From Corynebacterium sp. zg-331 (GTDB lineage: Bacteria; Actinomycetota; Actinomycetes; Mycobacteriales; Mycobacteriaceae): a stretch of DNA of 64,000 nucleotides. Each line of letters starts with the position of its first letter. Position 1 is the stretch's first letter. Where the stretch lies: the NCBI RefSeq assembly GCF_014267345.1, contig NZ_JACMYD010000001.1, positions 62,001 through 126,000 on the forward strand. Reading direction: 5' to 3'. Below the pieces are notes generated by a model. That model ran no database searches. It was not told where the DNA came from and saw only the letters and a program-made list of their open reading frames with translations. Below, piece by piece: positions 1 through 64,000 of this stretch. A program made the position numbers and the translations under genes.

Positions 1-498
1 GCTGCGCAGGGCTGTCACCGTCTGGCGGATGTTCGCGCTCAGCGCGCGATGGCTGAGCATCACAGGCTTGGGCTCCGCCGTGGTGCCGGAGGAGAGCGCG
101 AGCACCGCGGCAGCCTCCGGGTCCGCGGTGGGGGAGGGGGTGAGGGGGCGGCTGGCACCCGCGTGGAGACTGCGGGCCGTGGGGACGTCGAGGAGCAGAC
201 GCGCCCCGGTGCGCCGCATGGCGCGGCGCGTCTCCTCCTCGGTGAGCAGCGGATTGAGCGGAACCACGGTGGCCCCCGCACCGAGGATGCCGTGCAAGGC
301 GGTGGCGAACTCGACGCAGTTGGGGGTCTGCAGCGCCACTGCCTCGCCGGGGCGCACACCGCGCTCGCGCAAGGCCAGGGCGCTGGCCTCGATGAGGGCG
401 CGCAGCTCGCGGAAGGTGACGCCGCCGCGGGGATCGCTCAGCGCCGGGCGATCCGGGGCGCCGGCGGACAGGATCGCCTGGGTAATCGGGGAAGGCAC
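1..498 (-). CDS. AMP-dependent acyl-CoA synthetase, 5' part, runs off the window
   Basis: Only the first 166 codons are present and the frame is open to the window edge. Reading from GTG at 498, the protein has the N-terminal adenylate-forming fold and, near residue 140, the A3 phosphate-binding loop LSSGTTAEPKPV followed by MLSHRALS, typical of fatty-acid or aryl CoA ligases. Such enzymes activate a carboxylic acid with ATP and load it on CoA. It lies directly downstream of pdxT on the same strand with 4 nt between them, so it is probably co-transcribed with pdxST. The Shine-Dalgarno AGGAG abuts the GTG, so the start is not certain. The substrate cannot be told. It could feed the beta-oxidation genes nearby, but that is inference. 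Confidence 0.8.
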   Translation of the reverse strand, partial: MPSPITQAILSAGAPDRPALSDPRGGVTFRELRALIEASALALRERGVRPGEAVALQTPNCVEFATALHGILGAGATVVPLNPLLTEEETRRAMRRTGARLLLDVPTARSLHAGASRPLTPSPTADPEAAAVLALSSGTTAEPKPVMLSHRALSANIRQTVTALRS

Positions 499-502
499 TC
501 CT

Positions 503-1039
503 CTATTGTGCGGCAGACTCCAGGAGAAGACGATGCAGGGTGGTATCCCCGGTGAGCTCCGGGTGGAAGGAACAGCCCAGTCGGTTACCCTGGCGCACCC
601 CCACGATGGCCCCCTCGTGCCACGCGCAGGCCACGGCGGTGGCCCCCGCCGAGGTGATCTTGGGGCCGCGGATGAAGGCGGCCTCGATGGGGGTGCCCTC
701 CCAGTTCACGCGGGTCTGCACGGAGCACACCTGCGGGCCGAAGGCGTTGCGCTCCACGGAGGCGTCCAGTAGCCCCCAGCGGCTGAGCAGGATCAGTCCG
801 GCGCAGGTGCCCAGCACCGGGGCGCCAGCTTCGATGGCGCTCACGAGGGGCTCGCGCACCCGGAAGATGCCCGCCAGCCGGTCGATCGGGCCGGATTCCC
901 CGCCGGGCAGCACGAAGGCGTCCAGCCCGGGGACGTCCTCCGGGCGGCGCACCAGCCGTACCCGCGCGCCCAGATCGGTGAGCATCTCGGCGTGCTCGGA
1001 CACCCCGCCCTGAAGGGCGAGAACACCCACGGCAACCAT
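503..1039 (-). CDS. pdxT: PLP synthase glutaminase subunit PdxT
   Basis: This is the class I-type glutaminase that releases ammonia from glutamine and passes it to PdxS for pyridoxal 5'-phosphate synthesis. Visible family marks are the N-terminal GVLALQGG, the PGGES loop, the nucleophile Cys79 in GTCAGL and His159/Glu161 in FHPE, which complete the triad. At 178 residues it is slightly shorter than most PdxT proteins. The start lies 3 nt after the pdxS stop, so the two subunits form one transcript. Confidence 0.95.
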   Translation of the reverse strand: MVAVGVLALQGGVSEHAEMLTDLGARVRLVRRPEDVPGLDAFVLPGGESGPIDRLAGIFRVREPLVSAIEAGAPVLGTCAGLILLSRWGLLDASVERNAFGPQVCSVQTRVNWEGTPIEAAFIRGPKITSAGATAVACAWHEGAIVGVRQGNRLGCSFHPELTGDTTLHRLLLESAAQ

Positions 1040-1042
1040 GAG

Positions 1043-1933
1043 TTACCAGCCTCGCTCCGCCAGGCGGTGCGGCGCGGGGAGATCGTTGACGTTGATGCCC
1101 ACCATGGCCTCGCCCAGGCCGCGGGAGACCTCCGCGATCACGGCGGGGTCGTCGTAGGCGGCGGTGGCCTTGACGATGGCGGCGGCGCGGGCAGCGGGGT
1201 CGCCGGACTTGAAGATGCCCGAGCCCACGAACACGCCGTCCGCGCCGAGCTGCATCATCATGGCGGCGTCGGCGGGGGTGGCCACCCCGCCCGCGGTGAA
1301 CATCACCACGGGGAGCTTGCCGGTGCGGGCCACCTCGGCCACCAGGTCGTAGGGGGCGGCGAGCTCCTTGGCGGCCGCGTAGAGCTCCTCCTCGCGCAGG
1401 TGGCGCAGGGCGGCGAGCTCCTCGGTGATGGTGCGGATGTGGCGGGTGGCCTCGGAGACGTCGCCGGTTCCGGCCTCGCCCTTGGAACGGATCATGGCCG
1501 CGCCCTCGGCGATGCGGCGCAGCGCCTCGCCCAGGTTGGTGGCGCCGCAGACGAAGGGAACGGTGAAGGGCTGCTTGTTGATGTGGTGGGTGTAATCGGC
1601 GGGGGAGAGAACCTCGGACTCGTCGATGAAGTCAACCTTGAGGGACTCGAGCACCTGGGCCTCCACGAAGTGCCCGATGCGGGCCTTGGCCATCACGGGG
1701 ATGCTTACGGCGTCGATGATGCCTTCGATGAGGTCGGGGTCGGACATGCGGGCCACGCCGCCTTCGGCACGGATGTCGGCGGGCACGCGCTCCAGGGCCA
1801 TGACGGCTACGGCGCCGGCCTCCTCGGCGATCTTTGCCTGCTCGGGGGTGACCACGTCCATGATGACGCCGCCTTTGAGCATGTCGGCCAGGCCGCGCTT
1901 GACCAGGGGGGAACCAGTGGTGGATTCAGTCAT
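1043..1933 (-). CDS. pdxS: PLP synthase subunit PdxS
   Basis: PdxS condenses ribose/ribulose 5-phosphate, glyceraldehyde 3-phosphate and ammonia into pyridoxal 5'-phosphate, acting as a ring assembly with PdxT. The 296-residue protein is very conserved: [18 protein letters not shown] near the N-terminus, the [11 protein letters not shown] stretch with a catalytic lysine, [10 protein letters not shown] with the second lysine, and [11 protein letters not shown]. An in-frame ATG at 1942 sits inside the probable -10 box GATAAT (1941-1946). The ATG at 1933, 7 nt after that box, is therefore preferred and the mRNA is probably leaderless. pdxT follows after 3 nt. Confidence 0.95.
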
Positions 1934-1940
1934 GCGGGCC

Positions 1941-1979
1941 ATTATCGTCCGCCGCTATGGTCCAATGCTAGTGCCAATT
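1941..1979 (-). promoter_or_regulatory. pdxS leaderless promoter with tandem direct repeat over the -35
   Basis: On the minus strand GATAAT (1946-1941) lies 7 nt before the pdxS ATG. Directly upstream are two adjacent imperfect direct repeats, AATTGGCACTAG (1979-1968) and CATTGGACCATAG (1967-1955). They cover about -22 to -46 relative to a start at the A of ATG. MocR-type activators such as PdxR typically bind direct repeats near the -35 of pdxST promoters, so this is a candidate PdxR site. It is inferred from sequence only. Confidence 0.5.
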
Positions 1980-2034
1980 CTGGGATATTTTTTTATACCA
2001 CTCGCCGCAACCCTCCTGTGGCATCTCCCGGGTA

Positions 2035-2063
2035 TTGCGGTATGTGGTGATGATGATTACAGT
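2035..2063 (+). promoter_or_regulatory. fadA promoter
   Basis: TTGCGG (2035-2040) and TACAGT (2058-2063) are separated by 17 bp, a good match to the corynebacterial sigma-A promoter. They predict a transcript start near 2070 and a leader of roughly 90 nt before the fadA ATG. Confidence 0.5.
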
Positions 2064-2076
2064 GAGGGAGGTTGCC

Positions 2077-2092
2077 GCGAATCGCCATTCGT
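2077..2092. promoter_or_regulatory. inverted-repeat operator in the fadA leader
   Basis: GCGAATCGCCATTCGT contains the inverted repeat CGAAT-N4-ATTCG. Its reverse complement matches the site at 7886-7901 between the acyl-CoA dehydrogenase and the TetR gene at 13 of 16 positions. It lies about 7 to 22 nt downstream of the predicted transcript start, a position where a TetR repressor would block transcription. Confidence 0.55.
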
Positions 2093-2157
2093 ATCGCGGG
2101 CCTCCGCCACCCGTGATGGCCCAGGATGGCGCCCGAAAACGTTTAAGGAGCAAGAAC

Positions 2158-3321
2158 ATGACGGAATCCGTTTATATCGTCGAGTCCGCGCGATCCCCCA
2201 TCGGAACCTTCCTGGGATCCCTATCCTCCTACACCCCCATCGACCTGGGCACTCACGTCGCCAAGGCGGTGATCGAGCGTTCCGGTGCGCCCGCAGAGGC
2301 CTTCGACGCCTCCGTCTTTGCCAACGTGGTCACCTCCCGCCCGCGCGACGTCTACACCCCCCGCGCGGTGGCCCTCCAGGCGGGCCTGCCGCAGTCCAGC
2401 CACGCCTACGCCGTCAATCGCCTCTGCGGGTCCGGCGTCCAGGCCATCGTCAGCGCGGCCCAACAGATCATTACCGGAGATAGCAACCTCGCGCTCGTCG
2501 GCGGCACCGAGGTCATGAGCGCCGCGCCCTACTCCATCCCCGGCATGCGCAAGGGGATCAAGATGGGCGACGGCACCCTGGATGACTGGCTCACCGGTGC
2601 GCTTACCGACCCGATGGGGAACGGGATCATGGGCATCACGGCGGAGAACATCGCGGAGAGGTTCGGCATCAGCCGCGAGCGCCAGGACGAATACGCGCTG
2701 GAATCCCAGCGCCGCGCCCGTGCCGCCATCGAGGAGGGCCGCTTTGTCGATCAGATCGTGCCCGTGCCGGTGCGCGGCGGTGAGTTCACCACTGACGAGC
2801 ACCCCCGTGAGACCTCCCTGGAGAAACTGGCCGGGCTGCGACCCACCTTCCGCAAGGACGGCGCGGTCACCGCCGGCAACTCCTCCGGCATTAACGACGC
2901 CGCCGCCGTCACCGTCATGGCCAGCCAGGCCGCCGTGGACGAGCACGGCCTGAACCCCCAGGCCCGCGTGGTGAGCTGGGGGATCGCCGGCTGCGATCCC
3001 AAGTACATGGGCCTGGGTCCGGTGGGTGCGGTGCCCAAGGCGTTGGCCAAGGCCGGCCTGAACCTGGGGGACATCGACCTCATCGAATCGAACGAGGCCT
3101 TCGCCGCCCAGTGTCTGGCAGTGTCCGACCAGCTGGGCTTTGACCCCGCCAAGACCAACGTGGATGGCGGCGCCATCGCCCTGGGCCACCCCATCGGGGC
3201 CACCGGCGTCATCCTGACCACCAAGCTCATCTCCCGGCTGCGCGCCACCGGCGGCCGCTACGGCCTAGTGACGCTGTGCATCGGCGGCGGCCAGGGTATC
3301 GCTCTCATCCTGGAGGTTTAA
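2158..3321 (+). CDS. fadA: acetyl-CoA C-acyltransferase (3-ketoacyl-CoA thiolase)
   Basis: This thiolase performs the last beta-oxidation step, cleaving 3-ketoacyl-CoA with CoA. The 387-residue protein has the nucleophile Cys90 in NRLCGSG, the active-site histidine in GGAIALGHPIGATG and the second cysteine in LCIGGGQG near the C-terminus. The ATG at 2158 is chosen because AAGGAG lies 9 nt upstream and the thiolase fold begins at once. The fused dehydrogenase/hydratase gene follows after 4 nt, forming a two-gene operon. A biosynthetic thiolase role is possible, but the neighbours favour fatty-acid degradation. Confidence 0.92.
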   Translation: MTESVYIVESARSPIGTFLGSLSSYTPIDLGTHVAKAVIERSGAPAEAFDASVFANVVTSRPRDVYTPRAVALQAGLPQSSHAYAVNRLCGSGVQAIVSAAQQIITGDSNLALVGGTEVMSAAPYSIPGMRKGIKMGDGTLDDWLTGALTDPMGNGIMGITAENIAERFGISRERQDEYALESQRRARAAIEEGRFVDQIVPVPVRGGEFTTDEHPRETSLEKLAGLRPTFRKDGAVTAGNSSGINDAAAVTVMASQAAVDEHGLNPQARVVSWGIAGCDPKYMGLGPVGAVPKALAKAGLNLGDIDLIESNEAFAAQCLAVSDQLGFDPAKTNVDGGAIALGHPIGATGVILTTKLISRLRATGGRYGLVTLCIGGGQGIALILEV

Positions 3322-3325
3322 CCAC

Positions 3326-5515
3326 ATGTCTGCTACGAACACCATTCGCACGGCCGCCGTCTTCGGCGCGGGTTCGATGGGCGCGGGCATCGCCGCCCAC
3401 CTCGCCAACGCCGGGGTCAAGGTTCACCTGCTGGACATCCCCGCCGAGGGGGAGGACCGCGATGCCCGCGCCAAGAAGGGCATCGAGCTGCAGCTGAAGC
3501 GTCACGGCTTCATGCGCCCGGAGTACGCGGACAACGTCATCCCCGGTAACGTGGAAGACCACCTCGATCGCTTGGGGGAGGCGGAGTGGATCGTCGAGGC
3601 GGTCTTCGAGGACCTCAAGGTCAAGCAGGATACCTTCCGCCGGATCGACGCCCACCGCGCCCCCGGCACCCCGGTCAGCTCCAATACCTCCACGATTCCG
3701 CTGGCGGATCTCCTCGGCGGCCTGGATGAGTCCTTCCGCCGGGACTTTGCCATCACGCACTTCTTCAACCCGCCGCGCGTGATGCGCCTGGTGGAGGTGG
3801 TGGCCGGGCCGGATACCCGACCGGAGGTGATCGACTCCCTCACGCAGGTGCTGGAGTGCCAGCTGGGCAAGGTGATCGTGGATTGCCGCGACACTCCCGG
3901 TTTCATCGCCAACAGGATCGGTAACTTCTGGATGGCCGCCGGCGCGTACCTCGCCTTCGAGCAGGGCATTGCCCCCGAGCAGGCGGATACCGCCTTCGGC
4001 CGGGCCTTCGGTATCCCCCGCACCGGCATCTTCGGGCTCTTCGACTACGTGGGCCTGCAGCTCGTCCCTGCCATCTGGGGATCGCTGCTCTCCGCGCTGC
4101 CGAACTCCGACGCCTACCATCGCTTCGACATCACCCAGCGCCCGGAGTTCACCACCCTGCTGGACAAGGGCTACACCGGTCGCACCGCGCAATCCGGCTT
4201 CTACCGCGGCCGCGACGAGGTCTTTGACTTCGCCGCGGGCGACTACCGACCGCGCGAGACCTACACCGTGTCCCGGGACGCCCGCGAACTACTGACCACC
4301 GATACCCCCGAGGGGCGCTACGCCAAGGACGTGCTGCTAACCACCCTGGCCTACTGCTGCGATACCGCCCCCGAGATCTGCGACGCGGTGGACGCGATCG
4401 ACGCCGCGATGGCCCTGGGCTACGGCTGGAAGAAGGGGCCCTTCGCCCTGGCGGATGCCCTCGGGGTGGAGTGGTTGGCCTCCCTGTATGATGGTGAGGC
4501 GCCGTCGCTGCTCGACGCCGCGGTCACGGCCGGCGGCTTCTACGCGGACGGGAAGGTCCTGGGCAGCGACGGTACCCCGAGGGCTCCCCGCGAGCGCGAG
4601 GGGGTGGTGACGGTGGCCGATCTGGTGGAAGGCGCCGAGGTCATCGCCTGCAACGAGGCCGCCACGGTGTATAAGCGCGCCGACGGCATCGCCCTGTATA
4701 CCTTCACGACCCCGATGAATGCCTGCAGCGTTCCGGCCTTGGACATCATGCGCGAGGTGGCGCAGCGCACCGACCTGCGCGCCCTGGTGATCGCCTCGGA
4801 CAACCCCACGACCTTCTGCGCGGGTGCCGATCTGCCCACCATCGCCCGGCTGGCGGCTACGGGCCGGGCCGAGGCCGCCTACGAGGTGGTGCGCGCCGGG
4901 GCGGTTTCCCTCCAGGTGCTGCGCGATGCCCCCTTCCCCGTGGTGGGCGCGGTGCGCGGCGTGGCCCTTGGCGGTGGCCTGGAGCTGCTGCTGCACACGG
5001 ACGCCTCGGTGATTCATGCCGAAACCCGGGTGGGATTCCCAGAGCGTTCGGTGGGGCTCTTCCCCGGCTGGGGCGGCACCGTGCGCGTGCTGGAGCGCCT
5101 GGTGGAGATGGGGGCTCCCAACCCTCACCACGCGGCCTTTACCATGCTGCTGAACACCAAGCCCATCCCGGCGGTGAACCTTCCGCTGCTGCGCGAGGGG
5201 GATCGGGTGGTGCTTTCCCCGGATCACGTGATCGCGGACGCCCTTGCGTTGGCCGAGGAACTGGCCGAGGGCTATCAGTCGCCGGTTTCCGGGAGGCTGC
5301 CGCTTTACTCCGGCGAACTGTCCCTGGACGAGGGCAGCGAGACGGACAGGGCCATCGGCGAGGCCCTGGCTCGCGAGTACGCCGGTGAGGGCGAGATCGA
5401 CGCCCACGAGCTGGGCCTGCGGGAGAGCCGCGAGGCCTCCGCGGTGCTGGTGCGGCCGAAGAACGCCGAGCGGGCCGCCCACATGGCTACCACGCGCAGG
5501 CCGTTGAAGAACTAG
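3326..5515 (+). CDS. FadN-type 3-hydroxyacyl-CoA dehydrogenase / enoyl-CoA hydratase fusion
   Basis: This 729-residue bifunctional beta-oxidation enzyme hydrates enoyl-CoA and oxidises the 3-hydroxyacyl-CoA with NAD. The dehydrogenase is N-terminal: GAGSMGAGIAAHLANAG is the NAD loop near residues 15-30, and SNTSTIPL and ITHFFNPPRVM follow. The crotonase part is C-terminal, from about residue 440, with TTFCAGADL, GGGLELLLHTD and FPERSVGLFPGWGGT. This domain order is the reverse of E. coli FadB and matches Bacillus FadN. It is co-transcribed with fadA. A strong terminator follows at 5531. Confidence 0.92.
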   Translation: MSATNTIRTAAVFGAGSMGAGIAAHLANAGVKVHLLDIPAEGEDRDARAKKGIELQLKRHGFMRPEYADNVIPGNVEDHLDRLGEAEWIVEAVFEDLKVKQDTFRRIDAHRAPGTPVSSNTSTIPLADLLGGLDESFRRDFAITHFFNPPRVMRLVEVVAGPDTRPEVIDSLTQVLECQLGKVIVDCRDTPGFIANRIGNFWMAAGAYLAFEQGIAPEQADTAFGRAFGIPRTGIFGLFDYVGLQLVPAIWGSLLSALPNSDAYHRFDITQRPEFTTLLDKGYTGRTAQSGFYRGRDEVFDFAAGDYRPRETYTVSRDARELLTTDTPEGRYAKDVLLTTLAYCCDTAPEICDAVDAIDAAMALGYGWKKGPFALADALGVEWLASLYDGEAPSLLDAAVTAGGFYADGKVLGSDGTPRAPREREGVVTVADLVEGAEVIACNEAATVYKRADGIALYTFTTPMNACSVPALDIMREVAQRTDLRALVIASDNPTTFCAGADLPTIARLAATGRAEAAYEVVRAGAVSLQVLRDAPFPVVGAVRGVALGGGLELLLHTDASVIHAETRVGFPERSVGLFPGWGGTVRVLERLVEMGAPNPHHAAFTMLLNTKPIPAVNLPLLREGDRVVLSPDHVIADALALAEELAEGYQSPVSGRLPLYSGELSLDEGSETDRAIGEALAREYAGEGEIDAHELGLRESREASAVLVRPKNAERAAHMATTRRPLKN

Positions 5516-5530
5516 CGCGCTCGTGAAGGC

Positions 5531-5562
5531 AAGGGGGCGGCACCCGCGGGTGCCGCCCCCTT
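5531..5562. terminator. perfect 32-bp palindrome terminator after fad operon
   Basis: A perfect inverted repeat with 15-bp arms on a two-base centre, rich in G and C, lies 15 nt after the dehydrogenase/hydratase stop. The 3' side ends in TTAT on the plus strand and AA starts the other side, so it can serve the fad operon. It also lies beyond the broken hchA gene on the minus strand. Confidence 0.8.
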
Positions 5563-5699
5563 ATCCATTCCAGGCCCTCTCCCGGGAGTCGCGTCACCGC
5601 TGCGTCGTCGATGCTCTCGCGCAGCCGCTCGAATCCGCCTCCGCGATGGCGTGTGGGGAAAGCCCAGGGTATGATCGCAGAGGGAACGCGGGGTGGTGA

Positions 5700-6531
5700 T
5701 TAGGCCAGGATGGATTCCTTGCCCAGCCGATGCGCGGCGAGGGGGCTATCGCCGGTCAGTAGCTGGCGATCGCGCAGGGTGGCGCCGGTCATGTCGTCGT
5801 TGACGATCTCGATGCCCGCCTCGCGTAGTTTCTCTCCCAGCCTCCAGGGCATCTCCCCGGGCAGGTATCCGATCTTCCGGTTTGCCCCGAATTCCAGGCT
5901 GTCGGGAAATGCCGTGATTCGGTATCCCGCCAGCGGATTGCGTTCGCGTCCTATACCCGCGGTGAGCAGGGCCGCGGGCCCGTGACAGAGGGTGATGACG
6001 AGGCGCTCGGAGCGCAGGAAGAAGTCCAGCGCCTCGCGCAGATCGGTGCTCTGGGGCAGGCCGTTCATCGTCACGTGACCGCCGGGAATGAAGATGGCGG
6101 CGTAATCGTCCAGTCCGGCAGCCACGAGGTCGGAGAGTCTGTGCGGGGCCTTGAATGCCTCCCCGATGGCCTCCCAGGCGGCGGCCACGGCCCGATCCTC
6201 GTGGGGATAGGCCCACCACTCGAACTTGCCAGGGCCGCCGCTCAGGGTGCTACGTCCACCCGATAGCCGGCCTCAAGCATGTGATGGAGGGGCAGCAGGG
6301 TTTCTACGGGGTGGTTTCCGGTGGAGAAGAACGCGCCGCTGCGCATGAGCATGTAGCGCTCGTCTGCGGCGATGACCAATACTTTCCATGTGCCGCCGGT
6401 GTATTTTTCCGAGGTGACTAGCCCGTCGAAGTTGGTGATGGGCGCGGTGTACTGGCTGAGGGAATACGGTGAGGGATAAAAGGCGTTGTCCTCGCTGCGA
6501 TCCGGGGTGGGGGTGCGACCTGGGCGGTCAT
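5700..6531 (-). pseudogene. hchA: hchA (Hsp31 glyoxalase III / deglycase), frameshifted twice
   Basis: Joined across three frames this region reads as a full HchA/Hsp31 protein, a DJ-1/PfpI-superfamily methylglyoxal-handling chaperone. Recognisable pieces in order are [72 protein letters not shown], the nucleophile segment ITLCHGPAALL and NDDMTGATLRDRQLLTGDSP. The ATG at 6531 is out of frame with the body. One base is missing near the C-run at 6503-6513 and another near 6246, where VDVAP runs into a stop. The 162-residue ORF at 5700-6188 is only the C-terminal part. Two separate lesions argue for a real pseudogene, although both lie near short homopolymers. Confidence 0.85.
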
Positions 6532-6674
6532 AGTGAGGGGCATCCCTTCTTTCGTACCTCGGCGGACGGTAGAGACTCCACGATCGAGGCCTCGGCGCGG
6601 CGGGGCAGGATGGCCCCGGAGGCGACCTGATGCGGTGCGCCTCCGGGGCCGAGGGGATGACGGGCGTCGCGTTC

Positions 6675-7850
6675 CTAGCGGTAGGCGCTGACTCCGGTGA
6701 TGGTCTTGCCCACGATGAGCGACTGCATGGTGTCCGTGCCCTCGTAGGTGTGCAGGGCCTCGATGTCCACCATGTGCCGGATCACGTCGTTTTCCAGCAG
6801 GATGCCCACCCCGCCGAGCATGTCGCGGGCGTTGGCGGCGATCGCGCGGGCCTTGCGAGTGTTGTGCACCTTGGCCAGGGCGGCCTGCTTGTCCGAGAGC
6901 GTCCCGGCTTCCTCCATCTCCAGCAGGCGACGGCAGTACAGGCCCATAGAGACCACGTCCTGGAGCATATCGGAGAGGCGCTGCTGGATGATCTGGAAGC
7001 TCGCCAGGGGCTTGCCGAACTGGATGCGCTCCTGGGCGTAGGATAGCGCCTTTTCGTAGCAGGCGATGCCCAGGCCCAGGGCGGCCCAGGCCACGGCGAT
7101 GCGGGTGCCCGCCAGGATCTCGGCGGTATCGCGGAAGGAGTGGGCGTGCGGTAGGCGGTTTTCCAGGGGAATGCGTACGTTGTCCAGCTCGATCTCGGCC
7201 TGGAAGATGGCCCGCAGCGAGGCCTTGCCGGTGATGGTGGTGGCGTTGTAACCGGGGGCGTCCTGCGGGACGATGAAGCCGCCCACCTGGCCGTCCTCCA
7301 TGCGCGCCCACACGATGGTGATGTGTCCCACGCTGCCCTGGCCGATCCATTTTTTCGCGCCGTTGATGACCCACTCGTCCCCGTCGCGCACGGCGGTGGT
7401 CTCCAGCCCAATGGAGTCGGAGCCGTGATCGGGTTCGGTCAGCGCGAAGGCCCCCAGTACCTCGCAGCGGGCCATCGGGGCGAGGTACTTTTCCTTCTGC
7501 TCCTCGGAGCCGCAGGCCGCGATGGAGCGCATGGCCAGACCGGACTGCACCACCACGGCGGTGCCGATGGAGCCGTCGAGCCGACCCAGCTCCATGGTGA
7601 TGAGGCGGTTGGCGCGAATACTCATGGGCTCGAAGCCGGGAATGTCGATGCCATCGCGGACCAGGCCGTACTCGGAGGCGCGCTTGACCAGCGGAATGCG
7701 GTACTCGGCCTTTTCCCAAGCGTCGTTGACCTGGTCGCGTACCTCGTCCGCGTAGGCGCGGGTGGCGTTCCAGTAGTCCAGGTCTGCGCCGTCTACGTCA
7801 GCGAAGATCTGGTAGAAGTCTGCGGTGCTGTTGCTCAGCGGAGTGGACAT
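6675..7850 (-). CDS. acyl-CoA dehydrogenase (glutaryl-CoA dehydrogenase-like)
   Basis: This 391-residue FAD enzyme oxidises acyl-CoA at the alpha-beta bond, the first step of beta-oxidation. Seen are the middle-domain motif [50 protein letters not shown] and the catalytic base Glu370 in [17 protein letters not shown]. The YEGT context is closest to the glutaryl-CoA dehydrogenase branch, but the neighbours (fadA, the FadN-type fusion, TetR) suggest use as a FadE. It is transcribed divergently from the TetR gene with a shared control region of 122 bp. Confidence 0.9.
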
Positions 7851-7885
7851 AGAGTGACCTACCTTTCAGTTAGGGCTATCCGCGA

Positions 7886-7901
7886 ACGAATTGCGGTTCG
7901 T
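7886..7901. promoter_or_regulatory. inverted-repeat operator between acyl-CoA dehydrogenase and TetR genes
   Basis: ACGAATTGCGGTTCGT is an inverted repeat ACGAA-N6-TTCGT. It overlaps the likely start of the dehydrogenase transcript, just downstream of a TATAGG box at 7908-7903 on the minus strand. The fadA leader carries a near copy at 2077-2092. This is the expected site of the adjacent TetR regulator. Confidence 0.6.
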
Positions 7902-7959
7902 CCCTATAGTGTGATGTGTAACGCACTTTTCGTCAAGCGAGGGTGGGTGCGGGGGCAAG

Positions 7960-7965
7960 TAATGT
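7960..7965 (+). promoter_or_regulatory. -10 box of leaderless tetR transcript
   Basis: TAATGT fits TANNNT and lies 7 nt before the ATG at 7973, which implies a leaderless mRNA and supports that ATG over the longer frame from 7943. Confidence 0.45.
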
Positions 7966-7972
7966 TGTTCGC

Positions 7973-8545
7973 ATGGCCAATCAGCAACGGAGATCGCAGA
8001 TCGCCGCCGCCGCGCTGGAGCTCTTTAGTCGGCGCGGTTATAACGCCACGAGCATGGAGGACATCGCCGGTCACGTGGGTATGGCCACCTCCAGCCTGTA
8101 TAACCACGTGGGATCGAAGAAGGAGCTACTCACCGAGGTCATCCTGGATACCCTGCGTGGACTGCTCCGCGAGCACCACCAGGGGGTGGCGGGGATAAGC
8201 GAGCCGCGCGCGCAACTTCATGCTGCTATGCGCACGCACGTGAGCTATCACGCGCGGCACGCCCGGGCCACCAGGGTGGTCAATAACGAGATCGCGCACC
8301 TCGATGCCCCCACCCGCGCCCAGGCCACCGCGCTGCGTCGCGAGTACGTGCGATGCTGGCAAAGCATCATCGCGGCCGGGGCGGCCGCGGGCGAGTTCAC
8401 CGCGGCGGACGTGAAGGTCAGCGCCTACGCCCTCATCGATATGGGGCTCGGCGTGTGCCTGTGGTTCGATCCGCAGGCCGGATACAGCGCCGAGGAACTG
8501 GGAGTTATGTACGCCGACATGGCTTTGAACAGCGTGACGCGATGA
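7973..8545 (+). CDS. TetR-family repressor of fatty-acid degradation genes
   Basis: The protein has 190 residues and a typical TetR N-terminal helix-turn-helix: AAALELFSRRGYNATSMEDI, then GMATSSLYNHVGSKKELL, within residues 10-56. The rest is a helical ligand domain with a C-terminal part resembling the KstR2/FadR-type group. It is divergent from the acyl-CoA dehydrogenase gene, and the shared operator motif also lies before fadA. It therefore probably represses both units until acyl-CoA is present. The longer frame from 7943 lacks a ribosome site and is not used here. The stop overlaps the ATG of the MocR gene. Confidence 0.85.
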   Translation: MANQQRRSQIAAAALELFSRRGYNATSMEDIAGHVGMATSSLYNHVGSKKELLTEVILDTLRGLLREHHQGVAGISEPRAQLHAAMRTHVSYHARHARATRVVNNEIAHLDAPTRAQATALRREYVRCWQSIIAAGAAAGEFTAADVKVSAYALIDMGLGVCLWFDPQAGYSAEELGVMYADMALNSVTR

Positions 8546-9906
8546 TCGCCCTGGATCGCTCCGCGGGGAACCTGCCACACCAGATCACCCGCCACCTGCG
8601 TCGGCTCATCGACACCGGGCGCCTTGCCCCCGGCGACTGCGTGCCTTCGACTAGGGCGTTGGCCGCCGACCTCGGGGTCTCTCGGGGCACCGTGGTGACC
8701 GCCTACGAACAGCTCTCCGGGGAGGGGTATCTGGTTGCCGGTCACGGGGGTACCCTCGTCAATCCCGACCTGCCCGCCACCCACGCGCCGCCACGACTGC
8801 CGGCGTCGTCGAAGCCCCGCGAGGCGCGCCGGCGCGCCGACCTGCGCCCCGGTATCCCCAACACCGAGGCGCTCACCGGCACGGCGTGGCGCGCCGCCTG
8901 GCGCCGCGCCGCCGCCCACCCCAGCCGGGGCTATCCGGTGCCCGGCGCCCCCCGGCTGCGCGAACTCATCGCGGAGCACCTGCGCATCACCCGCTCGGTG
9001 CCGGCCACCCCCGAGGACGTCCTGGTCACCTCCGGCGCCCGCGACGGCCTGCGCACCCTGCTCGACGCCGTGGGCAACGCCAGCGTGGTGGCGGTGGAGG
9101 ACCCTGGCTATCCCTCGCTGCGCGCCGTGCTGCGCGAGCACGGGCACCGCGTGGTGCCCATCCCCGTGGACGGGGAAGGCATCGAGATTGCGGCGCTAGA
9201 GCGGGTGTGCCCGCAGGTGGTCCTGGTCACGCCCTCGCACCAGTACCCGCTGGGGGCGGCGATGAGCGCGCCGCGGCGGCGCCAGCTCCTCGACTACGCC
9301 GCCGCGCACGGGCTGCTCGTCGTGGAGGATGATTACGACTCCGAGCTGCGCTACGTGGGCCAACCCCACCCCGCCCTCGCCGCCGTGGACACCGCCGGGT
9401 GCGTGGCCACCCTCGGTTCCTTTTCTAAAACGATCACCCCGGGCCTGGGCCTGGGTTTCGTCTTCATGCCGGCGGCGCTGCGCGAGGCCCTGTGTGCCCG
9501 GGCCACCCCGGCCTCCGGCATGGTGCAAGACGCCATGACGTATTTCATGGAGGACGAGGGCCTGCGCCACCACCTGGCCCGGATGCGTCGTGAGTACAAG
9601 AAGCGCCGCGACCTCTTCGCGGACGTCTTTGCCCGCGAGGCCGCCGAGCCGATGGATGGCGGCTTGCACGCCGTGGTGTACCTCGATGATGCGCGCGCGG
9701 AGGCGGAGGTGGTGGTGCGGTGCGCGCGCCGGGGGCTGGCGGTGCAGGCCCTGTCCGAGTATTGGAGCAGTCCCCAGCGCAGCGGCATCGTGCTGGGGAT
9801 CGGGGCCTACGGCTCCGCGCGCACGCGGGAACTGCTCGGTGAGGTGCGCGAGGTGATCCACCAGGTGGACCGGATTGACCCACGCGCTAAAGTGGACGGA
9901 AGGTGA
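8542..9906 (+). CDS. MocR/PdxR-type regulator (GntR helix-turn-helix fused to aminotransferase-like domain)
   Basis: This 454-residue regulator begins with a GntR-type winged helix: [20 protein letters not shown] at about residues 35-55. A fold-type I aminotransferase domain follows, with [24 protein letters not shown] and the PLP-binding lysine in [11 protein letters not shown] near residue 300. MocR proteins sense PLP or pathway compounds. The best known corynebacterial member, PdxR, activates pdxST. Here pdxST is 6.6 kb away rather than adjacent, but its promoter has a tandem repeat that fits. The ATG overlaps the tetR stop (ATGA), so the two regulators are translationally coupled. The target is inference. 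Confidence 0.88.
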
Positions 9907-9943
9907 ACCCTGGCCCCAACCAGAAATGAGATCGAACCAGCTC

Positions 9944-11218
9944 ATGGCACGTATGCAAGAAAGTGCGGATCTGCTCAAGTGCTCCTTCTGCGGGAAGTCG
10001 CAAAAGCAGGTGAAAAAGCTCATCGCCGGCGGTGGGGTGTATATCTGCGACGAGTGCATCGAGCTGTGCAACGAGATCATCGAGGAGGAGATGGGCGCGG
10101 CCAAGGCCGCCGCCCAGGAGCAGGAGGGGAGGCTCCCCAAGCCCTCGGAGATTCGATCCTTCCTGGACGAGTACGTGATCGGCCAGGAGGACGCCAAGCG
10201 CGTGCTGGCGGTGGCGGTGTACAACCACTACAAGCGCATCCGGGAGGCGGAGTCCACGTCCTTCCGAAAGCACGAGGACGACGTGGAGATCGCCAAATCT
10301 AATATCCTCCTGCTCGGCCCCACCGGCTCCGGCAAGACCTACCTGGCCCAGACCCTCGCCAGGCTTCTCGACGTCCCCTTCGCCATCGCGGACGCTACCA
10401 GCCTCACCGAGGCCGGTTACGTGGGCGAGGATGTGGAAAACATCCTGCTCAAGCTCCTCCACGCGGCCGACTTTGACGTGCAGCGCGCCCAGCGCGGCAT
10501 CATCTACGTCGATGAGGTGGATAAGATCTCCCGGAAGTCGGAGAATCCCTCGATCACCCGCGACGTCTCCGGGGAGGGCGTGCAGCAGGCGCTGCTGAAG
10601 ATCCTGGAGGGCACCACCGCCTCGATCCCCCCCCAGGGCGGGCGCAAGCATCCCAATCAGGACCTCATCCAGCTCGATACCTCCAATATCCTCTTCATCG
10701 TGGCGGGGGCCTTCGCGGGCCTCGACCGGGTGATCCAGGAGCGCGTGGGCAGGCGCGGCCTGGGCTTTGGATCCCCGGTGGAGAGCCTGCGGGATCGGGA
10801 GCAGCAGGATCTCTTTGCTCAGGTGCAGCCGGAGGATCTGGTGCGTTTTGGCCTGATCCCGGAGTTTATCGGGCGTTTGCCCGTGGTGGCCACGGTGGGG
10901 CACCTCGATCGGGATGCGCTCGTGCGGGTACTCACGGAGCCGAAGAATGCCCTGGTGCGCCAGTACCAGCGGCTCTTCGACATTGACGGGGTGGAGCTGC
11001 GCTTCGAGCCTGGGGCTCTTGAGGCCATAGCGGACAAGGCCATCGACCGCGGCACGGGCGCGCGCGGCCTACGGGCCATCATGGAGGATCTCCTGGTGCC
11101 TGTGATGTACGAGATTCCCGACCGCGAGGGGGAGGGCGCGCTGACTATTAGCGCGGAGATGGTACACGGGGAGGAAGACCTGGTGGTGGTCGATTGCGCG
11201 GCGGAGCGTTCCGCTTAG
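9944..11218 (+). CDS. clpX: ATP-dependent Clp protease ATP-binding subunit ClpX
   Basis: ClpX is the AAA+ unfoldase that feeds substrates to ClpP. The 424-residue protein starts at the ATG at 9944, right before the zinc domain (Cys13, Cys16, Cys35, Cys38 in CSFCGK and CDEC). It has Walker [13 protein letters not shown], Walker [11 protein letters not shown], the pore loop [11 protein letters not shown], the IGF-loop region replaced by [11 protein letters not shown], and sensor-2 [13 protein letters not shown] longer frame from 9875 would read into the MocR gene end and is rejected. No clpP lies in the window. It converges with a TetR gene 11 bp downstream. Confidence 0.97.
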
Positions 11219-11229
11219 GGCGCGGAGCG

Positions 11230-11961
11230 CTATTCGTAGATGGCCTGGGCGGACTCCGGCTCCTCGTGCACCGATTGCGCGGTGCTGAGGTAGGAGTTGT
11301 GGCCGGAGTGGGGGACGTTGGAGGTGAGGAAGGCCAGGACGGTGTCGATGGTCATGCGGCGCACCCCCTCGGTGTTGTCCTCGTCGGTGGGGTCGATCCC
11401 AAAGATGTTGATGGCTAGTTCGCGCTGCTGGCGGCGGTAGAAGGAGAGCGACGCCACCATATAGAAGACGTCGTAGGCGGAGATACCGGGACGGAACACG
11501 CCGGCGTCTTGACCCAGCATGAGCAGCCTGTCGAGATGCAGGATCACCTCCGTATTGCTGGACAAGGGGGCGATCTCGGTGAGGGGGAGCACGTGCTGGA
11601 GCGATTCCATGTGCAGCATCTGCGCGGCCACGGGGTGGCGGGCGATTTGGCCATAGAGCGCGTCCACCACGGCGCGGATGCCGTCCACGGGAATCGCGGA
11701 GTCGATCACCAGGAGGTGAGTGGGCGGCTGGAGTAGCTCGATCGCGTGCGAGAGTACCGCTTGGTAGAGGCCCTTCTTATTGCCAAAGTGATAATGAATC
11801 ATCCGCTTGGACACCCCCGCCTCCTTGGCGATGGCGTCGAGCTTGGCTTCGGGGAAGGGCTTGACGGAAAAGCGCTCTATGGCCACGTCGATGACCTTCC
11901 CCATGGACTGCTCCTCCGGGGATTGGGGGTCGAGTGCCAGGTCGAGGTCGTCGCTCGCCAT
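11230..11961 (-). CDS. TetR-family transcriptional regulator, target unknown
   Basis: The protein has 243 residues. A variant helix-turn-helix lies at about residues 25-70: AIERFSVKPFPEAKLDAIAK then GVSKRMIHYHFGNKKGLYQAV. A long helical ligand domain follows, with an acidic C-terminal tail. It is divergent from mdh across a 255-bp region that holds an inverted repeat at 12132-12146, so it may regulate itself or mdh. The ligand cannot be guessed. A second ATG (residue 20, MGKVIDVAIERF) could be the start, as the first 19 residues are acidic and poorly structured. Confidence 0.8.
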   Translation of the reverse strand: MASDDLDLALDPQSPEEQSMGKVIDVAIERFSVKPFPEAKLDAIAKEAGVSKRMIHYHFGNKKGLYQAVLSHAIELLQPPTHLLVIDSAIPVDGIRAVVDALYGQIARHPVAAQMLHMESLQHVLPLTEIAPLSSNTEVILHLDRLLMLGQDAGVFRPGISAYDVFYMVASLSFYRRQQRELAINIFGIDPTDEDNTEGVRRMTIDTVLAFLTSNVPHSGHNSYLSTAQSVHEEPESAQAIYE

Positions 11962-12131
11962 TCGGTTCCCTCCGTGGTGTCTTTAAGGCTGTGCTCCTGC
12001 GGTCGCAGGGACGTGCGCTCGTGGCACTATCAGTACTAGATTACGACGCTGCCCCCAAAGGGGGTGATCATCGAACCGGAAAGACAGATAAAATGCCAGG
12101 TAAATGGGGTTATTTGGGAGATTTTTTGGGG

Positions 12132-12146
12132 GTGTTATCTGAACAC
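12132..12146. promoter_or_regulatory. inverted repeat upstream of mdh
   Basis: GTGTTATCTGAACAC is a perfect 5-bp inverted repeat with a 5-bp centre. It lies 10 bp upstream of TATCCT (12156-12161), a likely mdh -10 box. A TetR-type or other dimeric regulator could bind it. The divergent TetR gene is the nearest candidate. Confidence 0.35.
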
Positions 12147-12177
12147 TTCGCGGGGTATCCTAGAGGGCGTTGCTTAG

Positions 12178-13227
<1,050 letters not shown>

Positions 13228-13232
13228 GCGGC

Positions 13233-15854
13233 GTGATTGAGAACCGCGCTGAGAACCTGCCCAAGAGCTGGGACCCCCACGCCGTCGAGGCCGAGCTGTA
13301 CCAGCGCTGGATAGATCGGGGATATTTCCAGGCCGATCCCGCCAGCGCCAAGCCGGCCTTTTCCGTGGTGCTGCCGCCGCCCAACGTCACCGGGCAGCTG
13401 CACATGGGCCACGCCCTGGATCACACGCTCATCGACGCCATCGTGCGCCGCAAGCGGATGCAGGGCTACGAGGTGCTGTGGCTGCCCGGCATGGATCACG
13501 CGGGCATTGCCACCCAGACCAAGGTGGAGGCGCAGCTCAAGGAGCAGGAGGGGGCGTCCCGTTACGACCTGGGCCGCGAGGAATTCGTGGAGCGGGTGTG
13601 GCAGTGGAAGCAACAGTACGGTGGCACGATCCTGACGCAGATGCAGGCGATCGGGGATTCCGTGGATTGGTCGCGCGAACGCTTCACCCTGGACGAGGGG
13701 CTGTCCCGCGCCGTGCAGACGATCTTCAAGGAGCTCTTTGACCGCGGCCTGATCTACCGGGCTAACCGACTGGTCAATTGGTCCCCCGCGTTGCGCACGG
13801 CGGTCTCGGACATCGAGGTGGTGTACAAGGACGTCGAGGGGGAACTTGTGAGTTTCCGCTACGGCGACGGCGAAGATTCCCTGGTGGTGGTCACCACCCG
13901 CGTGGAGACCATGCTGGGCGACGTGGCGATCGCCGTCCACCCGGACGACGAGCGCTATGCACACATGGTGGGCAAGGTGCTCCCGCACCCCTTCCGCGAG
14001 GACGTGAGCATTCGGGTCATCGCCGATAGCTATGTGGATCCGGAGTTTGGCACCGGCGCCGTCAAGATCACCCCGGCGCACGACCCCAACGACTACGCGA
14101 TGGGGCAGCGCCACGGCCTGGACATGCCCACCATCATGGACGAGACCGGCCACATTGCGGGCACCGGCACCCGCTTCGATGGGTTGAGCCGCGAGGAGGC
14201 CCGCGAAGCCCTGCGCGAGGCCCTGCGCGAGCAGGGGCGCATCGTTAAGGAGGTGCGCCCCTACGTTCACTCCGTGGGTCACTCGGAGCGCTCCGGGGAG
14301 GCCATCGAGCCCCGCCTGTCCCTGCAGTGGTGGGTGAAGGTGGAGGAGCTGGCCGCGATGGCGGGCGACGCCGTGCGCACCGGCGCCACCACGCTGCACC
14401 CGGCCGCCCTGGAGCCGCGCTACTTCGACTGGGTGGACGACATGCACGATTGGTGCATCTCCCGCCAGCTGTGGTGGGGTCACCGCATCCCCATCTGGTA
14501 CGGGCCCGAGGGCGAGGTGGTCTGCGTGGGCCCGGACGAGGAACCGCCGGCCGGCTACGAGCAGGACCCGGACGTGCTCGATACCTGGTTTAGCTCCGCC
14601 CTGTGGCCCTTCTCCACGATGGGCTGGCCGCAGTCCACCCCCGAGCTGGCTAAGTTCTACCCCACCTCCGTGCTGGTCACCGCCTACGACATCCTCTTTT
14701 TCTGGGTGGCCCGCATGATGATGTTCGGCACCTTCGCCGCCACCATCACCCCGGAGCTGGAGGGCACCGTGCCTTTTACGGATCTCTTCCTGCACGGCCT
14801 GGTGCGCGACGAGAAGGGCCGGAAAATGTCCAAGTCCCTGGGCAACGGCATCGACCCGATGGACTGGGTGGAGCGCTTTGGCGCGGACGCCCTGCGCTTC
14901 ACCCTGGCCCGCGGGGCCAACCCCGGCGTGGATCTGCCGGTGGGCGAGGATCACGCCCAGAGCTCGCGCAACTTTGCCACCAAGCTCTTCAACGCCACCC
15001 GCTTTGCCCTGATGAAGGGGGCCGAGGTGGGGCCGGTGGCGCGCGAGGGACTCACGGACGCGGATCGGTGGATCCTCGACCGCCTGGAGCAGGTGCGCGC
15101 CAGCGTGGACGCCTACCTGGACGACTACCAGTTCGCCAAGGCCAACGAGGAGCTCTATCACTTCGCCTGGGACGAGTTCTGCGACTGGTACCTGGAGATC
15201 GCCAAGACGCAGGCCCCCGAGCCCACCCGCTTCGTGCTGGGCCGGGTGCTCGACGTGGTGCTGCGCCTGCTGCACCCGGCCATGCCCTTCGTCACGGAGG
15301 TGCTGTGGACGGCGCTCACGGGAGAGGAATCCATCGTGATCGCCCCCTGGCCCACGGCGGCGGATACCAACGGCGGCGCGCAGCCGGACGAGGTGGCCGC
15401 CCGCCGCATCCGCGACTCCATCAAGCTCATCACGGAGCTGCGGCGCTTCCGCTCGGATCAGGGGGTCAAGCCCTCCCAGCCGGTGCCGGCGCGCATCGAT
15501 TGCGCCGCCGCGGACCTGACCGAGCAGGAGGACCTGGTGCGCTCCATGGCACGGGCCACCCGCCCGGGGGAGGACTTCGCGGCGTCGGCAAGCATCGAGG
15601 TGCGGCTGTCCCAGGCCACGGTGGAAATTACCCTGGATACCTCCGGCACCGTGGACAAGGAGGCCGAACGCAAGCGCTTGGACAAGGAGCTCGCGGCGGC
15701 GCACAAGGAGCTAGACACCACGGGCAAGAAACTGGCCAATCCGAACTTCGTGGACAAGGCCCCGGCCGAGGTGGTGGAAAAGATCAAGGAGCGCCAGCGC
15801 ATCGCCCGGGAAGAGGTCGAGCGCATCGGGGCGCGCCTGGAGGCCCTGCGGTGA
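13233..15854 (+). CDS. valS: valyl-tRNA synthetase
   Basis: This class I synthetase charges tRNA-Val. At 873 residues it is of normal length. Seen are the HIGH-equivalent HMGH in [16 protein letters not shown], the editing domain with [17 protein letters not shown], the [15 protein letters not shown] strand, the KMSKS loop [13 protein letters not shown] and the C-terminal coiled coil from about residue 810 ([12 protein letters not shown]). GTG at 13233 is chosen because the conserved N-terminus LPKSWDP follows at once. It overlaps folC by four bases (GTGA). Confidence 0.97.
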
Positions 15855-17326
15855 GCGAGCACAGCGGCGTTCACCTCGACGAGACTGGGCTGACCCTGCC
15901 CATCGACCTGGCGGGCGATAAGGCCGAGGAACCCCAAGCCAGGCCCATCACGCCGGAGGATCTGCGCACCCTGGCCGAGGTGGAGGCGGAGCTCGACCGG
16001 CGTTGGCCGGAGACCAAGATCGATCCCAGCACCGAGCGCATGGAGGCCCTGATGGATCTGCTGGGAACCCCCCAGCGGGCCTATCCGGCCATTCACGTGG
16101 CGGGCACCAACGGCAAGACCTCCACCGTGCGCATGATCGAGTCGCTGCTGCGGGCCTTCCACCGGCGCACCGGGCGCACCACCTCGCCGCACCTGCAACT
16201 GGTCACCGAGCGCATCGCCATCGACGGCCTGCCGCTGCACCCCGCCGACTACGTGCGCACCTGGCGGGAGATCGAGCCCTACGTGGCGATGATCGATGAG
16301 CGCTACGACGCCCCCATGTCCAAGTTCGAGGTGCTCACCGCCATGGCCTTCGTGGCCTTTGCCGACGCCCCGGTGGATGTGGCCGTGGTGGAAGTGGGCA
16401 TGGGCGGGCGCTGGGACGCCACCAACGTGATTGACGCCCAGGTGGCCGTGGTGACTCCCGTGGGGCTCGATCACACCGACTACCTGGGCTCGACGCTCGC
16501 GGAGATCGCCGGGGAAAAGGCCGGCATCATCACCTCGCGCTGGGACAAGGACGATCTTTTAACCCCGCCGGATAACGTGGCAATCGTGGCGGAACAGGAT
16601 CCCGAGGCCGCGGAGGCGATCCTGCGTCGCGCCGTGGAGGTCGACGCCGCCGTGGCGCGCGCCGGGGTGGAGTTTGGGGTAGTCGAATCCACCGTGGCCG
16701 TGGGCGGGCAGCGCCTGAGCATCCGAGGCCTCGGCGGGGAATACACCGACATCTTCCTGCCGCTTTCCGGGGAGCATCAGGCGCGCAACGCCGCGGTGGC
16801 CCTGGCCGCCGTGGAGGCGTTTTTCGGCGCGGGGGCGGGACGCCAGCTCGACGAGGAGACGGTGCGGCGGGGATTCGCCGAGGTCACCTCGCCGGGGCGC
16901 CTGGAACGGGTGCGCTCGGCACCCACCACGTTTATCGACTCCGCCCACAACCCGCACGGCATGCGCGCCCTGGGGCAGGCCCTGGAGCGAGACTTCACCT
17001 TCGAGCGGCTCATCGGCGTGGTGGCCGTGCTGGGCGATAAGGACGCCCCGGGGCTGCTGCGCGAACTGGAACCGCACGTGGCGGAGGTGGTGTGCACCCG
17101 CAATTCCTCCCTCCGCTGCCTCGAGGCCGAGGCCCTGGCGGAGTACGCGCGCGAGATCTTTGGCGAGGAGCGCGTGCACGTGATGGACGCCCTGCCGGGC
17201 GCGGTGGAACTGGCCGTGGAGCTGGCGGAGGAGGCCGAGGTGCAGTCGGGGGCGGGCCTCGTCATCACCGGCTCGGTGGTCACCGCGGGGGAGGCCCGCA
17301 CGCTCTTTGGAAAGGATCCCGCATGA
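15851..17326 (+). CDS. folC: folylpolyglutamate synthase / dihydrofolate synthase
   Basis: FolC adds glutamate to dihydropteroate and to folates. The 491-residue protein has the Mur-ligase P-loop [14 protein letters not shown] near residue 80, [41 protein letters not shown] and [11 protein letters not shown]. About 45 residues precede the fold, a little more than usual, so an inner start is possible. The GTGA overlap with valS nevertheless supports the start at 15851 by coupling. It overlaps the DUF4233 gene by four bases. Confidence 0.95.
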
Positions 17327-17745
17327 CGCAATCGCACGACCCGCAGTACGGCCCGCTGGGTCCCGGCCATGCCCCGGAGAAGGATCCCATGAAGGGGATC
17401 GTGGGGGTGATGTCGGCCACCATGTGCATGGAGGCGATCACCTTCTTCTTAGCTCTCACCGTGATCGCCCGGGTGGACGGTGGGGCGTATTGGACGCCCC
17501 TGTCCGCCATCTACGTCACCGCGATGGCCACGATCATGCTCCTGGTGTCCTTCCTTCAGCGTTACCGGTGGTCGATCCCCGTGAACATCGCCCTCCAGAT
17601 CGCGGCCCTGGGTGGGTTCTTTTTCCACTACTCCCTGGGCATCGTGGCCTGCGTGTTCATCGTGGTCTGGTGGTACGTGTTGCACCTGAGATCGAGCCTC
17701 ATCGCCAGGATGAAGCGCGGCCTGCTCACCACCCAACACATGTAG
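17323..17745 (+). CDS. DUF4233 membrane protein
   Basis: This 140-residue membrane protein has about four hydrophobic segments (VMSATMCMEAITFFLALTVI, IYVTAMATIMLLVSFL, VNIALQIAALGGFFFHY, IVACVFIVVWWYVL). Its place between folC and ndk is the conserved actinobacterial position of the DUF4233 family, found likewise in mycobacteria. The function is unknown. The ATG overlaps the folC stop. Confidence 0.85.
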   Translation: MTQSHDPQYGPLGPGHAPEKDPMKGIVGVMSATMCMEAITFFLALTVIARVDGGAYWTPLSAIYVTAMATIMLLVSFLQRYRWSIPVNIALQIAALGGFFFHYSLGIVACVFIVVWWYVLHLRSSLIARMKRGLLTTQHM

Positions 17746-17777
17746 CGTGCCGGGGCGCGGGGGAGACCTGCGTCCGG

Positions 17778-17783
17778 TACAGT
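17778..17783 (+). promoter_or_regulatory. -10 box of leaderless ndk transcript
   Basis: TACAGT lies 7 nt before the ndk ATG in the short gap after the DUF4233 gene. No Shine-Dalgarno is visible, which fits a leaderless mRNA. Confidence 0.5.
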
Positions 17784-17790
17784 AACGGGC

Positions 17791-18201
17791 ATGACTGAAC
17801 GCACTCTGATTCTGATCAAGCCGGACGGCGTGGCGCGCGGCGTGGTGGGCACCGTCCTCTCCCGCATCGAGGCCAAGGGCCTCACGTTTGCCGCCCTGGA
17901 TCTGCGGGTGGCCGACCGCGAGACCGCGGAGAAGCACTACGCCGAGCACCAGGACAAGCCCTTCTTCGGTGAGTTGGTGGACTTCATCACCTCCGCCCCG
18001 CTGATCGCGGGCGTGATCGAGGGCGAGCGCGCCATCGAGGCGTGGCGGCAGCTCGCCGGCGGGACCGACCCCGTCTCCAAGGCGACCCCCGGCACCATCC
18101 GCGGAGACTTTGGCCTCTCCGTGGCCGAGAACGTGGTGCATGGTTCCGATTCCCCCGAGTCCGCCGAGCGCGAGATCGGCATCTGGTTCCCCAACCTGTA
18201 G
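17791..18201 (+). CDS. ndk: nucleoside diphosphate kinase
   Basis: Ndk transfers the gamma phosphate between nucleoside triphosphates and diphosphates. The 136-residue protein starts [16 protein letters not shown] and has the active-site histidine in [19 protein letters not shown] near residue 115, followed by IWFPNL. It is normal in length. A strong hairpin follows. Confidence 0.97.
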
Positions 18202-18212
18202 GAACGCGGGCA

Positions 18213-18251
18213 CAAGCCGGAGCGCGGTCGGCATGGCTGCGCTCCGGCTTG
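18213..18251. terminator. hairpin between ndk and a convergent membrane-protein gene
   Basis: CAAGCCGGAGCGC pairs perfectly with GCGCTCCGGCTTG across a 13-nt loop, 11 nt after the ndk stop. There is no long T-run, but the symmetric stem can end both the ndk transcript and the opposing one. Confidence 0.65.
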
Positions 18252-18284
18252 CGTGATGACGTGTGCGTGATGCCCGCCGCCGGG

Positions 18285-18995
18285 CTAGGCGTGCGGGGGC
18301 GCGGCCTGCGCGGTGCGGTCGAGGGCGTGAACCCCCTCGGCGGTGAGCGCCATGAAGATCTTGCCCTCATCGCCGCCGGCGTCCACGGCGCTGGTGTACA
18401 GCAAGCCCGCTGCCTGGGGCTCGCGGGCCTCGCGCAGCGCCGCGGGCGCGCTCGTATTGAGGGCGTGGGCTAGCAGGCGGGTACGCACCCGGACGCCCTC
18501 GACCGCGCCGAGACTCAGCAGGACGGAGAGCATCTCGGTGTGTCGGTGGGCGATGGCGATCTGTTCCTGGGTGACCGTGACGTCCGTGGCCAGGATGCCG
18601 CGGGCGTGCCTGCGGCCGCCGAAGGCGGTCAGGAGGTGGGAATAGCGGGCGACGAGGGTGAAAAAGACGGCGACGAGGAGGCCGACGAGCGTGCCCATCA
18701 CGACGCTGCCATCGAGCAGGGGTGACGAGATTAACATCCAGAATAGCATGCCGCCCACCAGAAACCACGAGGCCGCGCCGGAATACAGGTCCCGTTGATC
18801 CCAGTTATGCGGGGAGTAGAGGGGGGATCGGCTGGTGGCCATGGCGAAGGCGATGCCGACGGCGATGGACAAAACTATGGCCCAGAGCGAGTGACCCAGG
18901 ACGGTCATGAGGGCGCCGATGCCCGCGCCTACCCCGAATAGCAGAGACGGCGGCCAGGAGAGGGCAAGACGGTCGAAAGCGTGGGGGCGTGTCAT
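18285..18995 (-). CDS. membrane protein with soluble C-terminal domain, unknown
   Basis: The 236-residue protein has four hydrophobic segments in the first 120 residues (SLLFGVGAGIGALMTVLGHS, LWAIVLSIAVGIAFAMA, WFLVGGMLFWMLISSPLL, VVMGTLVGLLVAVFFTLVA). A cytosolic part of about 115 residues follows, rich in Ala, His and Arg. I do not recognise a family. It sits between ndk and rne, a position often held by a small membrane protein in corynebacteria. ATG at 18995 is chosen over an upstream TTG at 19013. Confidence 0.7.
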   Translation of the reverse strand: MTRPHAFDRLALSWPPSLLFGVGAGIGALMTVLGHSLWAIVLSIAVGIAFAMATSRSPLYSPHNWDQRDLYSGAASWFLVGGMLFWMLISSPLLDGSVVMGTLVGLLVAVFFTLVARYSHLLTAFGGRRHARGILATDVTVTQEQIAIAHRHTEMLSVLLSLGAVEGVRVRTRLLAHALNTSAPAALREAREPQAAGLLYTSAVDAGGDEGKIFMALTAEGVHALDRTAQAAPPHA

Positions 18996-19069
18996 AGTGT
19001 TCAGGGTATGCAAAGATGAGGAAGAACATCTACCAACCCTGTGCGGCGGCGATACGCCCCTTCATTCCT

Positions 19070-19085
19070 CGTTCGCTCACGAACG
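19070..19085. promoter_or_regulatory. inverted repeat upstream of rne
   Basis: CGTTCGCTCACGAACG is a perfect 6-bp inverted repeat with a 4-bp loop, flanked by CCT and GGAGG that extend the pairing imperfectly. It lies about 30 bp upstream of the rne -10 box. It may be an operator, or an mRNA hairpin if an upstream promoter is used. Confidence 0.35.
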
Positions 19086-19113
19086 CGGAGGGGTTTCAGC
19101 GCCCGGGGAGACT

Positions 19114-19119
19114 TATAAT
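19114..19119 (+). promoter_or_regulatory. rne -10 box
   Basis: A consensus TATAAT lies 18 nt upstream of the rne GTG. The predicted start point falls near 19126, inside the Shine-Dalgarno AAGGAG (19123-19128), so the leader would be very short. Confidence 0.4.
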
Positions 19120-19137
19120 TTCAAGGAGTGAATAAAC

Positions 19138-22113
19138 GTGGCAGAAAGCCGGAAAAAGAAGGCCGCCGAATCCACGCTGGCGGAATCGGTCAGGGATTTT
19201 GATCGCAGCCAGCTCGGGGCCAAGACCAGGGTGCACGCCCTGGCGAAGATGTTGGGGGGAACCTCCAAGGAACTCGTGGCGGCGCTCAAAGAGCTGGGAT
19301 GGCGCAAGGTGGCGCAGTCCACGCTGAGCCCGGAGGAGGTCACCGCGCTGCTGGATCACCTGGGGGGCACCGCGGCTTCGGAGGACAACGGGGAGGACAA
19401 GTCCAGGGCATGGACGCAGAAACCGGCCGGGGCAGAGAAAGCGGAGTCAGAGGAACGCATCCGGCACCGCGTGGAAAAGAACGTGGCCAATGAGATCCAC
19501 CAGATCGAGGAAAAGGTAGAGAAGGACCTTTCCGAGCAGGTGGCTCAGTCAGAGGAACGCGAGGCGGAGCTTCCCGAGGTCACGGACCGCACCCCCCGGG
19601 AGGACGACGCCCCGGCGCCCGCCGGGCAGGAGGAAACCTCGGAGGAACAAGACAAGCCCAGGGGCGCCAAGCGCGGACGCACCCGCCGGGTCACCAAAAA
19701 GACCGTCAAGGCGGATCACGAGTCCCAGGCCGCCGAGACCGCACGGACAACGCCGGAAGAAGACGCCGCGCCGGAAGTGCAATCGGAAGAGTACCCCGAG
19801 CGGCAGGACCAGCGAGATCGTGCCGCGGGGGAGGAGCCGGAAGAAGACCATGACGCCGGCAGGCCGCGGCGCCGCCACCGCCGCGTGACCCGGCGCGCAA
19901 ACGCCACCGCCGCGCGGTCGGAGGTCGCAGAAGAAGCCACTCGGTCGGCCGATCCGGAAGCTCGACCGGAAGAAGAATCGACGGAGGAAAGCGGTAGGCG
20001 CCGTCGCGGTCGCCGGGGCACCCGCCGCGGGCGTGGCGAGCAGGAATCCGCTCAGGGCACGGAGGTATCCCGGGATCCCGAGGTCGCTGCCCCGGAGGAG
20101 CCGGAGACCGAGGAGATTCAGGAGCCGGTGGCGCTCAAGGGCTCCACCCGGCTGGAGGCGCAGCGGCGGCGGCGCAGCGAGCGCAGCGACGAGGCGCGCA
20201 AGAAACGGCACGTGATCTCCCAGGCGGAGTTCCTGGCTCGCCGGGAATCCGTGCAACGCACGATGGTGGTGCGCGAGCGGGACCGCCAGGATCACCACGG
20301 CGTGGTGACCCAGGTAGGGGTGCTTGAAGACGACCTGCTGGTGGAGCACTTTGTCACCTCGGAGCAGCAGACCTCCATGATCGGCAATATTTACCTGGGA
20401 CGGGTGCAAAACGTGCTGCCCTCGATGGAGGCGGCGTTCATCGACATCGGCAAGGGCCGCAACGGCGTGCTCTACGCAGGCGAGGTGGATTGGAAGGCCG
20501 CGGGCCTCGGCGGGCGGTCGCGCAAGATCGAGCAGGCTCTGCGCTCGGGCGATCAGGTGCTGGTGCAGGTGACGAAGGACCCCGTGGGGCACAAGGGCGC
20601 GCGGCTGACCACGCAGATCTCCCTGGCCGGGCGCTTCCTGGTGTACGTACCCGGCGGGCGCAGCGCGGGGATCTCGCGCAAGCTTCCCGCCCCGGAGCGC
20701 AAGCGCCTCAAGGAGATCCTCAAGGAGGTGGTGCCCAACCAGGGCGGCGCCATCATCCGTACCGCCGCGGAGGGGGTCTCGGAGGAGGCGATCGCCGCCG
20801 ACGTGCGCCGCCTGCACGACCTGTGGGAGGACATTCAGGCCAGGGCGCAGGAGGAGAAGGACTCCCGCGGGGCTACCCCGGTGACCCTGTACGAAGAGCC
20901 GAACATGCTGGTCAAGGTGGTGCGCGACCTTTTTAACGAGGACTTCGGGGCCCTGGTGGTGGAGGGGCGGCGTGCGTGGAACATCGTTCACGCCTACGTG
21001 CACTCGGTGGCTCCGGATCTGGAGGACCGCCTCACCTATTACGACCGCGCGGAGCACGATGGCCTCGACGCCTTCGAGGCCTACCGGGTGGACGAGCAGC
21101 TGCACAAGGCGCTGGCGCGCATGGTGTGGTTGCCCTCGGGCGGTTCCCTGGTGATCGACCGCACCGAGGCCATGACGGTGATCGACGTGAATACGGGGCG
21201 CTTCACCGGCTCCGGCGGCAACCTGGAGGAGACGGTGACCCGCAACAACCTTGAGGCCGCCGAGGAGGTCGTGCGCCAGCTGCGGCTGCGCGACCTGGGT
21301 GGCATGATCGTGATCGACTTCATCGACATGGTGCTTCCGGAGAACCGCGACCTGGTGCTGCGCCGCCTCAAGGAGGCCCTGGAGCGGGATCGCACCCGCC
21401 ACCAGGTCTCCGAGGTCACCTCCCTGGGGCTGGTGCAGCTGACCCGCAAGCGCCTGGGCACGGGGCTGCTGGAGACGTTCTCCACCGAGTGCCCCACCTG
21501 CGAGGGGCGTGGTCTTTTGGTGCACGACGACCCGGTGGAACACGGCGCGGGGGAAAAGGCGGAGAAGTACGCCGAGGCGGATCGCAAGCGCAAGGGGGGC
21601 GCGAAGCCGACCAAGGAGGCCGCACCCGAGCGGGAGCCGCAGCGCTCTATCGAGGAGCTGGCCTCCGCGGTGGTGATCGAGGACTCGGAGGAGGTCTCCG
21701 AGGTGGAGAAGATCGCTGCGGCGGCGGTGGCCACCGCCGATGAGCTCGATCCGCACGAACCCAATGGGTCCCACTACGAACAAGCGGTGGCGCAGTTTGA
21801 GGCCTCGCCGCGCCGAGGACGCCGCACCCGCGGCAACTCCCGCTCCGACCACCGCCCCCGGCCGGAGGACTTCGAGGCCTCGATCCCGCACGATGATCGA
21901 CCCGACGAGGCCGAGAGCGCTATCCGGCGCCGTCACCGGCGGCGCGTGGTGCGCCGCGGTGCGGCCAGGGCCGCCGCCCAGGCCTCTTCGGTCATGCAGC
22001 GGACGTCCGCCCGGAAGCAGGCGGAACCGCAATCGCATCGGGTGGAGCAGACCGAGGCCTCGGCCGGGCTGCGTCGCCGCGGACGGCGGCGGGCCACGTA
22101 CCGCCGGGCGTGA
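19138..22113 (+). CDS. rne: ribonuclease E/G
   Basis: This endonuclease starts mRNA decay and processes rRNA precursors. The 991-residue protein has an N-terminal stretch resembling the IF2 N-terminal fold (RVHALAKMLGGTSKELVAAL), then about 200 charged, low-complexity residues rich in Glu and Arg. The S1 domain follows near residues 390-450 (GNIYLGRVQNVLPSMEAAFI), then the catalytic DNase-I-like part with VIDVNTGRFTG and MIVIDFIDM. The Zn-link is CPTC near residue 785. The C-terminal 200 residues are again basic/acidic low complexity with RRGRR clusters. GTG at 19138 follows AAGGAG by 9 nt. Confidence 0.95.
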   Translation: MAESRKKKAAESTLAESVRDFDRSQLGAKTRVHALAKMLGGTSKELVAALKELGWRKVAQSTLSPEEVTALLDHLGGTAASEDNGEDKSRAWTQKPAGAEKAESEERIRHRVEKNVANEIHQIEEKVEKDLSEQVAQSEEREAELPEVTDRTPREDDAPAPAGQEETSEEQDKPRGAKRGRTRRVTKKTVKADHESQAAETARTTPEEDAAPEVQSEEYPERQDQRDRAAGEEPEEDHDAGRPRRRHRRVTRRANATAARSEVAEEATRSADPEARPEEESTEESGRRRRGRRGTRRGRGEQESAQGTEVSRDPEVAAPEEPETEEIQEPVALKGSTRLEAQRRRRSERSDEARKKRHVISQAEFLARRESVQRTMVVRERDRQDHHGVVTQVGVLEDDLLVEHFVTSEQQTSMIGNIYLGRVQNVLPSMEAAFIDIGKGRNGVLYAGEVDWKAAGLGGRSRKIEQALRSGDQVLVQVTKDPVGHKGARLTTQISLAGRFLVYVPGGRSAGISRKLPAPERKRLKEILKEVVPNQGGAIIRTAAEGVSEEAIAADVRRLHDLWEDIQARAQEEKDSRGATPVTLYEEPNMLVKVVRDLFNEDFGALVVEGRRAWNIVHAYVHSVAPDLEDRLTYYDRAEHDGLDAFEAYRVDEQLHKALARMVWLPSGGSLVIDRTEAMTVIDVNTGRFTGSGGNLEETVTRNNLEAAEEVVRQLRLRDLGGMIVIDFIDMVLPENRDLVLRRLKEALERDRTRHQVSEVTSLGLVQLTRKRLGTGLLETFSTECPTCEGRGLLVHDDPVEHGAGEKAEKYAEADRKRKGGAKPTKEAAPEREPQRSIEELASAVVIEDSEEVSEVEKIAAAAVATADELDPHEPNGSHYEQAVAQFEASPRRGRRTRGNSRSDHRPRPEDFEASIPHDDRPDEAESAIRRRHRRRVVRRGAARAAAQASSVMQRTSARKQAEPQSHRVEQTEASAGLRRRGRRRATYRRA

Positions 22114-22150
22114 GGGCGGTTTGTGTTCGGTGGCTGTGACAGGGTAGCCT

Positions 22151-22184
22151 TTGACAGTCGATGTTTTGGGGCTAGTTGTACCTA
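22151..22184 (+). promoter_or_regulatory. probable rplU-rpmA promoter
   Basis: A consensus -35 TTGACA (22151-22156) is followed by the weaker -10 region TAGTTGTACCTAT. The implied leader of about 90 nt before rplU is long, as in many ribosomal protein operons, but no clear riboswitch-like fold was identified. Confidence 0.45.
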
Positions 22185-22280
22185 TCTGTGTGATGTCAGC
22201 GCTCCGAAGCACGTGAGTACCTGTCCATGTCAGGCCCGTCAGGGTTTGAGTCGAGATATCAGATAAGGGGTAGCCCTCCG

Positions 22281-22586
22281 ATGTACGCGATCGTCAAGAC
22301 CGGCGGGAAGCAGTACAAGGTTGCCGAAGGTGACCTCGTCAAGGTCGAGAAGATCGAGGGTGAGCCGGGTTCGTCCGTGGCTCTCACCCCGATTCTGCTC
22401 GTCGATGGCGCCGACATTAAGTCCACCGCTTCCGAGCTGGAGGGTGTGCAGGTCTCCGCCGAGATCGTCGAGCACACCAAGGGCCCGAAGATCAAGATCC
22501 TGAAGTACAAGAACAAGACCGGCTACAAGGTTCGTCAGGGGCACCGCCAGAAGCTGACCGTGGTCAAGGTCACTGGCATCAAGTAA
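22281..22586 (+). CDS. rplU: 50S ribosomal protein L21
   Basis: The 101-residue large-subunit protein starts [18 protein letters not shown] and ends with the conserved [20 protein letters not shown]. The ATG at 22281 is used because the longer frame from 22227 adds a non-conserved extension. rpmA follows after 29 bp. Confidence 0.97.
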
Positions 22587-22615
22587 TTAGCTTTTAGCGA
22601 GGGAGGCAAACCCAC

Positions 22616-22888
22616 ATGGCACACAAGAAGGGTGCATCTAGCTCTAGTAACGGTCGCGATTCTAATGCCAAGCGCCTCGGCGTGAAGCGCTTTGGCGGCC
22701 AGAAGGTCAACGCCGGTGAGATCCTGGTGCGTCAGCGCGGCACCAAGTTCCACCCCGGCGAGAACGTCGGCCGCGGCGGCGATGACACGCTCTTCGCCCT
22801 CAAGGAGGGCTCCGTGCAGTTCTCCATCAAGCGCAAGCGCCGCATGGTGAATATCGTGGAGGCCGAGCCAGTCGCCGCGTCCGCCTAA
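22616..22888 (+). CDS. rpmA: 50S ribosomal protein L27
   Basis: The 90-residue large-subunit protein has the typical [20 protein letters not shown] start and [20 protein letters not shown]. There is no N-terminal cleavage extension of the Firmicutes kind. GAGGGAGG lies about 10 nt upstream of the ATG. It is the second gene of the rplU operon. Confidence 0.97.
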
Positions 22889-22905
22889 GCTTTCGCGCAT
22901 TTACC

Positions 22906-22941
22906 AGCCCCCGCCGCTCCCGGAGAGCAATCGCGGGGGTT
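22906..22941 (+). terminator. hairpin after rpmA
   Basis: AGCCCCCGC pairs with GCGGGGGTT across an 18-nt loop that can pair further. TGCTTCGCGTCTTT follows. It lies 18 nt after rpmA and separates it from obgE. Confidence 0.55.
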
Positions 22942-23057
22942 GCTTCGCGTCTTTGAGGCCCTGTGTGCGATCGGCGGCAGGCGTGCGGGGCGCGATACCC
23001 CGGGGTGGTAGCATCGGAATGCTCAGATCGTGGACATATATAAGGGGTATCGCTGTT

Positions 23058-24581
23058 ATGGCTCGCTTCATCGACCGTGTGGTCCTGCACTGTTCCGCCG
23101 GCGATGGCGGCCACGGTGCCGCCTCGGTACACCGGGAAAAGTTTAAGCCCCTGGGCGGCCCCGACGGTGGCAACGGCGGCCACGGCGGGGACATCGTGTT
23201 GGAGGTATCCTCCCAGGTACACACCCTCCTCGACTTTCACTTCCACCCGCATCTCAAGGCCAAGCGCGGCGGTAACGGCGCGGGCGATCACCGCAACGGC
23301 GCGCGCGGCGAGGATCTGGTGCTCCAGGTTCCCGTGGGAACCGTGGTCTGCGACGACCAGGGAGAACCCCTGGCCGACCTCACGGTGCCGGGCGCGCGCT
23401 TCATCGCCGCCACCGGCGGCTACGGCGGCCTGGGCAACGCGGCCCTGGCCAGCCGCAACCGCAAGGCTCCCGGCTTTGCCCTCAAGGGGGAACCGGGGGA
23501 GGAACGCGACCTGATCCTGGAGCTCAAGTCCGTGGCGGACGTGGGCCTGGTGGGCTTCCCCTCGGCGGGGAAGTCCTCGCTGATCTCCGTGCTCTCCGCC
23601 GCGCGTCCCAAGATTGGGGATTACCCCTTTACCACCCTGCAACCCAACCTCGGCGTGGTCACCGTGAGCAACCAGACCTTCACGATGGCGGACGTTCCCG
23701 GCTTGATCCCCGGGGCGAGCCAGGGCAAGGGCCTGGGCCTGGACTTTCTGCGCCACATCGAGCGCACGGCGGTGCTGGTGCACGTGGTGGATGCCGCCAC
23801 GCTGGAATCCGGGCGCGATCCGGTCTCCGACATTGAGGCCCTGGAGGAGGAGCTGGCGGCCTATCAGTCCGCGCTGGATCAGGATACCGGCCTGGGCGAC
23901 CTGCGCGAGCGTCCCCGGATCGTGGTGCTCAACAAGGCGGATGTGCCGGAGGCCGAGGAACTCGCGGAGTTCGTCAAGCCGGAGCTGGAGGAGCGCTTCG
24001 GCTGGCCGGTCTTTATCATCTCCGCCGTGGCGCGCCGGGGGCTGGAGCCGCTGGCATACGCACTATTGGAGATCGTGGAGGCCGATCGCAAGCGCCGTCC
24101 CCAGGAAAAGAAGCAGGAGAGTACCATCATCCGGCCCCGCGCGGTGGACGCCGGGGGACGGGGGGCCAGGGCCGGGCGGGACTTCGAGGTCGTGGCGGAC
24201 CCGGAGGAGCCGGGGGCCTACCTGGTGCGCGGCCGCAAGCCGGAGCGCTGGATCGCCCAGACGGACTTCGACAACGATGAGGCCGTGGGGTATCTGGCGG
24301 ATCGCCTGGCGCGCGCCGGGGTCGAGGAGGCCCTCTTTCAGGCCGGTGCCCAGGAGGGGGCCACCGTGACCATCGGGGAGGTGAGCTTCGAGTGGGAGCC
24401 GCTGACCATCGCGGGCGCGGAGACGGTGATGACGGCGCGAGGCACGGATCCGCGTCTGGCGCGCTCGCACCGCGCCTCCGCGGCGGAGCGCAAGCGGGCG
24501 TCCCAGGCGCGCCGAGGGCTGATCGACGAATACCACTACGAGGACGAAGGACCCGCGGACCGGGAGCGCTGGCAGGGCTAG
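23058..24581 (+). CDS. obgE: GTPase Obg/CgtA
   Basis: Obg is an essential GTPase in 50S ribosome maturation and the stringent response. The 507-residue protein has the glycine-rich Obg domain ([13 protein letters not shown]), the G domain with G1 [13 protein letters not shown]3 [10 protein letters not shown] and G4 NKAD, and the C-terminal OCT domain ([20 protein letters not shown]). It then has an extra basic/acidic tail of about 50 residues ending in the proB-proximal region. ATG at 23058 begins the conserved MARFIDRV; the upstream in-frame extension is not conserved. Confidence 0.97.
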
Positions 24582-24597
24582 GGGCACCCCCGGCGTG

Positions 24598-24603
24598 TAC
24601 CAT
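24598..24603 (+). promoter_or_regulatory. -10 box of leaderless proB transcript
   Basis: TACCAT lies 9 nt before the proB ATG at 24613, in the 31-bp gap after obgE. The fit to a leaderless start supports this ATG over the frame from 24595. Confidence 0.4.
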
Positions 24604-24612
24604 GTGGTGAGC

Positions 24613-25716
24613 ATGAGAGACTATCTCGCTCAAGCAAAGCGCATCGTCGTCAAGATCGGCTCCTCCTCCCTCACCAACGAGGCCCACATGGTGGACACGT
24701 CCCGGCTCGACGAGATCGTGGACGCGCTCACGGCGCGCATGGAGCGCGGCACGGACGTGATCGTGGTCTCCTCCGGCGCGGTCGCCGCGGGCATGGGCCC
24801 GCTGGGGCTCAAACAGCGGCCCACGGATCTGGCCACCAAGCAGGCCGCGGCGGCGGTGGGCCAGGTGGAGCTGGCCCACGAGTGGGGCAAGTCCTTCGCC
24901 CGTTACGGCAGGACGGTGGCGCAGGTGCTGCTCACCGCCGGGGACACCGGGGTGCGTGATCGCGCTCGCAACGCGCAGCGCACCATCGACCGCCTGCGCC
25001 AGATGGGGACCGTGCCCATCATCAACGAGAACGATACGGTGGCCACCTCGGAGTTTCACTTTGGCGATAACGATCGCCTCTCCGCGCTGGTGGCGCACCT
25101 GGTCTGGGCGGACGCGCTGGTCCTCCTTTCCGACGTCGATGGCCTCTACGACCGCAACCCCGCCGAACCCGGCGCCCGCTTCGTCGCCGAAGTGCGCGGC
25201 GACGAGGACCTGCGCGGCGTGGCCGCGGGCGACGGTGGCGCCGTGGGCACCGGGGGCATGGCCTCGAAGATCTCGGCGGCGCGCCTGGCCGCCCAGGGCG
25301 GGGTGCCGGTGCTCATGACCTCGGCGGCGTCGATAGGCCGCGCGCTGGATACGGCGGACGTGGGCACGGTGTTTTACCCCAAGGACAGCCGCCTCTCCGC
25401 ATGGAAGTTTTGGGCCCTGTACGCGGCGGATATCGCGGGCAAGCTGCGCATCGACGCCGGGGCGGCCCAGGCCGTGCGCTCCGGGGGAACCTCCCTGTTG
25501 GCGGTGGGCATCACCGAGGTGCTGGGCGACTTCGACGCGGGACAGATTGTGGACATCGTAGACGAGGAGGACGAGGTGGTGGGCCGCGGCGAGGTGGCCT
25601 ATTCCGCGTCCACTTTGCAGCGGATGAAGGGCAAGAAGACCTCGGAGTTGGCCGAGGAACAGCGCCGGGCGGTGGTGCACACGGACTACCTCTCGTATTT
25701 TGCCGCGCGGCGTTAG
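24613..25716 (+). CDS. proB: glutamate 5-kinase
   Basis: ProB makes glutamyl 5-phosphate, the first step of proline synthesis. The 367-residue protein has the amino-acid kinase fold ([62 protein letters not shown]). A C-terminal PUA domain starts near residue 275 ([13 protein letters not shown]). It is followed by a 2-hydroxyacid dehydrogenase gene and then proA, the arrangement known from C. glutamicum. Confidence 0.96.
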
Positions 25717-25742
25717 GCACGCGATCCGAAGGGAGAATTATC

Positions 25743-26663
25743 GTGCGTTTTACCATGCTGCCCAGGCCCTGGGAACTGGTGGTGACGGCGCTCACGGAGG
25801 CCGGTCACGAGCAGGTGCCCCTGGAACGGGCGGAGTTGGTGGTGTTCAACGGCGAGGCGCGGGACTTCCCGGAGCTGCCGCCCACGGTGCGATACGTGCA
25901 GACCGCCACCGCCGGGGTGGACGGCCTGCGCGAGGCCGGGCTGCTGAGCACCAGAGTGCGGTGGGCGAACGCGGCCGGGCTCTACGCCGACTCCGTGGCG
26001 GAGGGCACCCTGGGCCTCATGCTCGGGGCCACGCACATGTACAAGCTGGTCACCGCGCGTGCCTCGTGGAGCGCCGCGAGGAAGATGCAGCGCGAGTCTC
26101 AGTTCCTCTACGAGGGTAAGACCGTGATGATCGTGGGGGCAGGGGGCATCGGGCGGCGGCTCATGGAGCTGCTGGTGCCCTTTGGCTGCGAGGTGATCGC
26201 GGTGAACAGGTCGGGGCGTCCCGTGGCGGGGGCGGCGGCAACCTACCCGATGGAGCGGGTGCGCCGCGAACCGGAATTGTGGGGGAGGGCGGACTTTGTG
26301 GTGCTGCTGGCGCCCCTTACGGAGGAGACGCGGCACCTGGTGGACGCGGAGGTACTGGGCCGCATGAGGGAGACGGCCTTCCTCATCAACGCCGGGCGCG
26401 GCGGCCTGGTGAACACCGAGGACCTGGTGGCGGCCCTGCGCGCGGAAACCATCGCGGGCGCGGGCCTGGACGTGATGGAGCCGGAACCGCTACCGGACGG
26501 ACACCCGCTGTGGGAGCTGGACAATTGCCTGATGACCCCGCACACCACCAACACCATCCCGATCATGAAGAAGCGCCTGGGTGCCCTGGCGGTGCGCAAC
26601 GCCGAGTTGTACGAGGCGGGGGAGCGCATGGAGACGGAGTTTGAGCCGGAGGCGGGGTATTAA
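25743..26663 (+). CDS. D-isomer specific 2-hydroxyacid dehydrogenase between proB and proA
   Basis: The 306-residue NAD(P)-dependent dehydrogenase has the Rossmann loop VGAGGIGRRLMELL near residue 135, LLAPLTEETRHLVD, INAGRGGLVNTEDL and the catalytic histidine in MTPHTTNTIP near residue 275. C. glutamicum has a homologue in the same place, called unkdh, whose substrate is not established. A phosphoglycerate- or glyoxylate-type substrate is possible. GTG at 25743 has GAAGGGA upstream. Confidence 0.88.
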   Translation: MRFTMLPRPWELVVTALTEAGHEQVPLERAELVVFNGEARDFPELPPTVRYVQTATAGVDGLREAGLLSTRVRWANAAGLYADSVAEGTLGLMLGATHMYKLVTARASWSAARKMQRESQFLYEGKTVMIVGAGGIGRRLMELLVPFGCEVIAVNRSGRPVAGAAATYPMERVRREPELWGRADFVVLLAPLTEETRHLVDAEVLGRMRETAFLINAGRGGLVNTEDLVAALRAETIAGAGLDVMEPEPLPDGHPLWELDNCLMTPHTTNTIPIMKKRLGALAVRNAELYEAGERMETEFEPEAGY

Positions 26664-26698
26664 CCGGCGATCGGGAAGAGGAATAACGTGACCTCGCG

Positions 26699-26704
26699 TA
26701 CACT
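26699..26704 (+). promoter_or_regulatory. -10 box of leaderless proA transcript
   Basis: TACACT lies 8 nt before the proA ATG, and no Shine-Dalgarno is visible in between. Confidence 0.45.
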
Positions 26705-26712
26705 GGCGGGGC

Positions 26713-27978
26713 ATGGAATCCAATACTCGTGAGTCGGAACGCGCAGAGGTTCTCGCCAAGGCGAGGGCGGCCAAGGAAGCGGCCCCGCGGATCGCCAGGC
26801 TGACCTCCGCGCAGAAGAACGAGGTGCTGCTGGCTGCCGCCGAGGCGCTCGTGGACAACGCCGAGGAGATTCTCCGCGCCAACGAGCGCGACGTGCGCGC
26901 CGGGCGCGAGGCGGGCATGGACGATTCCCTGGTGGATCGGCTGCGCCTGGATGCCGCCCGGATCGAGGGTATCGCCGGTGGGCTGCGTCAGGTGGCGGGC
27001 CTGCCCGACCCGGTGGGGGAGGTGCTGCGCGGCAGCGTGATGCCCAACGGCATCCAGATGCGCCAGGTGCGCGTGCCCCTGGGGGTGATGGGTATGGTCT
27101 ACGAGGCCCGCCCCAACGTCACGGTGGATGCCTTTGGCCTGGCGCTGAAATCCGGCAATGTGGCGCTGCTGCGCGGCTCCAAGTCCGCCCGCCACTCTAA
27201 CGAGGCCTTGGTGGGGATCCTGCAGGAGGTGGCGGTGGCCCACGGCCTGCCCCGCGAGACCGTACAGTTGTTGCCCTGCGAAACCCATGATTCCGTGCAG
27301 GATCTCATCACCGCCCGGGGTTTGGTAGACGTGGTGATCCCGCGCGGGTCGGCCCGCCTCATTCAGGCTGTGGTCACCGGGGCCACCGTGCCCACCATCG
27401 AGACCGGCACCGGCAACTGCCACTTCTATATCGACGCCGAGGCCGATCTCGATTCCGCCATCGCGATGGCTCTCAACGGCAAGACGCGGCGCCCTTCGGT
27501 GTGTAACGCCACCGAAACGGTGCTCATTGACGCCGCCCTGCCTCCCGAGGCCCAATGCCGTATCGTGGAGGCCTTCCGGGGCGCCGGGGTGACCGTCCAC
27601 GGCGACCTCGCCCAGCTCGACGGGGTGGTGCCCGCCACCGATACCGACTGGGGCGAGGAATACCTGAGCATGGACATCGCTGCGGCGGTGGTGGACGGCG
27701 TGGACGGGGCCATCGCGCACATCGCCCGGTGGTCTTCCGGGCACACCGAGGCGATTGCCACCCGCGATCACGCCACCGCCCAGCGCTTTGCCCGCGAGGT
27801 GGACTCGGCGGCGGTGGTGATCAACGCCTCCACCGCCTTTACCGACGGCGAGGTCTACGGCATGGGCGCGGAGATCGGCATCTCTACCCAGAAGCTCCAC
27901 GCCCGAGGGCCGATGGCCTTACCGGAGCTCACCAGCACCAAGTGGATCCTGGAGGGCAGCGGGCAGGTGCGCACCTAG
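26713..27978 (+). CDS. proA: glutamate-5-semialdehyde dehydrogenase
   Basis: ProA reduces glutamyl 5-phosphate to the semialdehyde for proline synthesis. The 421-residue protein has [46 protein letters not shown], the catalytic cysteine in [14 protein letters not shown] near residue 262 and the C-terminal [16 protein letters not shown]. Its stop overlaps the stop of the opposing asparaginase gene by 3 bases. Confidence 0.97.
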
Positions 27979-29024
27979 CCCTGAGCGAAGAGCGCGGCCG
28001 GGTCGGTGCCCGTGGCCAGCGCCGCGGCCAGCAGCACCCGCGACTGCGCGGCGCGCAAAGAGCCGGAACTAATCACGCCCCGCTCGCGCAGGGTAGCCCC
28101 GCCCCCGGCGCCGCCGTAGGCGGCCTCCACGTTGCCGGTGGGCACGCGGGTACTCATCACCACGGGTACGCCCCGGTCGAGGGCGTCGTCGATCGCGGTG
28201 GCCAGATCCCCGCCCACGTTGCCCGCGCCCATGCCCTCGATCACCAGGCCGCGCGCCCCGCGCGCGAGGGCGTCGTCGATCAGGGCTCGCGGTGCGCCGG
28301 GGTAGGCTGCGACGATCTCCACGGGGGTGTTCTCCAGCGGGCTCCACGGCAGCGGGGCCGGGCGGGCGCCGCGCGGGGAGGGGGCGTTGTTGGCAAAGCC
28401 ATCCGCCTCGGTGGTGTGGGCCTTGTAGGTGCCGCGCGCCGGGAAGGAGGCCCCGCCGAAGGCGATGAAGGCACCCGCCGGGGTGGACTCGTCCGCGGCC
28501 AGGGCGATGGCCTGGGCGAGGTTCTCGGGGCCGTCGGGGGCGGGGTCGTCGGCGGGCCGCATGGCCCCGGTCACCACGATGGGGCGGTCGTCGGGGCGGA
28601 AAATGTCGGCGGCGAGGGCGGTTTCCTCCATGGAATCCGTGCCGTGGGTGACCACCACGCCGGTGACCTTGGGATCGCTCATCGCCTCCCGGATGGCGGA
28701 GATGATGGTGTCCGTGTCGCGGAAGGTCATGGCCGAGGAGTCCAGTTGCGCCACCGGGCGCACCCGCAGATCCAGGTCGGGGCCGAAGCGCCCGCGTACG
28801 GAATCCAGCAGTTGCTCCCCGGTGCGGGTGGGTACGAGCGCACCGGAGGCATCGGCCGTGCTGGCGATGGTGCCGCCGGTGGTGAGCACAACCACGCGCC
28901 CGTGAAGGTCGCGGGTCGAGTTCTGTGTGGCGGGGGCGTCGGTGTCGCGGTCGGGGGCCGAACAGGCGCTCAGCAGGCCAAGAGCGGCCACGAGAGCCAC
29001 CATCGTGCGGATAAGCAGTCTCAT
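27975..29024 (-). CDS. type II-like L-asparaginase, lipoprotein
   Basis: Asparaginase hydrolyses asparagine to aspartate and ammonia. The 349-residue protein begins with a signal peptide and lipobox LGLLSAC (Cys at residue 21), so it should be anchored outside the membrane. Catalytic signatures are the threonine in [20 protein letters not shown] and the lysine/threonine region [13 protein letters not shown]. The active-site set is complete. It is transcribed against proA with overlapping stop codons and without an intervening terminator. Confidence 0.93.
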
Positions 29025-29061
29025 AATTCGAGTATAGGGCGGTAAAAAGGGAATAAAAGGC

Positions 29062-29067
29062 TACAGT
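29062..29067 (+). promoter_or_regulatory. -10 box of leaderless cutinase-like gene
   Basis: TACAGT lies 6 nt before the ATG at 29074; no ribosome site is seen between. Confidence 0.45.
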
Positions 29068-29073
29068 GCAGTT

Positions 29074-30042
29074 ATGTTCATCTCTGCGAAGTTGTCCTCC
29101 GCGTTTGCCGCCTTTCTTGCCACGGCGGCGTCGATCACCGGCGCTGCCACGGCCCGGGCGGTATCGGAGGAACAAACCCAGTGCCCCGCGGTGACCGTGA
29201 TCGCGGCGCGCGGCTCGGAGCAAAACGAGAATCTGGAACCCACGCGCTATAGCCCGGAGGCTGCCTGGGTCTCCAATGGCTACGAGGAAGAAAACATCCG
29301 GGCGTTCCTGCAATTCTCCGAGCAGCGCTATCGGCAGCGTACCGGCCAATCCCTCATGCGGGACGTGCAGGTGCTTGCCCTGGATGCCTCCGTGTACCCG
29401 GCCGCCCTGCATCTGCCGCGCTTAGCCGAGGTGGGGGAGAACATGACGGCACTGGAAACCCTGCGTCGCCTGGGGCGATTGCTGCAGGAGACCCCGGCGC
29501 ATGAGATCGCTTGGAATGCGGTGCGGGGTTTTAGTGATTCCCTGGTCAGAGGCACCCTGGGCGTGGACGACGTGATTTTTGGCTACGAGGCGGAATCGGG
29601 CTGCCAGCCGCGCTACGTCTTCTTTGGGTATTCCCAGGGTGCGGTGGTGCTCTCCGCGCGGGAGCGGGATATTAATAACGCCACGCGGGGTCGGGTGGCC
29701 GGTACTCTCTACATCGGCAATCCCCTGTTGGCCGGGGGTGATCCCTCGCTGGTGGGCGATCCGAAGATCGGCGTAGGCCTGGTGGGGCTTTCGCCGCTGA
29801 ACTCGCGCACCCTGGCGGCCGTGGATGAGCGGCATCGCTTGAATTATTGCCTGCGCGATGACTTCGTCTGCGATGCCGGGGTTGAATCCGCCGCCAAGGC
29901 CTTCTCCGGGGGCGGTGGCGTCCACGCGCTGTATTTCCTGCGCGCGGCGGATCACCCGGAGCAGGCCACCCCCGCGGAGGCCGCGATGGCGGATTCCTTT
30001 GCCCGGTGGGTGGAGGAATCGCGGGTGGGGCGAGCGGGGTAA
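29074..30042 (+). CDS. secreted cutinase-family serine esterase
   Basis: The 322-residue protein starts with a signal peptide (SSAFAAFLATAASITGAATARA). It has the alpha/beta-hydrolase nucleophile GYSQG near residue 190, and a likely Asp in LRDDFVCD and His in GGGVHALYF. Paired cysteines (QCPAV, SGCQPRY, NYCLRDDFVCD) fit disulfides. Corynebacterial and mycobacterial cutinase-like proteins cleave esters, lipids or cell-wall mycolate material outside the cell. The substrate is unknown here. It precedes another secreted-protein gene by 72 bp. Confidence 0.87.
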   Translation: MFISAKLSSAFAAFLATAASITGAATARAVSEEQTQCPAVTVIAARGSEQNENLEPTRYSPEAAWVSNGYEEENIRAFLQFSEQRYRQRTGQSLMRDVQVLALDASVYPAALHLPRLAEVGENMTALETLRRLGRLLQETPAHEIAWNAVRGFSDSLVRGTLGVDDVIFGYEAESGCQPRYVFFGYSQGAVVLSARERDINNATRGRVAGTLYIGNPLLAGGDPSLVGDPKIGVGLVGLSPLNSRTLAAVDERHRLNYCLRDDFVCDAGVESAAKAFSGGGGVHALYFLRAADHPEQATPAEAAMADSFARWVEESRVGRAG

Positions 30043-30114
30043 AGGTGACCGCTGCCTGTGAGAAAGCGCGGGCTTATGCTGATTTCAGGTGCACAATATA
30101 GAAGGGAATGACCG

Positions 30115-31821
30115 GTGCTTTACGCGCAAAATACTACGACCTCTTTCCGACTCCTTCGGATTCCCGCCGCGGTTGTTTCCTCCCTCGCTTTGCTTCACGC
30201 CGGTGTGGGGGCGGCGCAGGCCGCCCCGCCGGACTCCCCGCAGCCGCAGATTCGGGCCTCGGCCGGCCCCAAGGAATGCGTGCCCTACCTGGGCAACCTC
30301 CTCAAGGGCAACGGGCAGTTTCCCCTGGGCCTCGTCCCGCCGGACTACGGGGCCAGGGGGTATGAGGATCTGCCGGTGAGCGAGCGGCAGCAGGAACTGC
30401 CCCAGCGGGTGGATCTGCGGGACAACACCCAGGGGTTCAACGGGCAGGTGGAGGTCGCGTTGCGCCAGGGCTTGCTCTTCGTGCGCCGCGTGGGTGAGTG
30501 GCAGTGGCGCGATTTGCCCACCCCGGACTGCCTGCGCGGAGAGATCGAGGGGATCTCGCTCAACGATGACGCCCTGGTGGCCCTTGACCGCGAGGGCTGG
30601 ATCTACACCCTGTCCAACCTGCAATCCAGCCCTCAGCGCTGGGGCTGGATTAGGGCCTGGGGCGGGCCGGTGTGGTTGGGCAAGGGCTTGCAGGCACCCA
30701 CCACGCGGCCTGGTCGCTGGTCGCTGAGCCTGATCGGCACGCACACGGATCGGGTGTATGACACCCCGGACGGCAAACAGCAGCCGGTGTCGCTGGCCAA
30801 GGTCACACAGGTGGTGGCGCTGAGCGAGGATGGATCGCGCATGTATTCCCTTGATCCCTGGCTCGCCCGCGATTACTCCTACGAGGTGGGCACGCCATGG
30901 AACTCTCGGTTCCAGGCGGAGGCCATGTCCGCCTCCGGGTCGATGATGTTTATCACCAATAAGTATGGCGATATGTACACCCGGCTCTCGGACTTCGATA
31001 TCAACGGCTCCGATCCCGCGCAATTCCGCTACGTCTGGGGTCAGGACGAGCGCCCACCAGCCGCCGACGCTGCCCGCCATCGCCTCGACGAGACCACGGC
31101 CCCCATCGGCCTGCCCGCCGACGATTGGCGCCATCAGCCGAAGATTCCCGGCCGCATCACCAATCGCCTGTCCATTCACTCCACCGCACCGGGGTCGCAG
31201 AACCGGGAATTGCGGGTGGAGGGGATCAACGCCGAGGGCACCACGGGATTCTGGCGCAAGGAACTGACAGGGCAACACTGGGAGTTTGTGCCCACGTCCG
31301 TGCCTTTGGCGGGAACGGAACTGGAGAACTCTCTCCAGGATCGCAGCGCCGAGACCCTAGCGGACCCCTCGCCCTTTTTCTATCGCGGACAACTTACTCC
31401 CGGCGTGGAGATGAGCGTATCCGAGTTCGCCTACGCCTCGCCCAAGCGGGACGTGACGCTCGCCGTGGGCGAGCGGGATTATCGCTTTATTCTGCACACC
31501 ATCGACGGCCGCCTGGGCACCCCGCTTTCCCTGCGCACCCTCCCGGTGGAGGGGGAATATGGCCCCCGCCCGGCAGGCCTGGCGCAGGCGGTGCCGCGCA
31601 ACTACATGGCGGCCCTGGAGGTGCCGGAGGAGACCCGGGCGGTGGCAAGCGATCACCCCGCCCTGGCGGAGTTCCTTGCCGATTATCTGGCTGGTGAGCG
31701 GTACCACCAGGTGTATCTGAAGGTCACCCCGCAGACCATGGAGGTGTGGAACTCCCCGGTGGATAACGTGGCGCTGCCCGCAATCAGCCAGGTGGCGCGC
31801 CTGGAATCCGTGGCCCCGTGA
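30115..31821 (+). CDS. large secreted protein of unknown function, possibly beta-propeller
   Basis: The 568-residue protein starts at GTG, with AAGGGA 6 nt upstream, and has a signal peptide ending near AGVGAAQA. The mature part shows repeated short beta-type blocks with aromatic and Asp/Gly turns (VALDREGWIYTLSNL, VVALSEDGSRMYSLDP, MSASGSMMFITNKYGDMYT), suggestive of a propeller-like fold. A single Cys pair (KECVPY, PDCLRG) may form a disulfide. I do not recognise a family. Its place between a cutinase-like esterase and nadD suggests a cell-surface role, but this is inference. TATGCT (30075-30080) is a possible -10 box. Confidence 0.75.
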   Translation: MLYAQNTTTSFRLLRIPAAVVSSLALLHAGVGAAQAAPPDSPQPQIRASAGPKECVPYLGNLLKGNGQFPLGLVPPDYGARGYEDLPVSERQQELPQRVDLRDNTQGFNGQVEVALRQGLLFVRRVGEWQWRDLPTPDCLRGEIEGISLNDDALVALDREGWIYTLSNLQSSPQRWGWIRAWGGPVWLGKGLQAPTTRPGRWSLSLIGTHTDRVYDTPDGKQQPVSLAKVTQVVALSEDGSRMYSLDPWLARDYSYEVGTPWNSRFQAEAMSASGSMMFITNKYGDMYTRLSDFDINGSDPAQFRYVWGQDERPPAADAARHRLDETTAPIGLPADDWRHQPKIPGRITNRLSIHSTAPGSQNRELRVEGINAEGTTGFWRKELTGQHWEFVPTSVPLAGTELENSLQDRSAETLADPSPFFYRGQLTPGVEMSVSEFAYASPKRDVTLAVGERDYRFILHTIDGRLGTPLSLRTLPVEGEYGPRPAGLAQAVPRNYMAALEVPEETRAVASDHPALAEFLADYLAGERYHQVYLKVTPQTMEVWNSPVDNVALPAISQVARLESVAP

Positions 31822-31831
31822 GCCCAGGCGG

Positions 31832-31837
31832 TAGAAT
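31832..31837 (+). promoter_or_regulatory. -10 box of leaderless nadD transcript
   Basis: TAGAAT lies 9 nt before the nadD ATG, just after the stop of the secreted-protein gene. Confidence 0.4.
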
Positions 31838-31846
31838 TCCGGGGTC

Positions 31847-32458
31847 ATGACCAACCCTAAGGAGAATCCGGCGCGCGTGGGCGTGATGGGCGGGACCTTC
31901 GATCCTATCCACCACGGTCACCTGGCGGCGGCGAGTGAGGCCGCCGATCAATGCGGGCTGGATGCGGTGATCTTCGTGCCCACCGGCAGGCCCTGGCAAA
32001 AGGCGGATCGGGAGGTCTCTGCGGCGGAGGATCGGTACCTGATGACGGCCCTGGCCACCGCCGCGGACGAGCGCTTTTCCGTGAGCAGAATCGATATCGA
32101 GCGCGCCGGGGCCACCTACACCATTGACACCCTGCGGGATGTACGTGCCCAATTCCCGAGGTCGGAATTGTTCTTTATCACCGGGGCGGACGCCCTCTCC
32201 GGTCTTACCTCGTGGCGGGAATGGGAAAAGGCGGTGTCCCTCGCGCGGTTTATCGGGGTGACGCGGCCGGGTTATGACGCCGATGCCAGCGTTCTTCCCC
32301 ACGAATATCGCGAGCGTATCACCCTCGTGCGGGGCCCGGGGCTAGATATTTCCTCCACGCAGTGCCGCCGTCGTTGTCGGCAGGGACGGCCCATTCGGTA
32401 CCTGGTGCCCGAGGCGGTGGCCCGGTACATCGAGCACAACGGGTTGTATGTGGGCTGA
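31847..32458 (+). CDS. nadD: nicotinate-nucleotide adenylyltransferase
   Basis: NadD joins ATP and nicotinate mononucleotide to make deamido-NAD. The 203-residue protein has the nucleotidyltransferase motifs [12 protein letters not shown] and, near the C-terminus, [13 protein letters not shown], the variant of the usual ISST(x)xR. It heads the conserved nadD-rsfS-gpgP cluster. Confidence 0.96.
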
Positions 32459-32578
32459 GGCATCGGCTTGCTGGCGGTGGGCGGTCCCGCGGTGTTGGCC
32501 GCATTGGCCTGTGACCTGCATGGCGTGGAATGATAGGGCCAGTATGTATCCCCTTGCTACGAGCAGCGAAGGACTTGC

Positions 32579-33046
32579 GTGACTGTATCTGAACAATCCC
32601 GCCACCTGGCCGGCATCGCGGCCCGGGCCGCGGACGAGAAGCAGGCCAGCGATATTGCGGTTATCGACGTCTCCGACGTGATGGCGATCAGCGACGTCTT
32701 TGTCATCGCCTCGGCCGATAACGAGCGCCAGGTGCGTTCCATCGTCGAGGAGATCGAGGACGCGCTGACTAAGGAGGACCGCGAACCGCTGCGCCGCGAG
32801 GGCCACCGGGAAAATCGCTGGGTTCTGCTGGATTACGGCTCCCTGGTGATCCACGTGCAGCGCGCCCCGGAGCGCGAGTTCTACGGCCTGGATCGCCTCT
32901 ACCGCGATTGCCCGCTGATCGAGATCGAGGGCATCGAGACCCCGCAGCGTCCCGGGCAGTGGGCCGAGGAAGTGGATCTGCGCCAGGTGGAATCCCTCGA
33001 GGACATCCCGCTGGCCGCCCAGGCCCCCGGCGAGGACGATTACTGA
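32579..33046 (+). CDS. rsfS: ribosomal silencing factor RsfS
   Basis: RsfS binds L14 and blocks joining of ribosomal subunits in slow growth. The 155-residue protein has the Iojap fold (KQASDIAVIDVSDVMAISDV, VIASADNERQVRSI, REGHRENRWVLLDYG, VIHVQRAPEREFYGLDRLY). The C-terminal 35 residues are an acidic extension. It starts at GTG with GAAGGA upstream. Confidence 0.95.
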   Translation: MTVSEQSRHLAGIAARAADEKQASDIAVIDVSDVMAISDVFVIASADNERQVRSIVEEIEDALTKEDREPLRREGHRENRWVLLDYGSLVIHVQRAPEREFYGLDRLYRDCPLIEIEGIETPQRPGQWAEEVDLRQVESLEDIPLAAQAPGEDDY

Positions 33047-33053
33047 GCCGCCC

Positions 33054-33737
33054 ATGACGCGCCGCCTTATCCTCGCCCGGCACGGGCAGACGCTCTACAA
33101 CGCCACCCAGCGCATGCAGGGCCAACTCGATACCGCGCTCTCCCCGGAGGGCGAGGCTCAGGCGAGTGAGGCCGCGCGCCTGCTGGTGGGGCGCGGCATC
33201 GCCCGCATCGTGGCCTCCGATCTGGAACGCGCCGCCCGCACCGCGCGGATCATCGCCGAGGAACTGGGTCTGCCCGTGACCACGGACCCGCGCCTGCGCG
33301 AGACGCACCTGGGCCGGTGGCAGGGCAAAACGCACCGGGAGGTCGATGCCGCCCACCCCGGTGCCCGCGCGGCCTGGCGCCACGACGCCTCCTGGGCGCC
33401 GCCCGGCGGCGAGTCCCGCCTGGAGGTGGCGCGTCGGGCGCGTCCCGTGATCGAGGAACTCATGGCGCGGTATGCGCAGTGGGACGATGCCGCCGTGCTC
33501 GTCGTCGCCCACGGCGGCACCATCGCCGCGCTGACTGGTTCGCTGCTGGACCTGAACGCGGAGCAATACCCGCTGCTCTCGGGCCTGAATAACGCCCACT
33601 GGGCGCAATTGACGGCCCGCCCGCGCTTTATCCCCGGCGGCACCGATGCCCTCGATCCCGGTGTGCTGCCGCGTCGTGAGGACGCCACGGTCGCCCAGGC
33701 GCAGTGGTACCTCGACGCCTGGAACATGGGGGCGTAA
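33054..33737 (+). CDS. gpgP: histidine phosphatase, probable glucosyl-3-phosphoglycerate phosphatase
   Basis: The 227-residue protein belongs to the histidine phosphatase superfamily: the phospho-accepting histidine in LARHGQTLYN, RETHLGRWQGK, and the second histidine in VVAHGGTIAAL. Its place right after nadD-rsfS matches mycobacterial GpgP, which dephosphorylates glucosyl-3-phosphoglycerate for methylglucose lipopolysaccharide. Whether corynebacteria use it in this way is not certain. Plain phosphoglycerate-mutase-like annotation is the alternative. It starts 8 nt after rsfS. Confidence 0.82.
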   Translation: MTRRLILARHGQTLYNATQRMQGQLDTALSPEGEAQASEAARLLVGRGIARIVASDLERAARTARIIAEELGLPVTTDPRLRETHLGRWQGKTHREVDAAHPGARAAWRHDASWAPPGGESRLEVARRARPVIEELMARYAQWDDAAVLVVAHGGTIAALTGSLLDLNAEQYPLLSGLNNAHWAQLTARPRFIPGGTDALDPGVLPRREDATVAQAQWYLDAWNMGA

Positions 33738-33744
33738 GAAGGCC

Positions 33745-34512
33745 GTGGCGGTACGCATCGTGGTGGACTCCACCGCAGGCCTGCCCGAACACCTAGCGAG
33801 GGAACACGGTATCGAGGTAGCGCCCATGCACCTTATGGGGGCTGGTACCGCGGGCTTGAGCGCGCTGGAGCTGTGCGCCTGCTACGCCCGCCAGCTGGAA
33901 CGCGGCGGCGATGCCGGGGTGGTGGCCCTCCACGCGCCCAAGGAGCTATCCTCCACGTGGTCCTCGGCGGTGGCGGCCGCGGCGCTGTTCCCCGAGCTGG
34001 TGCGCGTGGTCGATACCGGCACGGTGGGCATGGGGCTGGGCGCCGCCGCCGTGGCGGCCGCCCGCGCCGCCGGTCGAGGCGCGGGGCTGGCGGAGTGTTC
34101 CACGGCGGCGGTGGAGGTCTTGGAGGGACAGTCCACCTTTTTGTACGTGCATCGGCTCGACGAGCTGCGCCGTTCGGGCCGGGTTTCGGTGGGCACGATG
34201 ATGCTCTCCACGGCCCTGGCCACCAAGCCCATCCTGCGCATCGAGGAGGGAAGCGTGGGGCTGGCGGTGAAGTCGCGCACCCAATCGCGCGCCTTCGAGC
34301 GGCTCTGCGCCCTGGTCACGGAGGCCGCCCGAGGTCGCCCGGTCACCGTCTACCTTCAGGAACACGAGGCCGGGGAGGCCGCCCGGAAGCTGGCGGACCT
34401 GCTGCGCGAGGCGCTGCCGGAAGGCTCGACGGTGTACACCCATCCCCTGGCGGAGGTACTGGCGGCGCACGCGGGGCCGGGGGCCATCGCGGTCTCGGTT
34501 GTGCATAACTAG
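33745..34512 (+). CDS. DegV-family fatty-acid-binding protein
   Basis: DegV/FakB proteins bind a fatty acid for phosphorylation by FakA. The 255-residue protein has the family start RIVVDSTAGLPEHLA, the middle ELSSTWSSAVAAAAL and VDTGTVGMGLGAA, and RLDELRRSGRVSVGTMML, which lines the lipid pocket. GTG at 33745 follows AAGAAGG and starts 8 nt after the phosphatase. No FakA-like kinase gene is seen in the window. Mycobacteria have the same gene in this cluster. Confidence 0.88.
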   Translation: MAVRIVVDSTAGLPEHLAREHGIEVAPMHLMGAGTAGLSALELCACYARQLERGGDAGVVALHAPKELSSTWSSAVAAAALFPELVRVVDTGTVGMGLGAAAVAAARAAGRGAGLAECSTAAVEVLEGQSTFLYVHRLDELRRSGRVSVGTMMLSTALATKPILRIEEGSVGLAVKSRTQSRAFERLCALVTEAARGRPVTVYLQEHEAGEAARKLADLLREALPEGSTVYTHPLAEVLAAHAGPGAIAVSVVHN

Positions 34513-34576
34513 GGTTATCCACAATTGGGTTGCGCCCGGGCTCTTTTGCGGCTGTGGCCCGCTTAGCCTGTGCCCT

Positions 34577-35257
34577 ATGCAGGCGGATACGGCACTTCAC
34601 AGGCTCAAGGATCTCCTTCGTCCCACCGGGGAGGAGGAGCTCATGCGGGTGGATTACCCCGATGCGCGCCGGTGGCAGATCACCCCGCGTCAGGGGGTCG
34701 CGGTGGCCTGTGCGGCGGCGCTTCTCCTGGCGGCGTGGTGGCTGTGGCCCCGGGATCACCTCACCGGGGTGGAACCGGAGCTGCTGGTTGCGGCCTCGAC
34801 GTCCTCGCTGGCGGAGCCCAGCGCCGAGGCCGCCCCGGAGACCGAGGCACAGGTCGTGGTGGCGGTGGTGGGCGCGGTAGAATATCCCGGCCTGGTGCGC
34901 CTGCCCACCTCCGCGCGCGTCTCCGACGCCCTTGCCCAGGCGATTCCCCGGGGCGAGGCGGATACCCTCGCCCTCAACATCGCCCGCCCGCTGACTGACG
35001 GCGAGCAGATCTATGTGCCGGTGGTGGGGGAGGCGCCGCCGGCCCCCGCGGAGGCGGGTGAACCGGGGAAAATCTCGCTCAGCAGGGCTAGCCTGGAGGA
35101 ACTGATGACGCTCGGTGGCGTGGGGAGGGTCACCGCGCAGGCGATCGTGGACTACCGGGAGCAACACGGGGGATTTAGCGACGTAGCCCAGTTGCAGGAG
35201 GTGCGCGGGATCGGCCCGGCCAAGTACGAGGCGATCCGGGAAGAGGTAGTCCCGTGA
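34577..35257 (+). CDS. comEA: ComEA-like DNA-binding protein
   Basis: The 226-residue protein has a short cytosolic start, one membrane segment (GVAVACAAALLLAAWWLW, about residues 37-54), a linker, a SLBB-type domain (VVGAVEYPGLVRLPTSARV) and a C-terminal helix-hairpin-helix DNA-binding domain (LGGVGRVTAQAIVDYR, VRGIGPAKYEAI). In competent bacteria ComEA binds incoming DNA outside the membrane. It is coupled to comEC by a GTGA overlap. Confidence 0.92.
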   Translation: MQADTALHRLKDLLRPTGEEELMRVDYPDARRWQITPRQGVAVACAAALLLAAWWLWPRDHLTGVEPELLVAASTSSLAEPSAEAAPETEAQVVVAVVGAVEYPGLVRLPTSARVSDALAQAIPRGEADTLALNIARPLTDGEQIYVPVVGEAPPAPAEAGEPGKISLSRASLEELMTLGGVGRVTAQAIVDYREQHGGFSDVAQLQEVRGIGPAKYEAIREEVVP

Positions 35258-36903
35258 GGGAATTGCGCCTCGTCCCGGCCGCGGCGGTGGTGTGGGCGGT
35301 GACCCTGGCGGTGGTGTTCTCCTGCGAGCCGGTGGCCTGGGGACTCGTGGGGGTCGCCGTGGCGGTGGCGTGGGCCCGACGCGCGACGGGCCAGGTCCTC
35401 GTGCTGGGCGCCCTGGGCTCGGCGGCGTGCCTGCTTGCGAGGCGGCGATACCATCGCGCCCTGGCGGAGCTACCGGAATCGATCTGGGCCACGGTGGCGG
35501 GTGAGCCACGGCCCGTGGGCGGGCGGCGGTGGCTACTGCCGGTGCGGGTGGAAGACTACCCGGCCCCGGTACCGCTCTTCGTAGACTCGGAGTCACCGAT
35601 GACCTTGCCCCGGGGTACCCCTATAGCGGCCCGCGTGCAGTGGAACCCCAGCGAGCAGGCGGGCCTGGGACAGTGGACGGGTACGGTGCGGGAATGGCAG
35701 GCGGGCCGCCCGCAGGGCCTCGACGGGTGGGTTGCGCACGTGCACGAGCGCTTCGTGGCGGTGGTACAGGAGCAGGTGGGGGAGGCCAGCCAGGGGCTCA
35801 TCCCCGGCATGGTGTTGGGCAACACCACCACCCAGGGAGAGGCCGAGCGGGAACTCTACATCGCCACCGGGCTGTCCCACCTTTCCGCGGTCAGCGGGGC
35901 GAACGTTACCATCGTGGCCACCTGCGCCTTTCTCCTATGCCGCCTATGCGCCCTCGGGCCCCGGGTGCAGGTGTGCGCCGCGGCCTCGGCGGTGGTGACG
36001 TTCTTCCTCCTCGTCGGCCCGGAACCCTCCGTGCTGCGGGCCACCCTCACCGGCCTGGTGGGGCTGCTTGCGGTGGCGCACTCCGCCACCTTCCCACCCC
36101 TGCACGGCCTGAGCGTGGCCGTGCTTGCGTTGCTGCTCTATGATTCCTCCCTGGCCACCCAGTGGGGATTCGCGCTCTCCGTGGCGGCCACGGCCGGGAT
36201 CGTCGTGGCTTATCCGCTGCTGTATCGCTGGCTGGCCCGGGCACGCCTGCCTGACGTCGTGGTGCGTGCCCTGGCGGTGGCCGTGGCGGCGGATCTTGCC
36301 ACCGCCCCGCTGGTGGCGGCCATGAGCGGTCGAATCTCGGTGGTTTCGGTGCTGGCAAATGTGATGGTCGGCCCGGCGGTGGCCCCGATCACCGTGGTAG
36401 GTCTGCTGGCGGTGGTATTCGTGCTCCTCCCCGGCCCCGGAGAGGAGGTGGCCTTGTGGCTCATCGAGCCCTGCTCGTGGTGGATACACCACGTGGCGCA
36501 GCGCTGCGCCACCCTGCCCCTTGCCACGGTCGAGGCCACCCCTGCCCGGGTGGTGGTGGCCTATGCCTGGATCGCCTACCTGGTGGCGCTGGGACACGGG
36601 CGGAAGGTGGCCGCGGCGCTGTGCGTGCTGCTCGCCCTCGCGGCGTGGTCAGGGCGGACCGCCCCGGAAGAAGACCTTGATGGGTTGCGGGTGGCGGTGG
36701 TGGAGACGGCGCAGGAGGCCGCCGCCTTGAGCGCCCAAGACGGGCCGCGACCCCAGGTGATCGTGGTGCGCGAGTCCCGGGGTAGTCCGGCCGCCTACCC
36801 CAGCCGGACGGTGGAGGGGATCCCGGTGCTTTTCCCGCAGCGCGACGGGCCGGTGACACTGCACCGGGACGGCACCCAGCACGCCGCAGACGGCCGTTTT
36901 TGA
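35254..36903 (+). CDS. comEC: ComEC/Rec2 DNA-uptake membrane protein, short form
   Basis: The 549-residue polytopic membrane protein carries the competence domain with GLSHLSAVSGANVTIVATCA, and many hydrophobic segments from residue 5 onward. The region after about residue 470 is short and no metallo-beta-lactamase HXHXDH motif is visible. The C-terminal nuclease-like domain of classic ComEC is therefore absent. The channel part alone is common in corynebacteria. The GTG start overlaps the comEA stop. Confidence 0.92.
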   Translation: MRELRLVPAAAVVWAVTLAVVFSCEPVAWGLVGVAVAVAWARRATGQVLVLGALGSAACLLARRRYHRALAELPESIWATVAGEPRPVGGRRWLLPVRVEDYPAPVPLFVDSESPMTLPRGTPIAARVQWNPSEQAGLGQWTGTVREWQAGRPQGLDGWVAHVHERFVAVVQEQVGEASQGLIPGMVLGNTTTQGEAERELYIATGLSHLSAVSGANVTIVATCAFLLCRLCALGPRVQVCAAASAVVTFFLLVGPEPSVLRATLTGLVGLLAVAHSATFPPLHGLSVAVLALLLYDSSLATQWGFALSVAATAGIVVAYPLLYRWLARARLPDVVVRALAVAVAADLATAPLVAAMSGRISVVSVLANVMVGPAVAPITVVGLLAVVFVLLPGPGEEVALWLIEPCSWWIHHVAQRCATLPLATVEATPARVVVAYAWIAYLVALGHGRKVAAALCVLLALAAWSGRTAPEEDLDGLRVAVVETAQEAAALSAQDGPRPQVIVVRESRGSPAAYPSRTVEGIPVLFPQRDGPVTLHRDGTQHAADGRF

Positions 36904-36922
36904 CTGTGCCATGATGGTCTTC

Positions 36923-37867
36923 ATGGAATCCCAGGTGCACCTCATCGTCGGCACGGAATCGTTCCTCGCGGAGCGCCACCGCGAGGCCATCATCGGTCAG
37001 ATCCGGGGCGACCGTCCGGAGGTCACCGTGACCTCGATGAACGCGGGGGAGCTGACGGCCTCGGAGGTATTAGAGGTGCTCTCGCCCTCGTTGTTCGGGG
37101 AGGATCGGGTGGCGGTGATCAAAAATACCGACACCGCGGGCAAGGAACCCGCCGAACTCCTCCTCCAGGCCGCCGTGGATCCGGGGCCGGGCATCTACCT
37201 CATCGTGGAGCACTCCGGCGGCGGGCGAACCAAGGCCCTGGTGCCTAAGCTGCAAAAAATCGCCACCGTGCACCGCGCCGAGGAGGTCAAGCAGCGCGAG
37301 CTCCCCGGATGGCTCACCCAGGAGTTCCGCTCGCACGGGGTGCGCGTTACCCCCGATGTGGTGCACGCCCTGCTGGAAGGGGTGGGATCCGACCTGCGGG
37401 AATTAGCCTCGGCGGTCGGTCAATTGGTGGCGGACGCGCAGGGGGACATCACGGTGGCCACTGTGCGCGCCTATTACTCCGGGGTGGCGGAGGTCTCGGC
37501 CTTCGACATCGCGGACTGGGTGGTGACCGGGCAGAGCGCCCGCGCGGTGGCCGCCACCCGCAGGGCCCTGCAACTGGGCATGAGCCCCGTGGTGATCGCC
37601 GCGGCCTTAAGCTCCAAGGTGGGCATGATCGCCCGGCTGTATTCCACCACCGGACGGGTGGACTCCCGCAGCCTGGCCGGTAAGCTGGGCGCGCACCCCT
37701 TTGTGATCGAAAAGACCGCCAAGGTGGCGCGGCGCTGGTCAGGCGATGCGGTCAGCAGAGCCGTGATCCTCATGGCGGATCTGGATGCGGCGGTCAAGGG
37801 CCAGGGCGGGGATCCGCTCTTCGCCGTCGAATCGGCGGTGCACCGAGTGGCGCGCCTAGCTGGTTAA
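36923..37867 (+). CDS. holA: DNA polymerase III subunit delta
   Basis: HolA is the clamp-loader subunit that opens the sliding clamp. From MESQVHLIVGTE the protein has 314 residues. Matches include LFGEDRVAVIKNTD, LPGWLTQEFRSHGV, SDLRELASAVGQLVADA, SAFDIADWVVTGQ and PLFAVESAVHRVARL. Two ATGs at 36911 and 36914 would add four residues or fewer, so the exact start is open. It follows comEA-comEC as in other actinobacteria. Confidence 0.93.
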   Translation: MESQVHLIVGTESFLAERHREAIIGQIRGDRPEVTVTSMNAGELTASEVLEVLSPSLFGEDRVAVIKNTDTAGKEPAELLLQAAVDPGPGIYLIVEHSGGGRTKALVPKLQKIATVHRAEEVKQRELPGWLTQEFRSHGVRVTPDVVHALLEGVGSDLRELASAVGQLVADAQGDITVATVRAYYSGVAEVSAFDIADWVVTGQSARAVAATRRALQLGMSPVVIAAALSSKVGMIARLYSTTGRVDSRSLAGKLGAHPFVIEKTAKVARRWSGDAVSRAVILMADLDAAVKGQGGDPLFAVESAVHRVARLAG

Positions 37868-37870
37868 ACT
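37865..37870 (+). promoter_or_regulatory. -10 box of leaderless ankyrin gene
   Basis: TAAACT overlaps the holA stop codon and lies 7 nt before the ATG at 37878. Confidence 0.4.
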
Positions 37871-37877
37871 ACACACC

Positions 37878-38264
37878 ATGACTTCTCCGGATCTACCTCA
37901 AGACGTACAGGAATTGGCCACCCGGCTTTTTGAGATGGCCCGCCGGGGCGACCAGCAGTTGGTGGACTACGTTGATCATGGCGTAGCGGTGGACATGGTC
38001 AATCACGAGGGCAATAGCTTCCTCATGCTCGCCGCCTACGCCGGGCACGCCGACCTGGTCGCGGCGCTCGTCGAGCGCGGGGCGGACGTCAATAAGCTCA
38101 ACGATCGCGGCCAATCCCCCCTGGCCGGGGCGATTTTTAAGAAGGAGGACGCGGTGGCGGAGGTGCTCATTGCGGCCCACGCCGACCCGCACCGGGGCCA
38201 ACCCACGGCGGTGGAGACCGCCCGAATGTTTGGCCGGGAGGATCTGCTGGAACGCCTGCGATGA
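37878..38264 (+). CDS. ankyrin-repeat protein
   Basis: The 128-residue soluble protein has about three ankyrin repeats: GNSFLMLAAYAGHADLVAAL, GADVNKLNDRGQSPLAGAIF and the last, weaker one ending GREDLLERL. Ankyrin repeats bind other proteins; the partner is unknown. Its stop overlaps the ATG of the LysE/RhtB exporter gene, so the two are made together. A link in function is inference. Confidence 0.85.
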   Translation: MTSPDLPQDVQELATRLFEMARRGDQQLVDYVDHGVAVDMVNHEGNSFLMLAAYAGHADLVAALVERGADVNKLNDRGQSPLAGAIFKKEDAVAEVLIAAHADPHRGQPTAVETARMFGREDLLERLR

Positions 38265-38902
38265 CCCCGGGCGGTCTTGCCTCCCTCGTCGCGCTCAACC
38301 TGATGGGCGTGGCCGCGCCCGGCCCGGACACCCTCTTAGTTATGCGGGCGGCCACCCGCTCGCGCCGCCACGCCTACGCCACGGTGGCCGGGGTACACGT
38401 GGGCGTGCTGCTGTGGATGACGCTCACGGTGTGCGGGGCGGCCGCCGTGCTGGGCCGCTATCCCATTCTCATCGGGGTCATTCAGCTTGCCGGGGGTGCC
38501 TACCTGGGGTGGATGGGTGCCCGGATGGCGCGCGCCGGGTGGCGGCTGCGCGGCTATAGCGCGGCGCAGGCCCCGGGTACCACCACGGCGAGCGCGTGGC
38601 AGTGCGCCCGCCAGGGGTTCGGGACGAATCTGTCCAATCCCAAGATCGTGCTCTTTCTCACCGCGATCATCGCCCCGGTCATGCCCGCGGAAACCTCCTG
38701 GGGTGCGGCCGCGGTGATCGTCGCCTGCCTGTGGCTGAGTTCGGCGGCATACTTCTTGCTCATCGCCACCGTGCTGTCCACGGCGGCGGTGCAGCGCCGG
38801 GCGCTGCGGGCCAGCCCCGCCATCGATGTCGTCGCCGGGGCGGTCTTCGTGCTCTTTGGCGTGGCATTGGTGCTGCGCGGTGCGGCAGAAGTAGTGGGAT
38901 AG
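38261..38902 (+). CDS. LysE/RhtB-family amino-acid exporter
   Basis: The 213-residue inner-membrane protein has the family pattern: first segment with VAAPGPDTLLVMRAA, second VGVLLWMTLTVCGAAAV, third GGAYLGWMGARM, the FGTNLSNPKIVLFLTAIIAP signature and two C-terminal segments. RhtB proteins export amino acids or related small molecules; the substrate is not evident. It is translationally coupled to the ankyrin protein. Confidence 0.88.
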   Translation: MTPGGLASLVALNLMGVAAPGPDTLLVMRAATRSRRHAYATVAGVHVGVLLWMTLTVCGAAAVLGRYPILIGVIQLAGGAYLGWMGARMARAGWRLRGYSAAQAPGTTTASAWQCARQGFGTNLSNPKIVLFLTAIIAPVMPAETSWGAAAVIVACLWLSSAAYFLLIATVLSTAAVQRRALRASPAIDVVAGAVFVLFGVALVLRGAAEVVG

Positions 38903-38935
38903 GCTGCCCGCCCCAGGGTTGAAGCCCGCGCGCAC

Positions 38936-38971
38936 AAAAAACTCCCCGGCGGCGTGGCGGCCGCGGGGGAG
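38936..38971 (-). terminator. rpsT terminator
   Basis: On the minus strand a GC stem (CTCCCC pairing with GGGGAG, plus inner pairs) is followed directly by six T. It lies 20 nt after the rpsT stop and is a classic Rho-independent terminator. Confidence 0.85.
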
Positions 38972-38991
38972 CGGGATGGGTGGGGCGAGGC

Positions 38992-39255
38992 CTAGTCCAT
39001 CTTGTTGAACGTGAGCGCCATGCTGGACTTCTTGTTGGCGGCGTTGTTGCGGTGCAGCACGCCCTTGGACACGGCCTTGTCCAGGATGCGGGAGGCGGCG
39101 CGCAGCTGCTTCTCGGCGGCGGCCTTATCGCTTTCGGCGGCCAGCTCGCGGAACTTGCGGATCTCGGTGCGCACGCGGGAGCGCACGGCCTGGTTGCGCT
39201 GGCGGCTCTTCTCGTTGGTGAGAATGCGCTTCTTCTTGGACTTGATGTTAGCCAT
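38992..39255 (-). CDS. rpsT: 30S ribosomal protein S20
   Basis: The 87-residue protein starts [20 protein letters not shown] and ends [18 protein letters not shown] plus FNKMD, as expected for S20. The longer frame upstream is rejected because the conserved start is exact. AGAGGTACTACGTTC lies before the ATG with a weak ribosome site. It opposes lepA, as in many actinobacteria. Confidence 0.97.
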
Positions 39256-39446
39256 GAACGTAGTACCTCTTGGTCTCAAAGGACGGATAAATTGCTGCTC
39301 ATTCCCACCTGGCCGGTGTCCCGGCCGGGGCGCGATCTCCCGCGCACCGCCTGCGGCGCCGTGCCTGGCGAACCCAAGGTCCTGCCCGCCGTGTCCGGCG
39401 CAGCCAGGAAGGAATAACCTGAGAAAGGATAGCAGCCGGGATTGGC

Positions 39447-39998
39447 TTACGTCCACCCGTAGCGGCTGCGCAGCTTCGAGGCGATGCGCTCGAAGCGGCG
39501 GCGAGGAAAGAGCACGCCCTGGCGTCGGATGCCCAGGTGAGATACCTCCAGCACGCGATCCAGCCGGACCCAGCACTGGCGTCCCTGCTCGTCCCATTCC
39601 CCGGAGCCGATGTCGAGCCACTCGTGTTCGTTGGCGTGGCGGGGATTGGGGGAGATGAGCAGGCCGAGCACGGAGTCCCGGCCGTGGCCGATCACGAGCA
39701 CGGCGCGGTCGCGCAGGGGACGGTCGGGGCCGTCGGACGGGGCCCACACCCACACCACCTCGCCGGGTTCGGGCTGGCCGTCCATGTCCGGGGCGTAGTA
39801 GATGCTGCGCGCCTTGGAGGAGGTGGCGGCCACGCTAATGGTGCTCAGCTGGTGTTGGCCGGCGGGAGTGGGCTCGTCGCACAGCCCCAGCCGTGAGCTG
39901 ATGCGGTCGAGCCCGGCCTGCAAGGGGGGCACCTTGCTTCCGGGCAGGAGCCTCTTACACAGGGTGGCGAGGTCGTGCGCCGTGCTGGACTTCGTCAT
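39447..39998 (-). CDS. PemK/MazF-family-like protein, solitary
   Basis: The 183-residue protein has a C-terminal half with the PemK/MazF-type SH3-like barrel features: [40 protein letters not shown] and [12 protein letters not shown]. The N-terminal 80 residues are a non-toxin-like extension. No antitoxin-size gene adjoins it, so it may be a domesticated relative and not a working toxin. Start ATG at 39998; ATG at 40004 would add two residues. It lies between rpsT and lepA, a position that is stable in corynebacteria. Confidence 0.75.
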
Positions 39999-40154
39999 GC
40001 ACATCATCCCGGTACTGGTCAGCGTCGGAGGTGGGGGAGGGAACACTCGCCGGGAGTATCGCCTCACCCGTCACCGCTGTTACATGGCTTAGAATATACC
40101 GCCTGCTTCGGTAGAGTGTCAGGGGTTAGCTCGATGGAAGGGGTCCCCACATTC

Positions 40155-42011
40155 ATGGCCAGTACGCCAGGTAACTTCGCGGAAACCACGTTTACCGATC
40201 CGGCCCGGATCAGGAACTTCTGCATCATCGCCCACATCGACCACGGCAAGTCCACGCTGGCGGACCGCATCCTGCAGCTGTCCAAGGTGGTGGAGGAGCG
40301 CGACATGCGCGATCAATACCTGGACAACATGGACATCGAGCGCGAGCGCGGCATCACCATCAAGGCCCAGAACGTGCGCCTGCCGTGGGTGCCGCGCTCC
40401 GGGACGGCCCAGGGTCAGGAGATCGTCTTGCAGATGATCGACACCCCCGGCCACGTGGACTTCACCTACGAGGTCTCCCGCGCGCTCGCCGCCTGCGAGG
40501 GCGCGATCCTGCTCGTGGACGCCGCCCAGGGCATCGAGGCGCAGACCCTGGCCAACCTCTACCTGGCGATGGAGAAGGACCTGGAGATCATCCCGGTTCT
40601 CAACAAGATCGACCTGCCCGCCGCCGATCCGGAGAAGTACGCCCTGGAGATCGCCAACATCATCGGCTGCGAGCCGGATGACGTGCTGCGCGTGTCCGGT
40701 AAAACTGGCGAGGGCGTGGAGGCCCTGCTGGATCGCGTGTGCGAGATGGTGCCCCCGCCGACCACCGAGCACCCCGCCGACGCCCCCGCCCGCGCCATGA
40801 TCTTCGACTCCGTCTACGACACCTACCGGGGCGTGGTCACCTACATCCGCATGGTGGACGGCACGCTCACCCCGCGCCAGAAGGTGCGCATGATGTCCAC
40901 CGGCGCGCTGCACGAGCTGCTGGAGATCGGCATCGTCTCACCCACGCCCAAAAAGTGCGAGGGGCTGGGCCCCGGCGAGGTGGGCTACCTGATTACCGGC
41001 GTGAAGGACGTGCGCGAGACCAAGGTGGGCGACACCGTCACCTGGGCCACCAAGGGCGCGGAGGAACCGCTCCAGGGCTACGAGGATCCCGCCCCGATGG
41101 TGTACTCCGGACTGTTCCCCATCTCCCAGGAGGACTTCCCGGCGCTGCGCGACGCCCTGGACAAACTGCAACTCAACGACGCCTCGCTGACCTTCGAGCC
41201 GGAGACCTCGGTGGCCCTGGGCTTCGGTTTCCGCTGCGGCTTCCTTGGCTTGCTGCACATGGAGATCACCCGCGCCCGCCTGGAGCGCGAGTTCGATCTC
41301 AACCTCATCTCCACCGCTCCCTCGGTGACCTACCGGGTGGTGGCCGAGGACGGCGCGGAGCACGTGGTGCACAACCCCGCCGACTGGCCCGGCGGCAAGC
41401 TGCGCGAGGTCTACGAGCCCATCGTGGACATGACGATCATCGTGCCCTCCGACTACGTGGGCCCCACGATGGAGCTGTGTCAGAGCAGGCGCGGGCAGAT
41501 GAAGAACATGGACTACCTCTCCGAGGATCGCGTGGAGCTGCGCTACGTCATGCCCCTGGGCGAGATCATCTTCGACTTCTTCGACATGCTTAAGTCCCGC
41601 ACCAAGGGCTACGCCTCCCTCAACTACGAGGACGCCGGGGAGCAGGAGGCCGACCTGGTCAAGGTGGACATCCTGCTCCAGGGCGACCCCGTGGACGCCT
41701 TTAGCGCCATCGTGCACCGCGACAACGCCCAGTGGTACGGCAACAAGATGACCAAGAAGCTCAAGGAGATCATCCCTCGCCAGCAGTTCGAGGTGCCCGT
41801 GCAGGCGGCCATCGGGGCCAAGATCATCTCGCGCGAGAATATCAAGGCCCTGCGCAAGGACGTGCTCTCCAAGTGCTATGGCGGAGACATCTCCCGCAAG
41901 CGTAAGCTGCTGGAGAAGCAGAAGGAAGGCAAGAAGCGCATGAAGTCCATCGGCTCGGTGAACGTGCCGCAGGAGGCCTTCGTGGCGGCGCTGTCCACGG
42001 ACGAGGCATAG
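40155..42011 (+). CDS. lepA: elongation factor 4 (LepA)
   Basis: LepA is a ribosome-binding GTPase acting in translation under stress or initiation. The 618-residue protein has G1 [13 protein letters not shown], the G2/effector part [16 protein letters not shown]3 DTPGHVDF, G4 [10 protein letters not shown] and the LepA-specific C-terminus with [23 protein letters not shown] at 40155 fits the usual length; ATG at 40134 would add seven residues. Confidence 0.97.
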
Positions 42012-42054
42012 ACAGCCGGGGGTAAAAACTCCGCCCCGCGACCCACCGCACCGG

Positions 42055-42060
42055 TACAGT
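42055..42060 (+). promoter_or_regulatory. -10 box of leaderless FAD-oxidase gene
   Basis: TACAGT lies 8 nt before the ATG at 42069, with no Shine-Dalgarno between. Confidence 0.45.
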
Positions 42061-42068
42061 AAGGGCCT

Positions 42069-43394
42069 ATGACCTCCCTGATCCTGCCCCACGGCCGCGT
42101 GCTTACCGCAGAAGAGGACATGCGGCCCCTGACCACCGACGCCTCCCAGGCCACCCCGGAGGGCCTGCCCCGGGCCGTGGCCGTGGCGCGCTCCACCGAG
42201 GACGTCTCCGCCGCCCTGGCCTGGGCCCACGAGCACCGCGTGCCGGTCTCCGTGCGCGCCGGGGGCAGTGGTGTGTCCGGCGGGGCACTGGCCTACGAGG
42301 ACGGCCTGGTCATCGCCCTGCACGAGATGAATCGCATCGTGGAGATCGACGCGCCCGCCCGTCTGGCCACTGTGCAGGCCGGGGTGTTCACCGCCGATCT
42401 CGACGCCGTCGCCCGCCGCCACGGCCTCTTCTTTGCCCCCGATCCCGCCAGCGCGGCGATCTCCACGGTGGGCGGCAACATTGCCACCAACGCCGGGGGC
42501 CTGCGCTGTTTGGCTCACGGCGACACCGCCAGGGCCGTGGCGGCGTTGAAGGTGGTGCTCGCCAGCGGCGAGGTGATTACCACCGGCGCGCGCACCGTGA
42601 AGAACTCCACCGGGCTCAACCTCACCCAGCTCTTCGTCGGTTCCGAGGGCACCCTGGGTGTCATCACCGAGGCCACCGTGTGGCTGACCCCGGTGCCGCA
42701 GGGACCCGAGCATTCCTTCCTCGCTAGCTTCGATTCCTTTGAGGAGGCCGGGCGCGCCGTGGTGGACATCGTGCGCTCCGTGGAGCTCGAAACACTCGAA
42801 TTCATCGACGCCCCCATCGCCGCCATGGTCGAGCGATACCGGCCCAGCGGCCTGCCGCAGCCCGGTGCGGCCCTGCTCATCGGCCAGGCCCTCGGCCCGC
42901 AGGCGGCGCGGTCTGTGGCGGCGGCCGCCGATCTGTGCCGGAAGAATGGGGCCGCGCGGGCGGAGACGGGCGAGGGCAATGCCCTGCTGGAGGCGCGCCG
43001 CCTGGCCCTGCCCGCCATGCAGGAGGACGGGGAGTGGGTGATGGGGGACGTGGGCGTGCCGGTGCCCGCGTTGCCCGCGATGTTCGAGGCGATCGCACGC
43101 ATCGAGAAGGAAGAGGGCCAGGCGGTGCGGATCGTGGCGCACGCCGGGGACGGCAACCTGCATCCGATGATCCGGGTGGAGCCGGGGGAGCGGGCGCGGG
43201 CTCAGACGGTGATGGATCGCATCGTGGCCGCCGCCGTGGAGCTGGGCGGTGTGATCTCCGGGGAACACGGCATCGGGCTGCTCAAACAGCACGAGCTGTA
43301 CCGCCAGTACGACGAGGCGACGCTGCGCGCCCAGCACGCGATCAAGGCGGCCCTGGATCCGCGCGGTATTCTTACCCCGGGGCGGGGGATATAA
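42069..43394 (+). CDS. FAD-linked 2-hydroxyacid oxidase (GlcD/D-lactate dehydrogenase type)
   Basis: The 441-residue flavoprotein has the FAD-binding PCMH fold (PVSVRAGGSGVSGGAL, STVGGNIATNAGGLRCLAHG, TGLNLTQLFVGSEGTLGVIT) and the C-terminal oxidase domain with AHAGDGNLHPMI and SGEHGIGLLKQ. These enzymes oxidise glycolate, D-lactate or another 2-hydroxyacid and pass electrons to quinone or another acceptor. D-lactate is a reasonable guess. No glcE/glcF partner is present, so it probably acts alone. Confidence 0.9.
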   Translation: MTSLILPHGRVLTAEEDMRPLTTDASQATPEGLPRAVAVARSTEDVSAALAWAHEHRVPVSVRAGGSGVSGGALAYEDGLVIALHEMNRIVEIDAPARLATVQAGVFTADLDAVARRHGLFFAPDPASAAISTVGGNIATNAGGLRCLAHGDTARAVAALKVVLASGEVITTGARTVKNSTGLNLTQLFVGSEGTLGVITEATVWLTPVPQGPEHSFLASFDSFEEAGRAVVDIVRSVELETLEFIDAPIAAMVERYRPSGLPQPGAALLIGQALGPQAARSVAAAADLCRKNGAARAETGEGNALLEARRLALPAMQEDGEWVMGDVGVPVPALPAMFEAIARIEKEEGQAVRIVAHAGDGNLHPMIRVEPGERARAQTVMDRIVAAAVELGGVISGEHGIGLLKQHELYRQYDEATLRAQHAIKAALDPRGILTPGRGI

Positions 43395-43400
43395 AAATAT

Positions 43401-43685
43401 TTACGTGTGGCGCTTGCCCACAGGGTACACGGCGTGTTCCGGGTCGTACCAGAGGATCCGGAACAGGTCGCCCGAGCGGACGCCCCACAGGCGCCCGGTT
43501 CCGTCTAGACGGAACCGGAATACCTGTTCTTCCGAGTCATCCAGATATTGCAGCCGACGCCGGGCATCGTCAGCGAGATCGGTGACGTCGTGGTAGTGAT
43601 TCCGCTTATGCCTGCCGGAGGTCTCGTTCTCGCATTCTTGCCAGGTCTTTCCCGAGACGTCATCGAGGAACTTGAGCAGTCCCAT
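43401..43685 (-). CDS. possible toxin partner of the Panacea protein; start codon missing or lost
   Basis: From ATG at 43685 the product is 94 residues, but coding-like sequence in the same frame continues upstream to a TAA at 43904-43902 without any ATG, GTG or TTG. The extra part includes NVRWTAREID and GCRWSLDDKEA, which look like real protein. A strong GGAGGAG (43833-43827) lies upstream of that part, with no start codon at a proper distance. The C-terminus FRFRLDGTGRLWGVRSGDLF and ILWYDPEHAVYP resembles small corynebacterial proteins found beside Panacea antitoxin genes. It follows the Panacea gene on the same strand, so it may be its toxin. It could be a decayed gene, use a rare start such as CTG, or be a short form. 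Confidence 0.55.
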   Translation of the reverse strand: MGLLKFLDDVSGKTWQECENETSGRHKRNHYHDVTDLADDARRRLQYLDDSEEQVFRFRLDGTGRLWGVRSGDLFRILWYDPEHAVYPVGKRHT

Positions 43686-43917
43686 CGCTTCTTTGTCGTC
43701 GAGGCTCCATCGGCATCCGAGTTCCGTGGGGGCGGGGTCGATCTCTCGTGCCGTCCAGCGAACGTTCTTGTCTTTGTAACTTTCTGTTCCACGCAGCGTG
43801 GAGGGGCCTAGACTGGTTTTGTTACTCTCCTCCGGGTGCGCGATGTCCAGGCTTTTCGCCTTAGAATTATTCTGTTGCCGAGTTAGCTTTTCTGAGCGCG
43901 CTTACCGGCCATGACAT

Positions 43918-44370
43918 CTATCCTGCGTCGGACGAGTGCATGGCGCTATAGAAATCCTGCATGACCTCGGGGCTTACCTCGTTGGTGGAGGGGGCACCAT
44001 CGGGGACGTTTGCGCGGGCCTCCCGCCATGGGCGCTCGCTGTGGGAGAGGTCGCTGAGCTGCTGACCGGAGAGGTGCCCGTACGCGCCGAGGACGGTGTC
44101 GATGGTCTCTTTCTCATCGCTGCTCAGGTTCCCGGAGTCACCGGGGAACATGCTCGCGTTGGCCTCGAAATGGCCCCGATGTGCCATGTAGAGATCGCGC
44201 GTGACGGGGCCGTTGGCCCATGCCTCGATTCTGGAGGGGAAGAGCGGTTTCTCGTCCCAGACCAAGCTCCATGCTTGCGCATAGTAGGCGAGCTTTTGCA
44301 GCTTCATCGTGCTCATGCGCCCCTCGCTCCGCTCGAGTATGTATCGAGCCACATCGTTCACACGCGCCAC
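43918..44370 (-). CDS. Panacea-domain (SocA-like, DUF4065) antitoxin
   Basis: The 150-residue protein has the Panacea signature: VNDVARYILERSEGRMSTMK then LQKLAYYAQAWSLVW, PLFPSRIEAWANGPVTRDLY and SDEKETIDTVLGAYGHLSGQ. This domain is a promiscuous antitoxin that neutralises unrelated toxins. GTG at 44370 is chosen because AAGGAG lies 5 nt upstream; a longer frame reaches 44427. The downstream ORF is the expected toxin position. Phage-related use of the family (GepA) is the alternative. Confidence 0.82.
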   Translation of the reverse strand: MARVNDVARYILERSEGRMSTMKLQKLAYYAQAWSLVWDEKPLFPSRIEAWANGPVTRDLYMAHRGHFEANASMFPGDSGNLSSDEKETIDTVLGAYGHLSGQQLSDLSHSERPWREARANVPDGAPSTNEVSPEVMQDFYSAMHSSDAG

Positions 44371-44517
44371 GGCTACTCCTTGAAATGGGGATGATGGATG
44401 CTTCATGTATGTCCCCCGACTACGCAATATTACTTTTCCTGTTTCTGCTATGGCTCAGGCTACACCAGTCTTTGACCTAGCGTCCAGACCTCGCCGCGTC
44501 TCAGGTATGCCTTATCT

Positions 44518-45631
44518 TTACACCTTGCGCTCGCGTAGATATTCGCCCAGGTACGGCAGCGCGAAATCCACGTGCCTGTACCCGGCGGGGCGATGAGCCC
44601 GCGCTCGATGAGGCGACGTCGATAGGTGGACTGCTGGTTAGCTGGAATCTGCATGGCCGCCGCGATCTCGCCGGTGGGCGTGGGGCGTGCTGTATTCGTC
44701 ATGTGCAGCAGATATGCAGCAGATATTCCCGTTCGCGCTCGGGCAGCCCGCGCAGCGCTGGGGCGTGAACCTGCAATCCCATGCGTTCGATGACGAGGGG
44801 CAGAGCGGCGTCGATAGTGGCGGGCGTGATCTCCTTATCCGCCAGTGCCCAGGCCACGGAGCCAATCAATTGCATCAGGTAGGGGTAGCCCTGGGTGGCC
44901 TCGGTGGCGGTGCGCGCGGCGGCGTCGGTGAAGCTCTTGTTGCCCCGCTGGGCGGTCTCGCGCAGAGTTTGTTCCACTTCCGACGGGGGCAGTGCGGTCA
45001 GCGGTATCGGCACGGCGCGGCGCAGGAAGGTGGTGCCGGGGTGATCGAGGAGTTCGGCTATCTCGAAGGGCAGGCCCGCCACGGTCAGGGCGAGGGGAAG
45101 CTCATCGCGCACCACGTCCTGGATGGCATCGGTGAGGGAGTGAAGGTGTTCGGGTGAGGTGGATTGTAGCTCGTCGAGGGAGAGGAAAAGCCCACCGCCG
45201 CGCTTATCCAGACTGGTCACGGCCTCGCGCAGCAGGCTGTGGAGGGACTCTTGATACGGGTAGCGCCGGGTGCGCTCCACGGTGACGGAACCGATCCCGG
45301 CGAGCGAGCCTCCGGTGATCTGGGTGCGGTGCGTGTTGGGGCTTTCCTCGGAGAGCAGCTTGGGAAGGTCAGTCTGGGTGAGTTTATCCAGCATGGCGTT
45401 GGAGGCGGTGATGCGCAGGGGAGTCCAGCCGCGCTCGCGGGCTTCCTTTTCCAGGAGGTTGAGTAGCACGGTCTTGCCGGAGCCGCGCGCCCCGCTGATG
45501 AGGGTGAAGCGGTACGGGGAGCCGGGGCTCTCGTCGAGTGCCAGCGATACCTGCGCCACGGTGCCGGTGCGCCCCGCCACTACCTCGGGCACGATGCCGA
45601 AGGTGGGGCGGAAGGGGTTGCGCGGTGCCAT
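44518..45631 (-). pseudogene. AAA ATPase with C-terminal winged helix, frameshifted
   Basis: The first 311 codons from ATG 45631 encode an ATP-binding protein with Walker A ISGARGSGKTVLLNLLE, Walker B GGGLFLSLDELQS, ALTVAGLPFEIAELL and FLRRAVPIPLTALPPSEVEQ. The frame then hits TGA at 44699 because an 11-bp unit is duplicated at 44704-44725. Removing one copy restores LLHMTNT and then PTGEIAAAMQIPANQQSTYR. A second lesion near 44578-44585 needs one more base to give YRHVDFALPYLGEYLRERKV and a stop at 44518. The intact gene would thus be an ATPase plus a winged-helix tail of about 370 residues. An array of repeats precedes it. Its original role is not known. Confidence 0.8.
44704..44725. repeat. 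11-bp perfect tandem duplication inside the ATPase gene
   Basis: TGCAGCAGATA occurs twice head to tail (44704-44714 and 44715-44725). The unit is not a multiple of three, so it alone breaks the reading frame of the ATPase gene. Confidence 0.9.
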
Positions 45632-45647
45632 GCTTTCCGCTCCTGTC

Positions 45648-45710
45648 TGTACGATCTGTACGAAATATATCTCCTTGTACGAACTCGCCTCGCTTGTACG
45701 ATCTGTACGA
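45648..45710. repeat. five TGTACGA repeats upstream of the AAA ATPase gene
   Basis: TGTACGA (TCGTACA on the gene's strand) begins at 45648, 45657, 45676, 45695 and 45704. The spacings are 9, 19, 19 and 9 bp, so the layout is symmetric. The array covers the likely promoter (TATATT at 45669-45664 on the minus strand) and ends 17 nt before the ATG. It looks like a multi-site operator. Confidence 0.8.
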
Positions 45711-45795
45711 ATTTGTCGTGATTGACGTCCGCCCCGGTTGCCGCGGCCGCCGCTTTGTCGCAGGGCTCGCCTCCCGGGGCCGTCGAGAGGCGCAC

Positions 45796-45824
45796 AAAAA
45801 GGCGGGGCGCCGCCGCACCCCGCC
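45796..45824 (-). terminator. terminator of the EIIC-like gene
   Basis: On the minus strand GGCGGGGTGC pairs with GCGCCCCGCC (one mismatch) across a 4-nt loop, then five T follow. It lies 17 nt after the stop of the EIIC-like gene. Confidence 0.8.
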
Positions 45825-45840
45825 CGCCGCCACAAGAGGC

Positions 45841-46920
45841 CTACTCGAAGTCCAGCTTGTAATACTCCGGGCGCACCCAGCCGATCTTCTCGAAGAGCTT
45901 GGTAAATGCGATGGAGAGCACCAGCGGCAGCACGAAGAAGAGCGTGCCCACCACGAGTAGGTTGGAAACGCTCCACCCCCAGCCCTCGTAGTTCAGGGCG
46001 GCCAGGGGCCCCATGAGGCCGGAGACGCCGAAGCCCGCGGAGATCGGCGTGCCGGAGATACCGACCATGCCGCCGAGGGCGCCCACCACGGCCGCGCTGC
46101 ACATCATGGGCAGCATGGTCACCGGCCGCGACCACAAGTTGGCCATCTGCACCTTGGGGGAGCCCAGTACGTGCAGGATAGAGGTGCCAAAGCCATTGAC
46201 CTTCCAGCCGGCCACCATGAGGCCAAAGCCCGCGGCGGTTACGCCGAGGTTGGCGGTGCCGGAGGAGACGCCCTCCATGAAGATGGCGGTGGCGATGCCC
46301 ACGGTGGACACGGGCGAGACGATCATGACGGAGAACAGGACCGCCAACACTAGCCCCATGAGGGTCGGCTGGAAGCCGGTGGCCCCATTGACCACGGACC
46401 CCAGCCACTGGGTGAGCACCTTGACCGCGGGGTAGGTGACCAGGGAGCCGATGCCACCGGCCACCAGCACCACGATCATGGAGAGCAGCAGGATGGTGTA
46501 GTTCTTCAACCGCTGGCCGATGAGGACTACCACGCCCACCGCGAGGGCGGCGGTGAGGCCGGAGTTAATCACCAGGCCGGTGCCCTGCACGTGGAAGCCC
46601 CCCTCGGCCTCCGGGGTGGCCACGCCCGAGCCCAGGATGGCGGCGATGCCCACGGCGGCGGTCTGGATGGGGGTGAGCTTGAATTGCATGGCCACCATCA
46701 CGCCGATGATCAGCGGCATCATGGAGGCGGTGAGGCTCACCATGTGGATGATGTTGATTCCCTGGGGAAAGACCGGAAGTAGGGCCTTGAACAGCTCGCC
46801 CAGGAGGGCCTGGGGTACCAGCGAGACCACCACGGCAATCGAGATGCCGTTGAGTACCTTGAGCGTGAAGTCGCCGGCCGAGGTGGCGTAGGGCGCGGGC
46901 GCTGGGGATGGTTGAGTCAC
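45841..46920 (-). CDS. PfoR-like PTS EIIC-type membrane protein
   Basis: The 359-residue polytopic protein has about nine to ten hydrophobic segments. Characteristic parts are VSLTASMMPLIIGVMVAMQF, ILGSGVATPEAEGGF, GTGLVINSGLTAALAVGVVV, VSPVSTVGIATAIFMEG and MCSAAVVGALGGMVGISGTP. It fits the PTS_EIIC_2/PfoR family (membrane proteins related to sugar PTS permeases, once called toxin regulators). No EIIA or EIIB partner lies near, so sugar transport is doubtful. GTG at 46920 has GAGGAT upstream; GTG at 46932 has no ribosome site. Confidence 0.8.
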   Translation of the reverse strand: MTQPSPAPAPYATSAGDFTLKVLNGISIAVVVSLVPQALLGELFKALLPVFPQGINIIHMVSLTASMMPLIIGVMVAMQFKLTPIQTAAVGIAAILGSGVATPEAEGGFHVQGTGLVINSGLTAALAVGVVVLIGQRLKNYTILLLSMIVVLVAGGIGSLVTYPAVKVLTQWLGSVVNGATGFQPTLMGLVLAVLFSVMIVSPVSTVGIATAIFMEGVSSGTANLGVTAAGFGLMVAGWKVNGFGTSILHVLGSPKVQMANLWSRPVTMLPMMCSAAVVGALGGMVGISGTPISAGFGVSGLMGPLAALNYEGWGWSVSNLLVVGTLFFVLPLVLSIAFTKLFEKIGWVRPEYYKLDFE

Positions 46921-47057
46921 GATGATCCTCACGGAAGATGATGATTACTGTGTATGAAGATACCTTTTGCGGCCGTCGGGGCATAGACGAAGGTACATGC
47001 CGCCTCGTTGGCGGGTGAGCTGGGCTACACCGCGCCGGCATGCGGCGCGCCGCATGC

Positions 47058-48531
47058 CTAAAAGCTCGACGAGCCGCCCCCGCCGCTAAAGCCGGAGGAA
47101 TACGTGGTGTTCGTGGCGGAGGACGAGGACTGCGCCGATTGATGCGCCTCGATGTTGCTGCTGTGCCAGTGGGTGAGGATCGCGTAGGTCATCATGTTGT
47201 GATAGCGCTACTCCGGCTCGGAGAGGGTGGGGTGATGCAGCTTCGTATATTCCTTGACGTCGGAGAGCTCGCGGCGCTTGATCTCTTCCAGCGCGGCCTG
47301 ATAGTCGTTGAGCACCCGCACCAGGCTGGGCAGGAAGTTCTCGCTGCGGACCTGGTCGGAAAGATCCTCGATGCGTCGCTGGATGTCATGCAATTCGGCC
47401 TTGAGTTCCTTGCTGTTGGTACCTAGCCTAGCGCGGCTTTGTGCACGTCGCCGCGCAGATCCTCAAAGTCGGCCTGGCGGGCGGCCTCGTCGCCGCGCTC
47501 TATCTCAAAGAGGCGGTTAATATGGCCCTAGGCCGTCTCGATGTGCCTGATCGTGGTGGCGGCCTTGGCGATGACGCCGTGCTGGCCCGCCATGACCTTA
47601 TCGTCATCGGTGTCGAGAGAACTTAGCCCGTGGGCACCGGACGTCTCCTCGTTGAGAGCAAGGAAGCGATCGCGCACGCTGGCCCATTGATCGCGCAGGT
47701 GTGCATCAGCCAAGGGGCTGCTCAGCGAGTTCGCCCGGATGTCGATCTCTTCGAGGCGCTGGGCAATCTCGCCATACGAGCCCAGAACCAGGTCCAGGTC
47801 CTCGCGGGCCCTGTGCGGCCTTCTTCCTGCGCTTATTCCGCACAAAGGTCAGGGCGCCGCCGACGCCCCCGGCCACTGCTCCGGCTCCCACCCCGCCCCG
47901 ATCCCGGTGGCGGCGCGCTCGCTTACGGCGTCGTCGTATAGGCGCTGCTCCAGTGCCGGGACGTCCGTGGCGGTGCGCGCCGAGTGGAAAAGCCCGGCTG
48001 GTATGTTGCCGTCTCGCACGCCGGGCTTCATGGCGTCCAGGGCGTCATCCAGCCCGGGACCTTCCCACAGGTGCAGGGCGTCACAGACGTCGTTGCCGCA
48101 GGCCACAAAGGCGTTCCGTGGATCGAGGCCGACGCCCACGATGAGGGTGCCGTGAGAATAATGATCGTCGTCGGGGGCGATGAGGTCGGGGTGCTGATTG
48201 CGCACGTGTTCTTCCAGGGAATCCAGCACGTTGTCCTTATTCCGGGCAAAGACCACGTAGTACAGGCCGGTGACCACGCTGGGCGGGTGCAGGCGCTCGG
48301 CGTCGAGGCGCAGGCGGGTCTCGTCCTCCGCACTGAGCACGTCCTGGGGATCGTCGATCGTTACGGGCACGTTGTCGCGGGGGCAAGGGTCTCGCGCGGG
48401 GCGGTGATGTGTTCTCCGGGAACCGGTGCTTCCTGGAGGGCCCATGTGGCCGCTCCGGCACCCGTACCGACGAGCACGGTGGCCGGGGCGCTCAGGAGGA
48501 TTTCTGTTCCGAGTCTGTGTGTGCCTGGCAT
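47058..48531 (-). pseudogene. DUF5129-type membrane/secreted protein, heavily disrupted
   Basis: Pieces in several frames add up to one corynebacterial DUF5129 (TPM-like) protein. In order they are a start MPGTHRLGTEILLSAPATVL, then VTIDDPQDVLSAEDETRLRL and LIVGVGLDPRNAFVACGNDV, a glycine-rich membrane segment GAGAVAGGVGGALTFVRNKR, REDLDLVLGSYGEIAQRLEE, a helical part with LHDIQRRIEDLSDQVRSENF, and a Ser/Gly tail SGFSGGGGSSSF. Frameshifts lie near 48378, 47895, 47812 and about 47420, and in-frame TAG codons at 47528, 47423 and 47208. The gene cannot make a full protein. Confidence 0.82.
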
Positions 48532-48565
48532 AGCCGCCAGGGTAGATCGCCTCGTTTGGTTCCGG

Positions 48566-49660
48566 CTACGCGATGGCACCAACCGTGGGGGAACTACCCA
48601 GGTAGGTGGCCCGGCGTAGAGCCTCCTCCAAGGGGCCGCGCCGGTATCGGGCGCGCCACAGGCAACACAGCGCCAGGGCGGCGACGATGGAGCCTAACCA
48701 CCAGGCCGGGTGCCCCTGCGCGGAGGGAGAGATAGCGTCGGGCGCCCCGGGCATGGCCAGATCGCTCGGCTTCCCCGGTTCCGGGCCTGCCGGGGCGGGG
48801 CCTTTTGCTGGGCTGGTGGCATAGACGGCCTCCTGCGGCGCGGCGTGGTAATCCGGGTAGCCGCCCAGGGGAATCGCGGCGGTGAGCACGTGGGCCACGT
48901 ACACCGTCAGGGCCATCGTGCCCATGCTGCGCAGCGGGTAGAGCACCGCCGTTGCCGCGCGGGGGCCGGTGAGTAGCAGACACAGGCCGATGACTCCGGT
49001 GGCTACCGCGTAGGAATACGGCACGTCCAGGGGGTTGCCACCGTGGCCCAATTCCCCGGTGAGGTGGCGCTGCCACACCGCGTATCCTCCGGCGAGCAGC
49101 CCCAGGGCGGTGAGGGCAAGGCGGGCTCCAAGCCCGGTGGCCAAGGCTCGGTAGAGCGCCATGCCGAATAGCCCGTAGGCCAGCCAGTCGAGCACGGGGT
49201 AGACCCCGGAGAGGAGCGGGCTTTGGGCCAGTAGCTCCGGTTGGGGCTGATAGAGACCCAGGCCCCAACCCAGCAGCGGAAGGACCACCGCCCCGGTAAC
49301 GAGGTAGCCGGTGTGCCACCGGGTGCACGTGCCCAGGGCCAGGTAGATCGCGCCGATGGAGCCGAGCACCACGGCGATGGCCGACTGCACGGTGGCCAGC
49401 ACCATGCCCAGGGCCACGAGGATCACCCCGCGCAGCAGGGTGCGATGCCGGGCGGCCGTCAGGGCGGGGCCGCCGGTGGCATCGGCCCGCTCGTGCATGA
49501 GGCCCAGCGATATACCGGCCAGAACCGCGAAGAGCGCGGAGGGGAACCCATTACTGAGCGCGGCGAGCCAGGGGTGGTGGGGGCCGAGGTGGGCGGTCAT
49601 CATGCCGAGGATGGCCAGCGCCCGGGCGAGGTCGAGGCCGTGGATGCGGGTGTGGTGCAT
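48566..49660 (-). CDS. polytopic membrane protein, acyltransferase/DUF418-like
   Basis: The 364-residue protein starts RIHGLDLARALAILGMMTAH, a start shared by heparan-alpha-glucosaminide N-acetyltransferase-like and DUF418 membrane proteins. It has about ten hydrophobic segments and ends with a Pro/Ala/Gly linker and a last segment SIVAALALCCLWRARYRRGP. These families move acyl groups across or at the membrane, but no substrate can be assigned. It lies right next to the DUF5129 pseudogene and is itself intact. Confidence 0.72.
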   Translation of the reverse strand: MHHTRIHGLDLARALAILGMMTAHLGPHHPWLAALSNGFPSALFAVLAGISLGLMHERADATGGPALTAARHRTLLRGVILVALGMVLATVQSAIAVVLGSIGAIYLALGTCTRWHTGYLVTGAVVLPLLGWGLGLYQPQPELLAQSPLLSGVYPVLDWLAYGLFGMALYRALATGLGARLALTALGLLAGGYAVWQRHLTGELGHGGNPLDVPYSYAVATGVIGLCLLLTGPRAATAVLYPLRSMGTMALTVYVAHVLTAAIPLGGYPDYHAAPQEAVYATSPAKGPAPAGPEPGKPSDLAMPGAPDAISPSAQGHPAWWLGSIVAALALCCLWRARYRRGPLEEALRRATYLGSSPTVGAIA

Positions 49661-49820
49661 GGTGCCTTAGCGTGGCACGAATGGGTGAGCGGTGCTACCG
49701 CGCGGGGGTAAGCGGGGGCCTTGATTATCCGGGGCTATTCTGTATGTTCTTTCCAGACAGATAAGTCTATTATCGACGCCGCGCCCACCCTGCGCGCCGC
49801 TCGAGGAAAGGCACAAGCCC

Positions 49821-51158
49821 ATGATGATCACCGGACTAGCCCTCGGCGCCGCCCTGGGCGCGGTCATGCAGCGCGGACGCTTCTGCGTGACCGGAATGCT
49901 GCGCGATATTTTCCTGCAACGCTCGTGGCGCGGCTTTACCGGCCTGCTCATCGTGATCTCCGTGCACGCGGTGGGCCTGGCGGCACTGACCAGCGCGGGG
50001 ATCATCGCCCCGGAGTATGACGATCTCGCGCCGGTGGCCGTGATCGTGGGCGGGTTGATCTTTGGCCTGGGCATCGTGTTGGCGGGTGGCTGCGCCTCCG
50101 GCACCTGGTACCGCTCGGCGGAGGGCCTGGTCGGATCGTGGATCGCCCTGGCCACTTATGCTCTTTCCTCCGCCGCGATGAAAAGCGGGGTGCTGCGCGG
50201 CCTCAACGAGGCCCTGCACACCCACACCGTGCCCCTGCGCAGCCTCCCGCAGAGCCTCGGGGTCTCACCCTGGTGGTTCGCCCTGGCGCTCGGCGGGCTC
50301 ACCACCGTGCTGGCGTGCCGCTACCTTGCCGCCGAGAAGTCGGTGGCCACGCTGCACCGCCGGGCCTGGCGGCGCCCGCTGCACCTGTACGCCGCCGCCG
50401 TGATCGTCGGCCTGCTCGGTGTGCTGGCCTGGCCGCTCTCCGCCGCCACCGGCCGCAACGACGGCCTGGGGATCACCACCCCCTCCTCCAACGTGCTGCG
50501 CTACCTCGTCACCGGCGACGCCGAGCGCGTGGACTGGGGCGTGATGCTCGTGCTCGGGCTGTTCCTCGGCGCCTTCGCGGCGGCCAAGGCCACCGGGGAG
50601 TTCCGCGTGCCCGACGCCACCGCCGCGCGCTGCGCCGTGATCGGCGGGCTGGCCATGGGGGTGGGGGCCTCGCTCGCCGGCGGCTGCACCGTGGGCAACG
50701 GCATGGTACAAACCTCGCTGTTTACCTACCAGGGCTGGTTGGCATTGCTCTTTATCGCCTTGGGGGTGGGGCTGGGCGCGCGCCTGTGGCTGCGTCCCCG
50801 GGGTGCGGTGACCTCTGTGGAACCGGGAAAAGTCGGCTCGATGAGCGCCCTGCCGAGCGTGCACGGGCTGGTGAGCGTGGGGGCGTCATCGAGCGCCAGC
50901 GAACGCGGTGCGGTGGCCACGCTCGCGCCGGGGCGCTACCGCCTGGACACCTTCGGTGCGGTGTGCCCCTTCCCCCTGATCGAGGCCAAGGAGGCCATGA
51001 ATCGACTCAACGCGGGCGAGGAGCTGGTGATCGACTTCGACTGCACTCAGGCCACAGACTCCCTGCCGCGCTGGGCGGCCGAGGAGGGACACGAGGTAGT
51101 GGACTTCTCCGAGCGCGGCGCGGCCGGGTGGAGCATCACCATCCGCAAGGGCGCGTAG
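49821..51158 (+). CDS. YeeE/YedE thiosulfate transporter fused to TusA
   Basis: The 445-residue protein joins a TsuA-type transporter to a sulfur-carrier domain. The membrane part has the three conserved cysteine loops: QRGRFCVTGMLRDI, GGCASGTWYRSAEG and GGCTVGNGMVQTSL. From about residue 370 it is TusA/SirA-like, with the active cysteine in FGAVCPFPLIEAKEAM and DFDCTQATDSLPRWAAEEGH. Thiosulfate would enter and its sulfur could pass straight to the carrier cysteine. In E. coli-type systems the two are separate genes (yeeE, yeeD). GGAAAGG lies 10 nt before the ATG. Confidence 0.9.
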   Translation: MMITGLALGAALGAVMQRGRFCVTGMLRDIFLQRSWRGFTGLLIVISVHAVGLAALTSAGIIAPEYDDLAPVAVIVGGLIFGLGIVLAGGCASGTWYRSAEGLVGSWIALATYALSSAAMKSGVLRGLNEALHTHTVPLRSLPQSLGVSPWWFALALGGLTTVLACRYLAAEKSVATLHRRAWRRPLHLYAAAVIVGLLGVLAWPLSAATGRNDGLGITTPSSNVLRYLVTGDAERVDWGVMLVLGLFLGAFAAAKATGEFRVPDATAARCAVIGGLAMGVGASLAGGCTVGNGMVQTSLFTYQGWLALLFIALGVGLGARLWLRPRGAVTSVEPGKVGSMSALPSVHGLVSVGASSSASERGAVATLAPGRYRLDTFGAVCPFPLIEAKEAMNRLNAGEELVIDFDCTQATDSLPRWAAEEGHEVVDFSERGAAGWSITIRKGA

Positions 51159-51177
51159 CGGGCGACCATGGCTCGAG

Positions 51178-51208
51178 GGCACGCCCCGGCATGGAGCGGT
51201 GGCGTGCC
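51178..51208. terminator. hairpin after the thiosulfate transporter gene
   Basis: GGCACGCC pairs perfectly with GGCGTGCC across a 15-nt loop, 20 nt after the stop. There is no T-run. Confidence 0.4.
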
Positions 51209-51220
51209 GGGCATGTGGGC

Positions 51221-51226
51221 TACACT
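51221..51226 (+). promoter_or_regulatory. -10 box of a short leaderless ORF
   Basis: TACACT lies 7 nt before ATG at 51234, the same arrangement as for several intact leaderless genes here. Confidence 0.4.
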
Positions 51227-51233
51227 CTGGACT

Positions 51234-51374
51234 ATGGAGCCCTGGATGGATCGGGAGCAGGTGCTGCTCTCCGGCGCGGAAGCCCACGAATTTGACCAGA
51301 TGATGGGGATCTTTGAGGTGCCCGAGGAGCACCTGCTGGATCTTTCCCTGCTGCCACGCATGTATTCCAGCTAG
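51234..51374 (+). CDS. 46-residue acidic protein, unknown
   Basis: This short ORF encodes MDREQVLLSGAEAHEFDQMM then IFEVPEEHLLDLSLL, with a Pro-Arg-Met-Tyr end. It is acidic and probably helical. A leaderless-type promoter supports expression. Its stop abuts the GTG of the nucleoside hydrolase remnant, so it may have been its upstream partner. I do not recognise the family; it may itself be a truncated remnant. Confidence 0.4.
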   Translation: MEPWMDREQVLLSGAEAHEFDQMMGIFEVPEEHLLDLSLLPRMYSS

Positions 51375-51581
51375 GTGGAGCCGACGGCGCGAAAGATCAT
51401 CCTGGACTGCAACCCCGGCCACGATGACGCCGTGGCCCTCCTGTTCGCCGCGGGTAGCAATTAAACCCTCGATGAGGTCACCCACAACGCCCGGCAGGTC
51501 ATGACCATCGCCGGGCTGACCGATGTCCCTCTCCCCGCCGGTTGCGCCCGCCCCCTGGTGCGCCCGGTGGAGGCGGCACCC
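51375..51581 (+). pseudogene. nucleoside hydrolase remnant
   Basis: From GTG at 51375 the frame reads KIILDCNPGHDDAVALLFAA, the calcium and ribose-binding start of inosine-uridine nucleoside hydrolases. It then reads GSN, TAA at 51462, TLDEVTHNARQVMTIAGLTD, then VPLPAGCARPLVRP. Compared with the family (GGNQTLxKVTxNA), about 18 codons are missing after LLFAAG and a CAA has become TAA. The rest of the gene is absent. A ribokinase gene lies 1.7 kb away, consistent with a lost nucleoside-salvage unit. Confidence 0.75.
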
Positions 51582-51619
51582 GGGCGCGCGGTGGTGGCGG
51601 AGAACTCCTCCCACAGGCG

Positions 51620-51733
51620 CGCTGCCGTTGTCCACGGCGTCCTCGTAGTCTTCGATGTCGCCCTGGACGTCGGAAAGCACGTCCACGATCGCCAGGGGCG
51701 GGCTCGTGGGCTCGGGGACGGCCCGCATTATCG
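51620..51733 (-). pseudogene. metallophosphoesterase N-terminal remnant
   Basis: On the minus strand the segment LAIVDVLSDVQGDIEDYEDA followed by VDNG resembles the start of calcineurin-type phosphoesterases (LSDVQGDL with the first metal ligand). Nothing beyond this start is recognisable and no intact frame follows. Between 51581 and 51810 nothing else is supported. Confidence 0.35.
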
Positions 51734-51809
51734 CAGCCGGGGGAGAAGCCCCGGTGAACGGAGGAAAGAGCTGGGATGAGCGTTGGCGGAACGTCGGGTA
51801 AACGCGGAC

Positions 51810-51895
51810 GGCCATATGACTCAACGGAAACCGGCCATATCACTTAATAAAACCGAGCCATATGATGCAATAAAAACCGGCCATATCACTCAGTG
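51810..51895. repeat. four-copy 23-bp-period repeat upstream of the DUF4143 ATPase
   Basis: GCCATAT occurs at 51811, 51834, 51857 and 51880, exactly 23 bp apart. Each is preceded by GG (AG in the third) and followed alternately by GA and CA; the next bases are CT(C/T)AA-like and the first three units end AAACC or AAAACC. The last copy overlaps the -35 region of the likely ATPase promoter (TATCCT at 51899-51904). It looks like a helically phased operator array. Confidence 0.85.
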
Positions 51896-51942
51896 TGCTA
51901 TCCTCAGCTGGGAAAACGAGGTAGGGAAGGGGTAGTACGAGG

Positions 51943-53205
51943 GTGGCCAACTATCTGCCGAGAATCGCCGATGCGAGGCTGGCGCGCGCCCTAGTGGAGA
52001 GCGGGGCGGTACAGATCAAGGGGCCCAAGTGGTGTGGCAAGACGGCCACGGCCCTGCAGCAGGCGGGCAGCGTGATGTATCTGCAAGACCCTGACTATTC
52101 GGCCTCGTATCTAGCCCTGGCGGAGGCGAAGCCCTCCAAGCTTTTGGAGGGGGAGGTGCCCAGGCTCATTGACGAGTGGCAGATGGCGCCTCGGCTATGG
52201 GACGCCGTTCGCTTTGCCGTGGACCGCAGGGGCGAGCCCGGGCAGTTCATTCTCACCGGATCGAGCACGCCGACCGTCACCCCGGCGCACTCTGGGGTCG
52301 GGCGGATCACGAGCCTGGTGATGCGCCCCATGACTCTGTACGAGTCGCGGGAATCCAGCGGGGATGTCTCGCTCGGGGATCTCTTCTCGAACCCCGGCGA
52401 GAACATCGGGTCCATTTCCACCCTGGACGTGGAGGACCTGGCGCATGTCCTGTGCCGGGGCGGGTGGCCCGCGGGGGTTGCCTCGGCGCAGGATCGAGGG
52501 GCGCGGCTCGCCCATGCGTACGTGGACGGGCTCATCGAGTCGGATATTTCCCGCGTCGATGGGGTCAATCGCAACGCCACGCGGATGCGCGCCCTCATGC
52601 GGTCGTACGCGCGCCACGTATCCACGCAGGCGTCGCAGGCGACTATAGCGGCGGACCTCGCCGCCAACGATGAGGCGATGTCGCCCAACACCGTCAGCGA
52701 TTACCTCGATGCCCTGGCTCGCGCGTACATCACGGACGAGGTAGAGGCGTGGAACCCCGCGCTGCGCTCCAAGACGGTGGTGCGCACCAGCCCCACCAGG
52801 CACTTTGTGGACCCCTCGGTGGGAACCGCCCTGATGCGCGCCAACCCTGCGGACCTGTTGCGAGACATGGAGGTCTACGGGCTCCTCTTCGAGTCCCTGT
52901 GTGTGCGCGACCTGCGCGTGTACGCCGAGGCGATCGACGGAACGCTCCTGCACTATCGGGACAAGACCGGCCTGGAGGCGGACGCGGTGCTCGTGCTCGC
53001 GGACGGCCGCTGGGCGCCGATAGAGATCAAGCTTGGGGAACGTCAGGTGGACGAGGCCGCGGCGAACCTGAACAAACTGGCCAACAGGGTAGATAGCGCG
53101 CGCATGGGTGCGCCCTCCTTCCTCGCCGTGGTCACCGGCGGTCGGGCCGCTTATCGACGCCCCGACGGGGTGTACGTGATCCCCCTGGCGTGCCTGCGGC
53201 CGTAG
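51943..53205 (+). CDS. DUF4143 AAA ATPase (AAA_14 with nuclease-like C-terminus)
   Basis: The 420-residue protein has an AAA_14 N-terminal domain with Walker A GPKWCGKTATALQQAG, Walker B VPRLIDEWQ and GQFILTGSST. The C-terminal DUF4143 domain carries a PD-(D/E)XK-like strand set (EADAVLVLADGRWAPIEIKL). These ATPases are frequent, horizontally spread and of unknown role. Single-gene distribution and phage-defence or addiction roles have been suggested, without firm proof known to me. GTG at 51943 opens the conserved YLPRIADARL. It ends 1 bp from the ribokinase stop, convergent. Confidence 0.88.
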   Translation: MANYLPRIADARLARALVESGAVQIKGPKWCGKTATALQQAGSVMYLQDPDYSASYLALAEAKPSKLLEGEVPRLIDEWQMAPRLWDAVRFAVDRRGEPGQFILTGSSTPTVTPAHSGVGRITSLVMRPMTLYESRESSGDVSLGDLFSNPGENIGSISTLDVEDLAHVLCRGGWPAGVASAQDRGARLAHAYVDGLIESDISRVDGVNRNATRMRALMRSYARHVSTQASQATIAADLAANDEAMSPNTVSDYLDALARAYITDEVEAWNPALRSKTVVRTSPTRHFVDPSVGTALMRANPADLLRDMEVYGLLFESLCVRDLRVYAEAIDGTLLHYRDKTGLEADAVLVLADGRWAPIEIKLGERQVDEAAANLNKLANRVDSARMGAPSFLAVVTGGRAAYRRPDGVYVIPLACLRP

Positions 53206-53206
53206 G

Positions 53207-54115
53207 CTACTCCGGCAACTCGTCCTCCAACCCGGGGTAGGAGGCCTGCGCGCCGTGTCCCGTGGCGGCGTAGGCGCCCACGCGCGCGGCGTGACGGGCG
53301 GCGTCGATGAGCGACGCCCCTTCGGCCAGCTGGGCGACGAAGGCACCAGCGAAGGCATCGCCCGCCCCGGTGGTATCCACGGGCGTGATTGCGGGGGTAG
53401 GGATCGGGGTCACCTCCTCGCCCCGGGCCACCAGGGCACCGCACTCGCCCAGCGTGAGCACCACGGAGGCAAAGCCCACCGCGATTAGGGCGCGGGCGAG
53501 GTCCTCGGGGGTGTCGGAGTCGAGGGGGCGCCCGAGCTGGTCGAGGATCAGCCCGGCCTCGTGCTCGTTGGCGATGAGGGGATCGGCGCGCAGTAGCGCC
53601 TCCCTGGGCACGGGCACGACGGGGGCGAGGTTGACGACCACCCGGGTGCGCGGCCCGGCCTCCGCCACGGCGCGGGCAAAGCCCTCGGCGGGAATCTCGC
53701 CCTGCAGCAGGATCACGGCGGCCTCGCGCAGGGTGGCGGCGTGGCGTTCCATGTACTCCCCGGTCACCGCGGCGTTGGCCCCGGGCACCACGATGATGGA
53801 GTTCTCCCCGTCGCAGGAGACGGTGATCACGGCCAGGCCCGTGGGGCCGTCCACCTCGGCCACCCCGGTGCAGTCCACCCCGCTGGTGCGCAGGTGCTCG
53901 GTGGCCGGGGCGGCGTAGGGATCGCACCCCACCGCGCCGATCAGCGCTACGTCTGCGCCCTGGAGCGCGGCGGCCACGGCCTGGTTGGCCCCCTTGCCTC
54001 CGGCAGACACGGTGCCCCCGGCACCGGCCAGGGTCTCGCCGGGGTGGGGGTGGCGCGGGGCGCGCACGGTGAGGTCGGCGTTGATGGAGCCGACCACCAC
54101 GACCTTCTTCGTCAC
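53207..54115 (-). CDS. rbsK: ribokinase
   Basis: RbsK phosphorylates ribose at O5. The 302-residue PfkB-family protein has VVGSINADLTV, the substrate loop GGKGANQAVAAAL, and the ATP/anion-hole motif VDTTGAGDAFAGAFVAQLA with the catalytic Asp near residue 255. It starts at GTG 54115, with AAGGAGAAC upstream. No ribose ABC importer is nearby. The nucleoside hydrolase remnant suggests ribose once came from nucleosides. Confidence 0.93.
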   Translation of the reverse strand: MTKKVVVVGSINADLTVRAPRHPHPGETLAGAGGTVSAGGKGANQAVAAALQGADVALIGAVGCDPYAAPATEHLRTSGVDCTGVAEVDGPTGLAVITVSCDGENSIIVVPGANAAVTGEYMERHAATLREAAVILLQGEIPAEGFARAVAEAGPRTRVVVNLAPVVPVPREALLRADPLIANEHEAGLILDQLGRPLDSDTPEDLARALIAVGFASVVLTLGECGALVARGEEVTPIPTPAITPVDTTGAGDAFAGAFVAQLAEGASLIDAARHAARVGAYAATGHGAQASYPGLEDELPE

Positions 54116-54282
54116 GGTGTTCTCCTTGCCTCGGGGTGGTGCCGGGGCACAGCCTAGCCGGTGGAGCGTGTTTTCCTCACTCCTGTGTGATGGCTGTGCA
54201 TTCCCGTGGCACCACAACTCCGGGGGAGAAACTTTTCTCATCTTTGTGTGACGCACGTGCACCCCACCAGTCCCACAGCCCA

Positions 54283-54328
54283 GAGAAAACCGGCGGCACC
54301 TCACCAAGAAGATAAGGGCACCGCCGGT
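54283..54328 (-). terminator. lldD terminator
   Basis: On the minus strand ACCGGCGGTGCC pairs perfectly with GGTGCCGCCGGT across a 16-nt loop, then TTTTCTCTG follows. It lies 20 nt after the lldD stop. The rest of the 233-bp gap to rbsK shows no further gene. Confidence 0.85.
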
Positions 54329-54348
54329 GTAGTAGCGGAAAGCAGGTC

Positions 54349-55626
54349 TTAGACGAAGCCCCCGCGATCCTCGCGCACGTCGAAGTCGATCTGGCGTGGG
54401 TTGAGCCGGTTGAGCTGGGTCACGTGCTGCGGGCCGAGCTCTTCCACGGAGGAGACCTGGAGCAGCTGCATGGTGCGACGGATCTGGCTGGCCAGGATCT
54501 CGATGGTGCGGTCCACCCCGGCCTCGCCGCCGGCCATGAGGCCGTAGAGGTAGGCGCGGCCGATGAACGTGAACTTGGCGCCCATCGCCAGGGCTGCCAC
54601 GATGTCCGCGCCGTGCATGATGCCGGTGTCCATGGCCACGTCGAGGTCCTTGCCCACCTCGCGCACCACCTCGGGCAGGAGATGGAAGGGCACGGGTGCG
54701 CGGTCGAGCTGGCGGCCACCGTGGTTGGACAAGATGATGCCGTCCACGCCCAGGTCTGCGAGCTTCTTGGAGTCCTCCAGGTTCTGCACGCCCTTGACCA
54801 CGAGCTTGCCGGGCCACAGGGAGCGGATCTCGTCAAGGTCGTCGAACTTGATGGTGGGATCCATCGCGTTGTTGAGCAGTTCGCCCACGGTGCCGCCGGT
54901 GGTGGTGAGGGAGGCGAACTCCAGCGGCGGGGTGGTCAGGAAGTCCCACCACCACCAGGGACGCGGGATGGCGTTGAGCACGGTCCCCAGGGAGATCTGC
55001 GGGGGGATGGAAAAACCGTTGCGGGCGTCGCGCAGGCGGGCACCGGCCACGGGGGTATCCACGGTGAAAAACAGGGTGTCAAACCCCGCCTGGGCGGCGC
55101 GTTCCACCAGGCCGTAGGAGATGGAGCGATCGCGCATGACGTAGAGCTGGAACATGTTGCGCCCGTGCGGATTGGCCTTCTTCACGTCCTCGATGGAGGT
55201 GGTGCCCAGGGTGGACAGCGCGAAGGGGATGCCCGCGCGGCCCGCGGCGCTGGCGCCGGCCACCTCGCCCTCGGTCTGCATGAGTCGGGTAAAACCGGTG
55301 GGGGCGATGCCGAAGGGCAGGGCGGAGGGGCCGCCGAAGATCTCGCAGGAGGTGTCCAGCTGGGAGACGTCCTTGAGGATGGAGGGGTGGAACTCCACGT
55401 CCTTGAAGGCCTGGCGGGCGCGGTGCATGGAGATTTCGTCGTCGGCGGCACCGTCGGTGTAGTCGAAGGCGGCGGCGGGGGTGCGGCGCTTGGCGATGGC
55501 GCGGAGGTCATCGATGGTCTGCGCCTTGCTCAGGCGGGCGCGCTTGAGGTTGAGATCCGGGGTCTTGAACTTCAGCAGGTCGAAGATCTCGGCAGGGTTG
55601 GGAACTTGGCGTGGGATTTTTGCCAT
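54349..55626 (-). CDS. lldD: quinone-dependent L-lactate dehydrogenase
   Basis: LldD is an FMN enzyme that oxidises L-lactate to pyruvate and feeds the quinone pool at the membrane. The 425-residue protein has [42 protein letters not shown], the lysine in KLVVKGVQ, the catalytic histidine in [11 protein letters not shown] and [25 protein letters not shown] lies about 12 nt before the ATG. A short inverted repeat upstream (55709-55722) may bind a regulator such as LldR. No lactate permease gene adjoins it. Confidence 0.94.
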
Positions 55627-55708
55627 GATTCTGCGTGGTGCTCCTTATGGGGAATAATCTTTTTCCGCATTTTATCCCGGTGCCCGCGCGCTAAAAGATA
55701 TGACCACC

Positions 55709-55722
55709 TGTGAATTATCACA
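55709..55722. promoter_or_regulatory. inverted repeat upstream of lldD
   Basis: TGTGAATTATCACA is TGTGA-N4-TCACA. The half-sites equal those of GlxR/CRP but the spacer is 4 instead of 6. It lies about 83 bp upstream of the lldD ATG and includes the stop codon of the ABC ATPase gene. Confidence 0.3.
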
Positions 55723-57220
55723 CCACCGGGGGTGTCGCGGCGGCCAAAAGTTCCCTGGTGTAGGGGTGCGCGGGGTGGTTCCACACGCGCTCCACGGGGC
55801 CGCGCTCGACGATCTCCCCGCGCCGCATCACCACGACGTGGGTGCACAGGTGACGGATCACGCCGAGGTCGTGAGAGACGAAAACCAGGGTGCGCCGAGG
55901 AGTCATCGCGCGGTCGAGGAGATCGAGTATCGCCGCGCGCACGGTCACGTCCAGGGCGGAGACGGCCTCGTCGGCCAGCACGATCTCCGGGTCGGTGGAT
56001 AGCGCGCGTGCTACGGAGAGCCGCTGGCGCTGCCCACCGGAGAATTCGTGCGGAAAACGCCGCGCCGCCGCCGGGTCGATCCCCACCTGTTCCATGAGTT
56101 CGCGGACCCGCTCACGCCGCCGAGCGCGGGGTAGCCGCCCAAGAGGTTCCGTGATCGCCGCGCCTATCCTCATTCGGGGGTTGAAGGAGGAAAACGGGTC
56201 CTGGAACACCATCTGCGGGCGCCCGTGTACCTGCACCGTGCCGGCATCTGGCGTCTCCAGCCCCGCGATCATCTTCAGCAGGGTGGTCTTCCCGGAACCG
56301 GAGCCGCCCACGATCCCCAGTCGTGTGCCGCGGGGTACCTCCAGATCGATCCCGCGCAGGGCGGGGGTGGTGCGCCCGGAGGAGCGGAAGGTACGGCACA
56401 GCCCGGCGACCTCGATGGCGGGCACGCCGGTCTCCTCGGTGGCGCACACCGTGCCGCCAGCATCCTGGGCGCGGGGGGTCAGCGAGGTGGCCGCCACGAG
56501 TGCGCGGGTGCGCGGATGATCCGGGTGGGCCAATACGTGGCTGGTTGTGCCGCGCTCGATGATCCGTCCCGCCTCCATCACCAGGAGCCAGTCGCACAGG
56601 CCGGCCACCAGGGAGAGATCGTGACTGATAAAGAGCACGGCGATGCCGCGGCGCTCGGTCAGGCGGCGGATCAGCGCCATGATCCGGCGCTGCACGGTGG
56701 CATCCAGGGCGGTGGTGGGCTCGTCGCAGATCAGCACCTCCGGGTCCTGGGCCAGCGCCATGGCGATGAGCACGCGCTGGCGCTGGCCGCCGGAGAGCTG
56801 GTGGGGGTAGGCCCTAAAGTGCTCGGGTTCTAGGCCCACGTCCGCCCACAACGCCTCGGCGCGCCGGGCGGTCTGGTGCCGCGAGAGGCCGGGCATGGCC
56901 CTGGTTAGTTGCCTGCCCACCGCCATCAGTGGGTCGAGGGCGGTCATGGGTTCCTGGAAGATCATGGCGATGCGTCGCCCGCGCACCCGGCGCAGGCCCC
57001 GTTCCGGCAGCCCCACCAGTTGCTTTTCGCCCAGGGCGATGCCGCCGCGCACCGGCAGGGGACACAAACCCATCAGTGCCAGGGCGGTGAGGGTTTTGCC
57101 GGAGCCGGATTCCCCGATCAGTCCCACGCTCTGCCCGGGGGATAGCTCGAAGGAAAGGCCGGCCACCACGTCGGTGCCGTCGTGGGTGGTCACACCCAGG
57201 TCGGTCACGCGCAGGGTCAT
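55718..57220 (-). CDS. fused dual ATPase of a peptide/nickel-type ABC importer
   Basis: The 500-residue protein contains two complete ABC ATPase domains, equal to DppD and DppF joined. The first has Walker A GESGSGKTL near residue 40, signature LSGGQRQRV and Walker B VLICDEPTTALD. The second has GGSGSGKTTLL near residue 305, FSGGQRQRLSVA and IVLADEAVSALD. It energises the two permeases encoded just upstream. ATG at 57220 overlaps the stop of the DppC-like permease. Confidence 0.92.
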   Translation of the reverse strand: MTLRVTDLGVTTHDGTDVVAGLSFELSPGQSVGLIGESGSGKTLTALALMGLCPLPVRGGIALGEKQLVGLPERGLRRVRGRRIAMIFQEPMTALDPLMAVGRQLTRAMPGLSRHQTARRAEALWADVGLEPEHFRAYPHQLSGGQRQRVLIAMALAQDPEVLICDEPTTALDATVQRRIMALIRRLTERRGIAVLFISHDLSLVAGLCDWLLVMEAGRIIERGTTSHVLAHPDHPRTRALVAATSLTPRAQDAGGTVCATEETGVPAIEVAGLCRTFRSSGRTTPALRGIDLEVPRGTRLGIVGGSGSGKTTLLKMIAGLETPDAGTVQVHGRPQMVFQDPFSSFNPRMRIGAAITEPLGRLPRARRRERVRELMEQVGIDPAAARRFPHEFSGGQRQRLSVARALSTDPEIVLADEAVSALDVTVRAAILDLLDRAMTPRRTLVFVSHDLGVIRHLCTHVVVMRRGEIVERGPVERVWNHPAHPYTRELLAAATPPVV

Positions 57221-58035
57221 GGCAGCTCCCTCCGGGGGGCAAAGGCGTCGCGCAGGCCGTCGCCCAGCAGATTGAGGCCCAAGACGGTGGTGGCGATGGC
57301 CAGCCCCGGCCACAGCGCCAGGTGCGGCGCGGTGGCCAGCGAGGCCTGGGCGTCGCCCAGCATCCGGCCCCAGGAGGGCTCCGGGGGAGGGGTACCCAGC
57401 CCCAGGAAGCTCAAGGCGGCCTCCGCGAGTACCGCCAGGGCGAAGGCCACCGAGGCCTGCACGATGAGGGTGGCGGCGATATTGGGTATGACGTGCACCG
57501 CGGCGATGGCCGGGCGAGTGCGCCCCGCCAGGCGCGCCGCGGCCACGTAGTCCTGGCTGAGCACCTGGAGCGCTCCGGCGCGGGTCACCCGCAGGAAGCC
57601 GGGAATCCCGGACACGCCGATGGCGATCATGGCCGACCACGTCGATGCCCCCAGGGCCGCTCCGGTGAGGATGGCCAGGAGCAGGGCGGGGAAGGCCATG
57701 AGGAGGTCGGCCCCGCGCATGACGGCGGACTCGACCGCCCCGCCGCGCAGGGCCGCCCACAGCCCCAAGGGCACCCCGAGCAGCGCGGAGATGCTCACGG
57801 AGACCGCCCCCACCAGCAGCGTGATCCGGGAGCCGGCCATGAGGCGGGAGAGTACGTCGCGGCCGAGGCGGTCGGTGCCCAGCAGGTGCTGAGCGGAGGA
57901 CCCCTCCAGGCGATGAGCCGGGGAGACCGCGAGCGGATCGTGGGGCGTCCACAGCGCGGAGACGCAGGCCAGCAGGACCACGGCGCCGATCAGCAGCAGG
58001 CCCATCCATCCGGCGGTCGAGAGTCGCCGGGTCAT
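57217..58035 (-). CDS. DppC-type ABC permease
   Basis: The 272-residue membrane protein has the family start region WTPHDPLAVSPAHRL, HLLGTDRLGRDVLSRLMAGS and the EAA loop DYVAAARLAGRTRPAIAAVH. About five to six segments are visible. It overlaps the neighbouring genes by four bases on each side (ATGA), so the operon is strongly coupled. Confidence 0.92.
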   Translation of the reverse strand: MTRRLSTAGWMGLLLIGAVVLLACVSALWTPHDPLAVSPAHRLEGSSAQHLLGTDRLGRDVLSRLMAGSRITLLVGAVSVSISALLGVPLGLWAALRGGAVESAVMRGADLLMAFPALLLAILTGAALGASTWSAMIAIGVSGIPGFLRVTRAGALQVLSQDYVAAARLAGRTRPAIAAVHVIPNIAATLIVQASVAFALAVLAEAALSFLGLGTPPPEPSWGRMLGDAQASLATAPHLALWPGLAIATTVLGLNLLGDGLRDAFAPRRELP

Positions 58036-58991
58036 GCCGCGGCCCCCCGGGGTGCGTCGGGTGTGCGCAGGCGCGGATCGCACAGCACGGTGGCCACGTC
58101 TACTGCGAGGTTGACCAGTAGGATCACTAGCACCAGCACCATGACGATGGCCTGCACCATGAGCAGATCCCTGGTGCTCACCGCGTTGAGCAGGAGTGAG
58201 CCCAGGCCCGGGATGACAAAGACCTGCTCGATCACCACGGCCCCCACGATCAGGGAGGTTAGCTGCACTCCTGCCACGGTCAGCACCGGAATGGCGGCGT
58301 TGCGCAGGCCGTGGCCGAACAGCGCCGCCAGGCGGGACTGCCCCGTGGCGTAGGCGGTGCGCATGAAGTCCTGGTCGAGCACCTCCGCGAGGGCGGAGCG
58401 CACGTACCGGGTGAGGATCGCCGCCTGCACGGCCGTGAGCGCGAGCACCGGCAGCGCGAGCCGGGAGAGGAAGCCCCACGGGTCCTGCCCCGGGGGGATC
58501 CAACCGTTGGCGGGCAGCCACCCCAGGCGCAGGGAGAACACGGAGACGAGCAGGATTCCGGCCAGGAAGCTCGGCACGGCGATACCCACCTGGCTGAGCC
58601 CGGAGATGATCCTTCCTGCTGTGGTGTGCGTGGCCGCCGCCCCCAGGGGGATGGCGATGAGCAGGGAGAGCACCAGGGCGCTGCCGCACAGGAGGAGGGA
58701 GACCGCCGCGCGGTCGAGCAGCAGGGGGGCGATCTCCTGGCCGCTGGCGAGCGACGTCCCACAATCCCCCCGCAGCATGCCCGCCGCCCAGCCCAGGTAC
58801 TGCTGGGCCAAGGGCCGATCGGTGCCCCAGCGCGCGGAGAGCTCCGCGACGGCCTCGGGTGTGGCGGTCACCCCCAGGGCCACCTCGGCGGGGTTGCCGG
58901 GCAGCACGCGCAGCAGCGCGAAAATGCTCAGGCTGCCCAGGACAAGAAGCAGCATAAAGCGCAGAACACATCTGCTCAGGGTGCGCCACAT
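58032..58991 (-). CDS. DppB-type ABC permease
   Basis: The 319-residue membrane protein begins with a segment LLLVLGSLSIFALLRVLPGNPA, has the extracytoplasmic stretch LSARWGTDRPLAQQYLGW and RGDCGTSLASGQ, and the EAA-type loop DQDFMRTAYATGQSRLAALF. It pairs with the DppC-like permease. The ATG overlaps the stop of the binding-protein gene (TGATG). Confidence 0.92.
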   Translation of the reverse strand: MWRTLSRCVLRFMLLLVLGSLSIFALLRVLPGNPAEVALGVTATPEAVAELSARWGTDRPLAQQYLGWAAGMLRGDCGTSLASGQEIAPLLLDRAAVSLLLCGSALVLSLLIAIPLGAAATHTTAGRIISGLSQVGIAVPSFLAGILLVSVFSLRLGWLPANGWIPPGQDPWGFLSRLALPVLALTAVQAAILTRYVRSALAEVLDQDFMRTAYATGQSRLAALFGHGLRNAAIPVLTVAGVQLTSLIVGAVVIEQVFVIPGLGSLLLNAVSTRDLLMVQAIVMVLVLVILLVNLAVDVATVLCDPRLRTPDAPRGAAA

Positions 58992-60547
58992 CAGCGGGGC
59001 TCCTTTGCGATGCGCGACAGCGGCAGGGAATCTACCACGGCGGTGGGATCAATCCCGGTGATGCCGGGGTGGGAGACCACGATGCTGGGCAGGTTCACCA
59101 GGGTGTCGGCGGCGGCCTCCTCCATGATGCGGTCGACGGCCTGGCGCATGAGCGCGGTGCTGCGGGCGGGGTCGTTGCTGGTCTCGGCGGCGTCGAGGAG
59201 ATGCCTGGTCCGCGGGGAATCGAAGCCGAGGTAGTAGTCCGGGTTGCCGAAAAGGGTGGGCACGTCGCGGGCCTCCACGTGTGCGATCAAGGACATGTCG
59301 TAGTGGTGGCCCTGGAGCACCTGGGCCAGCCACACCGCCGGGAACTCCGCGGATTCCAGGGTCACCCGGAAGCCCACGTCGCGCAGCTGGGAATAAATCA
59401 GCTCGGAGGCGGTCTGGGCATAGGGAAGGGAGGGCACGGTGATGGTGACCGCCAGGCGCGGATCGCTGCCGTCGGTGGCGTACCCGGCGGCGCGCAGGAG
59501 CTCCCGGGCGCGCCCGGGAGCGAAGGGGTAGCGTTCCGAGGGCTCGTACCACGGGTCGGTGGGCGGCACGGGGGCTCCGCCGGTGTCCACGCCGTAGCCC
59601 TCCCACACAGTGTCGATCACCGCTTGCCGGTCGATGGCGTACAGGACGGCCCGGCGCACCTCCACCCGGTTGAAGGGGGCGCGCCGGTTATTCATGGACA
59701 GCAGCACCTCGCCGTTGGTGGTGCCCACGTCGATGTTCCACTGCCCGCGTGCCCGAAGCGGACCGAGCAGCTCGGGACTTTGCAGCCCCCACAGCACGTC
59801 CACGTCCCCGGCCTCCAGGGCGTTGGTGGCGGAGACGGCGTCAGGAAAGTATCGGATCTCTGCGGCGGCATTGGCGGGGGCCGACCCCCAGTAATCCGGG
59901 CGGGCGCGCAGCCGCAGGGCGCTGCCCACCGCCCAGCGCTCCACCTCATAGGGGCCGGTGCCCACCGGCGCGGTGGCCAGGCGATCGACCCCCCGCGGGC
60001 TCATCATCGCCCCGACCAGGGTGCCCAGGTGCCACAGCCAGGTGGTCGAAGGGTGGTGGAGATCCACCCGGAGGGTGAGTTCGTCGAGCGCGACAGTGGC
60101 CGCCACCGGCTCCATCTGCGCTTTGAGCCCGTTGGTCCAGGCGGGGCTGAGCACCCGGTCGAGAGAGAACTTGGCGGTGTGGGCGTTGAAGGCCTCGCCA
60201 TTGCTAAAGCCCACCCCCGGGCGCAGATAAAACGTATAGCTGGTGCCCTCGGGATTGACCTCCCAGCGGTGGGCCAGGCCGGGGTGGATCTGCCCGGTGG
60301 AGTCGATGGTCACCAGCGTTTCGTAGACGTTGCCCATCAGGGCCTGGGGGATGGCGGCACCCGAGGTGGTGGTGAAGTCCAGCGAGGCCGGGGCGGCGTT
60401 GGTGGCCAGCACCACGGCAGCATCGGGCGGCCCGTCGTGGGGGGTACCGCTGAGGGCGGTGGAACCGGCGCTGCACCCCGAGGCCGCCAGGGGCAGGCAG
60501 GCGATCAACAGGGCCGCCAGGACCCGGGTGGGGCGCCGCGAGAACAT
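58991..60547 (-). CDS. peptide/nickel-type ABC solute-binding lipoprotein
   Basis: The 518-residue SBP family 5 lipoprotein has a signal peptide and lipobox LPLAASGC (Cys near residue 25). It has ALMGNVYETLVTIDSTGQIH, the signature LAHRWEVNPEGTSYTFYLRP, TAPVGTGPYEVERW and VRRAVLYAIDRQAVIDTVWE. It delivers peptides or a similar ligand to the DppBC-like permeases. ATG at 60547 is chosen because the signal peptide begins there; the frame runs upstream to 60592. It is the first gene of the four-gene operon. Confidence 0.92.
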   Translation of the reverse strand: MFSRRPTRVLAALLIACLPLAASGCSAGSTALSGTPHDGPPDAAVVLATNAAPASLDFTTTSGAAIPQALMGNVYETLVTIDSTGQIHPGLAHRWEVNPEGTSYTFYLRPGVGFSNGEAFNAHTAKFSLDRVLSPAWTNGLKAQMEPVAATVALDELTLRVDLHHPSTTWLWHLGTLVGAMMSPRGVDRLATAPVGTGPYEVERWAVGSALRLRARPDYWGSAPANAAAEIRYFPDAVSATNALEAGDVDVLWGLQSPELLGPLRARGQWNIDVGTTNGEVLLSMNNRRAPFNRVEVRRAVLYAIDRQAVIDTVWEGYGVDTGGAPVPPTDPWYEPSERYPFAPGRARELLRAAGYATDGSDPRLAVTITVPSLPYAQTASELIYSQLRDVGFRVTLESAEFPAVWLAQVLQGHHYDMSLIAHVEARDVPTLFGNPDYYLGFDSPRTRHLLDAAETSNDPARSTALMRQAVDRIMEEAAADTLVNLPSIVVSHPGITGIDPTAVVDSLPLSRIAKEPR

Positions 60548-60674
60548 GGGGAGCAGCGTAACAGAAGGGGCCGATGGCGGGGACAAAAACATTGCGCGGC
60601 GGGTGACGGCGTGCCGCTGACCTTGCTAGACTTCCCTATGGTTTCGATAAAAATTGATCTTTGAAGGAGATCTC

Positions 60675-60983
60675 ATGCTGGCGACCACCCTGCTGCTGTC
60701 CGCCCTCCCCCTGGACGCCCCCATCTACCAGGAGCCCATCCTCCCCGAGTCCGTCGCGGTGCAGCAGGAGGCGCAGGCCCCGGCCGTCCAGGGCGAGGCG
60801 CACCGATACTCCGGTTCGGGTCCCGCCGCCGAGGCCTTCCAGAAGTGGTTTGCGGGCGAGGAGTTCGTGGCCCCCGAGGCCGAGACCAAGGATTACCGCC
60901 CCCTGGAGCTGCCCAATGGCCAGGTGGCCTGGGGCGGCGCCGTGATCGTCAAGGACGCCAACGGGGAGTTCTCCCTCCAGTAG
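60675..60983 (+). CDS. small protein of unknown function
   Basis: The 102-residue protein starts at ATG 60675 with AAGGAGA 5 nt upstream. It begins with a short hydrophobic stretch (LATTLLLSALPL), too short for a clear signal peptide. The rest is acidic with AAEAFQKWFAGEEFV and YRPLELPNGQVAWGGAVIV. I do not recognise a family. It stands alone between the ABC operon and the BCCT transporter gene. Confidence 0.65.
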   Translation: MLATTLLLSALPLDAPIYQEPILPESVAVQQEAQAPAVQGEAHRYSGSGPAAEAFQKWFAGEEFVAPEAETKDYRPLELPNGQVAWGGAVIVKDANGEFSLQ

Positions 60984-61140
60984 CGGGCGGCGCCGGGTCC
61001 GGTTGTCGCGGTGGCGGCGGCCGGGTTGTGTGGCTCCACCGGGCCGGGGCACGGGGCTTATGCCCGTGAGGTGCGTCATGGGCGGGTACTCTGTAGGGAA
61101 CTTTTCCCGTCCATGATGAAAAGACAGAGGTTGTATTCCC

Positions 61141-62979
61141 GTGGCCCCACCCCAAAACTCTAAGGCAGCGCCCGTCCGGCGCGGTCTTCGTCTGCAGTCA
61201 GACCCCGTGATCTTTCTGACATCCGCGGGCATCATCGTTTCCTTCGTCCTGCTCACCATCGCCCTGGGCGATACCGCCCGCGACGCCTTTTCTCATGCCG
61301 CGGGCTGGCTGCTGGATAATCTCGGCTGGATGTACATCGGCGGAGTCTCCCTCATGCTCATCTTCCTGTTGGGCATTTTCGCCTCTCGCTATGGCCGGGT
61401 GCGGCTAGGCGATGACGACGAGGAACCGGAACACAGCCTGGTGGCCTGGTTCTGCATGCTGTTCGCCGGCGGGGTGGGGGCGGTGCTGATGTTTTGGGGC
61501 GTGGCCGAGCCCATCAACCACGCCTATAACGTGCCGATGGCCGATCACGAGCGGATGTCTCCGGGGGCGATCACGGAGGCCTTTGCGTTTACCTTCTACC
61601 ACTTTGGCATCCACATGTGGGTGATCATGGCCCTGCCCGGCCTGGCGCTGGGATATTTCATCTATAAGCGCAAGCTCCCGCCACGCCTGTCCTCGATCTT
61701 TGCCCCCGTGCTGGGCGGGCGCATCTACTCCACGCCGGGCAAGCTCATCGACGTCCTGGCGATCGTGGGCACCACCTTCGGCATCGCGGTGTCCGTGGGC
61801 CTGGGCGTATTACAGATCAACGCGGGTATGCACGCCCTGTGGGGCACGCCGATCGTCAGCTGGGTGCAGCTGCTCATCATCGTGCTCATCACCTCCGTGG
61901 CCTGTCTCTCGGTGGCTTCCGGCCTGGACAAGGGGATCAAGCTGCTCTCCAACCTCAACATCGGGGTGGCCGTGCTCCTCATGGGGTTCATCCTCGTCAC
62001 CGGCCCCACCCTGACCCTGCTGCAGCACACGGTGGAGGCCTTTGGCATCTATGCCTCCTGGCTGCCGGAGGTGATGTTCTGGGCGGACTCATATCAAAAT
62101 AATCCCGGCTGGCAGGGCAAGTGGACGGTGTTTTATTGGGCCTGGACGATCTGCTGGTCGCCCTACGTGGGCATGTTCGTGGCGCGCATCTCCCGGGGGC
62201 GCACGGTGCGCGAGTACATCGCGGGCGTGCTGGCCTTGCCCACGATCTTCGTGGTGATCTGGTTTAGCGTCTTTGGGCGCGCGGGCATGGAGCTGGAGCT
62301 GGCCGACCCCGGTTACCTGACCATTCCTGCGGTGGAAGAGGGGGACGTGCCCGCGGCGCTCTTTAACTTCCTGGCGCGGTATCCCCTCGCCGGGGTCGTG
62401 TCCGGCTTTGCGTTGATGATCATCGTGATCTTCTTTATCACCTCGATCGATTCCGCCGCCCTGGTCAATGACATGTTCGCCACGGGGGAGGAGGAAAAGA
62501 CCCCCACCTGGTATCGCGTCTTCTGGGCGGTGATGATCGGGGCGGTGTGCACGGCGCTGCTGCTGATCTCCCCGGAAACGGGCATCGCCTCGCTCCAGGA
62601 GGTGGTCATTATCGTGGCTTTCCCCTTCTTCCTCATGCAGTTCGTGATGATGTACTCGCTGCTCAAGGGCATGAGCGACGATGCCGCCGCCACCCGCCTG
62701 GTGCGCACTCGCCGCTGGGAGCGTACCGATAGCGCCGAGAAGCTAGAGGAGCACGAAAATCGCCCCGCCCCCGGTTACGATGATGAGGGCAATGCCCTGC
62801 CCACCCCGGTGCTGGAGCATGATGACCAGGGCAATATCGTCCTGCCGGGCAACGTGGTCATCGGCGGCGACCTGGGGGTCAAGGGGGAGATGACCGACGA
62901 TATGGTCGAGGATTCCCCGCGCGTCAAGGTCATCGAGCAGTCCCGGCCGCATGGCGCACGGGAGTGGGAGGAGCGCTAA
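61141..62979 (+). CDS. BCCT-family osmolyte transporter (betaine/ectoine type)
   Basis: The 612-residue protein (GTG start) is a sodium-coupled secondary transporter for betaine-like solutes. It has 12 hydrophobic segments and the BCCT signature region WTVFYWAWTICWSPYVGMFV then ARISRGRTVREYI. The Na/substrate stretch in segment 3 reads FAGGVGAVLMFWGVAEPINH; the GMG of BetP is GVG here. A cytosolic tail of over 90 acidic residues after about residue 510 may sense osmotic state, as in corynebacterial LcoP/EctP/BetP. The substrate is not assigned. Its stop overlaps the opposite LLM gene. Confidence 0.92.
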   Translation: MAPPQNSKAAPVRRGLRLQSDPVIFLTSAGIIVSFVLLTIALGDTARDAFSHAAGWLLDNLGWMYIGGVSLMLIFLLGIFASRYGRVRLGDDDEEPEHSLVAWFCMLFAGGVGAVLMFWGVAEPINHAYNVPMADHERMSPGAITEAFAFTFYHFGIHMWVIMALPGLALGYFIYKRKLPPRLSSIFAPVLGGRIYSTPGKLIDVLAIVGTTFGIAVSVGLGVLQINAGMHALWGTPIVSWVQLLIIVLITSVACLSVASGLDKGIKLLSNLNIGVAVLLMGFILVTGPTLTLLQHTVEAFGIYASWLPEVMFWADSYQNNPGWQGKWTVFYWAWTICWSPYVGMFVARISRGRTVREYIAGVLALPTIFVVIWFSVFGRAGMELELADPGYLTIPAVEEGDVPAALFNFLARYPLAGVVSGFALMIIVIFFITSIDSAALVNDMFATGEEEKTPTWYRVFWAVMIGAVCTALLLISPETGIASLQEVVIIVAFPFFLMQFVMMYSLLKGMSDDAAATRLVRTRRWERTDSAEKLEEHENRPAPGYDDEGNALPTPVLEHDDQGNIVLPGNVVIGGDLGVKGEMTDDMVEDSPRVKVIEQSRPHGAREWEER

Positions 62980-63989
62980 GTGAGATCCCCGGCTTCGCGC
63001 CGGGCAAGGCCCCACGCTTGGGCCAGGATGTCCATCGCGCGGAGGTTCTCCGCCCCGGTGGGCGCCAGCACGGAGATCATGAGCTCGTCAGCCTGGGCCA
63101 GCTGGGAGAAGTCCGCCAGGTAGTCGCGCACCTCGGCGCCGGTGCCCACGGCGCTGTAGTGCAGCATCTCGGCGATCTGCTGCCCGGAGGGGGAGGCCAC
63201 GAGCTGATCCAGGTTGGCGTCGCTGATGTCTCGGTTACCGCGGGCGGCCAGGGTGCGCACTCGCTCGCGCAGCATTTCCCGGTGCTGGCGCTGGGCGTCC
63301 TCGTGGGTGTCGGAGGCGGTCACGTTGACCGCGGCGATCACGTAGGGCTCGCTCAGCCGCGCGGAGGGACGGAAGTTCTCCCGATAATACGCGGTGGCCG
63401 CCCTAAGGTGCGTGGGCGCGAAGTGCGAGGCAAAGGCGTAGGGAAGGCCGAGCTTGGCGGCCAGGGAGGCCCCGAACATGGAGGAACCCAGGATATAGAG
63501 CGGGACGTGGGTCCCGTGTCCGGGAACCGCCTGCACGCCGGGGAGGGGAGATTCCTCGGAGAGGTATCCAGAAAGTTCCGCGACGTCGTGGGGGAAATTC
63601 TCGGCGGCGTGGGCGTCGCGGCGCAGCGCCCGGCCTAGCGTGTGCATGTCGGTGCCGGGGGCGCGCCCCAGGCCGAGGTCGATGCGCCCGGGATAAAGCT
63701 CTTCTAGCATCCCAAACTGCTCCGCTATCACGTAGGGGGAGTGGTTGGGGAGCATCACTCCACCGGCACCCAACCGGATGGAGGAGGTGTGTGCGCCCAC
63801 GTGAGAGATCAATACCGCCGGGGCCGAGGAGGTAATGCTCGGCATGTTGTGGTGCTCGGCGTACCACATCCGGTGAAAACCCAGCGATTCCGCGCGCTGG
63901 GCCAGCTCCACCGAGCGAGCCAGGGAGTCCCGGGGGCGCTCGTTCTCGTGTACGGTGCAAAAGTCAATCAGGGACAGGGAGGGCGCCAC
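62976..63989 (-). CDS. LLM-class flavin-dependent oxidoreductase
   Basis: The 337-residue luciferase-like monooxygenase family protein has SLGFHRMWYAEHHNMPSITS, RLGAGGVMLPNHSPYVIAEQ, RIDLGLGRAPGTD and LYILGSSMFGASLAAKLGLP. This fits the group-1/MsnO8-type branch using FMN. The substrate is unknown. GTG at 63989 is complete with AGGA upstream, 11 bases before the window edge. The gene converges with the BCCT gene, with three-base stop overlap and no terminator. Confidence 0.87.
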   Translation of the reverse strand: MAPSLSLIDFCTVHENERPRDSLARSVELAQRAESLGFHRMWYAEHHNMPSITSSAPAVLISHVGAHTSSIRLGAGGVMLPNHSPYVIAEQFGMLEELYPGRIDLGLGRAPGTDMHTLGRALRRDAHAAENFPHDVAELSGYLSEESPLPGVQAVPGHGTHVPLYILGSSMFGASLAAKLGLPYAFASHFAPTHLRAATAYYRENFRPSARLSEPYVIAAVNVTASDTHEDAQRQHREMLRERVRTLAARGNRDISDANLDQLVASPSGQQIAEMLHYSAVGTGAEVRDYLADFSQLAQADELMISVLAPTGAENLRAMDILAQAWGLARREAGDLT

Positions 63990-64000
63990 GTAACGATCCT

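What the first reader, a model, noticed from the sequence alone, without database searches (positions are those of the whole stretch)
51810..51895. Four GCCATAT repeats at an exact 23-bp period before a DUF4143 ATPase gene
The cores start at 51811, 51834, 51857 and 51880. The sequence between them drifts while the period is kept exactly, so spacing seems to be under selection. The last copy overlaps the -35 region. DUF4143 ATPases have no firm function and such an operator array is not something I know to be described for them.
Basis: seen in the sequence. Interest (0 to 1): 0.65.

Follow-up and report, generated by a model that had tools for sequence, protein, structure and literature searches.

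The report
Private repeat arrays of DUF4143 ATPases
A very common but uncharacterised ATPase-nuclease gene of bacteria and archaea, thought to be part of antiviral defence, usually sits just behind a short tandem DNA array whose sequence is peculiar to that gene and changes together with the protein's likely DNA-reading residues, so the protein most likely binds and controls its own promoter.

Summary
In detail: four GCCATAT copies at an exact 23-bp period (51811, 51834, 51857, 51880) precede an AAA_14-DUF4143 gene (51943-53205). It is not local. Of 218 usable relatives (Actinomycetota, Bacteroidota, Bacillota, Spirochaetota, Pseudomonadota, archaeal MAGs), 160 have a 23-bp array above threshold in front of the gene, 9 a 22-bp and 2 a 24-bp one; 47 have none above threshold. 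Only 6 of 2180 shuffles pass, 1 of them at 23. The unit is a 15-bp box plus an 8-bp spacer. A few anchor bases are shared, but the box middle is private to each gene, also between paralogues of one genome. Private bases co-vary with residues 248/249, at the start of the recognition helix of a winged helix in the AlphaFold2 model, and with 341/342, a hairpin loop of the PD-(D/E)XK domain. The pairing is chemically sensible (248 Arg/Lys with G in 56 of 59). Many recognisable sigma-70-like promoters are phased with the array. Best reading: the ATPase-nuclease (PADLOC candidate PDC-S01) binds its own array and represses itself. Binding is supported by covariation; repression is inferred; an antiviral role is unproven. 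My paper searches found no description of such arrays. A second DUF4143 subfamily shows a 32-33-bp period.

The parts
51811..51833 (+). array copy 1 (15-bp box 51811-51825, then 8-bp spacer)
51834..51856 (+). array copy 2
51857..51879 (+). array copy 3
51880..51902 (+). array copy 4 (box 51880-51894); its spacer is replaced by the probable promoter
51894..51904 (+). probable extended -10 element TGTGCTATCCT (by eye; not found by the consensus scan)
   Evidence: negative
51943..53205 (+). AAA_14-DUF4143 ATPase / PD-(D/E)XK-type nuclease gene (PADLOC PDC-S01), GTG start
52021..52044 (+). Walker A (residues 27-34); G27, G32, K33 present in 167 of 167 relatives
52564..52791 (+). winged-helix region (about residues 208-283) in the AlphaFold2 model
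   Evidence: helices 212-224, 232-241, 248-260; the assignment as a winged helix is my reading
52684..52689 (+). codons 248-249, start of the recognition helix; co-vary with unit columns 11 and 12-14
52867..53202 (+). PD-(D/E)XK-like nuclease domain (residues 309-420; E317, D347, E361, K363)
52963..52968 (+). codons 341-342, hairpin loop of the nuclease domain; co-vary with unit columns 2-4

Best explanation
The repeats are the private, cognate binding array of the protein encoded right behind them. The DUF4143 protein is an ATPase with a winged helix and a PD-(D/E)XK nuclease domain. It reads each 15-bp box with the start of its recognition helix (residues 248/249, box columns 11-14) and with a hairpin loop of the nuclease domain (341/342, columns 2-4). 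Neighbouring protomers are held 23 bp apart, so that three or more line up along the promoter, exclude RNA polymerase and keep the gene low (auto-repression). A change in the sensed state (ATP/ADP, or a phage product in the defence reading) would release or re-arrange the oligomer, raising expression and freeing an intact nuclease. Shown: array, period, wide occurrence, private specificity, protein-DNA covariation, conserved catalytic residues. Inferred: physical binding, one protomer per repeat, repression, trigger, nuclease target.
For: Array in front of most relatives, with controls: 71 of 82 same-genus upstreams score >=29 against 0 of 1640 shuffles of them; over all taxa 160 of 218 have a period of 23 above threshold, against 6 of 2180 shuffles at any period and 1 at 23; 30 of the 47 below threshold still peak at 23, so 190 of 218 peak there against 92 of 2180 shuffles. 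Within-array identity of box columns 8-14 is 0.81-0.92 against 0.27-0.45 between arrays. Paralogues in one genome differ as much as genes of different genomes (mean box similarity 0.36 over 40 pairs against 0.39 over 2516), which argues against a shared trans-regulator. The recognition helix was named from the model before the covariation was computed (note); the strongest pairs were then 248-col11, 249-col13, 341-col3, 279-col4, 342-col2. 248-col11 ranks 1 of 9660 in the genus set and 5 of 9660 in the other-taxa set; 342-col2 ranks 3 and 14. In 83 disjoint sister pairs 249-col14, 341-col4, 249-col12, 248-col11 rank 1, 2, 5, 8 of 7613; inside the pre-named helix the observed maximum (r 0.525) is reached in 0 of 2000 permutations. 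Code: 248 Arg/Lys with G in 56 of 59; 249 Lys/Arg with G in 32 of 38; 341 Lys with G at col 3 in 49 of 54 and C at col 4 in 48 of 54. Promoter phasing: of 89 strong sigma-70-like promoters (49 in shuffled sequence), 19 have the -35 starting at column 1 of the last copy and 18 at offset 22-24. K33, E78, D347, E361, K363 in 167 of 167; E317 and D77 in 166 of 167.
Against: No binding or expression data. 47 of 218 upstreams show no array above threshold, and of 29 DUF4143 loci drawn by Pfam profile across the phylum only 9 do, at various periods. 279, 278, 251 and 232 do not survive the sister-pair test (ranks 774, 2718, 1390, 3795). In the genus set alone 249-col13 ranks 329 and 341-col3/col4 rank 2369 and 9087. 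Over all residues the top sister-pair value is reached in 31 of 2000 permutations, and 14 of the top 20 sister-pair pairs involve other residues. Random 5-residue sets reach a correlation of up to 0.336 (mean 0.111) against 0.27 for the contact set. In 9 held-out mobile or viral copies, 248 Lys has G in 1 of 3 and 341 Arg has G at col 3 in 0 of 3, while 341 Lys has C at col 4 in 4 of 4 and G at col 3 in 3 of 4 (the register of L321 looks wrong). Of the 89 strong promoters 52 lie at other offsets, 12 of them at one other phase (16). For this window no consensus promoter was found and the automatic promoter call falls inside the array and is not sensible. Activation instead of repression is not excluded.
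Confidence: 0.75

Rival explanations
1. The array is a DNA-templated assembly or storage platform: the protein is parked on its own repeats as an inactive or primed oligomer, and the nuclease acts there or is released on infection; transcriptional control is secondary.
For: A hairpin of the nuclease domain seems to take part in reading the box, which would put the catalytic domain on the array DNA; catalytic residues are conserved; after 2qen/2fna the best-matching folds are NLR, CED-4 and Avs5 ATPases, which are known to oligomerise; 163 of 167 arrays have at least 3 copies.
Against: The array is phased with the promoter in many relatives, which auto-repression explains more simply; no evidence of cleavage or of released forms.
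Confidence: 0.3
2. The protein activates its own promoter from the array (as STAND regulators such as MalT or IniR activate theirs) rather than repressing it.
For: Fold relationship to STAND ATPases; IniR, whose ATPase domain is predicted to resemble SSO1545, is an activator (PMC5760070, passages); in arrays of three or more, all copies but the last lie upstream of a -35 placed in the last copy.
Against: In 19 of 89 strong promoters the -35 starts at column 1 of the last copy, a repressor's position.
Confidence: 0.2
3. Another host regulator binds the arrays and the ATPase gene is merely its target.
For: Nothing specific.
Against: Same-genome arrays are as different as those of different genomes; unit bases co-vary with residues of the ATPase; copies on plasmids and virus-labelled contigs have arrays too.
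Confidence: 0.04
4. Iteron-like replication element or CRISPR-like array.
For: Tandem direct repeats beside the gene of an ATPase whose fold also resembles Orc1/Cdc6.
Against: Several independent arrays per genome; no unique spacers as in CRISPR, only drift in an 8-bp spacer. Replication context was not searched for.
Confidence: 0.03

Closest known systems
PDC-S01 (PADLOC phage-defence candidate; ATPase fused to PD-(D/E)XK)
   Same: The window protein matches PADLOC model PDLC04790 over residues 1-418, E 1.8e-65; same domain make-up as described in PMC12988326 (passages).
   Different: PDC-S01 is described as a single-gene system; no cis array is mentioned in the passages seen. Its antiviral activity is not tested here, and the passages say validation is pending for most such candidates.
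RptR repressor of a phage-defence island (PMC12255303, passages)
   Different: RptR is a separate repressor with 9-bp repeats that carry one 6-bp palindrome; here the putative effector itself should bind, and units are 23 bp and private to each gene.
Archaeal Walker-type ATPases PABY2304 (2qen) and SSO1545 (2fna)
   Same: Best fold matches to model residues 1-299 (Z 14.2, rmsd 5.1, 261 aligned; Z 12.5, rmsd 5.1, 258 aligned).
   Different: The alignment does not include the nuclease domain; I know of no binding site reported for them.
STAND regulators and receptors (MalT, IniR, CED-4, Avs5)
   Same: ATPase plus following domains by fold (Z 9.0-11.2 for Avs5, CED-4 and plant NLRs).
   Different: No sensor repeats; carries a PD-(D/E)XK domain that appears to help read DNA.
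Plasmid iterons
   Same: Tandem direct repeats overlapping the promoter of a DNA-binding protein gene (recalled).
   Different: Several independent specificities per genome, and an ATPase-nuclease rather than a Rep protein.

Membership tests
AAA_14-DUF4143 (Pfam PF13173 + PF13635) | both profile matches above the gathering score | tested here: met
   46.2 and 112.4 bits against cut-offs 27 and 28.1
PDC-S01 (PADLOC) | profile match over the whole protein | tested here: met
   PDLC04790 E 1.8e-65, residues 1-418
PDC-S01 (PADLOC) | antiviral activity | not testable with these tools
   no experiment possible; validation described as pending for most PDCs in PMC12988326 (passages)
PD-(D/E)XK nuclease | E/D...D...E-x-K active-site residues | tested here: met
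   D347, E361, K363 in 167 of 167, E317 in 166 of 167; catalysis untested
STAND ATPase | NTPase followed by helical and winged-helix domains | tested here: inconclusive
   fold matches Z 9-14 over about residues 1-300; no signature test of the clade made
autoregulated operator array (RptR-like logic) | direct repeats overlapping the promoter | tested here: met
   phasing with sigma-70-like promoters in a part of the relatives; for the window by eye only, the scan was negative
autoregulated operator array (RptR-like logic) | encoded protein binds and represses the promoter | not testable with these tools
   covariation supports binding; repression not tested
iteron-type replication origin | array acts as a replication origin beside a rep gene | not tested
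   no replication-protein or origin search was made
CRISPR array | near-identical repeats separated by unique spacers of similar length | tested here: not met
   contiguous 23-bp period; only an 8-bp drifting spacer

The most novel reading that the evidence does not exclude
DUF4143/PDC-S01 genes are exclusion-group elements: each is a horizontally moving ATPase-nuclease carrying its own address (the array) and a matching reader, and specificity diversifies because two elements with the same address would silence or attack each other. The array is then both self-marker and assembly platform, with the nuclease domain docked on it as part of the reading head, in what may be among the most abundant single-gene defence candidates of prokaryotes.
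Probability: 0.3. Interest if true: 0.95.

Novelty: new variant of a known kind. Interest (0 to 1): 0.82.

Why it matters
PDC-S01 is reported as the fourth most common defence system across prokaryotes, with experimental validation pending for most such candidates (PMC12988326, passages). A cis array in front of most copies of this subfamily, with a partly readable protein-DNA code, gives a direct experimental handle: a predicted binding site for each protein, a reporter for its activity, and a way to look for its trigger. It also suggests a nuclease domain that takes part in base-specific reading, and offers a natural set of 167 arrays, many of different specificity, with their readers.

Tried and rejected
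Consensus promoter/terminator scan of the window's upstream region: nothing.

NCBIfam: no model for the ATPase. PHROGs: only weak hits, best E 0.078; the second (0.16, a transcriptional regulator) covers 228-261. PDB by sequence: no convincing hit, best E 0.034.

Phage decoy arrays without the gene: two exact array patterns in viral contigs gave 0 matches; a weak test of two specificities only.

Recurrent partner gene: neighbour open frames (90 aa or more, flanks up to 3 kb, many contigs shorter) of 80 loci clustered by blastp; the largest cluster covers 8 of 80 loci, so I treat the gene as standing alone.

Contacts at 278/279, 251 and 232, seen in the pooled covariation, were dropped after the sister-pair test. 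A contact-set against random-set correlation was not decisive. A small held-out test supports 341 Lys but not 248 Lys or 341 Arg.

Empty-site test: G064 keeps the flanks and two array copies but not the gene; I read this as gene loss, not as a clean insertion site. The alignment made for it is poor because the G063 stretch that I chose ends before the array.

Literature: DUF4143 (1 paper; section 7 read), COG1373 (7 papers, listing only), a combined 23-bp query (none), PDC-S01 (3 papers; passages of two), PF13635/PF13173 (1 paper, listing only; one search was swamped by an unrelated short term), guilt-by-embedding (4 papers; passages of two), SSO1545 and related (2 papers; passages of one). 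None of what I saw describes these arrays; the library lacks bioRxiv and most subscription journals.

Full report
Observation. GCCATATSA occurs nowhere else in the 64 kb, and a 22-base unit at up to 3 mismatches is found in the 2.16-Mb genome only inside this array. The gene behind it (51943-53205) has AAA_14 and DUF4143 domains. The closest named record returned is Corynebacterium mastitidis, 97% identical over the protein (records nearest the window may be left out there); in it the array has five copies instead of four.

Homologues. In 101 same-genus genomes 52 have a match, some of them weak. I oriented the upstream regions of 82 genes (the window's own included) and asked which period between 15 and 35 gives the best 46-base self-match: 23 in 70 of 82, 22 in 6. 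The score reaches 29 in 71 of 82 but in 0 of 1640 dinucleotide shuffles; 14 of 742 other tiles of the same loci reach 29, none of those at period 23. The units look quite different from gene to gene. The best 80 relatives in the GTDB-based collection carry record titles from several phyla of bacteria and from archaeal MAGs, at 49-97% identity; of 78 with enough upstream, 68 have 23 and 3 have 22 as the period above threshold. In the merged set of 218, 160 have a period of 23 above threshold, 9 of 22 and 2 of 24; 47 are below it, and 30 of these still peak at 23. Shuffles of all 218 reach the threshold in 6 of 2180, once at 23. Nine copies on plasmids or virus-labelled contigs all peak at 23.

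Anatomy of the unit. 167 arrays (score 28 or more at 23, so chosen for self-similarity) were folded at 23 bp and aligned by cyclic shift, without use of the proteins. Columns 3-17 are conserved within arrays (0.80-0.92); column 2 is intermediate (0.77), and columns 18-22 and 0-1 are lower (0.62-0.70): a 15-bp box and an 8-bp spacer. C5, A6, A7 and A15 are the commonest bases at 0.66-0.85. Columns 9-14 are nearly as well kept inside each array but close to random between arrays (0.27-0.34). In the window the box is GCCATATSACTCAAT or near it. Copies: 3 in 74, 4 in 60, 5 in 15, 6 in 11 of 167. Genes in one genome do not share units: 40 same-genome pairs average 0.36, 2516 other pairs 0.39.

The protein. 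The AlphaFold2 model is confident (pLDDT 93.6, pTM 0.92). It shows an ATPase domain, a helical part, a three-helix unit 212-260 followed by strands that I read as a winged helix, and a PD-(D/E)XK-like domain from 309. The best solved folds are 2qen and 2fna (Z 14.2 and 12.5), then STAND proteins; Foldseek also lists Orc1/Cdc6 on DNA. Walker and nuclease residues are kept in 166 or 167 of 167, so both activities are probably retained. PADLOC names it PDC-S01.

Covariation. Before computing it I wrote down that the recognition helix, about 244-258, should carry the signal (note). Over 167 genes the five strongest residue-column pairs were 248-col11, 249-col13, 341-col3, 279-col4 and 342-col2. 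The contents are chemically sensible: 248 Arg/Lys with G in 56 of 59, 249 Lys/Arg with G in 32 of 38, 341 Lys with G at column 3 in 49 of 54 and C at column 4 in 48 of 54. Split by taxon, 248-col11 ranks 1 and 5 of 9660 and 342-col2 ranks 3 and 14; but 249-col13 (329 against 2) and 341-col4 (9087 against 1) rest on the other-taxa part. In 83 disjoint sister pairs, corrected for identity, 249-col14, 341-col4, 249-col12, 248-col11, 249-col13, 341-col3 rank 1, 2, 5, 8, 14, 19 of 7613 and 342-col2 ranks 56, while 279, 278, 251 and 232 fail. The pre-named helix is significant (0 of 2000 permutations); the maximum over all residues is less so (31 of 2000). On 9 held-out arrays 341 Lys behaves as expected (C at column 4 in 4 of 4, G at column 3 in 3 of 4), but 248 Lys (G in 1 of 3) and 341 Arg (G in 0 of 3) do not, in part through doubtful register.

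Promoter. In 89 of 167 relatives with a strong sigma-70-like promoter (49 in shuffled controls) the -35 starts at column 1 of the last detected copy in 19 and one period later (22-24) in 18; 52 lie elsewhere, 12 of them at phase 16. TATAAT-like hexamers peak at +24 from column 0 of the last copy (13, against 2 for the reversed hexamer) and at +45 (11 against 5). Thus the shared C5 A6 of the box can double as the end of the -35. This favours auto-repression. In the window only an extended -10 next to copy 4 can be argued.

Loss and other subfamilies. G064, with flanks 84-86% identical to those of G063, lacks the gene but keeps two copies beside the ribokinase gene: a relic array. A second DUF4143 subfamily, seeded with L100 because of its visible repeats and including that gene again, has 32 or 33 as sole best period in 25 of 28 upstreams and as a tie in one more; 14 are above threshold, all at 32-33, against 5 of 840 shuffles above threshold. 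Some others have inverted repeats (by eye). Of 29 DUF4143 loci drawn by the Pfam profile across the phylum only 9 reach the threshold, so cis repeats are not shown for the whole family.

Known and new. The passages seen treat PDC-S01 as a widespread defence candidate, ATPase plus PD-(D/E)XK, with validation pending for most such candidates (PMC12988326, PMC13356809). A Thermus DUF4143 gene rose 6.6-fold in RNA when plasmid DNA was present in the Argonaute-encoding strain (PMC4406477, section 7); the meaning is unclear. RptR (PMC12255303, passages) is the nearest regulatory analogue I found. No paper found by my searches, as far as I read them, describes the arrays. I rate it a new variant of a known kind: operator-array logic is known; a gene-private array read by an ATPase-nuclease, partly through its nuclease domain, is not known to me.

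Noticed in passing
L002 (G000 contig C19, 11355-12616): The genome's second DUF4143 gene is split between two reading frames (hits to 4-105 and 96-420 overlap out of frame), and has a 23-bp repeat of a different unit (AGAGGTAG) upstream, score 28, just under the threshold.
   Followed up: partly
L274 / L283 (G064): Relic array of two copies beside the ribokinase gene where the ATPase gene is missing.
   Followed up: yes
L287-L316: A second DUF4143 subfamily with a 32-33-bp upstream period (25 of 28 plus one tie).
   Followed up: partly
L109, L112, L094, L103: Other DUF4143 genes preceded by palindromes or long inverted repeats instead of direct repeats (by eye).
   Followed up: no
window 49821-51158: Sulphur transporter (TsuA/YeeE-like) fused to a TusA domain in one open frame.
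   Followed up: no
L027, about 1340-2640 bases after the DUF4143 start: Perfect 15-bp periodicity in five successive 260-bp tiles, in a long open frame; probably a five-residue protein repeat.
   Followed up: no
L013:2974-3047 (-): A tRNA-Ala gene lies directly in front of the DUF4143 array in this genome; a possible integration point.
   Followed up: partly
Viral contigs: Only 7 relatives were found in 2.9 million viral contigs with two peptide patterns, so this subfamily seems rare in viruses despite its wide spread.
   Followed up: partly
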